DNA of 64,000 nt, from the NCBI GenBank assembly GCA_002071485.1, contig MWFF01000190.1, forward strand, positions 1 through 64,000, in the 5' to 3' direction. The notes below the pieces were generated by a model. That model had not been told where the DNA came from, did not search any database, and worked only from the letters and a program-made list of their open reading frames with translations. Of this stretch, positions 1 to 64,000 are shown in pieces (positions within the stretch are counted from its first letter, which is position 1; the number at the start of each line of letters is the position of its first letter). The DNA is from Verrucomicrobia bacterium ADurb.Bin006 (GTDB lineage Bacteria; Verrucomicrobiota; Verrucomicrobiia; Limisphaerales; J093). Both the position numbers and the translations under genes were made by a program.

Positions 1-399
1 GGTGAAGTTGTACTGCTCCTTGGGGGCGGGTTGCGAACTCGGTGCCTGGGGCGCCTTGCCGCTGACCTTCTCCCCCCGCTCCTGGCCAACTTGCCGCTCC
101 GCCAACTTCTGCTGGTGCTCGGCCAGCTCCTTGGCATAACGCGCCTGCGCCCGCGCCTCAATCTGCGCCCGCGCCTTCGCCAACGCCGCTTTGCGCTCCT
201 GTCGCCGCACGATCTCATCGGGAATCCTCAACCCCTCCTCCAACGGCGTGGCGTCCGCACTCTCGGCTTTGGCCAGCAGTTGCTCCACCTCCAAGTCCAG
301 GATGAAGTGCGCCAGGTGGTTAGCGGGCACCCAGTCGCGCAGGTCCACAGGCAGCAGCAGGGGGGTGTCACGGTCGACGTTCACGAAGCGTGGGCCCAT
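1..399 (-). CDS. IS1182-like transposase, N-terminal part (cut by window edge)
   Basis: The minus strand reads from an ATG at 399 to the left edge without a stop (133 codons). The protein starts MGPRFVNVDRDTPLLLPVDL, then has RDWVPANHLAHFILD and an Ala/Glu/Arg/Gln-rich stretch (ARAQIEARAQARYAKELAE), and reaches KEQYNFT at the edge. This order is the usual N-terminus of IS1182-family DDE transposases, where QxNFTDPxSR precedes the catalytic domain. The DDE residues would lie outside the window, so integrity cannot be judged. No terminal inverted repeat was identified between 400 and 485. Confidence 0.8.
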   Translation of the reverse strand, partial: MGPRFVNVDRDTPLLLPVDLRDWVPANHLAHFILDLEVEQLLAKAESADATPLEEGLRIPDEIVRRQERKAALAKARAQIEARAQARYAKELAEHQQKLAERQVGQERGEKVSGKAPQAPSSQPAPKEQYNFT

Positions 400-485
400 A
401 GTTATCTGCTGGACTCTGAACCTCGCCCTCTTGTTCAAACGCCGGGCAAAATTGTTGGGGAAAAGTCCGATAGGCTGCTAGAGTC

Positions 486-1277
486 GTGCGCATGCGTCCT
501 CTCAGACTCCACTGGTCGAGCAGCAAGCCCAATTTCGGGGATTGGCTTTCGCCCATACTCTGCGAGGCGCTGTCCGGACGCCCCGTGGTGCACAGCAGTC
601 CGGCCCGGTGCGACCTGATTGCCGTCGGCAGCATTCTCCACCGACTGCCCGAACGCTGGTGGGCGCGTCCGGTGCGCGTTTGGGGAACCGGGTTCATCGA
701 GGAGCGGCCCCGGGCCTCGAGCCGACACCACTATCACGCCGTGCGGGGGCACCGGACGGCAGCGCTGATCGACGGGCCTCCTCCGTCGGCCTTTGGCGAT
801 CCGGGCCTGCTGTGCGACCTGGTCTTTTCACGACCCGCCCCCGGTGGGAAAGAGCACGCGATCGGCCTGGTGCCGCACTATAAGGACCGCGATCATCCGT
901 GGGTGAAGCGGTTTGTTGAACGACATCCGGAGACGCGGATATTGAACGTCTTTGACGAGCCGCGGACGTTCCTGGCCCAACTGGTCCGTTGCGAGTTCGT
1001 CATTTCATCGAGTCTGCATGGGCTCGTGGTTGCGGACGCGTATGGAATCCCGAATGTCTGGATGCGGCTGTCGGGGGGCATCCGGGGCCATGATTTCAAG
1101 TATCTCGATTACTACAGCGTGTTTGGATTCGCCGAGCCGCCGGTGCTGACCCTCGAGAACGATGTGAGTGGGGTGGCGCTCGAGGCCCTGGCCCAGGCCT
1201 ATCAACGGCCGGGGCTCGAGGCCGTGAAAAAGCGGCTTCTCGACGCGTTCCCGTTCCCCGCCGGGCCATCGCCATGA
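486..1277 (+). CDS. Polysaccharide pyruvyl transferase family protein
   Basis: 263 aa. The N-terminus (LHWSSSKPNFGDWLSPILCE) matches the nucleotide-sugar-binding start of the polysaccharide pyruvyl transferase family (PF04230), as do VWGTGF near residue 62, FGDPGLLC near residue 100 and SSLHGLVVADAYGIPNVW near residue 175. The family adds pyruvate ketals, or otherwise modifies sugars, in exopolysaccharide and LPS assembly; the acceptor here is unknown. A second ATG two codons in (492) is equally possible. The stop overlaps the next start by 4 bp (ATGA), so it is coupled to waaG-like and waaP-like genes and probably modifies LPS core or surface glycan. Confidence 0.8.
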   Translation: MRMRPLRLHWSSSKPNFGDWLSPILCEALSGRPVVHSSPARCDLIAVGSILHRLPERWWARPVRVWGTGFIEERPRASSRHHYHAVRGHRTAALIDGPPPSAFGDPGLLCDLVFSRPAPGGKEHAIGLVPHYKDRDHPWVKRFVERHPETRILNVFDEPRTFLAQLVRCEFVISSSLHGLVVADAYGIPNVWMRLSGGIRGHDFKYLDYYSVFGFAEPPVLTLENDVSGVALEALAQAYQRPGLEAVKKRLLDAFPFPAGPSP

Positions 1278-2428
1278 AACTGGGTTTCCTCCTGTTCGAT
1301 TACTTTCCTTACGGAGGACTGCAGCGGGATTGCCTCCAGATCGCCGCGCGTTGCGCCGCGCGCGGGCACGCGGTAACGATCTTCACGCGCACCTGGCAGG
1401 GCGATCGATGCGAGGGAATCGAAGTCGAACTGTTCGGACGACGCGGCTTCACCAACGTCGGACGCAACCGGGCCTGGCTGCGGCAACTGGCATCGACGCT
1501 GCCCCGGCGCCAGCTCGATGGCATTGTCGGGTTCAACAAGTTGCCCGGGCTGGATGTGTATTATGGCTCGGACCCGTGTTACGCGGCAAAGGTGCGTCGC
1601 CTCAAGCCCGCATGGTCACGCTGGCTCCCGCGGTACCGCCATTTCGCCCGGCTCGAATCCGAAGTCTTCGAGCGCGGACGCCGGACCCGAATCCTGGTGT
1701 TGACCGATCATGAAATCCCGGCTTATCGGGAATTCTACGACACCGAGTTCGAGCGTTTTCATCTGCTGCCGCCCGGCATTGCCCGGCGGTCCGTGAACGA
1801 AGCGCAGCGCCAGGAGGCGCGCCGCAGGGTGCGAGAGGCGCAAGGCTGGCCGCTCGATGAGCGTCTGCTGCTGCTGGTGGGCTCGGGCTTTCGCGTCAAG
1901 GGACTCGATCGCGCGATTGTGGCGCTGGCGGCCCTGCCCCCGCATCTCCGCCGGCGAAGCCGGTTGGCGGTGATCGGGCAGAATCGTCCGGGCGCCTTCG
2001 CCCTCGAGGCGCGGCGCCTGGGTGTTGCCGATCGTGTTTGTTTCCTGGGCGGACGGCTGGATGTGCTCGATTGGCTGATGGCGTCCGATCTCCTGGTGCA
2101 TCCGGCCTACAGCGAATCGGCCGGGATGATCCTGCTCGAGGCGATGGCGTCGGGCCTGCCCGTGCTGGCCACGGACACCTGCGGCTATGCCCCGCACGTG
2201 ACGCGGGCGCGGGCCGGGCGTATCCTGGGCTCGCCCTTTTCTCAAGTCGAGTGCAACCGCGCGGTGGCCGAGATGCTTGTTTCGAGCGAACAGGCGCGGT
2301 GGAGCGCCAACGGGCTCGAGTATGCGGCGCGCGAGGATCTGTACAGTTGCCACGACAGAGCCGCGGATCTGATCGAGCAGATCGTTCAGGACAACCTGGC
2401 GGCGAACGCGCGCATCGCCAAGCCGTGA
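1274..2428 (+). CDS. waaG: GT4 glycosyltransferase, WaaG/RfaG-like LPS core glucosyltransferase
   Basis: 384 aa GT-B fold enzyme. The N-terminus (LGFLLFDYFPYGGLQRDCLQ) is typical of LPS core glucosyltransferase I. The C-terminal half has LLLVGSGFRVKGLDRAI (about residue 195) and the retaining GT4 donor-site signature SESAGMILLEAMASGLPVLA (E-x7-E, about residue 278). Known family role: transfer of a hexose to heptose II of the LPS inner core on the cytoplasmic face. It sits between a pyruvyl transferase (4-bp overlap) and a WaaP-like kinase (4-bp GTGA overlap), the order expected for LPS-core assembly. The exact donor sugar cannot be read from sequence. Confidence 0.85.
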   Translation: MKLGFLLFDYFPYGGLQRDCLQIAARCAARGHAVTIFTRTWQGDRCEGIEVELFGRRGFTNVGRNRAWLRQLASTLPRRQLDGIVGFNKLPGLDVYYGSDPCYAAKVRRLKPAWSRWLPRYRHFARLESEVFERGRRTRILVLTDHEIPAYREFYDTEFERFHLLPPGIARRSVNEAQRQEARRRVREAQGWPLDERLLLLVGSGFRVKGLDRAIVALAALPPHLRRRSRLAVIGQNRPGAFALEARRLGVADRVCFLGGRLDVLDWLMASDLLVHPAYSESAGMILLEAMASGLPVLATDTCGYAPHVTRARAGRILGSPFSQVECNRAVAEMLVSSEQARWSANGLEYAAREDLYSCHDRAADLIEQIVQDNLAANARIAKP

Positions 2429-3267
2429 TTGAACTGAGTCCACATCTTGAACGCCACCGGCCCGCGCACGACGCCTTCGAATGGCTGTTGAACTGTCCGG
2501 GCAAGGTCCATCGCGAGGTGAAACATCGGCGCACCGTCGAGGTCGAGATCGGCGGACGCCGCTTTTTCATCAAGGCGCATCGCGGATGCGGTTGGGCGGA
2601 GGTGCTCAAGGACTGGGTCCGCGGCCGGGCGCCGATTGTGAGCGCCCGTTCCGAGTGGGAGGCGATCGACCGGGCGCGGGCGGTGGGGATTGAAACGCTC
2701 CGGGTGGCGGCCAAGGGCGAACGTGGGCGGTGGCCGGCGGCGGTGGAATCGTTTGTCGTCACCGAGGCGCTCGAAGGCATGATCACGCTCGAAAGTCTCA
2801 CGCGGACCTGGGGCGGGTTGAGCGGGCGCAGGCAGGTGCTCTTCAAGCGGGCGCTGCTGACGAAAGTCGCGCGCATCGCGCGCCTGATGCACGGGGCCGG
2901 GCTCAACCACCGCGACTTCTACCTCTGCCACTTCCTGGTGCGCGAGCGCGACTGGCAACAATGGCAGCCGAGCGGCTCGCCCGCCGACGCCCTCGACCTG
3001 GTGCTGATCGATCTGCACCGTGTCCAGATGCGTTGCCGCGTCCCGATGCGCTGGCTGCTCAAGGACCTGGCGGCGTTGCTTTTCTCCGCCCTGGACTGCG
3101 GCCTCACCACGCGCGACCTGCTCCGGTTCCTAAAGGAATACCGGCAGAGACCGTGGCGAGAGGTGCTGGCCGCCGAAAGCGGTTTCTGGCGACGCGTCTC
3201 GAGGAGAGCCGGACGGTTATACGCCGGATTCCACGGACGGCCGGCGCCGAGCCGGCGCCTTGCATAG
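2425..3267 (+). CDS. waaP: LPS core heptose(I) kinase, WaaP/RfaP-like
   Basis: 280 aa from a GTG that overlaps the waaG stop as GTGA. The frame is open further upstream, but that part lies inside waaG. Protein-kinase-like motifs are visible: RFFIKAHRGCGWAEVLKDW (phosphate loop and lysine), GLNHRDFYLCHFLV (catalytic HRD) and LVLIDLHRVQ (metal-binding DLH in place of DFG). These are the hallmarks of WaaP, which phosphorylates heptose I of the LPS inner core using ATP. It is the last gene of the three-gene LPS operon; hemG follows in the opposite direction about 60 bp downstream. Confidence 0.88.
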   Translation: MIELSPHLERHRPAHDAFEWLLNCPGKVHREVKHRRTVEVEIGGRRFFIKAHRGCGWAEVLKDWVRGRAPIVSARSEWEAIDRARAVGIETLRVAAKGERGRWPAAVESFVVTEALEGMITLESLTRTWGGLSGRRQVLFKRALLTKVARIARLMHGAGLNHRDFYLCHFLVRERDWQQWQPSGSPADALDLVLIDLHRVQMRCRVPMRWLLKDLAALLFSALDCGLTTRDLLRFLKEYRQRPWREVLAAESGFWRRVSRRAGRLYAGFHGRPAPSRRLA

Positions 3268-3328
3268 CTTCAGCCCGGATGGTTCGTCTGCCGGCCGGCA
3301 GGCAGATTCTGGCCCCTGCGAGACTGGT

Positions 3329-4747
3329 TCACTGTCCCCGCGCGAACGCCGCGATCCGATCCGCAACGTCATGGCCGGCGATGATCGAGTCGCCCAGCGA
3401 GATGCCGTTGCGATAATGCCCGGCCAGAAAGATGCCGGGCGCGCGCGCCTCGATCGTTTCCATGAGGGTCTTGAAGCGCCCGTAACCGACCTCGTACTGG
3501 GGGATGGCCTGGCGATAGAGCACGGCGTGTCGAAACGTGGGACTGCCGCGGACACCGAGGATCGTCGCGAGATCGGTGAGTGTGAGATTGAACAGTTCCT
3601 CGATTGGGCGCAGGGCCACATCCGGCGCCCGCACACCGCCGACGTAGGTGGTGAGAGTCACGTGCCCGTCCGGGGCGCGATTCGGGAACAGCGAGGATGA
3701 GAAGAGCGTGCCGAGGATGCGGAACTTCTCGACTTCGGGCACCAACATGCCAAAGCCGTCCAGCGGGTGGTCGACATCCGCGCGGCGGAAGCCGAGCACC
3801 ACGCTTGCGACGGGCGGGTAGTAGACTTCAGTCAAAGGCGCGAGCGTCAGGCCGGCATCGGCATCGAGCGCGATTCGGGCCAGGCAGTGCGCCGGAGCGG
3901 CAAGCAGGACGGCCCGATGCTCGAAGGCGACCGTCGATCCGCCGCTTTGGACCGACACCGTCCAGCCGCGGGGCGTGCGTTTGAGGGCGGTCGCCGTCGT
4001 GTTGAGACGGATGGCTGCGCGCAACCTCGCTTCGAGCGTATCGGTCAACACCTGCAAGCCCTGGTCGAACGAGATTTTCTTCGCTTCCTGCTTCGAGACT
4101 TCGCCGCGTCGCTTGCGCTCGCGCGCCCCGAGAATCTGTCCGACAATGAGAGAGCCATAGCGTTGCTCGACGGCGTGGAGACGGGGAAAGGCATGGATGA
4201 CCGAGAGCCGGCGGGGATCGCCTGCATAGATTCCGGCGATCATCGGATTGATGGCGTAGTCGAGCCATTCCCGACCCAGCCGGCGCAGGACGAACTCGGC
4301 GACATTCTCCTCCTTGTCCGCCGGACCGCGGCGCAGAAACGGCTCGCGCAGCAGGCGCAGTTTCGCGCCAGTCGAGAACAGTTTCGTGCCGAAGAACCTG
4401 ATGGGCGAGGCAGGCAGGCAGACCGGCTCGCCGCCGCGCACCAGATAGCGATTCTCAGCTCCCGGGTCCGAATACCATCGGCGGGGTTCGAGGCCGAGAT
4501 CACGGATCAAGCCGCTGATCTTGGGCGAGGTTTCGAGAATCGAATTGGGGCCGAACTCGGCCAGATACCCGTGCTCGCGCACGGAACGGATGACGCCGCC
4601 GACTCGTTGATCGGCTTCGTAGAGCGTGATCGGCACGCCCGCCTGCATCAGCCGAAAGGCGGCGGTCAGACCGGTGATGCCGCCGCCCACGACAGCAACC
4701 GGCGGCGGCAATTCGGAGGGGTTTCGTGGGACTGAGTCAGCCCGCAT
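3329..4747 (-). CDS. hemG: Protoporphyrinogen oxidase
   Basis: 472 aa FAD-dependent oxidase of the HemY/PgoX type, converting protoporphyrinogen IX (or coproporphyrinogen III in coproporphyrin-pathway organisms) to the porphyrin. The dinucleotide-binding motif VAVVGGGITGLTAAFRL is at about residue 18, followed by YEADQRVGGVIRS and FGPNSILE. The C-terminus carries a second FAD-binding region ending GIFLAGHYRNGISLGDSIIAGHDVA. The ATG used here lies in the arm of a palindromic repeat (4739-4750), so the first few residues are repeat-derived and the biological start could differ slightly. No other heme gene is in the window. Confidence 0.88.
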   Translation of the reverse strand: MRADSVPRNPSELPPPVAVVGGGITGLTAAFRLMQAGVPITLYEADQRVGGVIRSVREHGYLAEFGPNSILETSPKISGLIRDLGLEPRRWYSDPGAENRYLVRGGEPVCLPASPIRFFGTKLFSTGAKLRLLREPFLRRGPADKEENVAEFVLRRLGREWLDYAINPMIAGIYAGDPRRLSVIHAFPRLHAVEQRYGSLIVGQILGARERKRRGEVSKQEAKKISFDQGLQVLTDTLEARLRAAIRLNTTATALKRTPRGWTVSVQSGGSTVAFEHRAVLLAAPAHCLARIALDADAGLTLAPLTEVYYPPVASVVLGFRRADVDHPLDGFGMLVPEVEKFRILGTLFSSSLFPNRAPDGHVTLTTYVGGVRAPDVALRPIEELFNLTLTDLATILGVRGSPTFRHAVLYRQAIPQYEVGYGRFKTLMETIEARAPGIFLAGHYRNGISLGDSIIAGHDVADRIAAFARGQ

Positions 4748-4905
4748 AGTTCTTAGCGAGGCTCCGCCTCAAACCGGCGAGGCACATGGCCAGATCGTTT
4801 GGACTGGGCGTTCGCGGTCGTCACTGGCAAGCGAGGCCTTGCTAACCCGGAAATCTCACCAGTGGGTCGATCACAGGCTGCGCGCTGAACCTGGTCCGGG
4901 CTAGC
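4739..4905. repeat. Palindromic repeat block between hemG start and cyclophilin stop
   Basis: The interval starts with AGCCCGCATAGT (4739-4750), the same core as the palindrome at 7177-7190. It ends with a second inverted pair, GCTAACCCGG (4841-4850) against CCGGGCTAGC (4896-4905, 9 of 10 paired). The centre (about 4800-4835) resembles the centres of the repeats near 9490-9525 and 27680-27720 (minus). One end supplies the ATG used for hemG, and the other contains the TAG stop (4901-4903) of the cyclophilin gene. Confidence 0.65.
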
Positions 4906-5428
4906 GCGCCTCATCGAGGGGCACGATGCGGATGGTCTCGACGCCGACGCGCTGGATCGGCTTGCTTCGTTCGCCGTCGCTGCCGGCCGTGACGGGCGTG
5001 TCGCCGATGCGCCCGAGGACGTCGTCGCCGCGGATTAACTCGCCGAAGGCCGTATACTGGCGGTCGAGGAACCGGGCGTCGGCGAGGCAGACGAAGAACT
5101 GGCTGCCGGCCGAATCCAGATCCTGGGAGCGGGCCATCGAGATGACGCCGCGCACATGCGGGCGTTGGTTGAACTCGGCCTTGATCTGGTAGCCGGGGCC
5201 GCCCGTGCCCCAGGAGCGCTCGCGCGCGGGATCCTTGGTGAGGGGATCGCCGCCCTGCACCATGAAGTCTTTAACGATGCGGTGGAAGCAGGTCCCGTCG
5301 TAGAAGCCGGCCTGCGCCAGTTTCTTGAAATTGGCCACGGTGTTCGGGGCTACATCGGGCCATAACGCGATGACCAGGTCGCCTTCGGTGGTCGTGATCA
5401 CGGCCACTTCATCCGGGGTGGAGTTCAT
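4901..5428 (-). CDS. Cytoplasmic peptidyl-prolyl cis-trans isomerase (cyclophilin type)
   Basis: 175 aa from ATG 5428, overlapping the stop of the upstream cyclophilin by 4 bp. There is no signal peptide. Cyclophilin motifs are intact: FYDGTCFHRIVKDFMVQGGD (catalytic Arg and Phe/Gln), GTGGPGYQIKAEF, SMARSQDLDSAGSQFFVCL and YTAFGELIRGDDV. It catalyses proline cis-trans isomerisation. The open frame extends far upstream to 6295, but that extension runs antisense to or out of frame with the neighbouring genes and is not real. The TAG stop lies in a palindromic repeat arm. It is paired with a secreted paralogue, so the two probably serve cytoplasm and periplasm. Confidence 0.92.
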   Translation of the reverse strand: MNSTPDEVAVITTTEGDLVIALWPDVAPNTVANFKKLAQAGFYDGTCFHRIVKDFMVQGGDPLTKDPARERSWGTGGPGYQIKAEFNQRPHVRGVISMARSQDLDSAGSQFFVCLADARFLDRQYTAFGELIRGDDVLGRIGDTPVTAGSDGERSKPIQRVGVETIRIVPLDEAR

Positions 5429-6075
5429 TTGATGGAATCTGCTGGGACGATGCGCACGGTCTCGACCCCGATCCGCTCGGTGGGGACGCTTCGTTCGGTG
5501 CCGTAGGCGTTCATCGTGGTTGGGGTCTCCCCGATCTTCAGCAACACGTCCTCGCCTTTGATGAGCCTGCCGAAGGCGGTGTACTTGCCGTTGAGATATT
5601 GCATGTTGGGAGAACTCTCCTCGCCCAGACAGACGAAGAACTGGCTGCCGGCCGAGTCCGGATGGGCCGAGCGGGCCATCGAGAGCACGCCGCGCACATG
5701 CTTGCGATTGTTGAACTCGGCCTTGATCTTGTAGCCCGGGTCGCCGGTGCCGTAGCGGGCCTGGGCCGCCGGGTCTTTGGTCAGCGGATCGCCGCCCTGG
5801 ATCATGAAATCCTTCACGATCCGGTGAAAACAGGTGCCATCGTAGAATTTGTCCCTGGCCAGCTTCTTGAAATTCTCGACTGTCTTTGGCGCAACGTCCG
5901 GCCAGAACTCGACGACCATCCTGCCTTTGGTGGTCTCGATGACCGCGACTTCGGCGACAGCGGGGGCGGTCGCCTTGGCGTCCTCTTTCTTCGTCGTCGC
6001 TGTGTCGGATTGACCCAGGACCGTCGCGACGCATACGGCCAGACCGCTGATCACGCTCAACAACATGTTCTTCAT
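5425..6075 (-). CDS. Secreted peptidyl-prolyl cis-trans isomerase (cyclophilin type)
   Basis: 216 aa. It begins with a Sec-type signal peptide (MKNMLLSVISGLAVCVATVL, cleavage near GQS), then a charged Thr/Lys/Ala linker to about residue 42, then a full cyclophilin domain with FYDGTCFHRIVKDFMIQGGD, SMARSAHPDSAGSQFFVCL and YTAFGRLIKGEDV. It is expected to act in the periplasm on outer-membrane or secreted proteins. It is closely similar to the downstream cytoplasmic copy, which suggests local tandem duplication. The two genes overlap by ATGA (5425-5428). Confidence 0.92.
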   Translation of the reverse strand: MKNMLLSVISGLAVCVATVLGQSDTATTKKEDAKATAPAVAEVAVIETTKGRMVVEFWPDVAPKTVENFKKLARDKFYDGTCFHRIVKDFMIQGGDPLTKDPAAQARYGTGDPGYKIKAEFNNRKHVRGVLSMARSAHPDSAGSQFFVCLGEESSPNMQYLNGKYTAFGRLIKGEDVLLKIGETPTTMNAYGTERSVPTERIGVETVRIVPADSIK

Positions 6076-6244
6076 GCAGGACAGCTTGGCTTGACCATGC
6101 CGCCGCTGTCACGCCCGGATTTTGAGCGCACCACCGGGAACACAGAGTTGGGGAGTTCAATTTCGTCCAGGGGTGCTCGCAATCGACGCAACTGTTGCAA
6201 TCCTTTGACACCGGGGGAGACGTTGGCCCATCCTCGGGGTCGTC

Positions 6245-7180
6245 ATGAACGAGCACTCCGCATCCCATCTCCGTGGCTTGCCCTCTTTCGCGCACTCGAA
6301 CCGCCGCGCTTTCGTCCGAGCCGCCGGCCTGGCGTTAGGCGGACTCGGGCTCGGCGCGACCGCCGCCCGAACTGCGGAACCCACGCTGACCACAGCGTCC
6401 TCTGCCGGCACAAAGTCGAAGATGCGGCTGGGACTGGTCACGTACAATCTCGCCAAGGACTGGGATCTGCCGACCATCATCAAGAACTGCGCGGCGGCGA
6501 AGTTCGAGGGGGTCGAGTTGCGGACCACGCACGCGCACAAGGTCGAGGTGGCGTTGAGCAAGGCCGAGCGCGCCGAGGTGAAGAAGCGATTCGAGGACTC
6601 GCCGGTGGCGCTGATGGGTTTGGGGAGCGCGTTCGATTACCACACGCCGGACGCCGCCAAGCTGCGGAAAGACATCGAGGCCACCAAAGAGTACATCGTC
6701 CTTGCGTACGACGTGGGGGCCGGCGGCGTGAAGGTGCGTCCCAATGGCCTGCCCAAGGAGGTGCCTGTCGAGAAGACGCTCGAACAGATTGGGAAGGCCC
6801 TTCTCGAATTGGGCGCGTTCGCCGCGGGCTACGGCCAGATGATCCGGCTCGAAGTGCACGGGTCGGGCACGTCCCAATTGCCGCACATCCGCCGCATCAT
6901 GGAGGCCGCCCGGCACCCGAATGTCGGCGTGTGCTGGAACTCGAATCAGAGCGATCTCGATGGCGCGGGTTTCGACGCCAATTTCGATTCAGTCAAGGAC
7001 CGGATTGTGGCGGTGCACATGCGCGACCTTTACCTCGAAGAGTATCCGTGGCGGCGGCTAATGACGCGGCTGAACGCGGCGGGGTTTGCCGGTTACTGCC
7101 TGGCGGAGATCCCCGAGAGCGCTGATCCGTTGCGCGTGATGCATTACTATCGCGCCCTGTGGTTGGCGTATCAGGCCTAA
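6245..7180 (+). CDS. Tat-exported sugar phosphate isomerase/epimerase-like TIM-barrel protein
   Basis: 311 aa. The N-terminus has a twin-arginine signal (SNRRAFVRAAGLALGGLGLG, residues about 18-38). The mature part is a xylose-isomerase-like AP-endonuclease 2 family barrel (PF01261): LGLVTYNLAKDWDLPTIIKN, FEGVELRTTHAHKVE, the conserved late strand RIVAVHMRDLY, and GYCLAEIPESADPLRVM near the end. Such exported barrels are common in PVC bacteria, and their substrates are mostly unknown. The TAA stop lies inside a 14-bp inverted-repeat arm (7177-7190). No function beyond isomerase/epimerase-like can be claimed. Confidence 0.8.
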   Translation: MNEHSASHLRGLPSFAHSNRRAFVRAAGLALGGLGLGATAARTAEPTLTTASSAGTKSKMRLGLVTYNLAKDWDLPTIIKNCAAAKFEGVELRTTHAHKVEVALSKAERAEVKKRFEDSPVALMGLGSAFDYHTPDAAKLRKDIEATKEYIVLAYDVGAGGVKVRPNGLPKEVPVEKTLEQIGKALLELGAFAAGYGQMIRLEVHGSGTSQLPHIRRIMEAARHPNVGVCWNSNQSDLDGAGFDANFDSVKDRIVAVHMRDLYLEEYPWRRLMTRLNAAGFAGYCLAEIPESADPLRVMHYYRALWLAYQA

Positions 7181-7250
7181 CCCGCATAGTGTGCACCCAG
7201 TCAGTGCACAGGACAGTCGTGTCTCGCAAGAGGACTACTATGCGGGTTAG
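7177..7250. repeat. Palindromic repeat overlapping a stop codon
   Basis: Perfect 14-bp inverted repeat: CTAACCCGCATAGT at 7177-7190 and its complement at 7237-7250, separated by 46 bp. The 46 bp contain a GTGCAC duplication (7191-7196, 7204-7209). The TAA stop of the upstream gene (7178-7180) is part of the left arm. The core is shared with 4739-4750. It lies between convergent genes and could also act as a bidirectional terminator, but there is no T-run. Confidence 0.75.
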
Positions 7251-7257
7251 AAACCTC

Positions 7258-9339
7258 TCACTTGAGCCGGCCGGCGACCAACTCGTCCGCCAATGCCTTG
7301 GCCCCGCAGACGCGCCGAAGCGATTCGAGGATGGCTGAGGAATGGACCGACACGGCGCGCGCGACGTCGTCGGTGAAGTAGAAGTCCAGGACCAGGGACT
7401 GGATATTGCCGTCGAAGATGATCCCGACGAATTCCCCGGCGCGGTTGACGACGGGACTGCCGGAATTGCCGCCGATGATATCCGCGGTGCAGACGAAATT
7501 GAGAGGGGTATCGAGGTTCAGGGCGCTTTTGCGCTTGAGCCAGCGGGGCGGCAGGTCGAAGGGCGGAAGTCCCTGCTGATCCTTCCAGCGCTGGTAGAGG
7601 CCGGCGAAGGTTGTTTGGAATGGCACGTGCCGTCCAGCCTCCTCGTATCCTTTGACCTGGCCGAACGCCAATCTGAGCGTGAAGGTGGCGTCGGGGTAGG
7701 TGCTGGCGCCGTCGATGGCGAACCGGGCTTTTGCGATTTGCGCGTGGGCCTGACGCTTGATTTCATCCTGGGTCTCGAGCGTCTTGCGCAATGCGCGCGC
7801 CTCGGTGTCGATCGACCTCGCTAGGTCGATCATCGGATCGGACGCGGCGTCCACGACGCTCTTGCCGCCGTTGTAGAGTGCCTTGCGCCGGGCGACGTCC
7901 TTGACCGTTGTGCCGCGGACGAGGTCGAGAGCGCGCTGTCGGGGCGACTTGCCATCGAGGACGCGTTGGACCAGGGGATTCGAGTAGCCCAATTGCTCGA
8001 CCAGCCACGTGAGGGAATCGGCGAGCCGGACCTGTTCGTAATCGTCGTAGACGGGGCGGGTCGAGAACAGATCAAGTTCGAGCGACTCGCGGTTCGAGTC
8101 GCGGAACTCGCGCAGGCGCTCGCCGTCCGGCTTGGGGTGTTCCTCGGCCGCCCGCAGGATCGTGCGGGCGACGCCAAACCACTCGCTGTTGAATCCGTGC
8201 CCGGCTTCAAGCAGGCGATACATCCGCGCGTGCTCGGCGATGACCGCCTGCGCCGCCGCAATGCGGTCCCAGGCGTCGCGAGCCTCCTGGAAACGGGCGT
8301 CGGCCGACACAGCCGCCCGGAGCTTCTGTTCGGCGGCCTGTTTGGATGCAATGAATGCCGGATCGAGCAGGCCGGCCAGGCCGCCTTCGCGAGCCTTGCG
8401 GCTGTTCTGGACGCCGAACAGGTCGTCTCGGACCTTGCGGGCGTTCTCGGCGTTGCGCTGACCCCATGCCTCGAGCACGACCTCGCGCCGATGCAGCAAC
8501 TGGAGGGTGTACGGGTACTGCACGTCCCGCAGATACTCGAGTTCGGCCACCGTCAGCATCCGATCCGTGCGCCCGGGATGGCCCGACACGAACACCAGTT
8601 CGCCGTCCGCAGCGCCGGCCTTGCTCCAGCGGAGGGCGTGGGGAACCTTGGCCGGCTTGCCGTTCTCGTAGACGCGGAAGAAGCAGATATCCAGGTTATA
8701 ACGCGGGTACTCGAAATTGTCCGGATCGCCTCCGAAGAAGGCGACCTGCTGTTCGGGGGCGAACACGAGGCGGACGTCGGTGTAACGTTTGAAGCGATAG
8801 AGATGGTAGAGGCCGCCCTGATAGAGCGTCACCACGTCGCTGCGCAGGCCCGTGGTGTCGAGTGATTCCTTCTCGATTTGGGCCATCACCTTGCGGCGGG
8901 CGAGAAACGCCTCCTCGGCGCTGAGGTCTGCTGTGACGGCGGCATTCACGCGCCCGGTCACATCCTCGATGCTCATCAGGACGTTGAGTTCGAGGTCGTG
9001 GCACTGCTTCTCCTCGGCCAGGGTCCGGGCATGAAATCCGTCGCGCAGGTAATTGTGGTCCTTGTCGCCGAACTTCTGGAGGGCATCGGCGCCGACGTGG
9101 TGATTCGAGGCCACAAGGCCGTCTTCGGACACGAACGAGCCCGACCCGCCGCTGTTGAACCGGACGGAGGCTTTCTGGAGATGTTCGAGCCAGGCATTCG
9201 ACGGCTCGAATCCGTAGCGTTCGCGCAGGATGTGGCGCGGGGGGTTGTTGAACAGCCACATTCCTTCGTCGGAATGCGCTGAGCCGCCGCTCATGGTCGC
9301 GGCGGCGAGAAGGACAGTCTGCATGAGTCTCCGTTGCAT
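7258..9339 (-). CDS. S46 family dipeptidyl-peptidase (DPP7-like)
   Basis: 693 aa, the usual length for S46. A signal peptide (about residues 1-23, ending GGSAHSDEG) is followed by the family start EGMWLFNNPPRHIL. The catalytic His is in VASNHHVGADALQ (about residue 80) and the catalytic Ser in IIGGNSGSPVVN (about residue 635), the chymotrypsin-like arrangement with an inserted helical domain. The specificity loop reads GIIFDGN: a Gly here is typical of DPP7-like enzymes that prefer hydrophobic P1, whereas DPP11 has Arg. It is likely a periplasmic enzyme removing dipeptides from oligopeptide N-termini. It is monocistronic. Confidence 0.92.
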   Translation of the reverse strand: MQRRLMQTVLLAAATMSGGSAHSDEGMWLFNNPPRHILRERYGFEPSNAWLEHLQKASVRFNSGGSGSFVSEDGLVASNHHVGADALQKFGDKDHNYLRDGFHARTLAEEKQCHDLELNVLMSIEDVTGRVNAAVTADLSAEEAFLARRKVMAQIEKESLDTTGLRSDVVTLYQGGLYHLYRFKRYTDVRLVFAPEQQVAFFGGDPDNFEYPRYNLDICFFRVYENGKPAKVPHALRWSKAGAADGELVFVSGHPGRTDRMLTVAELEYLRDVQYPYTLQLLHRREVVLEAWGQRNAENARKVRDDLFGVQNSRKAREGGLAGLLDPAFIASKQAAEQKLRAAVSADARFQEARDAWDRIAAAQAVIAEHARMYRLLEAGHGFNSEWFGVARTILRAAEEHPKPDGERLREFRDSNRESLELDLFSTRPVYDDYEQVRLADSLTWLVEQLGYSNPLVQRVLDGKSPRQRALDLVRGTTVKDVARRKALYNGGKSVVDAASDPMIDLARSIDTEARALRKTLETQDEIKRQAHAQIAKARFAIDGASTYPDATFTLRLAFGQVKGYEEAGRHVPFQTTFAGLYQRWKDQQGLPPFDLPPRWLKRKSALNLDTPLNFVCTADIIGGNSGSPVVNRAGEFVGIIFDGNIQSLVLDFYFTDDVARAVSVHSSAILESLRRVCGAKALADELVAGRLK

Positions 9340-9396
9340 AGTTTGTTGGATTGGCGGCAGCCGCGTTCTACACAGAGCAAAACAAACCGATACAGC

Positions 9397-9450
9397 GCCG
9401 GGTCAGGGGACCCGGCCTACAAATCTGTAGGCCGCGTGCCCTCACGCGGC
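9397..9450. repeat. Three consecutive 8-bp-stem, 4-nt-loop hairpins
   Basis: Three perfect stem-loops stand head to tail: GCCGGGTC/GACCCGGC (9397-9404/9409-9416, loop AGGG), GGCCTACA/TGTAGGCC (9414-9421/9426-9433, loop AATC) and GCCGCGTG/CACGCGGC (9431-9438/9443-9450, loop CCCT). Neighbouring stems share 3 bp, so adjacent hairpins compete. They lie between ychF and the S46 gene, both on the minus strand. Confidence 0.75.
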
Positions 9451-9469
9451 GGAACTTCTGACGCTGGTA

Positions 9470-9530
9470 TAGCCCGCATCGGTCCGCCTCTTGGAGTTGT
9501 CAGGTTCGCGGTGGTCACAACTGCATGAGC
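9470..9530 (+). repeat. Dispersed repeat copy (AGCCCGCAT family)
   Basis: It begins AGCCCGCAT at 9471 and continues with a segment (about 9490-9525) resembling the minus strand of 27659-27734 and the centre of the 4739-4905 block. All have a GGTTCGCGGTGGTCAC-like core. Confidence 0.55.
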
Positions 9531-9554
9531 CCTCCGGGATTGTTCGCGGCTTGT

Positions 9555-10658
9555 TCACACGCTGAATTTGAAGAGCAACACGTCGCCGTCCCGCACCACA
9601 TAGTCGCGACCCTCGTGCGAGTAGTGCCCCGTTTCGCGCGCGTGGGCCACCGACCCGCACCGGACAAGGTCGGCGCAACTCACGCGCTCGGCTTTGATGA
9701 AGCCCTTCTCGAAATCGGTGTGGACGGTTCCGGCGGCGCGCAGCGCGGTCTCGCCGCCGCGGATGGTCCAGGCCCGCGCTTCCTTCTCATTGAAGGTGAA
9801 GAAGGTGCGGAGTCCCAGCAACTGATAGGTGCTGCGGATCAGGGCATCGAGCCCGGATTCTTTGACGCCCAATTCTTCGAGGTAGAGTCTCGCCTCCTCG
9901 GGCGTCAGATCGGCCGCTTCGCTCTCCAACTGCGCGCAGACGACCACGGTGTCACAGGCATGGTGGCGTCGGGCGTAATCGCGCACCTGGACCACGTAGG
10001 GGTTCTGGTCGAGACGCGGCAAATCGGCTTCCTTGACATTGGCGGCGAAGATGGTCGGGCGTGTGGTGAGGAGGCAGCAGGGGCGGGCCAGGTCCCATTC
10101 CTCCCTGGCCAGGTTGAGCGTCAGGGCGGGATGGCCGGCGTTGAGGTGCGGTTCGAGCTTGTCGAGGACATGGGTTTCCGCCAGCGCGTGCTTATCGAGG
10201 CCCCGGACCTCCTTGAGGATGCGCTCGCGCCGCCGCTTGAGGGCTTCGAGGTCTGCCAGCACCAGTTCGGTGGTCACGATCCCGATGTCGCGGACCGGAT
10301 CGACACTGCCGGTGACATGCACGATTTCGGGGTCGTCGAAGCAGCGCACGACGTGGACCAGGGCGTCGACTTCGCGGATGTGGCTGAGGAATTTGTTGCC
10401 CAGGCCTTCGCCCTGGGAAGCGCCCTTGACCAGGCCGGCGATGTCCACAAACTCGATCGCCGGCGGAATGGTCGTGGGCACTTTGGCGATGCGGGCGAGG
10501 GCTTCGAGGCGCGGCTCCGGCACGTTCACGACGCCCAGGTTGGGCTCGATCGTGCAGAACGGGTAGTTTTCCGCCGGGGCCTTGCGGGAACGCGTCAGGG
10601 CGTTGAACAGCGTGGATTTGCCGACGTTGGGCAAACCGAGGATTCCGGCTTTGAGCAT
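9555..10658 (-). CDS. ychF: Redox-regulated ATPase YchF/OLA1
   Basis: 367 aa from ATG 10658; the frame stays open upstream but YchF proteins begin MLKAGILGLPNVGKSTLFNA as here. Motifs: P-loop GLPNVGKST, G2/G3 region with VDIAGLVKGASQGEGLGNKF, and a G4-equivalent NVKE in place of NKxD, which gives the family its ATP preference. The C-terminal TGS-like domain ends in RDGDVLLFKF. It is an Obg-family P-loop protein that interacts with ribosomes and stress responses and is usually single-copy. The gene is monocistronic and divergent from the RND efflux operon. Confidence 0.95.
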   Translation of the reverse strand: MLKAGILGLPNVGKSTLFNALTRSRKAPAENYPFCTIEPNLGVVNVPEPRLEALARIAKVPTTIPPAIEFVDIAGLVKGASQGEGLGNKFLSHIREVDALVHVVRCFDDPEIVHVTGSVDPVRDIGIVTTELVLADLEALKRRRERILKEVRGLDKHALAETHVLDKLEPHLNAGHPALTLNLAREEWDLARPCCLLTTRPTIFAANVKEADLPRLDQNPYVVQVRDYARRHHACDTVVVCAQLESEAADLTPEEARLYLEELGVKESGLDALIRSTYQLLGLRTFFTFNEKEARAWTIRGGETALRAAGTVHTDFEKGFIKAERVSCADLVRCGSVAHARETGHYSHEGRDYVVRDGDVLLFKFSV

Positions 10659-10750
10659 GGGCGTCTTGTACGGCCTCGGCCCGAAAATGAACATCCTAAA
10701 AATCGCTGTTCGACTTTTTGCGAGGATGTGACACAGTCCGCGCAACGCCT

Positions 10751-11992
10751 ATGCAACCAGGTTCGCCGTGCCTGACAGATCGAGCCACCGCGTCGCCATG
10801 CCCCGGATCGTCGGGGCGATGGTGCCGGGGCTTTTCCTGGATAGGTTTGCTCGCGACGGCGCTGTTTGTGCCGGGGTGCACGAAGGCGCCCTCGCCCTCC
10901 TCGCTGCCGCCGCCGGTGGTCCTGATCGCCGAGGTCACCGCGAGCAACGTGCCGGTGGTGATCGAGTACATCGGACAACTGGATTCGCCCCAAAACGTCG
11001 AGGTGCGTGCGCGGGTCGAGGCCTTTGTCGAGAAGGTTCTGTTCACCGAGGGTGCGACAGTGAACCAGGGAGACCCGCTCTATCTGCTCGACACCAAGCC
11101 GTTTTTCGAACGGCTCGAGGCCGCCAAGGGCGGCCTGGCCGAGGCCTGGGCCGCCTTGAACAAGTATGAGAAGGACGTGGCCCGCCTCCGACCGCTGGCC
11201 GAGAAACGCGCAATCCCGCAGCAGGATCTCGACAATGCGATTGCCTCGGTGGAAGTCGGCCGGGCGAACGTGCAAACCGCCGAGGCGCGGCTCAAGTCGT
11301 CGGAACTGGATCTCTCCTATTGCGATGTGCGCGCGCCGGCCTCAGGTCGGATTGGGGCGAAGGAGGTTTCGGTGGGCGAGTTGGTGGGCAAGGGGCAGCC
11401 GACGCTGCTGGCCACGATCTCCCAACTGGATCCGATCTGGTTTTATGGCAACATCAGCGAGGTGGACTTCCTGCGCGGATTGGAGGTCGAGCGCCGGTTC
11501 GGTCTCCGATTCATCGATGTCCCCCTCACTCTGATTCTGGCCGACGGCTCCGAACACGCCGAGCCGGGCAGGTGGGTCTTCGCCGACCGCGCGGTCGACA
11601 CCACCACCGGCACACTGCGGGCGCGCGCCGTGTTCCCCAACCCCGGCGGCGCGCTGCGGCCCGGGATGTTTGGCCGGGTGCGCATGGTTCTGAGGATCGA
11701 TCGGCCGAGCATTCTGGTCCCGCAACGCGCCGTGCAAGAGCTGCAGGGCGAGCATTTCGTCTGGGTGGTGGACAACGCGAACACCGCCACGCAGCGCCCG
11801 GTGAAGGCCGGGGTGCGCGCCGGCAGCGCCTGGGTGATTGACGAGGGCCTGCAAGCCGGCGAACGCATCATCGTCGAGGGCGCGCAGAAAGCGCGGCAAG
11901 GCGCGCCTGTGCATCCCATGACGGCCGAGGAGATGGCCCAGGCAGCCGCAGAACGGCAGGCAGGCGCTCAGAAACCGGCCGGCAAGGAGTAG
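10751..11992 (+). CDS. RND efflux periplasmic adaptor (membrane fusion lipoprotein)
   Basis: 413 aa from ATG 10751; an in-frame TTG at 10718 would add 11 residues. A hydrophobic segment ends in lipobox-like LFVPGC (about residue 45), so it is probably an inner-membrane lipoprotein. Then follow the barrel-sandwich and alpha-hairpin (EYIGQLDSPQNVEVRARVEA, VLFTEGATVNQGDPLYLLD), the returning strand DVRAPASGRIGAKEVSVGEL, and the beta-barrel and membrane-proximal domains. It links the RND pump (4 bp downstream) to the outer-membrane channel. The homologue class is AcrA/MexA. The substrate range cannot be deduced and no regulator gene is adjacent. Confidence 0.92.
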   Translation: MQPGSPCLTDRATASPCPGSSGRWCRGFSWIGLLATALFVPGCTKAPSPSSLPPPVVLIAEVTASNVPVVIEYIGQLDSPQNVEVRARVEAFVEKVLFTEGATVNQGDPLYLLDTKPFFERLEAAKGGLAEAWAALNKYEKDVARLRPLAEKRAIPQQDLDNAIASVEVGRANVQTAEARLKSSELDLSYCDVRAPASGRIGAKEVSVGELVGKGQPTLLATISQLDPIWFYGNISEVDFLRGLEVERRFGLRFIDVPLTLILADGSEHAEPGRWVFADRAVDTTTGTLRARAVFPNPGGALRPGMFGRVRMVLRIDRPSILVPQRAVQELQGEHFVWVVDNANTATQRPVKAGVRAGSAWVIDEGLQAGERIIVEGAQKARQGAPVHPMTAEEMAQAAAERQAGAQKPAGKE

Positions 11993-11995
11993 CGC

Positions 11996-14900
11996 ATGGC
12001 CGACTTTTTCATTCGCCGCCCGATTGTGGCGATGGTGATTTCCATCGTCATCGTCTTGGTGGGCCTGATCTCCCTGACGCGTCTGCCGATCGCGGAATAT
12101 CCGGCCGTGAGCCCGACGCTCATCCAGGCAACCGCAACTTACCGCGGCGCGGCGGCCGAGGCGGTGATGGACTCCGTGGCGACGCCAATCGAATCGCAGG
12201 TCAACGGCGTCGACAAGATGCTCTATCTCCAGTCGGTCAGCGCCAATGACGGCACGATGACGCTCAATGTCACGTTCGATGTGGGGACGGGCGTGGACAT
12301 CATGCAAGTCAACACGCAGAACCGGGTGTCGCTGGCCACGCCGCAGCTCCCCGACGCCGTCAAGCGCGAGGGGGTGACCGTCAAGCGTTCGAGCCCGGAC
12401 GTCCTCTTGGTGATCGGGCTGTTCTCTCCGGGGCGGATGTGGGACTCGGTGTTTCTCGGCAACTACGCCAACATCAATCTCGTCGACGCCATCAAGCGCG
12501 TGCCGGGCGTGGGCGACGTGAACAACTTCACCGCCCAGGACTACGCCATGCGCATCTGGCTGCGCCCGGACAAATTGGCCATTCTGGGCCTGACACCCGA
12601 CGACGTCAGTTCAGCCATCCGCGAGCAGAATGCGCAGTCGCCCGCCGGGGTCATCGGGGCCGAGCCCGCCCCGCCCGGCCAGGAACTCCAGTACAACGTC
12701 CGCACCCTCGGCCTGCTCCGCGAGGCGTCCGAGTTCGAGGAGATCATCGTCCGCTCGAACCCTGACGGCTCGCACGTGAAGATCAAGGACATCGGCCGGG
12801 TGGAACTCGGGGCGCAGACCTACGCCCTTCGCGCCCGTCTGAACCAGCAGAGCTGCGCCGCGCTCGGCGTGTACCTGGCTCCCGGCGCCAACGCGCTGGC
12901 GACCGCCGATGCGATCAAGCGCCTGCTCGAGGACCGGAAGGCGCAGTTTCCGCCGGACATGGACTATGAGATCACGCTGGACTCGACGCTGCCGATCAAG
13001 GCGTCGATGAACGAGATTGTCCACACGCTGTTCGAAGCGCTGGTGCTGGTGCTCCTGGTGGTGTTCGTCTTCCTGCAGAGCGTTCGCGCCACGATCATAC
13101 CCATGCTGACGGTCCCGGTCTCGCTGCTGGGGGTGTTCATCGCGTTCCCGCTGCTCGGGTTCAGCGTGAACACACTGACCCTCTTCGGTCTGGTGCTGGC
13201 CATCGGGATCGTGGTCGACGACGCCATTGTCGTGGTGGAGGCGGTGCAGCATCACATCGAGCGCGGGCTGACGCCTGTCGCGGCCACGCGCCAAGCCATG
13301 CGTGAAGTCTCCGGGCCGGTCGTGGCGATCGCCCTGGTTCTCTGCGCGGTGTTCGTGCCGGTGGCCTTCATGGGCGGCGTGACGGGCCGTCTCTACCAGC
13401 AGTTCGCGATCACCATTGCAGTGTCGGTCGTGTTCTCGGCCTTGAATGCCCTGACCCTCAGTCCGGCGCTGAGCGCGATGCTCCTGCGCAAGCCGACGCC
13501 CCGGCGGGGGCCGGTGGGCGCGTTCTTTCGCTGGTTCAACGACACCTTTGACCGCTTCACCCACGGCTACACCGCCATCGTCCGCTTCCTGGTCCGCAAG
13601 GCCGCGCGCTCGATGCTGCTGCTCGTGGCCGCCGTCGGCGGCATCCTGATTCTCTCGAAGCTTGTCCCGGGCGGGTTCATTCCAGACGAGGACAAGGGCT
13701 ACCTGTTTCTGGCGGTCGAGTTGCCGGAAGGCAGCTCGCTGCAGCGCACCGACGCGGTGCTCGAGAAGGCGGAGGCAATCGTCATGGCCACGCCCGGCGT
13801 GCGGTCCGTGGTTGCGGTCTCGGGCTTCAATCTGCTCAACAGCCTTAACACCCCGAATGCCGCCCTGATGTTCATCGGTCTCGACGACTGGGAGAAGCGC
13901 AAGACGCCCGCGCTGCAGGCCGGCGCCATTGCGCGGCAATGGAACCGGACATTCTTCGCGTTTCCGCCAGCGCGCATTTTCGCGTTCGGTCCGCCGGCCC
14001 TTCCGGGGTACGGCAATGTGTCCGGGTTCGCGCTTCAGTTCCAGGACCGATCGGGCGGATCGGTCGATCATCTGTCAGCGGGCGTGCAGCAGTTCATCAC
14101 CGAGGCCTCGAAGCGCCCTGAGATCGGACGGTTGTCGACGACGTTCCAGCCGATGACCCCGCAGGTGCGCGTCGAACTCGATCGCGAGAAGGCGCGCATG
14201 CTGGGTGTGAAGGTCGACAGCGTGTTCTCGACCCTGCAGGCCTACCTGAGCGGGCTCTACGTGAACGACTTTGTCCGATTCGGACGCGTGTTCAAGGTAT
14301 TCGTGGCCGCCGAACCCCGGTTTGCCAGCCGCCCGGACCAGGTCGGCGACCTCTACGTGCGCAACGGCGACGGCAAGATGGTGCCGCTCGACAGCCTGGT
14401 CCGAATCGAGCCGATGTCCGGACCGAACTTCGCCGCCCGTTTCAATCTGTATCCGGCCGCGGAAGTCATCGGCGCGCCGGCGCCGGGCTACAGCTCCGCC
14501 CAGGCCCTGCGCGCCATCGAGGATGTCGCGCGCCAACTGCCGCGCGAATACGGCTTCGAGTGGTCCGGACTCACCCTGCAGCAGAAGAGGGCCGAAGGCG
14601 AGGCCAACGTCGTCTTCGGCATGGCGATCGTCTTTGTGTTTCTGCTGCTGGCGGCGCAGTACGAAAGCTGGGCCCTGCCTTTCTCCGTGTTGCTGGCCAC
14701 GCCGCTGGTCGTGCTCGGCACCTTCACCGGCCTGCTGGTTCGACGGTTTGACCTCAACGTCTATGCCCAGATCGGCCTCATCATGCTCATCGGCCTGGCC
14801 GCCAAAAACGCCATCCTGATCGTCCAGTTCGCCAAAATGCGGCGCGATGAGGGCCGCGAAATCATCGAGGCCGCCGTCGCGGGATCGCAGCTCCGATTGC

Positions 14901-15160
14901 GTCCGATCCTCATGACCTCGTTCGCCTTCATCCTGGGCTGCGTGCCGTTGATGCTGGCCTCGGGTTCCGGCGCGGCCGCGCGCAGCACAATGGGCACGGG
15001 CGTCGTCTTCGGCATGACCGTGGCCACCGCGGTTGGGGTGTTCCTCGTGCCGGTCTGCTATGTGTTCGTGCAGACCCTGGCCGCGCGCGCGGGCAAGACC
15101 GCCCCGCTGCCGGCGCATGCCGCCTCGCCCGGCGGCGAATCGGAAGGAGTGTGCGGATGA
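11996..15160 (+). CDS. RND (HAE1) efflux pump, AcrB-like permease
   Basis: 1054 aa, full length for HAE1 transporters. It starts MADFFIRRPIVAMVISIVIV (TM1) and has two large periplasmic loops and 12 predicted TM segments. The proton-relay aspartate pair is in TM4 (GIVVDDAIVVVEAVQHHIERG, near residue 410), with an R-x-x-x-R-P-I-x-M-T element (QLRLRPILMTSFAFILG) near TM11. It is the inner-membrane proton/drug antiporter of the tripartite pump, coded 3 bp after the adaptor and overlapping the outer-membrane factor by 4 bp. Confidence 0.96.
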   Translation: MADFFIRRPIVAMVISIVIVLVGLISLTRLPIAEYPAVSPTLIQATATYRGAAAEAVMDSVATPIESQVNGVDKMLYLQSVSANDGTMTLNVTFDVGTGVDIMQVNTQNRVSLATPQLPDAVKREGVTVKRSSPDVLLVIGLFSPGRMWDSVFLGNYANINLVDAIKRVPGVGDVNNFTAQDYAMRIWLRPDKLAILGLTPDDVSSAIREQNAQSPAGVIGAEPAPPGQELQYNVRTLGLLREASEFEEIIVRSNPDGSHVKIKDIGRVELGAQTYALRARLNQQSCAALGVYLAPGANALATADAIKRLLEDRKAQFPPDMDYEITLDSTLPIKASMNEIVHTLFEALVLVLLVVFVFLQSVRATIIPMLTVPVSLLGVFIAFPLLGFSVNTLTLFGLVLAIGIVVDDAIVVVEAVQHHIERGLTPVAATRQAMREVSGPVVAIALVLCAVFVPVAFMGGVTGRLYQQFAITIAVSVVFSALNALTLSPALSAMLLRKPTPRRGPVGAFFRWFNDTFDRFTHGYTAIVRFLVRKAARSMLLLVAAVGGILILSKLVPGGFIPDEDKGYLFLAVELPEGSSLQRTDAVLEKAEAIVMATPGVRSVVAVSGFNLLNSLNTPNAALMFIGLDDWEKRKTPALQAGAIARQWNRTFFAFPPARIFAFGPPALPGYGNVSGFALQFQDRSGGSVDHLSAGVQQFITEASKRPEIGRLSTTFQPMTPQVRVELDREKARMLGVKVDSVFSTLQAYLSGLYVNDFVRFGRVFKVFVAAEPRFASRPDQVGDLYVRNGDGKMVPLDSLVRIEPMSGPNFAARFNLYPAAEVIGAPAPGYSSAQALRAIEDVARQLPREYGFEWSGLTLQQKRAEGEANVVFGMAIVFVFLLLAAQYESWALPFSVLLATPLVVLGTFTGLLVRRFDLNVYAQIGLIMLIGLAAKNAILIVQFAKMRRDEGREIIEAAVAGSQLRLRPILMTSFAFILGCVPLMLASGSGAAARSTMGTGVVFGMTVATAVGVFLVPVCYVFVQTLAARAGKTAPLPAHAASPGGESEGVCG

Positions 15161-16728
15161 GCCGTCGATGGAATGCGGGATCGAAGCGCCGGCTTGCAGC
15201 CGACTTGACGCGCACGCGCCTTCCGGATTCCGCGGATGCACACGAGACGGTTCCTCCTGCCCGGCCCGAGCGCACGGCACTCGGCCAGATTCGGCGGTCA
15301 GTGCCTCTTGCGCTCGCCCTGTTGGCCGGCTGCGCTGTCGGACCGCGCTACCAACGCCCCGCCCTGGATACGCCTGCCGCCTATCGCCCCGCGCGGTCGG
15401 ACGGGCGGGATTTGACGGCGCCCGAGTCGCTGGGGGACCTCGACTGGCGGGAGGTCATGCCCGATCCGCAGCTTCGGGCCTACGTGGCCGAGGCGCTCAC
15501 CAACAGTTGGGATATCAAGGCCGCCGCCGCCCGTGTCCTCCAAGCCGAGGCGGCCGCGCGCGCGGCCCGGTCCCAGTTCCTGCCCGCGGTGGGCGTGGGC
15601 GGCGACTGGGCCACCGCCCGCAGTTCGCAGCGCGGCGCCGCCGCCATCCCGCGAGGAGTGGGTCCGGAGGCGGAGCAGTTCAGCGCCTACGCCACGATGG
15701 CCAGCTACGAACTGGATCTCTGGGGCCGCATTCGCCGGGCCAACCAGGCCGCTCGCGCCCGGTTGCTGGCCACCGAGGCGGCGCGCCAAACCGTTCTCCA
15801 GACGCTCGTCGCCCAGGTCGCTACGGCGTATCTGAGCCTGCTCGAACTCGACTGCGAACTCGAGATCGCGCAGAACACGCTCGAAGCAAGCAGCGATTCG
15901 CTGGCCCTCACCACGGCGCGCGAGGAGGGCGGAGTGGCTTCCATGCAGGATGTCCAGCAGGCGCGCATCCTCGTCGCCACCGCCCAGGCCGCCATCGCCG
16001 AAACCCATCGCCGCATCGAGCACAAGGAGAACGAACTGAGCCTGCTCCTCGGACGCAACCCGGAGTCTCCCGCGCGCGGCGAGGGATTGCTGCGCCAGAG
16101 ACTCGGCCCCGCCGTGCCGCCCGGATTGCCGTCGTCCCTGATAGAACGGCGACCGGACATTCGCGCGGCGGAACAGGCCCTCGTGGCCGCCAACGCCGAC
16201 ATCGGCCAGGCCAAGGCAGCCTTCTTCCCGCAGGTGACGCTGACGGGCCTCTACGGCTATCAGGCCGTCGATCTCTCGGACCTCTTCACCGCGCCTGCAC
16301 GGACCTGGCAATTTGGGCCCGCGGTTTCGGCGCCTGTGTTCACCGGCGGGGCGCTGCGGGCCAATCTGAGGCTCGCGCGCGCGAAGTTCGACGAGGCGCT
16401 GGCCCAATACCAGCGGACTGTGCAGACGGCGTTTCACGAGGTCTCGGACGCGCTCATCGCCTACCAGCGGACGCGCGAGTTTCGTGTGCGGCAGGAGGAA
16501 CGCACGGAGGCGCATCGCGGCGCGACGGAACTGGCCAACACGCGCTATGAAGGGGGAGTCACCAGCTATCTGGAAGTGCTCTACAACGAGCAGGAACTGT
16601 TCACGTCCGAATTGGTGCTGGCCCAGGCCCGCCTCAACGAACTGCTGAGCGTCGTCCAGCTCTACCGGGCCCTGGGGGGAGGCTGGCAGGCGGCGGCGCC
16701 ACTCGAGAACACATTCGAGCGGAATTGA
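15157..16728 (+). CDS. Efflux outer-membrane factor lipoprotein (NodT/OprM family)
   Basis: 523 aa from ATG 15157, chosen because GGAAGGAG (15142-15149) lies 7 nt upstream; a GTG at 15151 is the alternative. A lipobox (LALLAGC) appears only at about residue 57, so the N-terminus is about 30 residues longer than usual, and a GTG at 15301 just before the hydrophobic stretch is another possible start. The rest is the TolC-like double repeat: VGPRYQRP, DWREVMPDPQLRAYV, ASYELDLWGRIRRANQAARA, LIERRPDIRAAEQALVAANA, GPAVSAPVFTGGALRANL, and ELANTRYEGGVTSYLEVL. It forms the trimeric exit duct of the pump. Confidence 0.92.
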   Translation: MSRRWNAGSKRRLAADLTRTRLPDSADAHETVPPARPERTALGQIRRSVPLALALLAGCAVGPRYQRPALDTPAAYRPARSDGRDLTAPESLGDLDWREVMPDPQLRAYVAEALTNSWDIKAAAARVLQAEAAARAARSQFLPAVGVGGDWATARSSQRGAAAIPRGVGPEAEQFSAYATMASYELDLWGRIRRANQAARARLLATEAARQTVLQTLVAQVATAYLSLLELDCELEIAQNTLEASSDSLALTTAREEGGVASMQDVQQARILVATAQAAIAETHRRIEHKENELSLLLGRNPESPARGEGLLRQRLGPAVPPGLPSSLIERRPDIRAAEQALVAANADIGQAKAAFFPQVTLTGLYGYQAVDLSDLFTAPARTWQFGPAVSAPVFTGGALRANLRLARAKFDEALAQYQRTVQTAFHEVSDALIAYQRTREFRVRQEERTEAHRGATELANTRYEGGVTSYLEVLYNEQELFTSELVLAQARLNELLSVVQLYRALGGGWQAAAPLENTFERN

Positions 16729-16809
16729 AGTGCGTTCTTGCCGGTCAGAGACGAAACCGATTTTCTGGTTCGCAGTTTTCTGCGGAAAGCCTGAAATGGA
16801 TCGAGTTGA

Positions 16810-17817
16810 ATGCCTGTGATCACCTGCGCCGTTTTTGACGCACGCCCCTACGACACCGACGCGCTGCGACACGCCTCGGCTGATCTGGGCATTGACTGGC
16901 GTTTCCTCGAGTTCCGGCTGACCGCCCACACCGCACCCGCGGCCCGGGGCGCCCAGGCCGTATGCGCCTTCGTCAACGACCAGGTGGATCGCCCGTGTCT
17001 CGAGGCCCTGGCGGCCGAGGGCGTCAAGCTCGTGGCCCTGCGTGGCACCGGCTTCAACAACGTGGATGTCGCCGCGGCCAGGGAGTTGGGCATCAGTGTT
17101 ACCCGCGTGCCGGTCTACTCGCCCTACGCCGTGGCCGAGCACGCGGTCGCCCTGCTGCTGACGCTCAACCGCCGGATCCATCGCGCCTTCAATCGCGTGC
17201 GCGAACTGAACTTCTCCCTCAATGGCCTGGTCGGATTCGACCTGCATGGGAAGACGGCGGGCATCCTCGGGACGGGCAAAATCGGACGCGTCACGGCCCA
17301 AATCCTGCGCGGTTTCGGCATGACGGTGCTGGCGCATGACCCATTCAAGGACCGGGAGTGGGCCGCCCGGGAAGGTGTCGACTACGTCGACGCCTCCTCG
17401 CTTCTGGGCCTGAGCGATGTCCTCTCCCTGCACCTGCCGCTGACGCCGGAGACCCGGCACCTCATCCGCGCCGAAACGCTCGAACTGGTCAAGGCCGGCG
17501 CCATTCTGATCAACGTCAGCCGCGGCGCACTCATCGACACCACCGCGCTCATCGAGGCGCTCAAGACCGGGCGGCTGGGCGGGGTGGCGTTGGACGTCTA
17601 CGAGGAGGAGGAAGGGGTGTTTTTCGAGGACCTCTCGGACCAGGTACTCCAGGACGACGAACTGGCGCGGCTGTTGACGTTTCCGAATGTGCTGATCACC
17701 GCACACCAGGCGTTCCTGACGCGCGAGGCGCTGGCGGACATCGCGCGCGCAACCGTCGCCAACCTCGAGGCGCTGGCGGACGGACACCCGTTTGTGGAAG
17801 GGTCCGTGCTCACATAG
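16810..17817 (+). CDS. ldhA: D-lactate dehydrogenase-like 2-hydroxyacid dehydrogenase
   Basis: 335 aa. The NAD-binding motif is GILGTGKIGRVTAQIL (about residue 150). The catalytic triad of the D-isomer-specific family is intact: Arg in LINVSRGALID, Glu in ALDVYEEEEGVFFED, and His in ITAHQAFLT. VYSPYAVAEHAVALLL is characteristic of the LdhA/VanH subgroup. It reduces pyruvate to D-lactate. Pyruvate kinase follows 191 bp downstream on the same strand, which fits fermentative pyruvate metabolism. A related substrate such as hydroxyphenylpyruvate cannot be excluded. Confidence 0.9.
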   Translation: MPVITCAVFDARPYDTDALRHASADLGIDWRFLEFRLTAHTAPAARGAQAVCAFVNDQVDRPCLEALAAEGVKLVALRGTGFNNVDVAAARELGISVTRVPVYSPYAVAEHAVALLLTLNRRIHRAFNRVRELNFSLNGLVGFDLHGKTAGILGTGKIGRVTAQILRGFGMTVLAHDPFKDREWAAREGVDYVDASSLLGLSDVLSLHLPLTPETRHLIRAETLELVKAGAILINVSRGALIDTTALIEALKTGRLGGVALDVYEEEEGVFFEDLSDQVLQDDELARLLTFPNVLITAHQAFLTREALADIARATVANLEALADGHPFVEGSVLT

Positions 17818-18008
17818 TTCTTCCCGGAAGGACGGAACACTGACAACAACCGGATGCACCGACCGAACATTGGGCTTCATCCCAGGCCGCCAGTGTGCCA
17901 TCTTGCGGCCATGTCGAGCCGCGTTCGGACCAGACTCGTTGAGGGCCGCGTTGGCCCGGCTTCGTCACGAGGCGCCGTGCGATTCTGCTTTTCCATCTGA
18001 CTGTTGCC

Positions 18009-19445
18009 GTGCCCTTTCCCACTCATAAAACGAAGATCGTCGCGACCATCGGGCCGGCTTCGGAATCGCCCGAGATGCTCGAACGGCTCATCCGCGCCGG
18101 GCTGAACGTCGCGCGGCTCAACTTCTCTCATGGCGAGTTCCTCGAGCACGCGGAGCGCATCCGCCGCATCCGCGCCGCCGAACGGGCCACGGGACGGCGT
18201 GTTGCAATCATGGCCGATCTGCCCGGCCCCAAGATCCGGATCGGAAGGATTGAGCCCGAGCCGATCCAACTGCAGGCCGGCGGCTCTTTCACACTCACTC
18301 GAGCCGACATTGTCGGCGACGGGCAACGGGTCTCGATGAGCCTCGAGCGGCTGCCGCGGGTTGTCAGGCCGGGCGACCGCCTGTTCCTCAACGACGGACT
18401 GGTCCAACTGGTAGTCGAGCGGGTCGCGGGGGACGACGTGCACTGCCACGTGGCGGTGGGCGGCGAGCTCCGATCGCGGAAAGGCCTCAATCTGCCGGGG
18501 ATCGATCTGGGCATGAGTGCGTTCACCGATCGCGACCGCGCCTGCCTCGAATTCGCGCTCGAACACGGCGTGGACGCCGTGAGCCAGTCGTTCGTCGAGA
18601 CGCCGGCGGACCTCGAAGCGGTGCGCGACGCGGCTCGGGCCCTGGGCAAGACGCCGTTCCTCATCGCGAAAATCGAGCGCGCCGGGGCGCTCAAGCACCT
18701 GGACGGCATCTTGAAGGCGGCGGATGGTGTGATGGTGGCGCGCGGCGACTTGGGAGTCGAGGTGCCGATCGAGGAAATGGCCCTCCTCCAGAAGCAAATG
18801 ATCGCCAAGGCCAGCCTCGTCGGCAAACCGGTCATCACGGCCACCCAAATGCTCGAATCGATGGTCGCGCACCGCCTGCCCACGCGCGCCGAGGCCACCG
18901 ACGTCGCCAATGCCGTCCTCGATGGAACCGATTGCCTGATGCTGTCGGGCGAGTCGGCCATCGGCAGGTATCCCGAGGAAGCCGTGACGATGCTCGCGCG
19001 GATCGCTGCTTTTACCGAGGCGCACCGCCCGCCCGTGCGGCTTGACGACCTCAAGGCGCTGTCCGATCCGCAGCTCCCATTCACAGCGTCGGAAGCCATC
19101 GCTGCGCTGGTCGAGCATGCGCTCGAGACGGTGCCGTGCGCCGCTGTCTTCGTGCCGACGCGCACGGGAACCACGGCCCGGATGATCTCCCGTTTCAATC
19201 CGCGCGTGTGGATCGTGGCGCTGAGCGGCGACCGGGCGGTCTGTCAGGGGCTGGCCTTCTCCTATGGCGTTCATCCCATCGAGCTGGCCGACGAGCCCGA
19301 GCAATGGCCTGACTTCGCCCGACAGTGGCTGAGCACGCAGCGGGTCCCCGGCGCCCTGGCCGCGCTGGTCGCCGGACCGTCGGCACGCAACCCGCACGCC
19401 AATCATCGCCTCGAATTCCTCCGGCTCGACGAGGCATCGACATGA
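18009..19445 (+). CDS. pyk: Pyruvate kinase
   Basis: 478 aa. The (beta/alpha)8 barrel shows KTKIVATIGPASESPEMLER, LNVARLNFSHGEF and ADLPGPKIRIG, the B-domain insertion, the active-site lysine in FLIAKIERAGAL, the metal-binding region VARGDLGVEVPIEEMALLQK, and ITATQMLESM followed by PTRAEATDVANAVLDGTDC. The C-terminal regulatory domain (from about residue 350) includes VFVPTRTGTTARMISRF. It catalyses PEP + ADP to pyruvate + ATP, the last step of glycolysis. It lies downstream of a D-lactate dehydrogenase gene. Confidence 0.96.
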   Translation: MPFPTHKTKIVATIGPASESPEMLERLIRAGLNVARLNFSHGEFLEHAERIRRIRAAERATGRRVAIMADLPGPKIRIGRIEPEPIQLQAGGSFTLTRADIVGDGQRVSMSLERLPRVVRPGDRLFLNDGLVQLVVERVAGDDVHCHVAVGGELRSRKGLNLPGIDLGMSAFTDRDRACLEFALEHGVDAVSQSFVETPADLEAVRDAARALGKTPFLIAKIERAGALKHLDGILKAADGVMVARGDLGVEVPIEEMALLQKQMIAKASLVGKPVITATQMLESMVAHRLPTRAEATDVANAVLDGTDCLMLSGESAIGRYPEEAVTMLARIAAFTEAHRPPVRLDDLKALSDPQLPFTASEAIAALVEHALETVPCAAVFVPTRTGTTARMISRFNPRVWIVALSGDRAVCQGLAFSYGVHPIELADEPEQWPDFARQWLSTQRVPGALAALVAGPSARNPHANHRLEFLRLDEAST

Positions 19446-19610
19446 CATGTCCGACAACTCGGAGTTGCGCCCTTGCAGCCTTTGCGGCAGCAGCCGGTAT
19501 TTGGACATTCCGATCCGGTATCCTATAGTGGAAGTCAGCCATGCGATGCAGAATCCGAATGACTCGAGGTCCCGAAGCGTCCGGCTTATGTTCCGAGTGA
19601 AAACGCCCCG

Positions 19611-20453
19611 ATGCAGACAGGCCTGATCATCTGCCAATGCGCCCACGCCGGGCTCATCGCGCCCGAGACCCTGGGCAGCCTGACCGCAAGTCTCCGGGCT
19701 CACGGGACGCCGTTCGACCTGGTGCCGGATTTGTGCGAGTTGGCGGCGCGCCGGGACCCGCGTCTCGAGGCCGTGTCCCGCGCGCCGCGCCCGACGGTTC
19801 TGGCCTGCCATGAACGCGCGGTCAGGAACCTGTTCCACATGGCCGCTGCACCGCTGGACCCGGAACGGGCTCTGCTGCTCGACGTGCGGACAGGATCGGC
19901 GGCCCAGGCGTTGGGGCGCCTGGGCGTTCCCCAAGCCGCACCCGGCAGTCCCGTGGAAGCCGCACCGGACGCCCCGGCGCCCGCGGGCTGGATTCCGTGG
20001 TTTCCGGTGATCGACGGGGCGCGTTGCACCAATTGCCAGCAATGCCTCGGGTTCTGCCTGTTCGGCGTCTACGATCTCTCGCCTGAAGGCCGCGTCCGGG
20101 TGGCCAGCCCGCAATCCTGCAAGACAAACTGCCCTGCGTGCGCCCGCATCTGCCCCGAAGTGGCGATCATCTTTCCGAAATACCACGAGTCCCCGATCAA
20201 CGGCGGTCCGGTCCTGGACGAAGCGAAGGAAAAGGCGCGCATCCAGGTGGACCTCGATGCGATTCTGGGTACGGACGTCTACGCCAAGCTGGCCGCGCGC
20301 CGCATGGAAGTTGAGCGCAGGCGTCTTCTGCGGCGGGACGTGGAACTGGCCGACGCGGAGCGCCAACGGCACCTGGACCGCGAGAGCCGGGCGGAGTCGG
20401 AGAGTGTAGAGCGGAGGGCATCGTCTCGAGACCGAAGCCAAGGCACATCGTGA
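19611..20453 (+). CDS. Two-cluster [4Fe-4S] ferredoxin-like protein of the isoprenoid cluster
   Basis: 280 aa. The N-terminal 130 residues begin TGLIICQCAHAGLI and are not a recognised domain. The centre has two Fe-S motifs: GARCTNCQQCLGFCLFGVY (C-x2-C-x2-C-x3-C, about residue 142) and SCKTNCPACARICPEVAI (C-x3-C-x2-C-x3-CP, about residue 170), the two-cluster ferredoxin pattern. The last 60 residues are highly charged (many Arg and Glu). The stop overlaps the radical SAM start (GTGA at 20450-20453), so it is a good candidate for the electron donor or accessory protein of that enzyme (inference). Confidence 0.75.
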   Translation: MQTGLIICQCAHAGLIAPETLGSLTASLRAHGTPFDLVPDLCELAARRDPRLEAVSRAPRPTVLACHERAVRNLFHMAAAPLDPERALLLDVRTGSAAQALGRLGVPQAAPGSPVEAAPDAPAPAGWIPWFPVIDGARCTNCQQCLGFCLFGVYDLSPEGRVRVASPQSCKTNCPACARICPEVAIIFPKYHESPINGGPVLDEAKEKARIQVDLDAILGTDVYAKLAARRMEVERRRLLRRDVELADAERQRHLDRESRAESESVERRASSRDRSQGTS

Positions 20454-21643
20454 TTCCCGCGTATTTCAACCGGCTGGCGCGCGAGGTCGACCTTGGTCTG
20501 CTGGCGCGATGCGCATGGACGCTCGGGTTCGGTGGTGTGCGCAGCGTGCGGGCCTTTCAGAAGCGACTGCGGCGAGGCCGGGTGTTTCCGGCGTTCCTGT
20601 TTCTCTCCGTGACCAACCGGTGCAACCTGAAGTGCCAAGGCTGCTGGGTGACGCCGACCACGCCGCCGAGGGAACTCGAGCCGGCGCTCCTCGACCGCAT
20701 CATCGGCCAGGCCAAACGCGAACAATGCCGTTTTTTCGGCATCCTGGGCGGCGAACCGCTGCTTTATCCGCGGCTGTTCGAGATTCTCGGGCGGCACCAG
20801 GACTGCTATTTCCAGGTGTTCACCAACGGAACGACGCTCGATCAGGAGGCGGCGCGCGCGATGCGCCGCCTGGGCAACATCACGCCGTTGATCAGTGTGG
20901 AAGGCCTCGAGGAGGTGAGCGACCAACGCCGGGGCGGCACGCGCGTTTACCGCCGCAGCTTCCAGGGAATCGAGTGCTGCCGCCGCGAGCGACTGCTCAT
21001 CGGAGTCGCCACGAGCATCTGCAAATCGAACTTCCGCGACTTGGTGTCCGAGACCTTCGTCCGGGCGTTGATCGGGTACGGCGTCCATTACCTGTGGTAC
21101 TACATCTACCGGCCCATGGGACCCGACCCGTCGGCGGAACTCTGCCTGTCGGCCGACGACATCGTGGCGCTGCGGCGCTTCATCGTCGACATCCGCCCGC
21201 GGTTCCCTCTGATTGTCGTCGACGCCTACTGGGACGCCGACGGCCGCGCGTTGTGTCCGGCGGCCACGGGCATCAGCCATCACATCGGGCCGCACGGCGA
21301 TCTCGAGCCGTGCCCCCCCGTGCAGTTCGCTCGGGAGAACGCGCGCGACTCGGATGACACGGTGGCGCTCGTCGAGCGGTCGGCTTTTCTGGGTGCCTTT
21401 CGGCGTTTCGCGGCCTCGCAAACCCGCGGGTGCGTGTTGCTCGAGTGCCCGGACGCGTTGCGCGCATGGATGGCGGCCCAGGGGGCCCGCGACACCACGG
21501 GCCGGGGCACGGCTTTGGCGGAACTGGCCGCCATGCAGTGCCGCCCCGGGCATCACATGCCGGGGCGAGAGATTCCCGAGAGTCACTGGGCCTATCGGCT
21601 GGCCAAGAAATACTGGTTTTTTGGATTTGGCGCTTATGGCTGA
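20450..21643 (+). CDS. Radical SAM enzyme of the isoprenoid cluster
   Basis: 397 aa from a GTG overlapping the preceding stop. The radical SAM CxxxCxxC motif is in SVTNRCNLKCQGCWVTPTTP (about residue 58), followed by GILGGEPLLYPRLFEIL (SAM amine-binding GGEP) and VFTNGTTLD. C-terminal cysteines (RALCPAATG, GDLEPCPPVQF, GCVLLECPDA, MQCRPGHHM) could bind an auxiliary cluster or form a SPASM-like region. It generates a 5'-deoxyadenosyl radical; the substrate is unknown. By position between the Fe-S protein and a polyprenyl synthase fusion it may modify an isoprenoid, as HpnH does in hopanoid synthesis, but it is not recognisably HpnH. The downstream gene overlaps by 8 bp. Confidence 0.82.
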   Translation: MIPAYFNRLAREVDLGLLARCAWTLGFGGVRSVRAFQKRLRRGRVFPAFLFLSVTNRCNLKCQGCWVTPTTPPRELEPALLDRIIGQAKREQCRFFGILGGEPLLYPRLFEILGRHQDCYFQVFTNGTTLDQEAARAMRRLGNITPLISVEGLEEVSDQRRGGTRVYRRSFQGIECCRRERLLIGVATSICKSNFRDLVSETFVRALIGYGVHYLWYYIYRPMGPDPSAELCLSADDIVALRRFIVDIRPRFPLIVVDAYWDADGRALCPAATGISHHIGPHGDLEPCPPVQFARENARDSDDTVALVERSAFLGAFRRFAASQTRGCVLLECPDALRAWMAAQGARDTTGRGTALAELAAMQCRPGHHMPGREIPESHWAYRLAKKYWFFGFGAYG

Positions 21644-23315
21644 ACCTTCCCCTCGACCCGCGGCGGTTTCGACGCCGGACAGAAGGCTGGCGCGCCCGGC
21701 GCAGCGTGTGCCCAAGGATAAGGCCATGCGCGAACTCCTGCGGGCCGCGGCGCGCGACCATGTCGCGCGCCACCGGCTCGTCCCACCACTCACGCTCGAA
21801 GAGTTGCGCGCTCATACGCGCGCCGTGATTGAGTCGCTCGGCCAGGACCCGGCCTACAGCGATTTCACCACCGTCCTGATCGGGAATGAAACATGGCGCG
21901 AGACGCTGGCGGGCATTCCATTCGACCGGCGTGTTGTCCTGCTGCCCCAATGCCTGCGCACGCGCGGCGACTGTGCGGCGGAGATGGACGAATTCGGCCT
22001 GCTGTGCGAGCAGTGCGGGCGCTGTCTGATTGGCGAGTTCCAGGCGGAGGCCCAGGGTCTGGGCTGTGTCACACTCGTGGCCGAAGGCACAACCGTCGTC
22101 ACCCGGCTCCTCGAACAGGGCCGGGTCGATGCGGTCATCGGCGTGAGCTGCCTGCACGTGCTCGAACGCGCCTTCCCCCACGCCGCCATGCACGCCATCC
22201 CGGGCATCGCCATCCCGTTGTTCCGCGACGGCTGCGACGCGACCGGCGTGGATGCGGACTGGGTGCGCGAGGCGATCCGGCTCAAGTCCGAAGTCGTGTG
22301 GCCCGGGCGGCTCGACATCGACGCCCTGCGGCGCGAGGTCGAGCGGTGGTTCCAGATAGACGAACTGCAGAGCGTCCTGGGCTGCGCCGGCACGTTCACG
22401 GAACTCAAGGCGCACGAGTGGCTGGCGCAGGCGGGCAAGCGCTGGCGTCCGTTGCTGACCGTCTGCGTCCACAACACACTCGCGGGCCTCGCTGATACCG
22501 ACTCGCTGCCCGACTCCGTGCGCAAAGTGGCCATGGCCACCGAGTGCTTCCACAAGGCTTCCCTCTTGCACGACGACATCGAAGACGGCGACGAGTTCCG
22601 GTATGGCGCCCCCACATTGGCGCGCCAACACGGCATGCCCATCGCGCTGAACCTGGGCGATTATCTGATCGGCGAGGGCTACCGCCTGCTGGCCGACAGC
22701 GGGCTCACGCCGCTCCAACGGGTGCGCGCCTTCAAGATCGCCGCCGAAGGCCATCGCTCTCTCTGTCTGGGACAAGGCGCGGAATTGGACTGGATGCGCT
22801 CAGCCTCGCCGCTGACAACCGCCCAGACGCTCGATTTGTTCCGGTGCAAGACCGCGCCCGCATTCGAGGTCGCGCTGCGTTTGGGAGCCGTGTGCGCGGA
22901 CGCGGACGAGGCGATCGAAGAGCCGCTGCGGCGCTTCAGCGCCGCCCTGGGCATCGCCTACCAAATCCGGGACGACCTCGATGACGCTTTCGATCCTCAG
23001 GCGCCCGGCGACGCCGCGGCCCGGCGCCCGTCGATCCTGGTCTCCATCGCCTGCGAACAGGCGTCTGGCGACGCCCGCGCCCGCCTGCAACTCGCATTCG
23101 GCACCGAGGCGTCCGCCGCCACCCGTCGGGAAATCTTCCGCGACGTCTTCCTCATGTTGCGCACCGAGGACAAAGCCCGCCAACTGCTCGAACACTACCG
23201 CAACGAAGCCCAGCGCTCGCTCAGCCCCCTCCAAAACGCCCATCTCAAAGGCCTGCTGCGACGGCTCGTCGGCCGCCTCCTCGGCCCTCCGCCAACCGCG
23301 CCCGCCAAAGCATGA
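21636..23315 (+). CDS. DUF116-polyprenyl diphosphate synthase fusion
   Basis: 559 aa from ATG 21636, which overlaps the radical SAM stop by 8 bp; the frame is open further upstream but only inside that gene. Residues about 95-210 form a DUF116-like domain with cysteines in LPQCLRTRGDC and LLCEQCGRC (106, 113, 124, 127, 130), suited to metal or Fe-S binding. Residues about 250-555 form a trans-isoprenyl diphosphate synthase with GKRWRP (267-272), first aspartate-rich motif LLHDDIED (DDIED 313-317), KTAPAF (about 405) and second motif RDDLDD (DDLDD 446-450), so it looks catalytically complete. It condenses allylic diphosphate with IPP; product length is unknown. The stop overlaps the next ATG. 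Confidence 0.85.
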   Translation: MAEPSPRPAAVSTPDRRLARPAQRVPKDKAMRELLRAAARDHVARHRLVPPLTLEELRAHTRAVIESLGQDPAYSDFTTVLIGNETWRETLAGIPFDRRVVLLPQCLRTRGDCAAEMDEFGLLCEQCGRCLIGEFQAEAQGLGCVTLVAEGTTVVTRLLEQGRVDAVIGVSCLHVLERAFPHAAMHAIPGIAIPLFRDGCDATGVDADWVREAIRLKSEVVWPGRLDIDALRREVERWFQIDELQSVLGCAGTFTELKAHEWLAQAGKRWRPLLTVCVHNTLAGLADTDSLPDSVRKVAMATECFHKASLLHDDIEDGDEFRYGAPTLARQHGMPIALNLGDYLIGEGYRLLADSGLTPLQRVRAFKIAAEGHRSLCLGQGAELDWMRSASPLTTAQTLDLFRCKTAPAFEVALRLGAVCADADEAIEEPLRRFSAALGIAYQIRDDLDDAFDPQAPGDAAARRPSILVSIACEQASGDARARLQLAFGTEASAATRREIFRDVFLMLRTEDKARQLLEHYRNEAQRSLSPLQNAHLKGLLRRLVGRLLGPPPTAPAKA

Positions 23316-24250
23316 GCCCGGCCGCGCCCGCCCCTCTCGTCCCGAGACTCCGCACCCGGTGCGCCGCCGCGCTCCAGCGCGCCCTGGCCCGCGCCGCCTC
23401 AAGCCTCGACACCCAAGCCCGCTCGGCCCTGAGCGCATTCGTCCGCGCCCAGTTGGCCGCGGATGGGGGATTTCGCGGGCGGACCGCGGATGGCGACCTC
23501 TACTACACGATGTTCGGTCTCGAGTGCGCTCGGGCGCTCGAACTCGATCTGCCGGTCGAACCGATTCGCCGCTTCGTCGAGTCCCGACTCGATGCCCCGT
23601 TGGACTTCGTGCACCTGACCTGCCTGGCGCGCTGCATCGAGAAACTGGCCCCCGGCGGCGCGCCTCCGGCCTGCGGCGCAGGCCTCAGTGAACGGCTTGC
23701 GCGTCATGCATGCGCCGAAGGCGGCTATCATCGACTGCCCGGCCAGCGCAGAGGGAGCGTCTACGAAAGTTTCATCGGCGCGCTGGCGATCGAATCCCTT
23801 GACGAGCCGCTTCCGAATCCAGCCGGCCTGGGTGCCATCCTGGCCAGCCTGGGCAAAGCCTCCGGAGGATTCGTCAACAGTGACGGATGGGGAGCCGCGA
23901 GCACGCCGGTGAGCGCGGCGGCGCTGCTGTTGCTGCATGAGTTGGGGGAACCGGTGCCGCCCAAAAGGGTCGCGTGGCTCCTGGGCCAACAGCGCGCAGG
24001 CGGCGGTTTCGCGGCGGCGGCGCTGGCGCCCGTATCGGACTTGCTCTCGACCGCGACCGCGTTGCACGCCTTGAACCGGATCGGCGCGATCGAGAGCGTC
24101 GCAATCGACTCTTGCCTCGAGTTTGTGACCGGATGCTGGGACGATTCGGGCGGGTTCCACGCGCATGCGCTCGATCCAACACCGGATTGCGAATACGCTT
24201 TCTACGGTCTCCTGGCGCTCGGCAACCTGGTCGCCCCAGGTGAAATGTAG
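23312..24250 (+). CDS. Prenyltransferase/squalene-oxidase repeat protein, no DxDD
   Basis: 312 aa with a single alpha/alpha-barrel-like repeat architecture: ADGGFRGRTADGDLYYTMFG, EGGYHRLPGQRRGSVYESFI, ASGGFVNSDGWGAASTPVSA, RAGGGFAAAALAPVSDLLST and DDSGGFHAHALDPTPDCEYA. It resembles class II cyclase half-domains and geranylgeranyl transferase beta chains. Where the cyclase in the next gene has PDADDT, this protein has PVSDLLS, so the general acid of class II cyclases is missing; zinc-site residues of protein prenyltransferases are not evident either. It may be a non-catalytic partner of the neighbouring cyclase or bind its substrate (inference). It overlaps the synthase gene by 4 bp. Confidence 0.75.
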   Translation: MSPAAPAPLVPRLRTRCAAALQRALARAASSLDTQARSALSAFVRAQLAADGGFRGRTADGDLYYTMFGLECARALELDLPVEPIRRFVESRLDAPLDFVHLTCLARCIEKLAPGGAPPACGAGLSERLARHACAEGGYHRLPGQRRGSVYESFIGALAIESLDEPLPNPAGLGAILASLGKASGGFVNSDGWGAASTPVSAAALLLLHELGEPVPPKRVAWLLGQQRAGGGFAAAALAPVSDLLSTATALHALNRIGAIESVAIDSCLEFVTGCWDDSGGFHAHALDPTPDCEYAFYGLLALGNLVAPGEM

Positions 24251-24264
24251 TCCGCTGCAGCGTC

Positions 24265-26097
24265 ATGTCCCCAGACCCCCTAGATTACCAGAGCATCGCC
24301 GCGGCGGCGCACAACGCGCGGCGCGCCCTTCTGGAACGTCGGACGCCGGACGGTCATTGGACGGGGTATTTATCCAGCAGCGCGCTCTCCACCGCCGTCG
24401 CCACGGTGGCGTTGGCTCTTACGGATGCGAAGGGGCACGACCGCGCTGTCCGCCGCGGCCTGATTTGGCTCGAGGAACATCAAGATGCGGACGGCGGGTG
24501 GGGTGACACCCCATCGAGCCCGGCCAACCTCAGCACGACGCTGCTGAGCTGGGCCGCGTTCGATTGGGCCTCGGACCGCATGGTCCACAGGGGCGCTTGC
24601 GAGCGTGCGGAGCGGTGGCTGGAGAAGCGTCTCGGCAGCCTGGCCCCGGATCAGATCGCCGATCGCGTGCTCGATGCATACGGAAAGGACCGCACATTCT
24701 CGGTGCCGATCCTCACGTTCTGCGCGCTGTGCGGTCGGTTGGGCGATCCGGACCGAGCCTGGACCGCGGTTCCCCAGTTGCCGTTCGAGTTGGCCGCAAT
24801 GCCGCATCGGTTCTTCAAGTGGCTGCGCCTGCCCGTGGTCAGCTACGCAGTGCCTGCGCTCATCGCGATCGGCCTGGCCCGCCACGAGCACACCGGGCAT
24901 GGAGTCCGCCCCTTGCGTCGGCTGCGCGACGCGCTCAAACCACGCGTTCTCGGAATCCTCAGGGAGATTCAGCCCGCCGGCGGCGGATTCCTCGAAGCGA
25001 TCCCCCTGACCGGTTTCGTCGTCTCGGCTCTGGCCGCGTGCGGACTGCACGGCCATCCCGTGGCAATGGCGGGCGCGGAGTTTCTGCTCCGCACGGTGCG
25101 GGCCGACGGCAGTTGGCCGATCGACGTCAATCTGAGCACATGGGTCACCACGTTGAGCATCGGCGCGCTTGGCTGCGGCTCGACGCCACTCGAAGGACTG
25201 AATGCGGGACAGCGGGCTGCCCTCGTGAACTGGTTGCTGGGCCAGCAACATCAGATCGAGCATCCCTTCACCCACGCGGCGCCCGGCGGCTGGGCATGGA
25301 CGAACCTCGCCGGCGGCGTGCCCGATGCTGACGATACGGCGGGCGCCCTGCTGGCGCTGCACGCGCTGGACCGAGACTCGCCCGAGACGCGCGCCGCCGC
25401 CGCTCGCGGCGTCGAGTGGCTGCTCGATCTCCAAAACCGCGACGGCGGCATCCCGACCTTCTGCCGCGGTTGGTCGAATCTGCCGTTCGATCGGAGTTGT
25501 CCGGACATCACAGCCCATGTGCTTGCAGCGTGGGCGACCTGGGAACCGCGCCTCGAGACGCGCTTGCGCGTGCGCCTGAACCGCGCCGCGCGCCGCGCGC
25601 TCGAATCCCTGCTCGAAGCCCAGCGTCCGGACGGGGCCTGGATTCCATTGTGGTTCGGGAACCAACACGAGGCGCGCCTCGAGAATCCAGTGTATGGGAC
25701 GTCACGCGTTCTCTTGGCCATGCGGCGGGTTCGAGGCCGAGTCGGAGTCGGAGTTGAGGCCGCCATCGCGCGTGGCGAGGAATGGCTGCGACGGAGCCAG
25801 CGCGAGGACGGAGGTTGGGGGGGTGGGGGTGAGTCCCCGGCGACCGTCGAGGAAACGGCGCTCGCCTTGCACGCGTTGATGACCGGCGAAAACGCCGGGC
25901 ACCAAACCGTCCGTCGCGGCCTGGCGTGGTTGGCGAGCGCGACACAGGGCGGCACGGTCTTTGCCTCCGCGCCCATCGGGCTGTATTTCGCGGCCTTGTG
26001 GTATGCCGAGGAACTCTATCCGATCATCTTCAGTTGCGGGGCCTTCGGATGCGCCGAGGCGCGCCGCAGCTCGACAGGCGTCTTCCGGTGCTGCTAG
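24265..26097 (+). CDS. Class II terpene cyclase (squalene-hopene cyclase superfamily)
   Basis: 610 aa. The protonating DxDD motif is intact as D354-A355-D356-D357 in [16 protein letters not shown]. It is preceded by [14 protein letters not shown], which matches the squalene-hopene cyclase context. QW-type repeats are visible: [44 protein letters not shown] and [11 protein letters not shown]. The end reads [19 protein letters not shown], also SHC-like. It is expected to cyclise a polyprene by proton attack. At 610 residues it is slightly shorter than typical bacterial SHC. With the polyprenyl synthase fusion upstream, the substrate may be a linear polyprene or polyprenyl diphosphate; no squalene synthase (hpnC/D/E) is present nearby. 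Confidence 0.85.
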
Positions 26098-26138
26098 TGT
26101 CCGCGGCCAGCCGGATTGTACGGCTCGATTCTTTGCCT

Positions 26139-27501
<1,363 letters not shown>

Positions 27502-27503
<2 letters not shown>

Positions 27504-27661
27504 CGAGCCGCGCCTCAGACCACATCCGGTTCTCCCCATGAGGCGTCCCCGTGTCTCCCCGCCCCTTCTCTCCCGCGCCTCGCTCAGTAGAATCCTTGAG
27601 CCGTTTGACGCAGCACAGAAACTTGACTTGTCTGCAACATGTTTCACCGGTCAAGGATTCC
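27502..27661 (-). repeat. Repeat family A, copy C (with AGCGAGGCGCG arms)
   Basis: Read on the minus strand it starts GGAATCCTTGACC, has GAAACATG and CAAGTC elements, and ends with inverted arms CGCGCCTCGCT (27574-27584) and AGCGAGCCGCG (27502-27512). It matches copies at 31985-32167 and 58745-58906. It begins directly at the asnS stop codon. Confidence 0.75.
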
Positions 27662-27734
27662 AGCCCGCATGTTTCATCGAGTTGTGACCACGGCGAAGCC
27701 GAGCACTCCCAAACACGTGCTAATGCGGGCTGGA
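27659..27734 (-). repeat. 76-bp element with 12-bp inverted ends
   Basis: TCCAGCCCGCAT (27659-27670) and its exact complement (27723-27734) bound a segment whose minus strand resembles 9471-9525. It overlaps the end of repeat family A copy C by about 3 bp, so the asnS-tcdA gap is a mosaic of repeats. Confidence 0.7.
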
Positions 27735-27779
27735 AAGGGCTCTGCCTGCCCATGAACCCCCTTCTCCATGAACCGCCTG

Positions 27780-27929
27780 CGCAAGCCGTTGATAATTAAC
27801 AAAAGGAGTAACCTGAACGTCCAACGCGCAACTTTTAACGAACCGTTTCGTTGAACGTTGAGCGTTGGAAGTTGGGCGTTGAACGTTCCCCGGTTCATGG
27901 GTCCAATGCGCATTAAACCGTTGAATATC
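27780..27929 (-). repeat. Repeat block B, inverted copy
   Basis: The minus strand of this block matches 61757-61937: a 55-bp module (here truncated, 27892-27929) followed by tandem GTTCAACG-type units and a TTTTGTTAATTATCAACGGC segment. Apart from the truncation it lacks about 13 bp found in the other copy. It ends 13 bp before the tcdA start. With the two repeats before it, it fills most of the 439-bp asnS-tcdA gap. Confidence 0.8.
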
Positions 27930-27942
27930 ACCCCCCCTTCCC

Positions 27943-28671
27943 GTGACCGGCCTTGACGAACGCTTCGACGGCATCGCCCGCTTGCTGGGCCGCGACGCGC
28001 TGGCCCGCCTGGGCCGCGCCCACGTCTGTGTCGTCGGCCTTGGCGGCGTCGGCTCGTGGGCCGTCGAGGCCCTGGCACGGTCGGGCGTCGGGCGGATGAC
28101 CCTGGTGGACTTCGACGTCGTGAGTGTCGGCAACATCAACCGCCAGATTCATGCGCTCGAACCGACCCTCGACCAACCTAAGGCCCAGGTGCTGGCGGAC
28201 CGGGTCCGGCTCATCCATCCGCGCCTGCGCCTCGAGATGATCCCCGCCCGCTTCGGCGAGGAGACCGCCGCCCGGATTCTTGAAACGCCATACGACTGCC
28301 TGTTGGACGCCATCGACGGCGCCGCAAACAAGAGCCGCCTTATCGCGGGTTGCCGCGCCCGGCATATCCCCATTGTCACAAGCGGCGGCGCGGGAGGGCG
28401 CCGCGATCCAACCCGCGTGCGGATCGACGACCTCGCGTTCAGCAGCCATGACCGCCTCTTGGCCCAAGTCCGGGCCATCCTTCGGCAGGACTACGCTTTC
28501 CCTCGAGGGCATGCACCCTTCGGCGTGCCGTGCGTCCATTCCACCGAGCGGCCTGTGCCGGCACAGACACCTGATCCCGCCCGCCCGATATTCGGAACGG
28601 CGGTGTTCGTGACGGGGACGTTCGGATTCGCTCTTGCGAGCCTTGCTGTGAAACGGATTCTCGGGCCTTGA
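27943..28671 (+). CDS. tcdA: tRNA threonylcarbamoyladenosine dehydratase
   Basis: 242 aa ThiF/E1-like ATPase from GTG 27943. Features are RFDGIARLLGRDALARL, the nucleotide-binding VVGLGGVGSWAVEALARSG, DFDVVSVGNINRQIHAL, DCLLDAIDGAANKSRLI, and the TcdA-specific SGGAGGRRDPTRVRIDDLA followed by PCVHSTERP. It uses ATP to cyclise t6A37 to ct6A37 in ANN-decoding tRNAs. MoeB/ThiF-type zinc cysteine pairs are absent, which supports TcdA over MoeB. Its start follows a repeat block within 14 bp, so its promoter may be repeat-derived. Confidence 0.9.
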   Translation: MTGLDERFDGIARLLGRDALARLGRAHVCVVGLGGVGSWAVEALARSGVGRMTLVDFDVVSVGNINRQIHALEPTLDQPKAQVLADRVRLIHPRLRLEMIPARFGEETAARILETPYDCLLDAIDGAANKSRLIAGCRARHIPIVTSGGAGGRRDPTRVRIDDLAFSSHDRLLAQVRAILRQDYAFPRGHAPFGVPCVHSTERPVPAQTPDPARPIFGTAVFVTGTFGFALASLAVKRILGP

Positions 28672-28837
28672 GGTCGCAGGGCGTTGGACACTATGCCTTG
28701 CGCCGGAGCAAGGAGTGCGGCGACAATGAATGTCGAGCACTCGTTTGGCCTCGCCCGATTCCGCGGTTGAAGCGGGACGTGGTTTTGGGGTATATGATCC
28801 GGTGCCTCTGGCGAAAGTGCTCATCAAGGAAACCGTC

Positions 28838-29899
28838 GTGACAATCCTCACTGGCAGCCAGCGGTTCAAGCACCTGTTGGCTGATCCGGTCAAGACCGCG
28901 GCGGCGTTTCGCCAGAGTGGGGACCCTTACGGCCTGGGCCTCAAAGGAGAGCGTCCGGAAAAGATTCTCGTCATCAACTGCGGCTCGTCATCGCTCAAGT
29001 ACGCGTTCTTCGACACCGCGAGCGAAGCCGAGCCGGCGCGCGGTCTGATCGAACGGATTGGGGGGCAAGGCATGCGGCTGGTTCAGCAGGGACCGCGGGG
29101 TGAGGTGGCGCGCGAGCTTCCGCGGGGCGGGTACGAAGAGGCCTTCCAGGCGATGCTGGTCGAACTGACGGCGAAGGAAACGGGCGTGCTCCGGGAACCG
29201 TCGGAGATCACCGTGGTCGGCCATCGCGTCGTTCACGGCGGCGAACGATTCAGCGAAGGGGTGGTCATCGACGACGAAGTGCTGCGTGAAATTGAGACCC
29301 TGAACCCGCTGGCGCCGCTGCACAATCCGGTGAACCTGGCCGGTATTCAGGCGGCGCGGCGGATTTTCCCGGCCGTGCCTCATGTGGCGGTGTTCGACAG
29401 CGGGTTTCATCACACACTGGCATCCTATGCCTACTTGTATGGTCTGCCCTACGAGTACTACGAGAAGATGGGGGTCCGCCGTTACGGATTCCATGGGAGT
29501 TCACACGCCTACGTTTGTCTCCGCGCTGCGCAGCATCTGCAACGGCGGGTGAACGAACTGGAGATCGCCCGCGAGACCTTGCGCGCGTTGAATCGCTCCT
29601 ACCTCACCCGCGTGATCGAGGCGCACCGGAACGACCCGATCCCCATCGAGGTTTCAGCGCATCACATCCACCTGGCCCAGGAGCACGTCGAGGCGCTCTT
29701 CGGCCAGGGCCATCGGCTGACCAGGCAAAGCGACCTTTCTCAGCCCGGGCAGTTTGCCTGCCGGGAACAGCTCGCGATTGTCGGACCGAAAGGGCGTGTC
29801 GAACGCGTGCGCGTGCTGGGTCCCATGCGCAAGGCCACCCAGGTCGAGATTTCGATGACCGAGCAATTCAAACTGGATCGAATTCAGAGCGAGGACTGA
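28838..29899 (+). CDS. Truncated acetate kinase fused to truncated PduL phosphotransacylase
   Basis: 353 aa from GTG 28838, chosen because AAGGA lies 7 nt upstream (28826-28830). After an N-terminal extension of about 43 residues, the first half is an acetate kinase N-lobe: ILVINCGSSSLKYAFFD, GHRVVHGGERFS, PLAPLHNPVNLAGI, FDSGFHHTL and RRYGFHGSSHAYV. It stops matching after RVNELEI (about nt 29567). The whole ATP-binding C-lobe is missing. The chain then continues in frame as PduL-type phosphate acyltransferase: IPIEVSAHHIHLAQEHVEAL, LTRQSDLSQPGQFACRE and VLGPMRKATQVEIS, ending before the second PduL half. Each partner lacks half its fold, so it is probably a deletion remnant of an ackA-pduL gene pair. 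Confidence 0.7.
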   Translation: MTILTGSQRFKHLLADPVKTAAAFRQSGDPYGLGLKGERPEKILVINCGSSSLKYAFFDTASEAEPARGLIERIGGQGMRLVQQGPRGEVARELPRGGYEEAFQAMLVELTAKETGVLREPSEITVVGHRVVHGGERFSEGVVIDDEVLREIETLNPLAPLHNPVNLAGIQAARRIFPAVPHVAVFDSGFHHTLASYAYLYGLPYEYYEKMGVRRYGFHGSSHAYVCLRAAQHLQRRVNELEIARETLRALNRSYLTRVIEAHRNDPIPIEVSAHHIHLAQEHVEALFGQGHRLTRQSDLSQPGQFACREQLAIVGPKGRVERVRVLGPMRKATQVEISMTEQFKLDRIQSED

Positions 29900-29949
29900 G
29901 GGCGACTTCCATGAACCGAACCTTGGAGGGGGCGTCGCCGCTCCGCACC

Positions 29950-30004
29950 GGTTCATGGTTCCCGTGCGCATTCAACCGTTGAATGTCAATGCTTGTCATG
30001 AACC
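29950..30004 (+). repeat. 55-bp repeat module (from block B)
   Basis: The module runs from GGTTCATGG to CATGAACC with an internal CGCATTCAACCGTTGAATGT. Other copies are at 61613-61667 (-), 61757-61811 (-) and, truncated, 27892-27929 (+). The ends are inverted (GGTTCATG/CATGAACC). Just upstream, 29911-29940 resembles the minus strand of 61589-61617. The rest of the 248-bp gap holds no supported gene. Confidence 0.75.
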
Positions 30005-30147
30005 TCGGGGGGTGCGCCTGCCTGCCCTGGTGGCCCTCGTCGGAACCGGGGAAAGGCTGTTCCCGCTCCTCCGGTTCACTGGGCGCTGAGCAGGTCGGGA
30101 TCGACCAGGACGCTTTTCATGGCGCAGCCGGCGCAACGCCGGCCGGC

Positions 30148-31596
30148 TCAGGGACGGAACAGGAAGTTCTTGAATTGCCAGGGATCGCTCTGATCGGGCT
30201 GCGCCTGCGGGTTCTCGTCGAAGTAGACCCGGTGCCGCCGCAACGGGGTCCAGTCGGTGGGCTGCGAGACCAGTCGACCCAGGTAGGGGCGCGCCCAGCG
30301 GAGGACCTCCGAGTGCGGGAGGTCCTCGGGGAAGCAGACGCCGCGCCGCGGATTCTGAATGGCCCACAAGACGGCGGCCATGACTCCGGCGCCCACCTGC
30401 ACGGCCGTGGCGTTCAAGTGCGGCAGCTTGCGCCGTGCCGCGCCGATGCTCAGCATGCTCCCGGTCCACCAGGACTGATAGCGATGCCCCATGATCAGTG
30501 CGCCGACGACGTCCATGCCCTCGACGATTTCGTCGGTGAGGATGCGCTGTTTGGGATGCAGCTCATAGTTGCGGCATCGCAGTTCGTGCAGCGAGACGAT
30601 TGAGTCGTTGCACGGCATGTAGGCGTAGTGAACCGTCGGGCGGTAGACGGGCCGGCCGTTTTCGAGGACGGTCAAGGCGTGGGAGAGGCCGAACGACTCG
30701 CCATGTGTGACGATCATGCCCACGATTTCCTGGTCGGGCACCCAGGAGCGCACCCAGGTGTTGAGCCCCATCTGCGAGAGGATGATCTGGTTGGCGGTTC
30801 CATTCTCCGGCTTGGTCGAGAACGGCGGCAGCCATTTCTCGTGCGTGCCCCAGCCGATCTCGCTGGGAGAAATCGACTCCTCCCACATGCCTTCGACGCT
30901 CCAGGTGGCCACGAACTCGTCCGGACGCTTGGGACGCGCGGCACGCTGGGTGTCCCATTCGCTGCAATGAATGACCCGCACACCCAGCTCGCGCGCCAGC
31001 GCCGCGAAGTCGCCCGCTTTCATCAACCGCCTCAGCCGCGCGGCGTGACCTCGAGGGAGATCGGTTTCCCGCGCGACCTTGGCCCCGATGTCGAGCAGGC
31101 CCTGCTTGACGAAGTGCGAGACCAGGCCCGGATTGGCGCCGTGGTCGATCACCGCCGTCACGCCGTCACGCCACCGCGCCGTCAGCGGCAGGAGTTTCTG
31201 GTAGCGGGCGTAGAGCGATTTCTCGAGGGACGACTTGCTGTGCATGTCCGACGCTGGGTCCCACGATTCGAGCGACGCGTTGACGTAAAGCACCTCGTTG
31301 TTGTGCGCCCACTCGAGCATGTCGAAACAATCGATGCTCCAGGCCAGATCGACGATCAGGCCGCCCTGCCCCACGTGTGTGGACAACAGCCGCGGGAGGC
31401 TCAGCGGCGTGACGCGTTCGCGCACGAAGCGCAGCCCCTTGTTCATCCAGGGACGCAGCTCCTCCTCGCGGTCCGCAAAGTCGATCACGGTGATCTGCCG
31501 CAACGGAATGCGCAGATGATCGAGCAACATCGGCAGCGTGGCCTGGGCCACCACGCCGAAGCCAGTCATGAGAACTCTCGATTCGAAATCAGTCAT
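30148..31596 (-). CDS. hss: Homospermidine synthase
   Basis: 482 aa saccharopine-dehydrogenase-like enzyme. The N-terminal NAD-binding fold reads VLMTGFGVVAQATLPMLLDH. Family blocks are visible: LIVDLAWSIDCFDMLEW, VLYVNASLESWDP, VIDHGANPGLVSHFVKQGL, WGTHEKWLPPFS, HGESFGLSHALTVLENG and YHPTVHYAYMPCNDS-like RPTVHYAYMPCNDSIVSLHE. It makes homospermidine from putrescine (two putrescine, or putrescine plus spermidine) in an NAD-dependent reaction. It stands alone, without a decarboxylase or other polyamine genes in view, and is divergent from ogt. Confidence 0.9.
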   Translation of the reverse strand: MTDFESRVLMTGFGVVAQATLPMLLDHLRIPLRQITVIDFADREEELRPWMNKGLRFVRERVTPLSLPRLLSTHVGQGGLIVDLAWSIDCFDMLEWAHNNEVLYVNASLESWDPASDMHSKSSLEKSLYARYQKLLPLTARWRDGVTAVIDHGANPGLVSHFVKQGLLDIGAKVARETDLPRGHAARLRRLMKAGDFAALARELGVRVIHCSEWDTQRAARPKRPDEFVATWSVEGMWEESISPSEIGWGTHEKWLPPFSTKPENGTANQIILSQMGLNTWVRSWVPDQEIVGMIVTHGESFGLSHALTVLENGRPVYRPTVHYAYMPCNDSIVSLHELRCRNYELHPKQRILTDEIVEGMDVVGALIMGHRYQSWWTGSMLSIGAARRKLPHLNATAVQVGAGVMAAVLWAIQNPRRGVCFPEDLPHSEVLRWARPYLGRLVSQPTDWTPLRRHRVYFDENPQAQPDQSDPWQFKNFLFRP

Positions 31597-31771
31597 GGCA
31601 TCTCTCCGTCCGCCCCTGCGTTCGCAGCATTGTGACAGACAATCTCTTGAGCGTCAAACAATCGATCAGAAACCTGTCATTTTATCGCAACAAATCGATG
31701 AAGTGTGCGATGAAGTCCAATTCGACGTGTCCAGCGTTGTTTGCCGGCTGAGGGGGCGATAGAGTGCGGAT

Positions 31772-32650
31772 ATGCGCCACATCAAATCCGACACCCCAGG
31801 GCGGGAAGAAGACAGCGCCATTCCCGCGGAGGGCGATTCCAACGCATTGCACGTCGAGTTCGAACGGGTATTTGGACGGGACCGTCCGGACAACGCCGCG
31901 AGTTCCCGTCGCTTGGTTGGGCTCATCGAGACTCCCCTGGGACCGATGCTGGCCGCGGCGAGCGATCGGGCTATCTGCTGGCTCGAATTCGCTCGAATCC
32001 TCGAACCCCGAAACATGGTGCGATCAAGTCCGGTTTGGCCCTCACCCCTATCCCTTCCATTTCGCGAGAATTCGAAGGAGCGAGGCGCGGGAGGAGAGAG
32101 CTGGGAAGGCATTGGGATTGGCTTTGAGGCTAAGGATGGGGATCGGTCTGAGGGGCGCCTCGCTCGAGAATTCGAACGGATGCGCGTCGAAATGCAGCGC
32201 CGGTTCGGTGTTTGCATCGTGTGCGGGACAAATCCGGTGCTCGAGCGCCTGCGCGTCGAGGTGCGGGATTACTTTCGAGGCAAGGGCCGGACCTTCACCG
32301 TGCCCATCGAGTTGCGGGGCACGGAATTCCAGGAGCGTGTCTGGGAGGAGTTGCAGCGGATCCCTTACGGCGCGACAGCGAGCTACGAGGCCGTCGCGAA
32401 ACGCATCGGCTTACCCACGGGCGCGCGGGCCGTCGCGCGGGCGAACGCTACGAATCGCCTCTGCCTGATCGTGCCCTGTCACCGCGTGATCGCCAAAAAC
32501 GGCGCGCTCAGCGGATACAGCGGGGGCGTCTGGCGCAAACCGCTGCTTCTCGAATTGGAGCGGACGGGCCGGCTGCCGCAGAAGACCGCGCCGATCACGG
32601 GTTGCCAGGCGCGTCCGCCTGCTTCCGAGCCTTCTCGAGAACGCTGCTGA
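31772..32650 (+). CDS. ogt: Methylated-DNA-protein cysteine methyltransferase with repeat-derived insertion
   Basis: 292 aa. The C-terminal catalytic domain is intact: TEFQERVWEELQRIPYGATA (helix-turn-helix entry), ANATNRLCLIVPCHRVIAKN (active-site Cys in PCHRV) and GALSGYSGGVWRKPLLLELE. It repairs O6-alkylguanine by transferring the alkyl group to this Cys. The N-terminal domain is interrupted after ICWLEF by 61 codons from a dispersed repeat (nt 31985-32167) with no stop in frame. Joining the flanks gives ICWLEFERMRVEMQRRFG, the normal Ogt sequence. Whether the protein still folds is unknown. The 3' end overlaps the convergent Gfo/Idh gene by 56 bp. Confidence 0.88.
   Translation: MRHIKSDTPGREEDSAIPAEGDSNALHVEFERVFGRDRPDNAASSRRLVGLIETPLGPMLAAASDRAICWLEFARILEPRNMVRSSPVWPSPLSLPFRENSKERGAGGESWEGIGIGFEAKDGDRSEGRLAREFERMRVEMQRRFGVCIVCGTNPVLERLRVEVRDYFRGKGRTFTVPIELRGTEFQERVWEELQRIPYGATASYEAVAKRIGLPTGARAVARANATNRLCLIVPCHRVIAKNGALSGYSGGVWRKPLLLELERTGRLPQKTAPITGCQARPPASEPSRERC
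31985..32167 (+). repeat. Repeat family A, copy A, inserted in ogt with 7-bp direct repeats
   Basis: Direct repeats GAATTCG at 31985-31991 and 32168-32174 bracket the insertion, so the added length is 183 bp (176-bp element plus a 7-bp duplication), exactly 61 codons. Internal inverted arms are AGCGAGGCGC (32079-32088) and GCGCCTCGCT (32155-32164). The left part (GAATCCTCGAA, GAAACATGGTGC, ATCAAGTC) matches copies at 58745-58906 and 27502-27661 (-). Confidence 0.88.
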
Positions 32651-33629
32651 TCGAGACCGGGCGGCCTTCCTGGCGCAGGCTCTCGTCGGCGGCTTCCATG
32701 AAAGCGTAAATCTCGATTGTATCCTGGGCGGACATGGGCGGCTTGCCTGTCCGGAAGAACTTCGCGATCTCGACCAGAAGCGGCTCGTAGCCTTCAAACG
32801 GGCCGGAGGGCGCGATGCCTTTCTCGCCGAAGACCAGCGCGCCGAAGCCGGTCTGTCCCCGCAGGATGCCACGGAAAGAGCCGACCCGTCCGTCGTTCCA
32901 GGTGCCGACGGCGATGTCGGCCGTCTCGCCCTTGACACGGCTGACGGTCTGACAGCCGGGTCCCATGATCGTGAAGAGGATCTCGCAGCCGTGAATGCCG
33001 TAGTAATAGAGGTCGGGGTGTCCGGGCAGGATGGACTGGTTGTTGCTGTACGCGTCGCAGCCCAGCACGCGGCCGACCTTGGCGTCCTTGGCCATGGCGG
33101 CGATGCCGGGGCTGTAACGCAGCGAGGAGTTCGAGAAGCAGGGCGTGCGGCTCGATTCGGCCGCGCGGAAGATTCGGATGATGTCGGCGAGCGTCGCCGC
33201 GACCGGCTTGTCGATGAACAGCGGTTTGCGGGCGGCAAAGACCGGACGCGCCTGCTCGAGGTGCGGGCGTCCGTCGATGCTCAGCAGCATGACGGCGTCC
33301 ACGCGCCCGAGCATCGCCTCGATGGTGTCGCAAATCTCGACGCCCAAATCGCGCATGGCCGCGATGTTCTTCGCGATGTTGTCGTTGCTGAAGGGCACAT
33401 CGGCGCTGAAGGCGGGCACGGCCGCCACCACCCGCATCTCCGAGATCGGGCGCGCCACATTGGGTCCGTGCATGATCTGCGTCCACGGCACCGCATGGGC
33501 GTCCAGGCCGATCATGCCGACCCGGATGGACGCGCCGGACGCCACACACGCGGTGGCGAGAGGGAGGGCGATCAGCAGAACGAGGCGGAGGAACCGCTGT
33601 CGTATGGGTTGGCGATAGTCAGGATTCAT
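32595..33629 (-). CDS. Exported Gfo/Idh/MocA-family oxidoreductase
   Basis: 344 aa. A signal peptide (FLRLVLLIALPLATACVASG, about residues 13-32) precedes the Rossmann strand SIRVGMIGLDAHAVPW, so the protein is predicted to be exported, possibly as a lipoprotein at Cys28, although the box ATAC is atypical. The usual glycine-rich GxGxxG is replaced by GLDAHA, and the EKP motif appears as FIDKPVAATLADI. NAD(P) binding may therefore be altered. Substrates of such PVC proteins are unknown, probably sugars or derivatives. It overlaps the triple-UspA gene by 11 bp and is probably cotranscribed with it; its 3' end overlaps ogt by 56 bp. Confidence 0.8.
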   Translation of the reverse strand: MNPDYRQPIRQRFLRLVLLIALPLATACVASGASIRVGMIGLDAHAVPWTQIMHGPNVARPISEMRVVAAVPAFSADVPFSNDNIAKNIAAMRDLGVEICDTIEAMLGRVDAVMLLSIDGRPHLEQARPVFAARKPLFIDKPVAATLADIIRIFRAAESSRTPCFSNSSLRYSPGIAAMAKDAKVGRVLGCDAYSNNQSILPGHPDLYYYGIHGCEILFTIMGPGCQTVSRVKGETADIAVGTWNDGRVGSFRGILRGQTGFGALVFGEKGIAPSGPFEGYEPLLVEIAKFFRTGKPPMSAQDTIEIYAFMEAADESLRQEGRPVSISSVLEKARKQADAPGNP

Positions 33630-34968
33630 AATCGCGTAAAATAAGGACGGGGCGGCGGCTGCCGGTCATGACCGCCTGGGCCACCGAACCGAGGAGCGCC
33701 TTGGCGACCCGAGACCGTCCGCGGGAACTCATGCAGATCAGGCTGGCGCCGAACCGCTCGGCCGCCTGACAAATGGCCGTCGCGGGATTCGCATGGTCCA
33801 CGACCTGCACGTGCGTGCGCAGCCCGAGCGCCTTCGCCTGGGGCGGGATGAGTTGGCGCAACCTGGCCGACAGACTGGACTCACGCGCCGCCCGTTGGGA
33901 TTCGAGTTGTTCGGACTCGAGGCCGCGGCGCGCAAGCGGCGGCGCCACGTGCATGAGGCAGACTTCCCCACCCCGCCGAAGCGCGGCGTACGCATACGGG
34001 ATCGCCTGATTCCCCAGAGTCGAAAAATCCGTCGGCACCAGCACACGCCGGACCTCGGGGATGGTCGGCGCGGGCGAATCCTCGGCGGCAGGCAAAGGGA
34101 TACACGCCACACTCACGGGCGCCCGGTGCAGCACAGCCCGCGACACGGACCCGAGCCACAGGCGCTCGAGTCCGCGGCGCTGATTGGTCCCGACAACAAT
34201 CAGATCGGCTGACTCGGCCTTGGCCAGGGCGACGAGTTCCGGGCCGGCGGGGCCCCAGCCATCGCCGATCCGAATCTGGACATTGGTTGTGCCCAGGATA
34301 TCCCGGCATCGCTCCATCAGATCACGCTTGATGTACTTCGTGATTTCAGCCGCGTTGGCCGTGATGGCCCAATCGTCCCGCACACCCAGCCGCCAACTCT
34401 CCTCCGGCGCCCACGCCAGGTAAGCCACCGTGATTCGGCATCGGCCCGTTTGCTTGAGCGTGTCGACCCATTTCAACGCGGCGTCCGCGCTCGACGAAAA
34501 ATCGTACCCCACCAGCACGCGCAACGCGCGTTTGCCGGCAGCCCATGCCGTGAACGGCTTGTCTCCCCGCGCCACGAGGGTCGGGATTGTCGAATTCTGC
34601 GCCAGCCGCTCGGCCACGCTGCCCACCAGCCAGCGGCTTGGCGGGAAATGGCCCAGCGACGACACGACCATGAGGCGCGCCTTCGACTCAGCCGCCACAT
34701 CCAGCAGCACGGATGAAGGCGATCCGGACAGATGCCTGGTCCGCACCGTTGCGCCGAGTTTGCGGAGCCGCTCGGCTTCGGCGTTCAATTGCGCCCTTCC
34801 GCGTTCTTCGAGCGCCGCCACGGCGTCCGGCGATCGCGTGTCGATCCCGGCGCTGTCGCAGGCGTGGACCAGCGTCAGCGTCCCGCCGGCCCGGGCGGTG
34901 AGGATTGCGGCCACGGTGGCCGCCTCCGCCGCGTGGATCGAGAAATCCGTGCCACAAACTGTTGTCAT
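33619..34968 (-). CDS. Universal stress protein with three tandem UspA domains
   Basis: 449 aa from ATG 34968 (MTTVCGTDFS). It carries three UspA-like units of about 145 residues: 1-145 (RLMVVSSLGHFPPSRWLVGS), about 150-300 (LRVLVGYDFSSSADAALKW, LIVVGTNQRRGLERLWLGS) and about 305-449 (RRVLVPTDFSTLGNQAIPYA, LICMSSRGRSRVAKALLGS). The glycine-containing nucleotide loop is present in each, best preserved in the third. Most Usp proteins have one or two domains. Likely a cytoplasmic ATP-binding stress protein; no regulator is visible. The stop overlaps the start of the Gfo/Idh gene by 11 bp. Confidence 0.85.
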   Translation of the reverse strand: MTTVCGTDFSIHAAEAATVAAILTARAGGTLTLVHACDSAGIDTRSPDAVAALEERGRAQLNAEAERLRKLGATVRTRHLSGSPSSVLLDVAAESKARLMVVSSLGHFPPSRWLVGSVAERLAQNSTIPTLVARGDKPFTAWAAGKRALRVLVGYDFSSSADAALKWVDTLKQTGRCRITVAYLAWAPEESWRLGVRDDWAITANAAEITKYIKRDLMERCRDILGTTNVQIRIGDGWGPAGPELVALAKAESADLIVVGTNQRRGLERLWLGSVSRAVLHRAPVSVACIPLPAAEDSPAPTIPEVRRVLVPTDFSTLGNQAIPYAYAALRRGGEVCLMHVAPPLARRGLESEQLESQRAARESSLSARLRQLIPPQAKALGLRTHVQVVDHANPATAICQAAERFGASLICMSSRGRSRVAKALLGSVAQAVMTGSRRPVLILRDYES

Positions 34969-35239
34969 GATCGCCTCGTCGGTTGCGCAGCCTCGAGCAT
35001 GCGTCTCTCCTACTCTCTTTTCCGGCGCTTGGCCATAACGGAGTGCGCGCAGCGGAGTGCGCGGGTTCCTGCCATCCCCCCGGATCCCCCTCGATTCGCG
35101 TCCATTCGCGCGAGCCTGCCGGAGCCTCGGCGCAGGCAGGTCCATTCGCGGATGCCCTGTGACGAACGCATTGGGCGCATGAACCGGAAACGTTCAACGC
35201 TCAACGAAGGGCTTTGTTGGATCCTGGCGCGGGCGTCAC

Positions 35240-36271
35240 TCACACCTTGGTCTTGAACTTCCGCAGATGTGAATGCTCGACCAGTTGATCGAGTGTCTTA
35301 AGCGTAAAGACCTTGCCCCGTGTGGCCAGCAGCATCTTCTTCATGTCCTCACGGCGAACACCAAAGCCCCGCCCGGCGATGCAAGCGATCACCTGATACT
35401 TCTGTTTGCCCCCAGCGGCGCCGCCCATGCTCAGCTCTCCAAGGTGCTGGATGCGCGTGACCTTGTCGCGGGCCGTGCCATCGTCCTCTGTGATCTTGGC
35501 TTCGATGATCACCTCCGGGTTAAACTCGTCTGGCACAATGAAGTCCGGGGCCTGATCGAATCCAGGAATGCGCTCGGCGCGTTTGGTCTTGCGGTAGCTG
35601 ATGCCGTGTTTCGTGAGAACCTCTTCGATTGCACATTCCAGGTTGTCGCCCACCAGTTCACTCACGGAATCACGGTGGCCGGCAAACGGGCGGCCAAGGA
35701 ACCGCTCGTAGAGGAGCATTGCATACGGCGCGCCCATCACAGCCAGGGCGCGGATGGTATCGAGTCCGCCTCCGGTGTCCGCCTTGTGAAGGCGGTGGAT
35801 GCTGTGACTGTTCACGGCGGGGCAGCCTTCCTCCATCAGATCACACGCCGTTTCGACCAGAGCAACAAGGCGTTGTTTCGTTACACCGTCTGCACGCAGG
35901 GGTCGCAGCGGCTGGATCCGCACTTTGCGGTCCAGCGTTCGCACGAAGCTCTGGTTGACCGCGACGCCCTTTCGCTGACTGGTCAAGTAGGCCCACTCTG
36001 GCGGTGTGAAACCCAGGATTGATCGCAGAACGATCAGGCAGATTGGCTTGGTGGTAACAAGTTGAAGAAGTTCCTTTTGCGGGAGAACCGAGAAACCCAT
36101 CGTGACCCTTTTCAGCGCCTCATAGCCGGCCTCGAACTGCGGGTAGTCAACAAATCCATCTCCCTTCGGCAGCACCAGGAACTCCGAGGCAAGACTGGAG
36201 AAGACCGCCGTAACGAACTCCTCAGGGTCGGCCAGAATCTCGGCGTAGCTGGCTTCAAAAGGATACTTCAT
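35240..36271 (-). CDS. Restriction endonuclease of a methyltransferase-linked R-M locus
   Basis: 343 aa from ATG 36271 (MKYPFEASYAEILADPEEFV), inside the methyltransferase 3' end (17-bp overlap). The only clear motif is a PD-(D/E)xK nuclease signature around residue 240-260: PDFIVPDEFNPEVIIEAKI, where PD, E and E-A-K are the presumed metal-binding and catalytic residues, followed by KVTRIQHLG. The rest is not assignable by eye. Translational coupling to the DNA methyltransferase supports assignment as the cognate endonuclease. Recognition sequence is unknown. Confidence 0.75.
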   Translation of the reverse strand: MKYPFEASYAEILADPEEFVTAVFSSLASEFLVLPKGDGFVDYPQFEAGYEALKRVTMGFSVLPQKELLQLVTTKPICLIVLRSILGFTPPEWAYLTSQRKGVAVNQSFVRTLDRKVRIQPLRPLRADGVTKQRLVALVETACDLMEEGCPAVNSHSIHRLHKADTGGGLDTIRALAVMGAPYAMLLYERFLGRPFAGHRDSVSELVGDNLECAIEEVLTKHGISYRKTKRAERIPGFDQAPDFIVPDEFNPEVIIEAKITEDDGTARDKVTRIQHLGELSMGGAAGGKQKYQVIACIAGRGFGVRREDMKKMLLATRGKVFTLKTLDQLVEHSHLRKFKTKV

Positions 36272-38465
36272 GCACGCGCGTCCGGTAGGGCTGTGGCTCC
36301 TCGCTGGCCAGCCATTGTTGAGTTGCCTGAGCGCTGGTGAAGTCGGCACCGAGTTCTCTGAGGACCGCTTCGACTCCGCCAAAGTCCTCGATCCACTTCG
36401 AGACGGCCTCCTTGCGCGATCTGGCGGGTCGGGTCAACTTCCAGCCTTTCCGCAGGTTCCAGACCGCGAGACGAATCAAGTGGCCGAACGCAATGCAGCG
36501 GGTGTCTCCTTGCGTCGCCTTGACTCCGCCGCCTGCCAATAGCCTCAGATCTTCGCGAACCACTTGAGCAAGGGCCGCGGGATTAGCCGACAGCCAGCGA
36601 CGGGGAACTTTCCCGGTGGATCGGCAGACGAACACGGTGTCAATGATGGAGGAACTGGTGCCGTTGATGTGTATCGAGGCCCCCATTTCGGCGGGGCACG
36701 GAAGAGAGGCGGAACAGACCAACCCCGAATCAAGCATTGCCACGGCGACCGGGTAATAGGCATCCAAGCGGTTGTGGTGGTAGGTGAACGCAAGGGGTGA
36801 CCCGGGCTTCAACGCGCTCGCCATCTTCTGAAACACACGTGACATTCCCTCGGTAAAATGTTCGAGCGTGCGCCCCATGTTGTCATTGCCCGTCAACTCG
36901 TTGGCGTGGCGGGTGGTCAGCGGTGCGAATTCGGGGTGATCAGCAAGGGCCAGCCTGCGCAGCCACACGTAGCAGAAGTCCATCAACTCGGCATATTGAA
37001 CGTTCCTAAAGTAAGGCGGGTCAGTGAAGATGGCGTCGAACTTCATGCCCTCGAGGCTGACTACCGTGGCATCAGCACGTTCCAGCCTCACCTGTTTGGT
37101 TTGGGTTTGACCCGCTCGGTGCCGGCGGTCGCCGATCCATTCGCCGTCAATGGGGACCTGGACCTTTCGATGACCCAGATGCCGGACTTCAAAAGGGTGT
37201 TGGCAGTATGCCTTGGCCCTGGCGAATTTCTCGGTGATGTTCAGCCAGCCCCCACTGCCCACGGTGGCGGTCCTTCCGGCGACGCCGAGGAGATTCGATT
37301 CGCACTGAATCAGGCCGACGGGGAATCCGTGGACAGAGAAGACATCCAGAGACTTCAACGCCATCGTGTCGTACCGGCAGAGCATGTTCTGGTACCGGAT
37401 CAGGTCGGAGAGGTTTGTGGCCAGCGCCTCAGCGATCTGAGGGCTCCGGTGCTGGCGAATCAAACGGCAGCTCAGTTCCAAGCCGAGCAGTTGTCGCGCA
37501 TTGAACATCTCCCGATAGAAGCGATAGCCCCAGCGGTGCAGCCGATCCGTCTCGTCCCCAGCCGGTATCTCTTCTTCGGGGATAAAAGTCGAACGTAGCG
37601 CGTCAAAGCACGCCTGAGCCTCATTGTACTGCCGCAGGTCGTCGGCTGACGGATTCTTGAAAAAGCGGCCTGAGTGGCTGTTCCGGCAATGCTCGCAATG
37701 GTACTCGATGGCAAACATCCGGTGGGTGGGCGGACCAGACGCTGGACGAGGATACGCGTTGAGCGCACCGCAATGCTCGCATTTAGACCGGTTCCGACGA
37801 GCCGTGAACTCGATGGAGAACGCGGTCCTGCAATGTGGGCAGTCGCCCGGATCCTTGCGTGACTTGCTCTCGTAGAGTTGCCCGCATGCGCGGCAAACGA
37901 AGACGTTTGCAGGATGCCTGGCATCTTCGGCGAGCAGATAATTGGGGAACAGATCAACCAGCGTTCCGCAGCCCTGGCACGTCAGAGACTTAACCCAGAG
38001 GAAGTATTTGACGTGGGCGTCTTCGCTCCCGCACGTCTCGCACTGGGTCTTGTAGAACCTGCTGACGTCGTTCAGCAACGCACCACGAAGCACGCGAGCA
38101 GCCTGAAGGTACTCCTCCAAGTTCAGTTCTCCGATCTCCTGTCGGACGATCCACCAAGCCATTGGATTGATATCGAAGCCGGTTACCGCGCACCCGACGC
38201 GATTCGCCTCGATCAGGGTGGTGCCTCCACCCATGAAAGGATCGAGGATTCTGAGGTCCGGGAGGGACTGGCCCCTGTAGAACGTCTGGCGAAGGGGCGC
38301 ATCGAGGAACTCCGACAGAAGCAGACCCCGAAACAAGGTCCCCGGGCGTCGAGCGAACCATTTGTGGACTGCCACGACGGGGCGGTAATTCTGCTGGATT
38401 TGCTTCTCACGCAAAGCCAGGTCAGCCACGAATGGCACATCGAAGTCGCGCTCGATCATGAGCAT
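36255..38465 (-). CDS. DNA methyltransferase with Zn-ribbon insertion
   Basis: 736 aa from ATG 38465; an in-frame TTG at 38495 would add 10 residues. The N-terminus (LREKQIQQNYRPVVAVHKWF, ARRPGTLFRGLLLSEFL) resembles COG1743-type methylases. SAM motif I is DPFMGGGTTLIEANRVGC (about residue 75) and the catalytic motif FDAIFTDPPYFRN is at about residue 475, as in N6-adenine or N4-cytosine enzymes. Between them (about 145-290) lie at least four CxxC pairs (CETCG, CQGCG, CRACG, CPHCR, CEHCG, CEHCR), a Zn-ribbon array that may help target recognition. It overlaps the nuclease gene by 17 bp, and a PIN-domain gene is 43 bp upstream on the same strand. Confidence 0.85.
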   Translation of the reverse strand: MLMIERDFDVPFVADLALREKQIQQNYRPVVAVHKWFARRPGTLFRGLLLSEFLDAPLRQTFYRGQSLPDLRILDPFMGGGTTLIEANRVGCAVTGFDINPMAWWIVRQEIGELNLEEYLQAARVLRGALLNDVSRFYKTQCETCGSEDAHVKYFLWVKSLTCQGCGTLVDLFPNYLLAEDARHPANVFVCRACGQLYESKSRKDPGDCPHCRTAFSIEFTARRNRSKCEHCGALNAYPRPASGPPTHRMFAIEYHCEHCRNSHSGRFFKNPSADDLRQYNEAQACFDALRSTFIPEEEIPAGDETDRLHRWGYRFYREMFNARQLLGLELSCRLIRQHRSPQIAEALATNLSDLIRYQNMLCRYDTMALKSLDVFSVHGFPVGLIQCESNLLGVAGRTATVGSGGWLNITEKFARAKAYCQHPFEVRHLGHRKVQVPIDGEWIGDRRHRAGQTQTKQVRLERADATVVSLEGMKFDAIFTDPPYFRNVQYAELMDFCYVWLRRLALADHPEFAPLTTRHANELTGNDNMGRTLEHFTEGMSRVFQKMASALKPGSPLAFTYHHNRLDAYYPVAVAMLDSGLVCSASLPCPAEMGASIHINGTSSSIIDTVFVCRSTGKVPRRWLSANPAALAQVVREDLRLLAGGGVKATQGDTRCIAFGHLIRLAVWNLRKGWKLTRPARSRKEAVSKWIEDFGGVEAVLRELGADFTSAQATQQWLASEEPQPYRTRVHEVSF

Positions 38466-38508
38466 GGAGCCTGACACAGCAGGCGGCGTATGCAACGTGC
38501 AAGTTGGT

Positions 38509-38952
38509 TCAGACGCGCCTCGAGCGGAACTGATGCGGATTGGTAAGACGGCTCAGGAAGGCGCGGGGCGTGACGATTTCAATGCCGAAAGGTCCACCAA
38601 GGGACAGCAGGTCCGGATCGCGAGAGACGATGAAGCCGGCTCTCGCCGCCAACGCGGCGGCGAGGTATGGATCGTCTTTGGCATCCCGGCTGCGCTGCTT
38701 GCCCAACGGCGCCGGCGTCACCAGGCCTGTCATGCGAATGAGCCAATCCAGGGTCGGCCACGGATCGCGCCGGAACCTGGCGCCTTCCCCTGCCGTGTGT
38801 CCGAGCGCTGTGCGCCACTCGTCGACGATCAAGGCACTCGCCGCGGATCGAAACCGACGCTTGGCCGGATAGACCAGGCACAAGTGCGATTCCGCTCCCC
38901 AACCGCACGCGCCAATCACAACGCTGGCGTCAAGAACGGCAACCGTCTTCAA
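38509..38952 (-). CDS. PIN-domain protein, putative toxin-like ribonuclease
   Basis: 147 aa from a TTG at 38952, preceded by a purine-rich stretch. The frame continues upstream without a better start, but only in unrelated antisense sequence. PIN acidic residues are in place: VAVLDASVVIGAC (first Asp), LIVDEWRTAL (Glu), RDAKDDPYLAAALAARAGF (Asp pair) and IVSRDPDLLSLGGPFGIEIV. It resembles the COG1569 family of VapC-like toxins. No antitoxin gene is visible directly upstream, so it may be orphaned, or act with the R-M genes 43 bp downstream. Confidence 0.7.
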   Translation of the reverse strand: MKTVAVLDASVVIGACGWGAESHLCLVYPAKRRFRSAASALIVDEWRTALGHTAGEGARFRRDPWPTLDWLIRMTGLVTPAPLGKQRSRDAKDDPYLAAALAARAGFIVSRDPDLLSLGGPFGIEIVTPRAFLSRLTNPHQFRSRRV

Positions 38953-39180
38953 CGCTTGGCCTCTCTTGCGACCTCTGCCCGAAGCTGGGTCCTCGCCGTT
39001 CCGGATTGAACCGCACAGGCATAGCGCGGCGGAGCCGCAAACCAAGGGTGGAGGGCTGCTGTTTTTCGTTGGCATTGGGGCGCGGCCTGCTGGCATGATC
39101 CGGCCAGGCAGCCGCTGGATCAGGAATCGGAATCCGGGATGCCGCGCCTTGCTGAGGCGCGCGGGGAACCACGAAGAATC

Positions 39181-40443
39181 ATGAAAGCACAGTCTGTCGA
39201 ACGCGCGTACGCACTGGCCCGCGAACGCTATGCCGAACTGGGGATTGACACCGCGCAGGCCATCAGACGCCTGGCACGCATCCCCCTGTCGATTCATTGC
39301 TGGCAGGGTGACGACGTGGGCGGATTCGAAACGGCCGGGGGCACGCTCGGAGACGGCCTGGCGGTCACGGGGAATTACCCGGGCAAAGCGCGTACCGCCG
39401 ATCAATTGCGGGCGGATTTCGAGAAAGCCCTGGCGCTGGTCCCCGGCACGCACCGATTCAATCTGCACGCCTGCTATGCGGAGATGGGCGCGCGGCGTGT
39501 CGAGCGCGACGCGCTCAGCGCCGCGCAGTTCAAGAACTGGATCGCCTGGGCCAAGGCGCGCAAGATCGCCCTCGACTTCAACCAGACCTATTTCTCGCAT
39601 CCGAAGGTGGACGGCGGGATGACGCTGACGCATCCGGACAAAGGGATCCGGCGGTTCTGGATCGAGCACGGAATCCGGTGTCGCGAGATCGGGGCGGCGT
39701 TCGGGAAAGCGCTCGGAAAGACCTGCCTCACCAACCTCTGGATTCCGGACGGCATGAAGGACACGCCGGCGGACCGGCGTGGGCCGCGGCAACGGCTGGC
39801 GGAATCGCTCGATGCCATTTTCGCGCGCAAGATCAACCCGGTCTACAATGTCGATACGGTCGAACCCAAGCTTTTCGGGATTGGGGCCGAGAGCTACACG
39901 CCCGGTTCGCACGAGTTCTACCTGGGCTACGCGGTCAGCCGCAAGGTGCTCCTCACCCTCGATGCCGGCCATTACCACCCGACCGAGGGGATTGCAGACA
40001 AGATCTCGTCGGCGCTCTGTTTCCTTCCCGAGATAGCCCTGCACGTCAGCCGCGGCGTGCGCTGGGACAGCGACCACGTCGTCACGCTGACCGACGATCT
40101 CGAGGCGATCGCGCAGGAGATCGTCTGGGGCGGCTACGTGGACCGGGTGCACATCGGCCTGGACTACTTCGATGCGAGCATCAACCGGGTGGCGGCCTGG
40201 GTGATCGGCATGCGCAACATGCGCCGGGCGTTGTTGCTCGCCATGCTCGCGCCGATCGCGGCGCTCAAGCGGGCCGAGCTCGAGCGCGATTACACCAGCC
40301 GGCTCGCCCTGATGGAGGAGGCCAAGTCGCTGCCGTTCGGCGCGGTATGGGACTACGCGTGCTTGCAGGCGGACGTGCCGGCGGGTGAAGCGTGGCTGGC
40401 CGAGGTCAAGCGGTACGAAGCCGACGTGCTCTCGAAACGCTGA
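39181..40443 (+). CDS. rhaA: L-rhamnose isomerase
   Basis: 420 aa from ATG 39181. TIM-barrel isomerase with family blocks RIPLSIHCWQGDDVGGFE, NYPGKARTADQLRADFEKAL, RFNLHACYAEM, LDFNQTYFSHPKVDGGMTLT, LWIPDGMKDTPADRRGPRQR, LLTLDAGHYHPTEGIADKIS and RGVRWDSDHVVTLTDDLEAI, which contain the metal-binding Glu/Asp/His residues of RhaA. It interconverts L-rhamnose and L-rhamnulose in the cytoplasm. It is the first gene of a unit that runs through rhaT to a lipid kinase; rhaB and rhaD are not in the window. Confidence 0.95.
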   Translation: MKAQSVERAYALARERYAELGIDTAQAIRRLARIPLSIHCWQGDDVGGFETAGGTLGDGLAVTGNYPGKARTADQLRADFEKALALVPGTHRFNLHACYAEMGARRVERDALSAAQFKNWIAWAKARKIALDFNQTYFSHPKVDGGMTLTHPDKGIRRFWIEHGIRCREIGAAFGKALGKTCLTNLWIPDGMKDTPADRRGPRQRLAESLDAIFARKINPVYNVDTVEPKLFGIGAESYTPGSHEFYLGYAVSRKVLLTLDAGHYHPTEGIADKISSALCFLPEIALHVSRGVRWDSDHVVTLTDDLEAIAQEIVWGGYVDRVHIGLDYFDASINRVAAWVIGMRNMRRALLLAMLAPIAALKRAELERDYTSRLALMEEAKSLPFGAVWDYACLQADVPAGEAWLAEVKRYEADVLSKR

Positions 40444-40517
40444 CATGGGAATCTCACGCCTGGACAGGCATATGCATTTCCGGGTCTGAGCCTACGCAAT
40501 TCACGAGCGCAACTGGC

Positions 40518-41915
40518 GTGAGCGAGGAGACCTCAGGCGGGACCGGCGGCGAGTTCGAGCGGGAACCGGTGCCCGAGAAGGCGCGCAAGGGTTCGAGCGC
40601 GTTCTGGGGGATGTATGCCAGCGAGCACACGGCCGGCACCGAGTTCATGATCGGACCGCTGTTTGTGGCTTGGGGCGCCAGCGCCTTCGACATGGTCTTC
40701 GGCCTCCTGTTGGGCAATCTGTTGGCGGTCCTGACGTGGCGGTTCCTGACCGCGGAGATCGCCACCGCCAGGCGGCTGACCCTCTATTACCAGCTCGAGA
40801 GAATCTGCGGACGCAATCTGGTCGTCCTCTACAACCTGTTCAACGGCATCCTGTTCTGTTTCCTGGCAGGCGCCATGGTCACGGTCTCGGCCACGGCCGT
40901 GGGCGTGCCTTTGGGCGAGAGCGTGAGGATGCCGACATTCGAGCAGACCTGGCCAACGGGCGTTGTGTGGTGCCTGCTCTGCATGGCGATCGGCACGGCG
41001 ATGACGTTCGTCGCGGTGCGCGGATACGGGTTTGTGGCGCGCGTGGGGCATTTGGCGGCGCCCTGGATGTTGCTTGTCTTTGTGGCTTGCGGCGTGGTGA
41101 TGCTGGCCAAGCTCGGGTCGACCAATCTCTTCGAGCTGATCGACCCGCCTGAGGGCGCTCCGCGGCGAATCGGCTTCTGGGGCATCGTCTTCTTCGCCTG
41201 GTTCTGCAACGCAGCTGTGCATCTCGGGATGTCCGATCTCTCGATCCTGCGCTTCGCCCGCAAGCCGTCGTATGGCTGGGCCTCGGCGGCGGGCATGTTC
41301 CTCGGCCATTACGTCGCCTGGATTTGCGCGGCCCTCCTGCTCGTCTACTGGGTGCGCCAGTTCGGCGTCGACCCGCAAAAAGGGGCGATGCCCGGTCCGA
41401 TGGTGTTCGACGCGGTGGGTGTGGCCGGCTTGCTCTGCGTCGCCGTGGCGGGGTGGACCACGGCGAACCCGACGATCTACCGGGCCGGGCTGGCGTTTCA
41501 GGGGATGTTCCCCAGGATGACCCGGACAACCGCCACGATCATCGCCGGCGCCTTCTGCACCGTCGCCGGGGTGTTCCCGGCGGTGGCGATGAAGCTCCTG
41601 GATTTCGTGGGGTTGTACGGCACGATCCTGGCCCCAGTTGGGGCGGTGATTGTCGTGGATCACTTCCTGGCCAGACGACTGGGCCTGGCCACCAACTATG
41701 CGGAGCGGCATGGGATTCGTTTCAACGTCGCCGTTCTGCTGGCCTGGGCGATCCCGGTGGCGATCGGCCTGGCGATCTACAGGACGCAGCACATCAATTC
41801 GTTCATGCTGCCGCTCCCCTGCTGGGTTGCCTGCGGCGCCCTTTACATCCTGTTCACGAAACTGATGAACAGGCGGGCGGGATTGGGCCTTTCGAGCAGC
41901 CCGTCCTGTCGTTAA
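40518..41915 (+). CDS. NCS1-like (purine/cytosine permease family) transporter
   Basis: 465 aa from GTG 40518. About 12 hydrophobic segments are visible, starting SAFWGMYASEHTAGTEFMIG (TM1 with conserved Gly) and including MVFGLLLGNLLAVLTWRFL, ILFCFLAGAMVTVSATAV, WGIVFFAWFCNAAVHLGM and AVGVAGLLCVAVAGWTTANP. The pattern fits nucleobase:cation symporter-1 proteins (PF02133). It sits between rhaA (74 bp upstream) and a small membrane protein and rhaT, so its substrate may be linked to deoxysugar metabolism rather than nucleobases (inference). Confidence 0.75.
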   Translation: MSEETSGGTGGEFEREPVPEKARKGSSAFWGMYASEHTAGTEFMIGPLFVAWGASAFDMVFGLLLGNLLAVLTWRFLTAEIATARRLTLYYQLERICGRNLVVLYNLFNGILFCFLAGAMVTVSATAVGVPLGESVRMPTFEQTWPTGVVWCLLCMAIGTAMTFVAVRGYGFVARVGHLAAPWMLLVFVACGVVMLAKLGSTNLFELIDPPEGAPRRIGFWGIVFFAWFCNAAVHLGMSDLSILRFARKPSYGWASAAGMFLGHYVAWICAALLLVYWVRQFGVDPQKGAMPGPMVFDAVGVAGLLCVAVAGWTTANPTIYRAGLAFQGMFPRMTRTTATIIAGAFCTVAGVFPAVAMKLLDFVGLYGTILAPVGAVIVVDHFLARRLGLATNYAERHGIRFNVAVLLAWAIPVAIGLAIYRTQHINSFMLPLPCWVACGALYILFTKLMNRRAGLGLSSSPSCR

Positions 41916-41922
41916 TCGACGA

Positions 41923-42096
41923 ATGAAAACGCTTGCCAAAATCCTGGCCCCGCTGGCCCTCGCGGCCACGGTCGTGCCGCCTCTGCTCTTCCTGTTCAAA
42001 GCGATGGGGGAAGGGCCGATGAAGGCCACGATGCTGGGAGCCGCTGTCGTCTGGTTCGCATTCTCTCCTCACTGGATGAAAGGCGGTTCCCAATGA
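41923..42096 (+). CDS. 57-aa membrane protein in the rhamnose operon
   Basis: Starts ATG 41923, 7 bp after the permease stop, and ends TGA 42094-42096, overlapping the rhaT start by 4 bp. The sequence begins MKTLAKILAPLALAATVVPP, is hydrophobic through LLFLFKAMG, then GPMKATMLGAAVVWFAFSPH and ends WMKGGSQ, giving two likely transmembrane segments. No family is recognised. Spacing and coupling on both sides support it as a real gene; it could be an accessory subunit of either adjacent transporter. Confidence 0.7.
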   Translation: MKTLAKILAPLALAATVVPPLLFLFKAMGEGPMKATMLGAAVVWFAFSPHWMKGGSQ

Positions 42097-43223
42097 ATGC
42101 AAATCCGTTCCTGGGCGTGGTTTTCCACTGGCTGGGCGGCCTGGCGTCCGGCAGCTTCTACGTCCCGTACCGCTTCGTCCGCAAATGGTCGTGGGAGGTC
42201 TACTGGCTGGTGGGCGGTTTCTTCTCGTGGATTATTGCGCCCTGGATTCTGGCGTCGCTCAAGACCAACGATCTGGTGACCGTCTTGTCCTCGGCGTCGG
42301 CGGGGACACTTGGCTGGGCCTATTTCTGGGGCGCGATGTGGGGGTTGGGCGGGCTCACGTTTGGACTCACGATGCGGTACCTGGGCATGTCACTGGGCAT
42401 GGGGGTGGCGCTCGGGTATTGCGCGGCGTTTGGCACGCTGATGCCGCCGATCTTTCATGGCGAGTTCGTGCCCAAGATTCTCGGGACGGTTTCGGGGCAG
42501 GTCATTCTGGTCGGCGTGGGCATCTGCCTTCTGGGCATCGCCGTCGCCGGCATGGCGGGCATGTCGAAGGAACGCGAGATGTCCTACGAACAGAAGCGCG
42601 CGACCATCAAGGAGTTCAATTTCGTGAAGGGCATTCTCATGGCGACCTTCTCGGGGGTGATGAGCGCCTGCTTCGCCTATGGCCTGGACGCCGCCACGCC
42701 GATCGCCGACCTGTCGCGCCGGCACGGAACACCGGAACTCTGGACCGGTCTGCCCAAACTCTGCGTTGTCCTGCTGGGCGGGTTCACTTCCAACTTCATC
42801 TGGTGCGCTTACCTGAACGTGCGCAACCGGACGGGCTACCAGTACTTCAGCCCGACGCTGCGCGAGGAGCACGTCGAGAGCCCGGCAAAGACCGTCTGCG
42901 GCCCGGTTGCGCCCGGCGCCAGCGCCGTCCCGAGGCTGAGCAACTACTTCTTCAGCGCCCTGGCGGGGACGACCTGGTACATGCAGTTCTTTTTCTACAC
43001 CATGGGCGAGACGCAGATGGGCGATTACAAGTTTTCGAGTTGGACCCTGCACATGGCCAGCATCATCATCTTCAGTTCGCTCTGGGGCATCGCTCTGAAG
43101 GAGTGGAAGGGTTCGAGCGGGTTCACCAAGACCCTGTTGTTTCTCGGTCTCCTGATGTTGATCTTCTCGACCGTTGTGGTCGGGCTCGGCAACTACCTCG
43201 GCGTCGCCCCTGCAAGCCCTTGA
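42093..43223 (+). CDS. rhaT: L-rhamnose:H+ symporter
   Basis: 376 aa, DMT-superfamily-like RhaT with about ten transmembrane segments. Characteristic stretches are FHWLGGLASGSFYVPYRFVR, WSWEVYWLVGGFFSWIIAPW, LTFGLTMRYLGMSLGMGVAL, GILMATFSGVMSACFAYGLD, and LAGTTWYMQFFFYTMGETQM near the end. It imports L-rhamnose with protons, feeding RhaA encoded three genes upstream. The ATG overlaps the small membrane protein stop, and etfB follows after 8 bp. Confidence 0.93.
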   Translation: MNANPFLGVVFHWLGGLASGSFYVPYRFVRKWSWEVYWLVGGFFSWIIAPWILASLKTNDLVTVLSSASAGTLGWAYFWGAMWGLGGLTFGLTMRYLGMSLGMGVALGYCAAFGTLMPPIFHGEFVPKILGTVSGQVILVGVGICLLGIAVAGMAGMSKEREMSYEQKRATIKEFNFVKGILMATFSGVMSACFAYGLDAATPIADLSRRHGTPELWTGLPKLCVVLLGGFTSNFIWCAYLNVRNRTGYQYFSPTLREEHVESPAKTVCGPVAPGASAVPRLSNYFFSALAGTTWYMQFFFYTMGETQMGDYKFSSWTLHMASIIIFSSLWGIALKEWKGSSGFTKTLLFLGLLMLIFSTVVVGLGNYLGVAPASP

Positions 43224-43231
43224 GCAATCCT

Positions 43232-44041
43232 ATGAGCACTGCGTATCACGTGGTCGTCTGCGCCAGCCTGGTGCCCGACCCGCTCCAAACCCTCGAACCG
43301 GTCGCCGGGCCCGCCGGACCCGCGCTGAAGAACGAGGCGATGCTCCCATTCGTCCTGGACCCTTGGGCCGCACACGCCCTCTACGAGGCGGCGCACCTCG
43401 CCAAGAACCGGCCAGGCACCAAGGTCTGGCTCGTCAGCCTCGGCCCGAAACCAAAGCTGCAACAGGTCATGATGACCGTCGCCCAAAAGGTGCCGTTCGA
43501 GTTCGTGCCCCTGGACGGCTCGGCCAGCGGGTTCGCCGAAGCCTCGGCCGTCGCCGCAGCACTCGCCGAAGGCATCCAGGCCATTCCCGGACTCGACCGT
43601 TCGAAGCTGCTCGTGTTTGGCGGATGGGAATCCGCGTCCCGCGGGGCCGGCGTGACGTTGTCGATGGTCGGCGAACGTCTTGGCATCATCGACCAATTCC
43701 AGGGCGTCGATGAACTCAAGATTCAGGATGACGGGGCCTTCGAGGTGGTCGAGCGGCTTGAAGGCGGACAGCACCAGATTTCGCGTTGTGCCGGCCCGCC
43801 CGCCCTCTTCGGCTGGGCCACGGGCCATCTCCCCGAGCCGAAGAACAATCCGCAGATTGGCATGATCAACATGCGCACGCTGATGCCCGCCCTCCAAAAG
43901 GCCAAGCCGATTCAACTGGCGGACGCGGGGCTCAGCTTCGACAGCGTTGTTTTGCCGAAACAATTGCGCGAAACGCGCATCGTCAAGGACGCCTCCGCGG
44001 AGGACGTCGCCAGAGAGATTGTCGATTGGATTTCGAAGTGA
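43232..44041 (+). CDS. etfB: Electron transfer flavoprotein beta subunit (divergent)
   Basis: 269 aa from ATG 43232; the frame is open upstream but only inside rhaT. It begins YHVVVCASLVPDPLQTLEPV in place of the common ILVxVKxVPD, then PFVLDPWAAHALYEAAHLAK and VWLVSLGPKPKLQQVMMTV. The region normally binding AMP reads KLLVFGGWESASRGAGVTLS MVGERLGI, which is only loosely conserved. It should pair with EtfA 8 bp downstream to form a FAD-containing electron carrier. Its dehydrogenase donor and quinone oxidoreductase partner are not in the window. Operon position after rhaT hints at a link to rhamnose oxidation (inference). Confidence 0.82.
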   Translation: MSTAYHVVVCASLVPDPLQTLEPVAGPAGPALKNEAMLPFVLDPWAAHALYEAAHLAKNRPGTKVWLVSLGPKPKLQQVMMTVAQKVPFEFVPLDGSASGFAEASAVAAALAEGIQAIPGLDRSKLLVFGGWESASRGAGVTLSMVGERLGIIDQFQGVDELKIQDDGAFEVVERLEGGQHQISRCAGPPALFGWATGHLPEPKNNPQIGMINMRTLMPALQKAKPIQLADAGLSFDSVVLPKQLRETRIVKDASAEDVAREIVDWISK

Positions 44042-44049
44042 GGTGCATC

Positions 44050-45090
44050 ATGGAGACTATCCTGTTTCTTGCGGCCACCGAGCCTGACGGCTCACTCGCC
44101 CCAGCCGCTCTCGAGGCGCTGGGCGCTGCGCGTTCGCTCGCTGCCGCCTTGGCCGGCTGTAGCCTGACGGTCGGCCTTCAGGGGCCATCGGTCCAAACAG
44201 CCGCCGATCGGATCGCCGGGTGCGGCGCAACGCGGTTCCTGGGTGTGGCCGGCCCGGACTTCGGGTCGGCCCGTTATGCGAGCGACGCGCTGGCGGCCGA
44301 GGCGCTTGTCCGCGCCAGCCAGGCCACGGTGGTCGTCGCGCCGGGCACTAGCCGCTTGTCGCGCTGCCTGCCTGGCGTCGCTCAACGCACCGGAGGACAG
44401 GCGGACACCCATGTCACCGCCCTGGGCGCCCGCGAGAGCCGACCTTTCGTGAACCGCTGGTACTATCGGCAGCGCATGGAGGCTGTCGTCCAGCGGACCC
44501 AACGACCCTGGATTGTCCTCATCGATCCCGGCAGCCAGTCGCCCTGGGACGGCCCGCCGGGCGGCGCTGTCGCGGTCGAGATGATCGACGTGACCCTGCC
44601 CGAGGCCGCCCGAAAAACGAGCGTCGTCGGAGTCCGGGCGCCGGCGGCCGATGCCCAGACCATCCGGCCGGACGCCGACCTTCTGTTCGTCGCCGGTGCG
44701 GGCTGGACCAAGAAACAGGCCGACGGCCAGGCGCGCGTGGTCGAGGCGGAACAGATCATCCTCGAGTTTCTCAAGCGCAGCCGCGCCTCGCTAGGCAGCA
44801 CCAAGTCGTTGGTCGATCTGGGCGGCGAGGGCCAGACCGTCCTGTCGTTTCTCTCGCACCTGAACCAGATTGGCCAGACGGGCGCGACGCCACGGCATCC
44901 CAAGGGGCTCTCGACCTGCTGTCACGGCGAGGAACCCCACACCGTCGGCTGGCGTTTCATCAACGAGCGCCGGGCCATCAGCCTCGATCCGAACTGCGGG
45001 TGGGCGCGGGGCAAGGCCGACGTGCTTTATGTTGCCGACGCCTTTGCCGTGATGCGAGAGGTCAACCGCCTGTTGGCGGCCAATGCCTGA
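44050..45090 (+). CDS. etfA: Electron transfer flavoprotein alpha subunit (divergent FAD domain)
   Basis: 346 aa from ATG 44050. The N-terminal half matches EtfA (LFLAATEPDGSLAPAALEAL, TVVVAPGTSRLSRCLPGVAQ). The C-terminal FAD domain is unusual: RASLGSTKSLVDLGG and NQIGQTGATPRHPKGL keep the SR-x-x-VD and QxGQTG elements, but the usual LYIAxGISGAxQH is replaced by GLSTCCHGEEPHTVGWRFIN with a Cys-Cys pair. The last part (AISLDPNCGWARGKADVLYV) corresponds to AINxDPxAPIxxxADY. FAD may bind differently or be shifted in potential. The lipid kinase follows after 12 bp. Confidence 0.8.
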   Translation: METILFLAATEPDGSLAPAALEALGAARSLAAALAGCSLTVGLQGPSVQTAADRIAGCGATRFLGVAGPDFGSARYASDALAAEALVRASQATVVVAPGTSRLSRCLPGVAQRTGGQADTHVTALGARESRPFVNRWYYRQRMEAVVQRTQRPWIVLIDPGSQSPWDGPPGGAVAVEMIDVTLPEAARKTSVVGVRAPAADAQTIRPDADLLFVAGAGWTKKQADGQARVVEAEQIILEFLKRSRASLGSTKSLVDLGGEGQTVLSFLSHLNQIGQTGATPRHPKGLSTCCHGEEPHTVGWRFINERRAISLDPNCGWARGKADVLYVADAFAVMREVNRLLAANA

Positions 45091-45102
45091 AAACCCGAGG
45101 AC

Positions 45103-46008
45103 GTGAAGCGCGCCATGCGCCTTTGCGTTGTGTTCAATCCGACCGCGCGCGGCAACAATGCCAAGCGCTTCCGTCGACGACTCGAGGCCCGGGCGCGCGA
45201 CTGTGTCCTGATGCCGACCACCGGTCCTGGAGCGGCCGTCGATCTGGCTGCCGAGGCCGTGCGCCAGGGATTTGACACCGTGGTCGCGGCGGGCGGCGAC
45301 GGAACGGTCAACGAAGTGCTCAATGGCATCGCCGGCGTGGAACACGGCCTCGAACGGACGCGCCTGGGCATCCTGCCGCTGGGGACCATGAATGTCTTCG
45401 CACGGGAACTGGGCTTGCCGTTGAACCCCGACGCCGCCTGGTGTCTGCTCCGCGAGAGCAATGAAACCGCTATCGACCTGCCCTGGGCGGAATTCGAGGT
45501 CGAGGGGCGAACAACCCGTCGCTGCTTCGCACAACTCGCCGGGGCGGGTCTGGACTCGCGCGCCATCGGGCTTGTCGACTGGACCTGGAAGACGCGGATC
45601 GGTTCTTTGGCCTATGGGATCGCCGGTTTGCGGGCAATGCGGGGCCCTCAACCGCTGGTGACAGTGACGCTTCCGGACGGCACGACATCGAGCGGGGAGT
45701 TGGTGCTGGTGGGCAACGGGACCCTCTACGGCGGGTGTGTGACGATGTTCCCTGGCGCCAGTCTGCGCGACGGCCAACTCGCGATTCGGGTGCTGCCCCG
45801 GATCGGAGTCGTCACCATGGCCAGGTTCGCCCTCTCCTGGCTGTTCCGGGGCGGATTCGCCGTGCCGGGCGAACGGCATCTGCGTGCGGACCGGTTCACG
45901 CTCACAAGCGGCGAGGCCGTTCCGTTTCAGGTGGACGGCGACAATGCTGGTCCGCTCCCGGCCCGCTTCTCGGTCCGTCCGCGCGCTCTTCGAGTGGTCG
46001 CGCCTTGA
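45103..46008 (+). CDS. Diacylglycerol kinase-family lipid kinase
   Basis: 301 aa from GTG 45103; ATG 45115 (MRLCVVFNPTARG) is a likely alternative. Catalytic-domain motifs are VVFNPTARGNNAKRF, VAAGGDGTVNEVLNGIAG (phosphate-donor loop), LGILPLGTMNVFARELGLP, and in the C-terminal sandwich AGAGLDSRAIGLVDWTW and LVGNGTLYGGCVTMFPGASL. The family (DagK/YegS/LCB5) phosphorylates diacylglycerol, sphingosine-like bases or phosphatidylglycerol. It is the last gene of the rhaA-etfA unit. The 251 bp after it hold no gene I can support. Confidence 0.88.
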   Translation: MKRAMRLCVVFNPTARGNNAKRFRRRLEARARDCVLMPTTGPGAAVDLAAEAVRQGFDTVVAAGGDGTVNEVLNGIAGVEHGLERTRLGILPLGTMNVFARELGLPLNPDAAWCLLRESNETAIDLPWAEFEVEGRTTRRCFAQLAGAGLDSRAIGLVDWTWKTRIGSLAYGIAGLRAMRGPQPLVTVTLPDGTTSSGELVLVGNGTLYGGCVTMFPGASLRDGQLAIRVLPRIGVVTMARFALSWLFRGGFAVPGERHLRADRFTLTSGEAVPFQVDGDNAGPLPARFSVRPRALRVVAP

Positions 46009-46259
46009 AGCCCCGCGATGGGCATCGGACGACTCGCTCTCCAGATGGCAAGCACAGCCTCTTGCTCACCCCGCGTCCGCCCCGGCGCTTGGGTGCGGTG
46101 GGTCTGCTCAAGGCCATGCGCCAATGCCCGCACGATTTCCCTGCCATGCGCGGTTCGAGCTACGACGCCATTCTCGAACCTGCCGTAAAAGGCGCCCGCA
46201 AGGAAAACGGCCCATGGCTGCTGCTGTGCCTGTCCACTTCGCCATGCTATGGCTTGTCC

Positions 46260-47864
46260 TCACCGGGGCGCCCGATCGGGACCGCCGCGCTTGTCGCTGA
46301 TGCGGAAGAAATCAAAGTCCGCGAAGCCCCCGGGCGCTTTGGTCGCGTAGCAAAACAACCCAAACCGGTAGCCCATGAAATGGGGAATCGTGTAGCTCAT
46401 TTTCAACTCGTTTCCAATCGCCGTCCACGATGTGCCGTCGAGGCTGTAACAGAACCGCGCCGTGTCGGTCCGGTTCCGGAAATCGCACTCCGTCTTCAGG
46501 AACACCGTTTGCGAAGGCACAGCGACGCGCTCGATCTCGATCGGCGCATTGGACTGGGCGTTGACCATGACGACGAAGGTGGCGCCGGCTTCCGACGTCA
46601 GGCCCACGAATCCGTAGCGATGCTGCAACAGGGCCAGCCCCGCATAGTCGCCATCCTTGATGTTGCGCGCGTCGACCGAGGTCGTGCCTGAACACGCGGG
46701 GCCGATGGTCCGTTGGGTAAGGGTGTTTCGCGCGGCGAGGAGATGGGCGTCAGTGCGGCCCGTGGTCAGGCGGAGGAAGCCCGGGCGTTGGGAGACCGAC
46801 CAGAGCGTGTTGTCGGGATTGTGGTTCCACTGCCAGACCAGCGGCAAAGCTGGTTCACCCGCTGCGCGATCGAATTCATCCGAAGCCACGATGCCGGGAA
46901 TGAGCCCCCGGCTCGGGGGCAGGTCCAACCGGTCCGGCGCCTTGCCTTCGATGCCGAATACCGGCCAGCCATCTTTCCATTGGACGGGGACGAGGTAGGG
47001 GATTCGGCCGACGGCCCCGAAATCCCGGAACAGGTAGGCGAACCAGTCGCCGCCAGGCGTGTCGATGAGGCTGCCCTGCGCGACGCCCTTGTCCTGCAGC
47101 GCAACGCGGCCCACGTAGGGGCCGGCGATGGTGTTGGCGCGGTGGACGATGACGGTTCGCATTCCGCCGCGCGGCCAGACGATGTTGAACAGGTAGTAGG
47201 TGTTGTTGACCTTCAGGAGTTGGGAGCCTTCCGCCGGAAGGCCGATGGCGGCGCCGGCGACGGCGCTGGCGTTTGTGACGACCACCTGGTTGAAGCCACC
47301 CTGCTTCAAACCCGAGAAATCCGGGTTCAACTCGACAAGCCGGAGATCGCCGCCGCCGTAGAGCATGTAGACGCGGCCGTCATCGTCGAAGAAGAGCGAG
47401 TGGTCGTGAAGCATCGGTCTGAACGAAGTCGCCTTCCACGGCCCTTTCTCGATGTCCGGCGTGGTGTAGACGTGGGTCTTGCCGGTGGTTTGGGAGAACG
47501 TGGTGACCACATAGGTGCCGTCGTGGTGCCGGATGCTGCTGGCCCAGGAACCGCCGCCATAGGCGCTCTTGCCGTTGTTGAGATTCAGCGCGTCAACGTC
47601 CTCGAGCGTGTCGTAGGCGTAGCTGACCAGCGTCCAGTTCACGAGGTCTTTGGACTTCATGATGGGCAGCCCCGGACTCATGTGCATGGTCGTGCTGCTC
47701 ATGTAGTAGGTGTCGCCCACGCGTATCATCGCCATGTCCGGCACGTCCGCATGGATAATGGGATTCCGGGCGAAAGCTTCCGGATCCCCTGCGGGCGCTC
47801 GAGGCGCGGCGAGACACCCGCACACCAGCGCGAACACCGCGGGCGAGAACACTCGCTGACTCAT
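46260..47864 (-). CDS. Secreted glycoside hydrolase family 43 (beta-xylosidase/arabinofuranosidase-like)
   Basis: 534 aa with a signal peptide (FSPAVFALVCGCLAAPRAPA). The five-bladed propeller covers about residues 33-330: general base Asp in IIHADVPDMAMIRVGDTYYM, the pKa-modulating Asp in HDHSLFFDDDGRVYMLYGGG, and general acid Glu in GLPAEGSQLLKVNNTYYLFN (about residue 211). The C-terminal beta-sandwich (about 345-525), starting VASDEFDRAAGEPALPLVWQ, is the GH43_C2/concanavalin-like module seen in beta-xylosidases. It cleaves xylose or arabinose from plant-type polysaccharides outside the cytoplasm. It lies immediately downstream of the LamG protein on the same strand (29-bp gap). Confidence 0.92.
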   Translation of the reverse strand: MSQRVFSPAVFALVCGCLAAPRAPAGDPEAFARNPIIHADVPDMAMIRVGDTYYMSSTTMHMSPGLPIMKSKDLVNWTLVSYAYDTLEDVDALNLNNGKSAYGGGSWASSIRHHDGTYVVTTFSQTTGKTHVYTTPDIEKGPWKATSFRPMLHDHSLFFDDDGRVYMLYGGGDLRLVELNPDFSGLKQGGFNQVVVTNASAVAGAAIGLPAEGSQLLKVNNTYYLFNIVWPRGGMRTVIVHRANTIAGPYVGRVALQDKGVAQGSLIDTPGGDWFAYLFRDFGAVGRIPYLVPVQWKDGWPVFGIEGKAPDRLDLPPSRGLIPGIVASDEFDRAAGEPALPLVWQWNHNPDNTLWSVSQRPGFLRLTTGRTDAHLLAARNTLTQRTIGPACSGTTSVDARNIKDGDYAGLALLQHRYGFVGLTSEAGATFVVMVNAQSNAPIEIERVAVPSQTVFLKTECDFRNRTDTARFCYSLDGTSWTAIGNELKMSYTIPHFMGYRFGLFCYATKAPGGFADFDFFRISDKRGGPDRAPR

Positions 47865-47893
47865 CGCATCACAAGATTGGTGAGTTCCTCGAA

Positions 47894-50800
47894 TCAGTTG
47901 GACGTGATCGTGACGTCGTCGAGGTACCAGCCCTCAAGCAGATTGAAGGCGTCGGTCTGAAGCAGGAACTCGAGTCGGATCTTGCGTCCGACCGCTTCTC
48001 CGACCAGACGGACCTGCCGAATCTGCCAGCCGCCCGAAGTGCCGGCGTTGACATAGACCGCGTCGCTCACCGTGGCCAGGGTCGAGGCATCGAGAACGTT
48101 GATCATGACCTGATGGGCCTGCTGTTCGACCGGCACGCCGGCAAGGAAATCGAGGTTGAGCCACTCGGCGAATCGCAACGTGGCGGAGCTGACGCCCGTG
48201 AGATCGATCTCCGGCGACTGGAGCCAGCAGTAGGAGTATGCGCCCACATTCCGGTTCAGACCGGTGCCATACACGTTTGCCCCGCTGTAAGCCGCGGTCG
48301 GGCCAACCGTGGGCGCGCCGCGTTCCCAGCGGTCCTCGTTGCCCGCATGAGTCCAACCCGGCACAGCCTGCTCGAAGTCGTCGAAAAAGAGCGGCGGCGG
48401 CGGCAGGGCGACGGCCCGGAAAAAGCCGGCTGGGGCGGTTCCGACGGGGATCGAGGCGGAGAAGAGCCCCTGGCCGAGATCGACGAATGTGAGGTTCGGC
48501 ACGACGAGCCAGGCGGGATCGGACAGGGCGGCTTTGGACTCGATCTGTGCGGGGCGATTGTTGAAGGGCGTGTAGAACTCGAGGGCGACGGCCTCAGCCG
48601 CCGGTTTGATCGCCGTGATGGTCAGCGGTCTGAACTCCTGATTGAGAGGCTTGCCCTGCTGGCCGTTGACATAGATGCCGAGAATGTCGCTGGGGCTCAG
48701 GGCGCACTGCCAGATCCCCAGGTCATCGATGCTGCCGACGTAGGGACGATTGATGGTCAGACCGGCGGCGTAGTTGCCGATAACCAGCGGGTCGGCGGTG
48801 AGTTCGCCAAGGCGCCCGGAAAGGAGCGCGCCGAGCGGCTCGCCATTCCGATACCACTGAACGGTCCCCCCCCGATACACATAGGCGAAGTGGGTCCAGA
48901 TGCCGAGTTCCCACGATTGCGCCGGGCCGTCGTAGGGAGCCTTGCCAATCCCGTAGGTGCGCACAACGCCGCCGGGCAGGAGCACAAAGTCGAAGTTGGT
49001 GCCCTTGCGGATGACCCGATCGTGGTTGGCCGGGGACATGCCGTCCACCTTGAGCCAAACGCTGACCGTGGCCTCGGTGGTCAGATCGAGCATCGGATCA
49101 TGCCCGACAACGATGTAGTCGTCCGATCCGTCGAATCGGAAGGCGCCGCCGATGGGCCCGGCGATGCGCGACGCGTCGTCCATGTTGACCAATTGGCCAT
49201 GGAAGTTGTTGCCGCTCGAATCGGTGAGCGTGGTTCCAGGGCCGTCATCGAACGTGTAATACGCCACGAGCCCGCTGGTGATCGCATCGAGCGCCTCGAC
49301 TTCGAGCAGAGCGGCCTCGCTGGTCGTCATCCCCTCGCTGTTGGTGACGCGAACCGCATAGCCCCCGGCATCGGCGGGCTGGAGCCGATTCAGGGTCAGA
49401 GTGTTTTGCACCGCGCCGGCGATCGGGATGCCGTTCTTGAGCCACTGGTACTCAAGCGGGCGTTTCCCCGTGACAAAGACCTCGAACATGGCGGTCGTCC
49501 CCTCGATCCGCTTCTGCCCGGCAGGTTGTTGCACGATGACCGGCACGCCGACGACATCCTGCCCCGCCAGTTCCAGAATCTCGGCCTCCGAGAGCGGGCG
49601 CGACCAGATTCCCAACTCGTCCAAACGCCCTTCGAGTCGGCTGGCGCTCGTCACGGTGGCAAGGTCGTCATAGGCGCCGATGACAAGGCCGGCCTCGGCG
49701 GGCGGCCCGAGAGTGCCGGGGACGGGATCGCCCACGCGGAATCCGTTGCGGAAGAAACTGACAGTGTTGTTGCGGTAGAGGACCACCCAGTGCTGCCACT
49801 GATCGAGGGCGACCGATCCCTGCGGCGCGTTCACCTCGAAGGCGCTCCGCACGACCCCGCCGGCGTCGGCTCCCCTGCCCGCGCGGCTGACCAGGGTCTG
49901 CACAACCGTGCCCGGGTCGTTGATGAGACGAATGCCGAACTGATCGGCTTTGCGCAGAATGTAAGAAGCGCTGCGTGTGTAGACGCCCACATCCTCAGGC
50001 ACGCCCCAGCCGAGCGGGTGAATCCAAAAGGCAAAAGTCGCCTCGCCCTGGACCTGGCTGAGCGACTGGCTTTGCGGGACGGAGACCAGGCTGGCGACGC
50101 CGTCGAAGCTGAGACTGCCGTTGACCCGGCCGGCGCTCCAGTGGGACGTCTCATCCCAGTACCCGGACAACTGGCCGTTGTTGCCATTGCCGGAGGCGTC
50201 GGAAGCCGTCAACCCGGACGTTTCATTGAAGTGCATCGAGAGGACGCGCGCGGTTTGCAGGCCTTCGACGGAGCGGACTTCGAGGCTGGCGGACTGGCTC
50301 TTGGCGGTTCCGATGTCGTTGCTGACCTCGACCCGGTAGAGCCCGGCGTCGGCGGGCGTCGCGTATTCGACAACCAGGGTTTCGGCCGTCTGGGTGCGGA
50401 GTGGCTGATCGTTGCGGTACCAGAGGTAGCGCAGAGGATTCTGGCCCGCGGCGCTTACCGAGAAAGTGGCCGTACCGCCGGCGTACACGCTCTGGGCCTG
50501 GGGCTGGCCGGTGACGGTCGGCGCCCCCACGCGGGCGGCGACCTGCAGAATCTCCTCCGCGGTGAGCGGGCGGTTCCAGATCAGCACCTGGTCGATGGTC
50601 CCGTTGAAGACTCGATTGAGATCATCGCCCCCGATCACCAGAGCGAGATCCGTCACGTCGATCGGCGCCGCCACGGCCCGCCTGCCTTTGAGGGCGCCAT
50701 CCAGATAAACGAGGGCCTCGGTTCCCGTGAACACGCCGGCGACGTGATACCACGTGTCTGCCGACAAGGCGTCGACGATGCCGACGGTCTGATTGACGGT

Positions 50801-51271
50801 CCCTTTCTTCAACAGGAAGTTCATGCCGCCGCCTTCGGTCGCCACGCCCTGGAGAAGAAAGAACATGTTGCCTTTCTCGAGCAGGGCGTAGGTGCTCGCG
50901 TTCGACGCCAGCGGAACGTTGGACCTGAACCAGGCCGACACTGTGAATCCGTTGGCCAAATCCGCCGCAATGCTCGCATGGCTTGGCACAACCAGGCGGT
51001 TCGATGTCGCGCCGGTGAAGGCGAGGCCGCCGCCGAATCGCCCCGCCACCCATTGCGCGTCGTCGGTGTAATTGTCCAGAGTGCCGTGATTCGCGTTCGG
51101 TCCCGATGTGTCGTGGGCGATGGCTCCGCTGCCCTCCTCGAAGTCCCAACGCGCCACAAGACCGTCCAGCGGGATTGTCTGCGCCGCGAGCCTCGAGGTC
51201 ACGCTCAGCCCGCAACCAGCCAGGAGTGCGCCCAAGACCAGACGCCGCATCGGTTGACGTGTGCTTTTCAT
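47894..51271 (-). CDS. Large secreted LamG/Ig-like domain protein
   Basis: 1125 aa from ATG 51271; a start at 51301 would add 10 residues. Signal peptide MRRLVLGALLAGCGLSVTSR ending near AAQTIP. Three concanavalin-like LamG domains each start with the same pattern (LVARWDFEEGSGAIAHDTSG, VLSMHFNETSGLTASDASGN, LVAYYTFDDGPGTTLTDSSG). Between them are two Ig-like domains (GQPQAQSVYAGGTATFSVSA, QQPAGQKRIEGTTAMFEVFV), then a module ending APAGFFRAVALPP and a C-terminal jelly-roll (PLFFDDFEQAVPGWTHAGNE to LLEGWYLDDVTITSN). Likely a surface or secreted glycan-binding protein. Repeated domains suggest internal duplication. GH43 lies 29 bp downstream. Confidence 0.88.
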   Translation of the reverse strand: MKSTRQPMRRLVLGALLAGCGLSVTSRLAAQTIPLDGLVARWDFEEGSGAIAHDTSGPNANHGTLDNYTDDAQWVAGRFGGGLAFTGATSNRLVVPSHASIAADLANGFTVSAWFRSNVPLASNASTYALLEKGNMFFLLQGVATEGGGMNFLLKKGTVNQTVGIVDALSADTWYHVAGVFTGTEALVYLDGALKGRRAVAAPIDVTDLALVIGGDDLNRVFNGTIDQVLIWNRPLTAEEILQVAARVGAPTVTGQPQAQSVYAGGTATFSVSAAGQNPLRYLWYRNDQPLRTQTAETLVVEYATPADAGLYRVEVSNDIGTAKSQSASLEVRSVEGLQTARVLSMHFNETSGLTASDASGNGNNGQLSGYWDETSHWSAGRVNGSLSFDGVASLVSVPQSQSLSQVQGEATFAFWIHPLGWGVPEDVGVYTRSASYILRKADQFGIRLINDPGTVVQTLVSRAGRGADAGGVVRSAFEVNAPQGSVALDQWQHWVVLYRNNTVSFFRNGFRVGDPVPGTLGPPAEAGLVIGAYDDLATVTSASRLEGRLDELGIWSRPLSEAEILELAGQDVVGVPVIVQQPAGQKRIEGTTAMFEVFVTGKRPLEYQWLKNGIPIAGAVQNTLTLNRLQPADAGGYAVRVTNSEGMTTSEAALLEVEALDAITSGLVAYYTFDDGPGTTLTDSSGNNFHGQLVNMDDASRIAGPIGGAFRFDGSDDYIVVGHDPMLDLTTEATVSVWLKVDGMSPANHDRVIRKGTNFDFVLLPGGVVRTYGIGKAPYDGPAQSWELGIWTHFAYVYRGGTVQWYRNGEPLGALLSGRLGELTADPLVIGNYAAGLTINRPYVGSIDDLGIWQCALSPSDILGIYVNGQQGKPLNQEFRPLTITAIKPAAEAVALEFYTPFNNRPAQIESKAALSDPAWLVVPNLTFVDLGQGLFSASIPVGTAPAGFFRAVALPPPPLFFDDFEQAVPGWTHAGNEDRWERGAPTVGPTAAYSGANVYGTGLNRNVGAYSYCWLQSPEIDLTGVSSATLRFAEWLNLDFLAGVPVEQQAHQVMINVLDASTLATVSDAVYVNAGTSGGWQIRQVRLVGEAVGRKIRLEFLLQTDAFNLLEGWYLDDVTITSN

Positions 51272-51475
51272 AGTGTCGCTTAATGTGTGTTGACGAAACA
51301 ACCCCTGTTCCCGCCTCGCTGTCGGCGTCGGTGAGCATCAGTGTCACCGAGCGAACACCCAGGACGGGTGAGCTGTTCACGTTACGGAACGTCACGGCGC
51401 GCCAGAGATGGGAGTGGCCTCGCATCTGACCCGGCGGCACTCTCGCAAAAATTGGAATGAATTGTTGCACAGACC

Positions 51476-53269
51476 TCAGTCGCGCGGCCGCCCATAATAC
51501 TGGCGGATGGCCTCGATCGCGGCGTCCGGGAAGTCGGTGGCGAAACTGGCGCAGCCCAGATCGAGCAGACGGTGAAAGACTCGGAGATCATTCTGGCCCC
51601 ACGGCAGGGTCTGAAACAGTATGCCGTGCTCGCGCAGTTCGCGTCCGGTCTCGCGCAGAAAAGCCTCGCTCGGGAAGAAGACACCTTCGGGGCTGGTGTT
51701 GACATGAATCTGGAGCTGATCGATGCCGGCGAAACGGACGGCGCGCAGGGCTTCGAGGCGTTGGGCGAGCCGGGCCTGCGGGTCGGCCGTCGGATCCGTC
51801 GAAGGGCTCGTCCAGTTGCGCGGACCGCCCATCCAGTGGAGTGTCCGCGACCTGGGGGCGAGCTGGCGCCAGAGCTTGAGTTCGTCGTGCTTCGTGCTGG
51901 CAAGGATCAACTGGCGATGCACCTCGATGGTCTCGGCGGCAAGCCGCCTGAAATCGACTCTCTTGATGTCGATGTAGAGGGCCCGGTGCGGATGGGCTTT
52001 GAGCCGTTGGACCATCTCGGCCAGGCTGATCATCCGTTGTCCTTTGAATTTGCTGTCTCGAAAACCGCCGACATCGAGCTGCCTGGCCTCCTCGAATGTG
52101 AGATCCTCAACGCCCTTCCTCTTCAGTTCCTCCGGCGCGTCGGGCAGGATTCGCGCGAAGCTCGCATCGTGGAACGAGACGATCACGCCGTCCTTGGTCT
52201 GCCGCAGATCGGCTTCCGGGATGCAGCCCAGTTTCCACCCCAGCTCGAAGGCTTCGAGCGAGCCTTCGGGCGCCAGGTCGCCCGCACCGCGATGCGCCTG
52301 CACAACCACCTTGCCGAGCGGGATGTGGTCGCGCACGTTCCAGTCCGCCCGCCCCTGCCGGTAATACTCGCGAATCGTCTGCATGGCGACATCGGGTCGG
52401 TCAGTGCCGAATCCGGCCGACCCGAGGTCGAGGAGCCGGACGTAGGCGTCGGGCCGCTCGGGGACATTCCAGGGCATGGTCTGGAACTCGATGCCGTGCC
52501 GGCGCAACTCGACGCCCGCGCGGCGGATGAAGTCGTCGCTCGGCACCATGGCGCCTGTGTTGGTGTCGAAGTGGCAATGCACCTGGAGCCGATCGATGTG
52601 GGCGAAGTCCGATTCCCGGAGCGCGGCGAAGCGCTTCTCGACCTTGGCGTCGTTGGTGTCGCCCCATGTGCCTATCCACAGGAAGGTATCGCTGCGCGGC
52701 GCAACCGCCTTCCAGCGGGCCAGGTCGGCCTCCACGCCGGTCGCCAGCACCACCTGGTCGTGCACGCCCTCGGTCACTTTCGCCATGACCGCGAAATCCA
52801 CGTTCTTGACATCGAGATAGACCGATCGTCTCGAATCCCGCTCGAGCGCCCTGACGATCTCCGCCAGGCTGACGATCCGCTGTCCGGCGAATTGCGGTTC
52901 GCGGAATGCGCCGATGTCGAGCTGTTTGGCCTCCTCATACGTCAGGTCCTCGAGCCTGCGCTTGCGCACGGCGTCGGGCGCGTTTGGCAGAATCCGGGAG
53001 AAATCCTTGTCGTGGAACATCATCACGTGGCCATCCTTCGTGGTCCGCACGTCCACCTCGGGAATGCAGCCCATGCCCCAGGCAAGTTCGAGCGCCTCGA
53101 GGGTGTTCTCCGAGGCCAGAAATCCGGCGCCCCGGTGCGCGACCACGGAAACCCTCTCGATCGGAATGTCCCGGATGTTCCAAACCGGCTCCGCCGCCCC
53201 CGCCGTACGCAGGAGCGACGCAGCCCAAACGCATCCAATCCCGATCAGTCTCTGATAACAGCCCTTCAT
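51476..53269 (-). CDS. Secreted glycerophosphodiester phosphodiesterase with two GDPD domains
   Basis: 597 aa from ATG 53269 (MKGCYQRLIGIGCVWAASLL, signal peptide to about AGAAEP). Two complete GDPD domains follow. Domain 1 (about 25-285): VVAHRGAGFLASENTLEALE, IPEVDVRTTKDGHVMMFHDK. Domain 2 (about 300-590): VQAHRGAGDLAPEGSLEAFE, IPEADLRQTKDGVIVSFHDA. In both the catalytic HR, the E-x-D metal ligands and the HD pair are present, so both should hydrolyse glycerophosphodiesters to glycerol 3-phosphate and an alcohol. Tandem active GDPD domains in one exported chain are unusual. An upstream in-frame start at 53377 is possible but lacks a signal peptide. Confidence 0.9.
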   Translation of the reverse strand: MKGCYQRLIGIGCVWAASLLRTAGAAEPVWNIRDIPIERVSVVAHRGAGFLASENTLEALELAWGMGCIPEVDVRTTKDGHVMMFHDKDFSRILPNAPDAVRKRRLEDLTYEEAKQLDIGAFREPQFAGQRIVSLAEIVRALERDSRRSVYLDVKNVDFAVMAKVTEGVHDQVVLATGVEADLARWKAVAPRSDTFLWIGTWGDTNDAKVEKRFAALRESDFAHIDRLQVHCHFDTNTGAMVPSDDFIRRAGVELRRHGIEFQTMPWNVPERPDAYVRLLDLGSAGFGTDRPDVAMQTIREYYRQGRADWNVRDHIPLGKVVVQAHRGAGDLAPEGSLEAFELGWKLGCIPEADLRQTKDGVIVSFHDASFARILPDAPEELKRKGVEDLTFEEARQLDVGGFRDSKFKGQRMISLAEMVQRLKAHPHRALYIDIKRVDFRRLAAETIEVHRQLILASTKHDELKLWRQLAPRSRTLHWMGGPRNWTSPSTDPTADPQARLAQRLEALRAVRFAGIDQLQIHVNTSPEGVFFPSEAFLRETGRELREHGILFQTLPWGQNDLRVFHRLLDLGCASFATDFPDAAIEAIRQYYGRPRD

Positions 53270-53395
53270 CCGGTCAGTCCTTGCCTCCTCGATCCGTTCG
53301 GATCGCGTCCCACACCCGATCCTCCCGCGATCGAGGCTCTGATGCGCCACTCTGCGAACTGGGAGCGGAGGGGTCAAGGCCTCACTAAAAGCATG

Positions 53396-53539
53396 GGGTC
53401 ACATCTTCACATTTGACAATTGCCCGCGTGCCGCGCCGATCCGGCCCCGCCAGGTCTTGCGCCGGGGGATCTCCGGGCGAACCTGGGCTGCCGGCCTGGC
53501 CCATGCTCGGCAAAATGTCAATTATGAAGATGTGACCCC
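53396..53539. repeat. 144-bp inverted-repeat (MITE-like) element
   Basis: GGGGTCACATCTTCA at 53396-53410 is complementary over all 15 bases to 53525-53539. The match continues imperfectly inward (CATTTGACAATT against AATGTCAATTA). Such GGGGTCACATCTTCA ends are often seen at REP/IS200-type elements, here without a transposase gene. It fills part of the 467-bp gap 53270-53736, in which I see no other supported feature. Confidence 0.75.
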
Positions 53540-53736
53540 TGATTTGCCGCGGGCGCGCAGGGTGCAGAGCGCAAAGGAGAAGATCAATATGGCAGCCCCC
53601 CGCTCACCCGATCACGTCTGTTGGTTCCCAGGCGGTCGTTGGGCTGGAGGCGCGACTCCAAGCTTCACTGCGCGAGTGCCATTTCCGCAAAGGATCGGGC
53701 AAGAGCCGGCGTGCGAGGCTCAAATCGCCCGTCCAA

Positions 53737-54906
53737 TCACCCGTAGAAACCGAATTCCCAAGCGGTGTCGAAGAGCGCGAGCACGTTCTCGGGCGGCACC
53801 TCGCCCTGGATGTTGTGCACGTTGTTGAAGACGTAGCCGCCTCCAGGCATGAAAGCTTCGAGATTCCGACGGACATCGGCCGCAACCTCGTCGGGCGTGC
53901 CGCGCGGCAGAATCCGCTGCGCGTCGACCCCACCGCCCCAAAACACGATCCGGTCGCCAAAGCGCCGCTTGAGGTCGGCCGGATTCATGCCGCGCGCGCT
54001 GATCTGGACTGGATTGAGGATGTGGGCGCCGTTGTCGATGATGTCCGGAATGAACTCGGTGCAGGCGCCGCAGGTGTGATACCAGATCTTGGCGTTCGTG
54101 CGCGAGCGGATGGAGTGGACGAGTTGTTTCTGGCGCGGTTTCACCAGGCGGCGGTAGAGGGCCGGGCTGAACAACGGGCCATTCTGCCCAGCCAGATCGT
54201 CTCCGATCATGATCACGTCGACCAGATCGCCGACTTCATCGAGGAAGACGCGGAACCAATCGAGCCAGAATCGGAGCGTCTGATCGAGGAGGGCCGCGCA
54301 GAACTCCGTGTTCGTCATCAGATCGCAGAACCATTGTTCGAGTCCGCGCAGGTACCAGCACGTTTCGTAGACCACGCCCGAGATGCCGCTCACAACGGCG
54401 TAGGGCGTGTCGCGCCGCAACGCCAACGCGCGGTCGCGCAACCCGGCAAACCGCGTCGGGTCGTCCCCTTTGGGCCAGGGGTATCCGGGCAGATCCTTGA
54501 TTGTGGCCTGGGCGAGCGGATGCAGCGTGATGTCCATGTAGTAGGGCGCATCCTCGGGCATCGACCACCGGACGCCGAACTCGTCCGTCAAGTCCGCCCA
54601 ACGCTTCCCGTCGCGCTGGGTCTCGACGATGCCGCCCTTCCAACTCGATGCCGCCCCGGCGGCGATGTAGCGCGTGTCGACGTGCAACCGGGTGAGCAGG
54701 GCCTCGCACGGTTGCGCCAGTTGCTGGACGGCGTCCATCAGACGCACCTCGTCCTGGATCCCCAAATGGGCGATCAGGTTGCGGTACGCGTTGCGATGGA
54801 TGCCGGTCTGATTCCCCCCGAGATCGATCGGCACGCGATCCGGGGTCTCGTGGTTCAACGCCTTGAGAACCCGCTCGCGAGGCGTGAGGGTCTCTCGCCT
54901 GGTCAT
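53737..54906 (-). CDS. Uroporphyrinogen decarboxylase-like (UroD family) protein
   Basis: 389 aa. It starts LTPRERVLKALNHETPDRVP, the standard opening of UroD-like methyltransferase-type proteins. It has GDDLAGQNGPLFSPALYRRL (about residue 230) and a zinc-type site AKIWYHTCGACTEFIPDIID (about residue 275, His-x-Cys with a second Cys), then NPVQISARGMNPADLKRRFG and VFWGGGVDAQRILPRGTPDE. These features mark the corrinoid-related UroD-like branch rather than heme-pathway HemE. In PVC bacteria such genes are abundant near glycan-utilisation genes; a role in demethylation of sugars or amines is plausible but unproven. It is cotranscribed with a DUF1080 gene (9-bp gap). Confidence 0.82.
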   Translation of the reverse strand: MTRRETLTPRERVLKALNHETPDRVPIDLGGNQTGIHRNAYRNLIAHLGIQDEVRLMDAVQQLAQPCEALLTRLHVDTRYIAAGAASSWKGGIVETQRDGKRWADLTDEFGVRWSMPEDAPYYMDITLHPLAQATIKDLPGYPWPKGDDPTRFAGLRDRALALRRDTPYAVVSGISGVVYETCWYLRGLEQWFCDLMTNTEFCAALLDQTLRFWLDWFRVFLDEVGDLVDVIMIGDDLAGQNGPLFSPALYRRLVKPRQKQLVHSIRSRTNAKIWYHTCGACTEFIPDIIDNGAHILNPVQISARGMNPADLKRRFGDRIVFWGGGVDAQRILPRGTPDEVAADVRRNLEAFMPGGGYVFNNVHNIQGEVPPENVLALFDTAWEFGFYG

Positions 54907-54915
54907 GGGCGGGGC

Positions 54916-55545
54916 TCAATCCAGCCGCTTCACCCGGATGTTGCGGTAGCGGATGATGCTCTTCGGGTCGTGGGCTTGGAGGGCGAAGGTGCCCTTGTCC
55001 AGCTTGCGGGCGAAAGGCTGGCCGGCCTGCGCCCCGGCGGGTTCGTTGTACTCGAAGACGCGCTCGCCATTCACCAGCACGGTGATCGATTTCCCTTTGA
55101 CGATGATCTCCTGCGTCCACCATTGCTTGTCGGGAGCCGCCGCCCGCCCGATGTTCACAAGTCCGTACAGGCTGCCCGTCTTGATCCAATCGCTGTGGGT
55201 CACGTTGACCTGCGACTCGAATCCGGCCCGGGGCCAATCCTGTTCCTGGTACTGCGTGTGGAAGTAGATGCCGCCGTTCGAGCCCGGCTCGGTCATCACC
55301 TCGACTTTCAAGTGGAAATTCACAAACGGTTTCTCGTCCCCGACATAGAACAAATGGCAGCGCGGCCCGGCGGCGACGAACGCGCCGTCCTGGATTTTCC
55401 AGGTGTCGGGATTCTCGACCGCCTTCTTCCACCCGTTGAAGGTCTTCCCATCCATGAGCGAAACAAAGCCTTCTTCCGAGTCGGCGGCGAAAAGGCCGGC
55501 GGTGAATGTCGCGGTTGCAACCAGGGCAAGAATGATCGATTTCAT
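54916..55545 (-). CDS. Secreted DUF1080 (3-keto-disaccharide hydrolase-like) protein
   Basis: 209 aa from ATG 55545. Signal peptide [20 protein letters not shown], then a single DUF1080/PF06439 jelly-roll: [72 protein letters not shown] and [14 protein letters not shown] at the end. Family members bind or hydrolyse 3-keto-glycosides, and the fold resembles concanavalin-type lectins. It lies directly upstream of the UroD-like gene and is probably in the same transcript. Confidence 0.88.
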
Positions 55546-55601
55546 GGCGACAGCATGACGAAAAGACCGGCCTTGCCAAGCGGGAATTGGCAATCGAGCG
55601 A

Positions 55602-56387
55602 TTAGCCGGTCGCTCGACCGCCCGCAGAATGCTTGCCGCAGACCGGACACGCCGGGTCGGGACGGATCTGGACTTCGCGAAACCGCATCTCGAGGGCGTT
55701 GAGGACCAACAGGCGTCCAAGCAGCGAAGAGCCGATGCCGAGAATCCACTTGAGCGCCTCGGCCGCCTGGATGCAGCCGACGATCCCAGGCACCACTCCC
55801 AGGACTCCATTGGATGCCGCCCCCAACTCAGGTCCGGGAACGGGCGGTTCGGGGTACAGACAGCGATAGCAGGGCCCGCCCCGATGCGGAGCGAACACGC
55901 TGGCCTGTCCGTCGAATCGTCCGATCGCGCCGTAGACATTCGGTTTCGCAAGCCGCACGGCGGCCTCGTTGATCCAATACCGTGCGTCGAGATTGTCGGT
56001 GGCTCCGACAACCACGTCCCACCCCTCGAGCAACTGCGACGCGTTGTCCCGCGTCAGCCCAACCGCGTGGCGCACGACATCCACGTGCGGATTCAGACGG
56101 CGCAAGGCGTCGGCGGCCGAGTCGGTCTTGGCCCGCCCCACATCGCCGGTCCCGTGCAGGATTTGGCGCTGGAGATTCGAACAATCCACGACGTCGGCAT
56201 CCACAATCCCCAGCCGTCCAATGCCGGCCGCCGCCAGATAGAGCGCGACTGGCGACCCGAGCCCGCCCGCGCCGACACACAAGACGCTCGATGCGCGCAG
56301 CGTGTGCTGTCCGGCCAAATCGATCTCCGGCAGGATGAGCTGCCGCGCGTACCGGCGCATTTCCTCGTCGCTGAGCGGCATGGTCAT
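55602..56387 (-). CDS. MoeB/ThiF-like sulfur-carrier adenylyltransferase
   Basis: 261 aa from ATG 56387; the frame is open to 56603 but homologues begin near [20 protein letters not shown]. Motifs: [11 protein letters not shown] (Arg finger), [40 protein letters not shown] and [17 protein letters not shown]. The zinc cysteines are [10 protein letters not shown] and CPVCG. There is no C-terminal rhodanese domain. It adenylates the C-terminal Gly-Gly of MoaD, ThiS or a similar carrier; which one is not visible, as no moa or thi gene is adjacent. Confidence 0.87.
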
Positions 56388-56617
56388 TTTGGTCGACGGC
56401 GAAGATGGCTCGGACCCGGGCATTGCACAAGGCCAACCAGCCCGGTTGCGGTTCATCGCGAGGCGTGTGAAATCACCAGGCTGCGGCAAGCGCCGCTCTG
56501 CGGCGCGGGGGGGCGATCGGATCGCCTCGTCGGAGGAGCCCGGCAGAAATTCATTGAATCTGCGTCGCGAGTGCCTACCTATTGGCGGCGTCGCAACGAA
56601 CACATGCGGGCGTCAGA

Positions 56618-57898
56618 GTGAAACCAACCGATCTGCGGGGCATCCTGCAATACATTCCGCGCTTTCGCGAACGGACGTTCGTGATCAGCGTCGATGGGGC
56701 CATCGTCACAGACGAGAACTTCGCCAACATCCTGATGGATGTGGCCGTGCTGCGGTCCTTGAATATTCGCGTCGTGCTGGTGCACGGCGCGTCGGCCCAA
56801 ATTTGCCTGCTCGCCAGCCAACAGCAGGTTCAGCCGTCGAATCTCGATGGCAGCGGGGTGACGGATGCCGAGACGCTCAAGCTGGCGCTCACGGCCGCCA
56901 ACAGGCTCACCCACGAAATCCTCGAGGGCTTGGCGACTCAGGACCTGCGGGCCGCCTGCCCGAACGCCATCGTGGCCCATCCCATGGGCATCCTCCAGGG
57001 CGTCGATCACCTCTTCACAGGGAAGGTGGAGCGGATCGACATCGATCTGATCCAAACCCTGCTCGAACAGGACGTGATCCCCATCATCCCGCCTCTCGGT
57101 TTCGACGGCGAAGGCCGCACCTACCGGGTGAACTCCGACGCCATCGCGGTGGCGGTCGCCGAGGCGCTGAAAGCGATCAAACTGATCTTTGTGACCACGT
57201 ATGACGGCCTGTTCCAACAAGGCCGCCTCTTCCGGCAAATCCTGGCCAGCGACCTCGACCGCATTCTGGCCGAAGGCCGCGAGCAGTTGCCGGCGGAAAC
57301 ACTCTCGAAAGCCATCCACGCCGTGGCGGCCTGTCGCGTCGGCGTCCAACGCGTGCACGTGATCAATGGGCGGCTCGACGAGGCGTTGCTGACCGAGGTC
57401 TTCTCGAACGAAGGGGTGGGCACGCTCGTCTACGCCAACGAATACCAGCACATCCGCCGCGCGATGAAGAAGGACATCCCCAGCATCCTGAAACTCATCC
57501 AGCCCTCGGTCAAGTCCGAGGAGTTGGTGAAGCGGAGCCGGAGCAGCATCGAGAAAACGCTCGGCGACTACTACATTTTCGAGATCGACAAGAACCCGGT
57601 CGCCTGTGTAGCCCTGCATATTCACCCCGAGTCGGGCAAGGGAGAGCTGGCCTGTCTGTATGTGAATCCCTCGCACGAGAATCAGGGCATCGGGCGCAAG
57701 ATGCTGCAGTTCATCGAGGACAAGGCGCGCGAGTTGGGCCTGCGCGAGTTGATCGCCCTGTCCACCCAGGCCTTCACCTATTTCCAGTCCAAAGGCGGAT
57801 TCCAGGAAGGCTCGCCCGAAGATCTGCCGCCGGGTCGGCGCGAGAAGTACAACCAGAACGGACGGCGCTCGAAGGTCTTGGTCAAGACCCTGAGGTGA
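56618..57898 (+). CDS. argA: N-acetylglutamate synthase (amino-acid N-acetyltransferase)
   Basis: 426 aa from GTG 56618 (VKPTDLRGILQYIPRFRERT); a start at 56582 would add 12 residues. Residues about 1-285 are an amino-acid-kinase domain (FVISVDGAIVTDENFANILM, VLVHGASAQ, VIPIIPPLGFDGEGRTYRVN SDAIAVAVA), and residues about 290-426 a GNAT domain (ELACLYVNPSHENQGIGRKM LQFIEDKA with the acetyl-CoA loop NQGIGRKM). This matches classical ArgA, which makes N-acetylglutamate from glutamate and acetyl-CoA, the first arginine step. The stop overlaps the next GTG (GTGA). Confidence 0.92.
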   Translation: MKPTDLRGILQYIPRFRERTFVISVDGAIVTDENFANILMDVAVLRSLNIRVVLVHGASAQICLLASQQQVQPSNLDGSGVTDAETLKLALTAANRLTHEILEGLATQDLRAACPNAIVAHPMGILQGVDHLFTGKVERIDIDLIQTLLEQDVIPIIPPLGFDGEGRTYRVNSDAIAVAVAEALKAIKLIFVTTYDGLFQQGRLFRQILASDLDRILAEGREQLPAETLSKAIHAVAACRVGVQRVHVINGRLDEALLTEVFSNEGVGTLVYANEYQHIRRAMKKDIPSILKLIQPSVKSEELVKRSRSSIEKTLGDYYIFEIDKNPVACVALHIHPESGKGELACLYVNPSHENQGIGRKMLQFIEDKARELGLRELIALSTQAFTYFQSKGGFQEGSPEDLPPGRREKYNQNGRRSKVLVKTLR

Positions 57899-58722
57899 GA
57901 ACCGCGCCGCCCAGCCCGCGACGAATCTCGGAGCACCGATCCAGCGGTTGCTGGAGAGTCCCTCTCTGGGAATCGCGCAGTCAGCAGTCCAGAGCCTCTC
58001 CCGCCGCCGCCGGATCGGTGCTCCTGCCTTTGATCGCGGCCCTGCCGCGCTGCGCGATCTCCGCGCCAAGCCTGCCCGCGGGGATGATCCTGGCCTGCCG
58101 CAGACTTGGGATTCGGTTGACCCGCCATCTCCTGCTTGTGCGGGTGCAGGCTCAACAGATGGAATGGATCGAACTGGATTCCGCGGCTCAGGCGATCCCC
58201 ACTCACCGCCCTCTCCTCCCAGGCACGGCGCGCCGACGCATGCGGTACCGAATCTCGACCTCGCGCTTCGGCATTGGGCAGGTCATGGACTCCAACCGCA
58301 CGCCGCTCGGACTCCACCGCATCGCGCACAAGGCCGGAGGGGGATGGCCGGTTGGGGTTGTGCTCGTGAATCGGGAACCAGTCGGCTTCACATGGCAAGG
58401 GCAGCCCGACGCCGCCATCGCTCATCGGGTCCTCTGGCTCGAAGGCCTCGAACCGGGGTGGAATCGCGGCGGGAAAGTCGACACGCTCGAACGCTGCATC
58501 TACGTCCACGGCGTCGGAAATGAACTCACCTTGGGCCGCCCCGCCTCGCGCGGGTGCGTTCACCTGGCGGCACGCGATCTGATGCCGCTCTATGATCGGC
58601 TGCCCGTGGGGACGCTGGTGTGGATCGCCGGCTACCCTGACGATCGCTTTTTCTGGGTCGCGAGTTGCCGCCACTCGGGTGTTGACCATTTCCATAGTCG
58701 GTGGCATCGTCGGCAACCATGA
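57895..58722 (+). CDS. L,D-transpeptidase (YkuD domain)
   Basis: Up to 275 aa if the GTG at 57895, overlapping the argA stop, is used. The first 60 residues are low-complexity and basic, so the true start may be later, for example near the hydrophobic segment. The YkuD domain covers about residues 95-260: FGIGQVMDSNRTPLGLHRIA, ERCIYVHGVGNE (catalytic His) and RPASRGCVHLAARDLMPLYD (catalytic Cys in SRGCVHL), ending VGTLVWIAG. It cross-links peptidoglycan 3-3 or attaches lipoproteins, acting in the periplasm. A signal sequence is not clear. Confidence 0.8.
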   Translation: MRTAPPSPRRISEHRSSGCWRVPLWESRSQQSRASPAAAGSVLLPLIAALPRCAISAPSLPAGMILACRRLGIRLTRHLLLVRVQAQQMEWIELDSAAQAIPTHRPLLPGTARRRMRYRISTSRFGIGQVMDSNRTPLGLHRIAHKAGGGWPVGVVLVNREPVGFTWQGQPDAAIAHRVLWLEGLEPGWNRGGKVDTLERCIYVHGVGNELTLGRPASRGCVHLAARDLMPLYDRLPVGTLVWIAGYPDDRFFWVASCRHSGVDHFHSRWHRRQP

Positions 58723-58744
58723 AATCCCTCTTCCACATCCATCC

Positions 58745-58906
58745 GGAGTCCTTGAAATCCCAAACATGTGGTGATCAAGTCAGGTTCTGTCCCCCCCCCT
58801 CCTTCCAGGTTTCAAGGATTCCGCGGAGCGAGGCGCGAGAGAGAGGGAAGGCATGGCGGCTGTTCATGAAGTCACGAGTCGCAGATGGTCTGAGGCGCGC
58901 CTCGCT
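58745..58906 (+). repeat. Repeat family A, copy B, overlapping a gene start
   Basis: It begins GGAGTCCTTGAAATCCC, then AAACATGTGG and GATCAAGTCAGG. Perfect 11-bp inverted arms AGCGAGGCGCG (58827-58837) and CGCGCCTCGCT (58896-58906) match the ogt copy and the copy at 27502-27661. The ATG (58866) and first 14 codons of the secreted CBM9/Ig gene lie inside it. Confidence 0.85.
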
Positions 58907-61532
58907 GGCTGTTGTTGTAAGCGCGAGCCTGCTCTGGATGAGCCCTGCCGTCGGCGGTCAGTTCAAGCGGATTACCATTGACGGAGACTTCGGAGACTGG
59001 GCAGGCGTGGCGCCCGCCGTCGTCGACGCGGAAGCCGACTCGGGATCACTCGACTTCCGGGAGGTCTATGTGGCCAATGACGAGAATTACCTGTATATCC
59101 GGGTGAAGCTCTACACCCAGATCAACTACAGCGCGTTCCAGCACCACGTGTTCATCGATGCGGATGCGAATCCGGGGACGGGTCTGTCGATCGGCGGCAT
59201 TGGCTCGGAACTGATGATCGAGAACGGAGGCGGCTATCAGCAGAAGAACGGAGGATGGAACGAGGGCAGCGCCTCGAATCTCGGTTGGGCGGCGGCACCC
59301 AGCGGACCGACCACGGAGTTCGAGGTTCGCATCTCGCGGCAGGTGCGCGACGCCGGGGGCGAACTGGTCTTTGCCTCGAACAGCATCCTGCTGGCGGTCG
59401 AGGCGGAGGACAGCAATTGGGACACGGTCGATATGGCGCCTGACAGCGGTGGCGCGGCTTATGATTTCGCGCCGACTCCCCCGAAAGCCACGGGCTCGAC
59501 AACGTTGGTGTCACTCGACGGCACGGTCTGGCGGTACAGCGATGATGGGACGGACTGGGGCACAGACTGGCTGGCGTTCGACTTCGACGACATTCTGTAC
59601 GGGTGGAGCAGCGGTCCTGGGCTCTTCGGCTTTGGAGTACCGGCGGGAACCTATCCAACTCTTGCTACGACCCTTGCTTCCGGCCGAAACACGTACTACC
59701 TGCGTGTTCCGTTCACGTGGGACTACGACAGTCTGGGGATTGCGTTGGTGGCGAATCTCTATCTTTCCGACGGTGCGGTGCTGTATCTGAACGGCGCGGA
59801 GGTCAAGCGTGTGCGCATGCCGGATGGGGAGATCGGGTACGGCACGCCCGCCACGGGAGGTCCGGCTGCGCCCGGTCAGGCGGAGTTCTTCACTGTGCCT
59901 GCGAGCGGGTTGGTCACGGGGGCGAATGTCCTCGAGGCCGAGGTCCATCAGGCGGCCGGCACGCCGACCGAGTTGGCCTTCGGCTTGAAGCTGGAGGCAA
60001 TCGACAGCCTTCCGCCGGCGATCGAGGATCCCACCCAGCCGGCCGACCGCACCGTGACGGAGGGCGAGGCAACCACGTTCGGCGTTGGCATCGTGACCGG
60101 CACCACACCTCTGGCCTATCAGTGGTTCAAAGACGACGCACCGATCGAGGGTGCAACGGAGCCGACACTGACCATTCCCGTGGTGCTGGTGACCGACGCA
60201 GGCGGGTACCGGGTGGAGATTACAAACGCAACGGGGGTCAAGGCCGTCAGCCGCACCGCCCAACTGACGACCACGGCCGTCGCGGTCAGCCTGACAAACG
60301 GCGCCGAGCCGGCGGATCGGACCGTCCTTCAGGGGGAATCGACCACGTTTGCCGTGGAGGTGATCGGCTCGCCGGTGCTCGCCTATCAATGGTTCAAGAA
60401 CCAAGCGCCGATCGAGGGTGCGACCGGGCCTGAATACACCATCGGCGAGGCGGTGCTCGGCGATGCCGGCCAGTATCACGTGACAGTCAGCAACCGTCTG
60501 GGCGCTGTCAGCAGCCGCACGGCGCGCCTGGGCGTGCTTCCGGATACATATCCGCCGCTGGTCGCGCAGTTGGCTGGCTCGGGCCGCAAGGTGGTCGCGG
60601 TCTTCTCAGAGCCGGTCGAGGCTGCTTCCGCCACTGCACCCGGTCACTACACGCTCAGCGGCGGGGCGAGCGTGCAAGCAGCCGCGCTCGATCCGGCCGA
60701 CCGGCGAACGGTCACCCTGACGACGACGGCTCTGAGCTTTGGCGCCGTTTACACCCTGGAAGTGAAAGGGGTTGAAGACCTCTTTGGCAATGCCGCCGAC
60801 ACAACCGCCGTTTTCCGGTCAGCGATCCTGATTGACGGCAGCTTCGAAGACTGGGCGGAGATGCAGCCCCTGGCAACGGAGGTGCAGGAGACGGCCGAAG
60901 GGCTCGAGTTCAACGAAATCTATGTCGCCAACGACGAAATCTACCTTTACCTCCGGTTCAATTTCCACGCGAACGTGGGCCAACTGCCGGTGGACGCCTA
61001 CTTCCACATCTTCTCTGACACGGATAACGACCTGGGAACGGGCTTTGTGACCGCCGGACTCGGCTCGGAGATGATGATCGAAAACGGATGGGGGTATCAG
61101 CAAAAGGGCGGTCAGTTTAACGAAGGCAATGTGAGCGGATTGGACTTCGTCATCGGACCCGCAGCGGCCTCATCCGATTTCGAGTGCCGCATCTCGCGTC
61201 AGGCCACCTACGACAGCGATGGTCAGCGGGTCTACGACAACGAGACGATCGCCCTGGCGTTGCAGTTGATCAGCAACACGTGGGCGAGTCTGGACATCGC
61301 GCCGTCCGCCGGAGCGCTCGTGTATGCATTTGCCGAGTTGCCCGCGATCACGCCAGGGCCACTCCACGTGCAGATGCTCGGCAGCCGGATCGAGATTGTC
61401 TGGACCGGCCCCGGCGTGCTCGAAGCCAAAGACAGTCTGATCGAGGGCGCGTGGGCCCCCGTGCCGGACGCCGCCAGTCCTTACTCGACCAACGCGACCG
61501 CGCCGCAGCGCTACTACCGGCTGAGGCTTTAG
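58866..61532 (+). CDS. Secreted CBM9-like/Ig-like repeat protein
   Basis: 888 aa from ATG 58866, chosen because it directly precedes a signal peptide (MKSRVADGLRRASLAVVVSA, SLLWMSPAVGG); the frame opens upstream at 58701 without one. Two CBM9-like domains flank the protein: ITIDGDFGDWAGVAPAVVDA with EVYVANDENYLYIRV (about 37-200), and ILIDGSFEDWAEMQPLATEV with EIYVANDEIYLYLRF (about 655-830). Between are a jelly-roll, two Ig-like domains with the shared YQWFKDDAPIEGATEP/YQWFKNQAPIEGATGP pattern, and a CopC/Big-like segment. The C-terminus ends RYYRLRL, like neighbouring secreted proteins. Likely glycan-binding and exported. The N-terminal codons come from a dispersed repeat. Confidence 0.82.
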   Translation: MKSRVADGLRRASLAVVVSASLLWMSPAVGGQFKRITIDGDFGDWAGVAPAVVDAEADSGSLDFREVYVANDENYLYIRVKLYTQINYSAFQHHVFIDADANPGTGLSIGGIGSELMIENGGGYQQKNGGWNEGSASNLGWAAAPSGPTTEFEVRISRQVRDAGGELVFASNSILLAVEAEDSNWDTVDMAPDSGGAAYDFAPTPPKATGSTTLVSLDGTVWRYSDDGTDWGTDWLAFDFDDILYGWSSGPGLFGFGVPAGTYPTLATTLASGRNTYYLRVPFTWDYDSLGIALVANLYLSDGAVLYLNGAEVKRVRMPDGEIGYGTPATGGPAAPGQAEFFTVPASGLVTGANVLEAEVHQAAGTPTELAFGLKLEAIDSLPPAIEDPTQPADRTVTEGEATTFGVGIVTGTTPLAYQWFKDDAPIEGATEPTLTIPVVLVTDAGGYRVEITNATGVKAVSRTAQLTTTAVAVSLTNGAEPADRTVLQGESTTFAVEVIGSPVLAYQWFKNQAPIEGATGPEYTIGEAVLGDAGQYHVTVSNRLGAVSSRTARLGVLPDTYPPLVAQLAGSGRKVVAVFSEPVEAASATAPGHYTLSGGASVQAAALDPADRRTVTLTTTALSFGAVYTLEVKGVEDLFGNAADTTAVFRSAILIDGSFEDWAEMQPLATEVQETAEGLEFNEIYVANDEIYLYLRFNFHANVGQLPVDAYFHIFSDTDNDLGTGFVTAGLGSEMMIENGWGYQQKGGQFNEGNVSGLDFVIGPAAASSDFECRISRQATYDSDGQRVYDNETIALALQLISNTWASLDIAPSAGALVYAFAELPAITPGPLHVQMLGSRIEIVWTGPGVLEAKDSLIEGAWAPVPDAASPYSTNATAPQRYYRLRL

Positions 61533-61576
61533 CCCGGATCTTGTACAAGGCTTCGCGGGCTCTCATATCCGGGCTA
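61530..61576. repeat. Palindrome starting at a stop codon
   Basis: TAGCCCGGAT at 61530-61539 and its exact complement at 61567-61576. The first three bases are the TAG stop of the upstream gene. The same TAGCCCGGA sequence follows the stop of the cyclophilin gene (minus strand, 4903 downward). It could also serve as a terminator hairpin, although no T-run follows. Confidence 0.7.
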
Positions 61577-61612
61577 GCCAGAGGCGACGGGGACGTCGCC
61601 CCTCCAAGGTTC

Positions 61613-61667
61613 GGTTCATGGAGAGCGTTGACATTCGACCGGTGAATGCGAACGGGGACCATGAACC
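61613..61667 (-). repeat. 55-bp repeat module
   Basis: From GGTTCATGG to CATGAACC. The minus strand matches 29950-30004 with few differences, and 61757-61811 is a second copy in the same orientation. Confidence 0.75.
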
Positions 61668-61672
61668 GATTT

Positions 61673-61748
61673 GTAGCCGCCGACGTGAGTCGGCGCTGAT
61701 TTCTGCTTTTGACGGAGCGAGATGGCGCGGACTCACGTCCGCGGCTAC
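61673..61748. repeat. 76-bp palindromic repeat with 24-bp arms
   Basis: Arms at 61673-61696 and 61725-61748 pair at 22 of 24 positions, both beginning GTAGCCGC when read inward from the ends. The 28-bp centre is TG-, CTTTTG- and GGAGCGAG-containing. It sits between the two 55-bp modules. Confidence 0.75.
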
Positions 61749-61756
61749 GGAACCAC

Positions 61757-61937
61757 GGTTCATGGAAAGCATTGACATTCAACGGTTTAATGCGCATTGG
61801 ACCCATGAACCGGGGAACGTTCAACGCCCAACTTCCAACGCTCAACGTTCAACGAAGCGGTTCGTTGAAAGTTGGACGTTGAACGTTGCGCGTTGGACGT
61901 TCGGGTTACCCCTTTTGTTAATTATCAACGGCTTGCG
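61757..61937 (+). repeat. Repeat block B, direct copy
   Basis: It consists of a 55-bp module (61757-61811), a run of short alternating GTTCAACG/CGTTGAAC units (61812-61905) and a TTTTGTTAATTATCAACGGC tail. The inverted counterpart is 27780-27929. Together with the elements before it, it occupies most of the 462-bp gap 61533-61994; no gene is supported there. Confidence 0.8.
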
Positions 61938-61994
61938 CCGTGGGAGTGGGGGCGTTCTCGTCCCCGACGATGGCAGTGGCCGGCGACGGACCAT

Positions 61995-64000
61995 TTACCA
62001 GCGGAGGCGGTAGAAGCGGCGGGAGTCGCCGGCGGTCGCATGGTCGATCCACACGAGGGGCTGGGTCTCGATGGTGTTGGTGCCCAGAGGCAGCCAGGCG
62101 GCCAGGTTGTTCGAGACTTCGAGGACCTGGGATGAGCCGAGCGGCGCGTCGATGGTCAGCCGCATGCTGCCGGTAGGCGAGAGGGCAACGCCGGTGAACC
62201 TGGCGGGCGGCAGGACCTTGATGGCCGTGGCGGCCTGCGACGCCAATTGGACATGCCAACCCGGCCCCGATGGCTCGAGCCGGACACCGCTGAGCAAATC
62301 GATGGCTACCCTCTGGGGCGCAGCTCCGTCCGGATCCAGTGACACGCTGAACGTGGCCGCGCGAGTGGTCGCACTGTCGTTGAACAAGGTGAAGTAGATG
62401 GCGCCATCGGAAGCGGGGCCGAAGCGCTCGACGAGGATGTTCGGGTTGTCACAGGCGCCCAGGGTGACCGGTTGCCAGCCGGCCTCGGCAATCCGTTTGA
62501 TGATCGGGAGGTAGCGCTTGAAGTACGGGCGATCCCGGTTGTACCAGGTCGGGTTCTGCCAATAGGGATTCTCCGCCGCATTATGGCTGAACATCGACGG
62601 GTAGATGCCATAGAAGAGGCTGCGCTGAAAATACCGTTCGACACGGTTCGTGCCGAAACTGGAGTAGTCGGTGTTCATCAGGAGAAGGTAGGGCTTCTTG
62701 CCGGAGAGGGTGCGCCACAGCGACATTTGGCCGTGGGAAGACGGCGCGTATCGGCCATTGGAAAGCCAGTCGGTTTCGGTGCCCATGACATCGAGCCACG
62801 GGCATAGGAAGCTGAATCGGTAGGGAACCCCGTTGGCGAAGCAGAGTTTGCCGAATTGATGGAGATCGTCGCTGATCCAGCGGGTGAACTCGAAGACGGC
62901 CAGCCCTTTCCAGAGGGCCGGACGGGCGGTTGTCGTGTCGAACGTCAATGGGACCGTGCTGGAAGCGAAGTGTTCGCGACGGAAATTCAGGTCGGCTGTG
63001 ACATATCCCTCGAGTGAGTCGAGGTACTCGCCATCGAGATTGCCCTTGGCGTTCGGACCGTAGAGCGATTCGCGGATGCTGGCATTCCAGTGGACAGTGG
63101 CGGCGTTGGGGTCGGCGGGGAGAAGGGGGTTGGGGTTGAGGCTCCAGACGGCGCCGTTGGCCCACGGCTCATTGCGAAAGAGAAGGCAAGGCTGGCCGGT
63201 GCTATCGAACATCCCGGCGCTGCGCGAGACGATCGCCATCCGCTGCCGGGTGCCGGGGGCGCCCGCGGCGTAGGCGTCCCGAACCTCGAGCGCCGTAGCC
63301 ATTGTGCGCGGAAGTGCCGGGTCCATGGACATCCACCATGTCATGGGTTCCGTGTAGCGGAAACTCAGGATGCCGTTCGCATCGTCAAAGGGGACGTTGT
63401 TGTTGCCTTCGTGATAGCGGAAGCCGAAATCCTGCCAGCCGCTGACTGTGCTCACGTCGGTGAAAGGCATCCAGATTCCCTGGTCTTTCGAACGCACCTC
63501 GAAGTATGCGGGGAACATGGCTGTGTACTTCTCCCACGCGCCGCGGAAACCCCAGCGGGGATCGAATCGAAAGAGGACGAATCGGAACTCCGCGCCGGAG
63601 GGGAACCGGGCGGTTTCGGGCACCAACCCGAGGTCGTAGGCGACAAGCAATTGTTTCGTGCCGGCATGGTAGGCAAGGCGGTACTGCGCTGGCTTCCCCA
63701 TATCGACGGCAAGGGCGAGTCCGGACCGTCCATCGCTGACGCAGGCCAGGGGATAAACGGAATGGCGTCCATTGGCGCCGCAGTTCACACCGACGGTGTT
63801 GCTGAGTTCCTCGGGGGCGGCAACGGGTCTTTGTTCGCGAATATCGTGGCCCCAGCTCCAGCCGACAGCGTCCAGGGGGAGGGCAAACAGGAGCATGATG
63901 GCGCGGTCCGTGCCGGTGGTATCGACCACGGTCCCTGTCACGGCCAGATGATCGGCATTGGTGATGATCGTGGCGCGGAGGAGCAGATTCAGATCCGGAC
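61995..64000 (-). CDS. Large secreted-type protein, putative glycosidase (5' end outside window)
   Basis: The minus strand is open from the right edge (…PDLNLLLRATIITNADHLAV) to a stop at 61995, at least 668 aa; an internal GTG at 63941 is not the start. No family could be named with certainty. Trp/Asp-rich barrel-like stretches (RWGFRGAWEKYTAMFPAYFE, GNLDGEYLDSLEGYVTADLN, LCPWLDVMGTETDWLSNGRY) suggest a glycoside-hydrolase-like TIM barrel, followed by a beta domain (GAIYFTLFNDSATTRAATFS). The last 60 residues (SSQVLEVSNNLAAWLPLGTN to RRFYRLRW) form the C-terminal module common in verrucomicrobial secreted proteins. Catalytic residues cannot be assigned. Confidence 0.75.
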   Translation of the reverse strand, partial: PDLNLLLRATIITNADHLAVTGTVVDTTGTDRAIMLLFALPLDAVGWSWGHDIREQRPVAAPEELSNTVGVNCGANGRHSVYPLACVSDGRSGLALAVDMGKPAQYRLAYHAGTKQLLVAYDLGLVPETARFPSGAEFRFVLFRFDPRWGFRGAWEKYTAMFPAYFEVRSKDQGIWMPFTDVSTVSGWQDFGFRYHEGNNNVPFDDANGILSFRYTEPMTWWMSMDPALPRTMATALEVRDAYAAGAPGTRQRMAIVSRSAGMFDSTGQPCLLFRNEPWANGAVWSLNPNPLLPADPNAATVHWNASIRESLYGPNAKGNLDGEYLDSLEGYVTADLNFRREHFASSTVPLTFDTTTARPALWKGLAVFEFTRWISDDLHQFGKLCFANGVPYRFSFLCPWLDVMGTETDWLSNGRYAPSSHGQMSLWRTLSGKKPYLLLMNTDYSSFGTNRVERYFQRSLFYGIYPSMFSHNAAENPYWQNPTWYNRDRPYFKRYLPIIKRIAEAGWQPVTLGACDNPNILVERFGPASDGAIYFTLFNDSATTRAATFSVSLDPDGAAPQRVAIDLLSGVRLEPSGPGWHVQLASQAATAIKVLPPARFTGVALSPTGSMRLTIDAPLGSSQVLEVSNNLAAWLPLGTNTIETQPLVWIDHATAGDSRRFYRLRW

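Follow-up and report, generated by a model that had tools for sequence, protein, structure and literature searches.

The question raised by this locus is why a cysteine-rich DUF116 domain should be covalently tied to an enzyme of prenyl chain elongation. The locus lies in a window of 64,000 nucleotides, by which the whole stretch of DNA analyzed is meant (positions 1 to 64,000 of contig MWFF01000190.1, assembly GCA_002071485.1, Verrucomicrobia bacterium ADurb.Bin006). A sequence-only reading had proposed that one gene of this window joins DUF116 to a polyprenyl diphosphate synthase. When the HMM search was run, both domains were found far above their cut-offs, and the N-terminal half falls squarely within the DUF116 family. 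The AlphaFold model of the whole protein is good (pLDDT 83.2, pTM 0.83). The features of the gene are as follows:

21636..23315, + strand: DUF116-polyprenyl synthetase fusion of 559 aa; single open frame with both Pfam domains, kept as a fusion in relatives
21825..22277, + strand: DUF116 domain, residues 64-214 (Pfam PF01976; 106.6 bits, cut-off 25, E 1.1e-30)
within 21825..22277, + strand: seven invariant cysteines, C106, C113, C124, C127, C130, C172, and C200 (61-sequence alignment)
22419..23114, + strand: polyprenyl synthetase domain, residues 262-493 (Pfam PF00348, polyprenyl_synt; 140.2 bits, cut-off 27, E 8.8e-41; PDB matches)
22572..22586, + strand: first Asp-rich motif, DDIED, residues 313-317, preceded by Ala308 (-5) and Ser309 (-4) (translation; alignment)
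22602..22604, + strand: Tyr323, at the position of the second Arg in the RRG of canonical synthases (21 aligned fusions)
22971..22985, + strand: second Asp-rich motif, DDLDD, residues 446-450 (translation; alignment)

A frame artifact is ruled out, since the relatives are conserved and both HMMs match in one frame. Both halves lie in one frame in 33 of 58 relatives from the same order (the window's own genome counted), with identities to the window fusion of up to 88%, and a 34th relative (G029) has a DUF116 half and a synthase half near the ends of two contigs; the halves are not, then, separate genes in most relatives. In a scan of genome contigs, 80 loci were kept from Verrucomicrobiota, Planctomycetota, Acidobacteriota, Kiritimatiellota, and Lentisphaerota. 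In every one of these, the match spans both halves (about 500-550 residues), with 43-52% identity in the best segment. Because the two halves were matched together in 80 of 80 loci and in 33-34 of 58 relatives, the architecture is not due to chance, and since it has been held across phyla, the covalent tie is real and selected. Within the phylum, DUF116 is present in 64 of 289 genomes; the best 30 DUF116 places comprise 21 full fusions, one fusion truncated where its contig ends, and eight stand-alone genes. The fusion is also present in at least one named strain, Chthoniobacter flavus Ellin428.

The fusion gene is the third of five genes that form an operon at 19611-26097. The other four are:

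19611..20453, + strand: four-cysteine domain (C8, C10, C42, C66; no Pfam match) fused to a two-[4Fe-4S]-type ferredoxin domain (Pfam; alignment)
20450..21643, + strand: radical SAM protein with CxxxCxxC at C58, C62, and C65, and with C269, C288, and C328 also invariant (Pfam; alignment)
23312..24250, + strand: single-domain alpha-alpha toroid (Prenyltrans) protein, 312 aa (Pfam)
24265..26097, + strand: class II terpene-cyclase-like protein, DADDT at residues 354-358 (Pfam; alignment)

The reading frames overlap at 20450/20453, 21636/21643, and 23312/23315, and a gap of 14 bp precedes the cyclase gene; from this arrangement, the five-gene operon is judged to be translationally coupled. The toroid protein is related to the beta subunits of protein prenyltransferases and to cyclases. 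The four-cysteine domain and the ferredoxin, which are fused in the window, are encoded by two adjacent genes in most relatives. That four-cysteine domain (19611-19931) spans about 100 aa, with its invariant cysteines in a CxC...C...C pattern, and its profile matched just repetitive designed proteins and chance sequences in the PDB; it may resemble the N-terminus of HdrA. Elsewhere in the window, an ORF at 28730-29899 begins, as read by eye, like an acetate kinase N-terminus and passes straight into a PduL-like end; gene fusion, gene decay, or a join made in assembly could account for it.

The operon recurs well beyond the window. Sufficient flanking sequence was available for 64 loci upstream of the fusion and for 78 loci downstream; few queries were used, so the counts are lower bounds. 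Upstream, a ferredoxin was found in at least 48 of 64 loci, a radical SAM protein in at least 45, and a separate four-cysteine protein in at least 37; downstream, the toroid protein was found in at least 53 of 78 loci and the cyclase in at least 34. The radical SAM gene is 5' of the fusion in most loci, and L047, L053, and L110 are among the loci that have the fusion but no operon partners nearby. The functional link with the neighboring radical SAM and Fe-S proteins, as suggested by the sequence-only reading, is supported by the occurrence of one operon across phyla and by the gene overlap with the fusion in the window. Upstream accessory genes, identified by Pfam and NCBIfam, encode a GcvH-like protein (at least 33 of 64 loci), a CobW-type GTPase (at least 31), and a cysteine desulfurase (at least 26). 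In L085 (3834-7484), L118 (5849-8681), and about 30 other loci, the desulfurase, GcvH-like, and GTPase genes and a gene for a small four-cysteine protein are located 5' of the fusion. The lipoyl-type lysine is invariant in the GcvH-like proteins of the operon, and an LplA-like gene lies beside the accessory module in three acidobacterial loci. In L118, which is acidobacterial, a UbiA-type prenyltransferase gene (3441-4424) is found directly 5' of the radical SAM gene, a hint of an aromatic or lipid acceptor at that locus.

A maximum-likelihood tree of 78 fusions (midpoint root) splits a small clade from a large one with full support; long branches meet within the small group. The small clade unites the window with relatives from its genus and family, two from its order, one member of Kiritimatiellae, and one of Lentisphaeria, while the large clade holds the set from Verrucomicrobiota, Planctomycetota, and Acidobacteriota. 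In the small clade the operon is compact: the flanks fetched contained no gene for a cysteine desulfurase, a GcvH-like protein, or a GTPase. One genome of the window's own family (G004) is placed in the large clade, and this family therefore contains both versions of the operon. As judged from gene content, the core of the operon is the four-cysteine/ferredoxin protein, the radical SAM protein, the DUF116-synthase, the toroid protein, and the cyclase; the desulfurase/GcvH/GTPase module is extra to this core.

The DUF116 half is marked by its cysteines. In an alignment of 61 DUF116 sequences (48 fused, 13 stand-alone), the only invariant columns are seven cysteines and one glycine. The earlier reading had picked out cysteines 106, 113, 124, 127, and 130, and the translation shows these positions to be right, with C172 and C200 to be added; the CxxCxxC-containing pattern of the family is present in the window protein. 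Since stand-alone DUF116 proteins have the same seven cysteines, the set is a signature of the family rather than of the fusion. It is likely to be a cluster or metal site, and DUF116 is, by this pattern, probably an iron-sulfur domain; alternatively, the seven residues could be persulfide carriers or ligands of some other metal. The isolated domain yields a confident alpha/beta model (pLDDT 85.5). A profile search of PDB sequences found no solved relative, and a fold search of the PDB with the model gave low TM-scores and no significant match (best E 0.14); weak Rossmann/flavodoxin-like matches were set aside as falling below significance. Given these two results, the label "reductase" for DUF116 is without structural support. 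A flavodoxin-like fold for DUF116 has been proposed, with electron transfer as the favored function, and archaeal DUF116 genes have been found to adjoin sulfite/nitrite reductase genes (Makarova et al. 2015; PMC5898192). No biochemistry of DUF116 was found in the literature searched.

A second DUF116 gene in the same genome is stand-alone (G000:C121:7690-8211). At this locus (L054, G000:C121:7690-11734), DUF116 abuts a gene for a SPASM radical SAM protein, and next comes one for a geranylgeranyl-reductase-like flavoprotein; the trio recurs in two relatives (L190, L191). This genome thus has two places where DUF116 lies together with radical SAM and isoprenoid-type genes. After the reductase-like gene of L054 comes a convergent gene resembling lipoate-protein ligase. 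For stand-alone DUF116 genes elsewhere in the phylum, homologues of the operon genes were not found nearby.

The synthase half has the hallmarks of a working enzyme. This C-terminal half has the isoprenoid synthase fold, with PDB TM-scores (normalized by target length) of up to 0.87, and GGPP and longer-chain synthases rank highest among its structural matches. Both Asp-rich motifs named in the sequence-only reading are present where expected. Across 21 aligned fusions, GKRxRP (GKRWRP), DDxxD, KT, GQxxE, QxxDD, and H306 are invariant or nearly so, with the last Asp of the second Asp-rich motif kept in 20 of 21. Because the catalytic motifs are so conserved, the synthase half is probably active. 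Two further cysteines, C304 and C377, are invariant in this half. In characterized synthases, the second Arg of the RRG contacts IPP; in all 21 fusions this site, which follows the first Asp motif, reads R322-Y323, whereas RR is found at the same site in the two best PDB relatives and in both of the other synthases checked from the same genome. A small residue at -5 of the first Asp motif is typical of longer-chain prenyl synthases. The 21 fusions have Ala at this position (Ala308/Ser309 at -5/-4 in the window), compared with Ala/Thr in 3oyr and a Tyr at -5 in the archaeal GGPP synthase 1wy0. By this chain-length rule, which was established for other synthases, the product is predicted to be longer than C20. 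Two related fusions, L051 6515-8326 (G011) and G009:C130, have an insertion near synthase residue 425, just before the second Asp-rich motif.

The last gene of the operon encodes a protein with both squalene-hopene cyclase domains (Pfam). Within its DxDD proton-donor motif, D354, D356, D357, and T358 are invariant in 29 sequences and A355 is nearly so. However, it scores 107.3 bits against the squalene-hopene cyclase equivalog (TIGR01507), far under the cut-off of 431.1. Sequence searches of the same genome revealed that another contig carries a further SHC-like gene (about 700 aa), and the operon cyclase is therefore a paralogue, distinct by sequence from the hopanoid enzyme. Squalene is an unlikely substrate for it, one kept in consideration because nearly all relatives (57 of 58) have homologues of squalene synthase. 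As a discriminator, the presence of squalene synthase proved uninformative, given that 57 of 58 genomes were positive.

These observations can be combined in a model to which we assign a probability of about 0.5: the operon at 19611-26097 would specify a dedicated terpenoid pathway, with the fusion as its entry enzyme and DUF116 as an Fe-S module for electron transfer or reduction. In the order of steps that we infer, the C-terminal half, a head-to-tail prenyl diphosphate synthase, would probably make a longer chain (C25 or more), which would be handed to the proton-initiated class II cyclase of the operon and its toroid partner; the radical SAM enzyme would also modify it. The DUF116 half would bind an Fe-S center through its seven cysteines and, supplied with electrons by the operon ferredoxin, would serve in electron transfer or as a reductase; reduction would in this way be physically tethered to the nascent prenyl chain. 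The end product of the operon is probably a cyclic terpene lipid of a new kind.

Other explanations for the fusion have to be weighed against this model. In one, DUF116 would handle sulfur: together with the desulfurase and a lipoylated GcvH-like carrier, it would put sulfur in place of, or onto, the prenyl diphosphate to give a thio-terpenoid. The large-clade operon, with its desulfurase, its GcvH-like protein bearing the lipoyl-type lysine, its CobW-type GTPase, and the LplA-like gene that adjoins it in three acidobacterial loci, speaks for such chemistry, as do the service of a GcvH-like protein, LbpA, in Hdr-based sulfur oxidation (PMC10332631) and the archaeal DUF116 genes beside those for sulfite/nitrite reductase (PMC5898192). 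However, the operon of the window's clade lacks the desulfurase, GcvH-like, and GTPase genes, the only GcvH-like match in the window's genome is at the level of an ordinary GcvH and not of the operon type, and the cysteine desulfurase may merely supply Fe-S assembly. Since the sulfur module is extra to the core, insertion of sulfur is weakened as an explanation, and we consider it quite unlikely. It is also conceivable, if rather doubtful, that DUF116 serves the radical SAM enzyme, in its maturation or in electron docking, in which case the fusion would merely co-localize that enzyme with the synthase product. The place of the radical SAM gene ahead of the fusion in most loci would fit, as would the second DUF116 gene of this genome, with its SPASM radical SAM and geranylgeranyl-reductase-like neighbors kept in two further genomes; yet no radical SAM gene was found in the fetched flank of some fusion loci, and stand-alone DUF116 genes elsewhere in the phylum are not near genes of the operon type.

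The fusion of a cysteine-rich domain to the N-terminus of a synthase could also be regulatory. Multi-cysteine sites are able to sense redox state, and DUF116 might sense redox or Fe-S status and thereby gate the synthase allosterically; redox sensing had been raised in the sequence-only reading, as had delivery or modification of a substrate. The retention of all seven cysteines in stand-alone DUF116 argues instead for an intrinsic chemistry of the domain, and the operon partners are enzymes and electron carriers; a sensor thus seems unlikely. A final possibility, a variant hopanoid cluster in which FPP or GGPP from the synthase would serve the cell at large and squalene would be the substrate of the cyclase, draws on the prevalence of the squalene synthase family (57 of 58 relatives) and on the kinship of the operon cyclase with SHC. 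It is very unlikely, given that the operon has no squalene synthase gene, that the genome has its own SHC-like gene and other polyprenyl synthases, and that the fusion has Ala at -5 where 1wy0 has Tyr. Beyond the electron-transfer model itself, DUF116 might be an Fe-S enzyme of a new class, with prenyl diphosphates as substrates. Reductive removal of the diphosphate from the chain that the fused synthase makes, or its replacement by sulfur, would leave an unusual linear substrate for the cyclase. This is a rather long shot; if true, a cyclic lipid not seen before would be common to at least five bacterial phyla.

How does the window compare with systems already known? The fusion itself is on record: in one sentence, Makarova et al. 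2015 noted that some bacteria have DUF116 and polyprenyl synthetase in one fusion protein, as in Psta_0175 of the planctomycete Pirellula staleyi, and suggested electron transfer (PMC5898192). Consequently, the sequence-only description of the tie as "unexpected" needs toning down; the tie is real but not wholly new. Psta_0175 has the same two-domain architecture as the window protein, which differs in its compact operon and in its place in a small, divergent clade, and the 2015 sentence came without operon, residue, or product analysis. A full-text search for DUF116/COG1852 gave nothing relevant beyond that paper. Stand-alone DUF116 (COG1852/arCOG02078) shares the seven cysteines and the conserved Gly with the fusion; two N-terminal transmembrane segments have been described for the archaeal proteins (PMC5898192), whereas no hydrophobic segment was seen by eye at the N-terminus of the fusion. 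Long-chain and GGPP synthases (PDB 3oyr, 1wy0, 6kd7) have the fold and catalytic motifs of the fusion, which differs from them in its N-terminal DUF116, in Tyr323 for the second Arg of the RRG, and in the invariant C304 and C377. Class II cyclases of the squalene-hopene type share both SHC domains and DxDDT with the neighbor at 24265, but the latter lies far below the SHC cut-off. The sHdr-LbpA/LipS1-LipS2 lipoylation systems (PMC10332631) combine a GcvH-like carrier with Fe-S proteins, as does the accessory module of the relatives; in contrast, the fusion operons have terpenoid enzymes, the window operon lacks the module and with it the gene for a lipoyl carrier, and neither LipS1/S2 nor HdrABC came to light in the loci examined. 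A precedent for a squalene-independent route is the gromomycin pathway, in which a polyprenyl synthase is followed by a protonation-type cyclization, although its gene table contains no DUF116, radical SAM, or ferredoxin, and its product is a guanidine (PMC12105684). Thus, while the fusion has been recorded and the enzyme types are known, their combination and the operon appear to be undescribed, no description of such an operon having been found in the literature searched. Because the operon recurs in Verrucomicrobiota, Planctomycetota, Acidobacteriota, and their relatives, with the fusion present in at least one named strain, its product could be an important uncharacterized lipid. Furthermore, DUF116 is widespread, and its being joined to a prenyl synthase within a conserved operon for terpenes points to a concrete class of substrate among which DUF116 chemistry can be sought.
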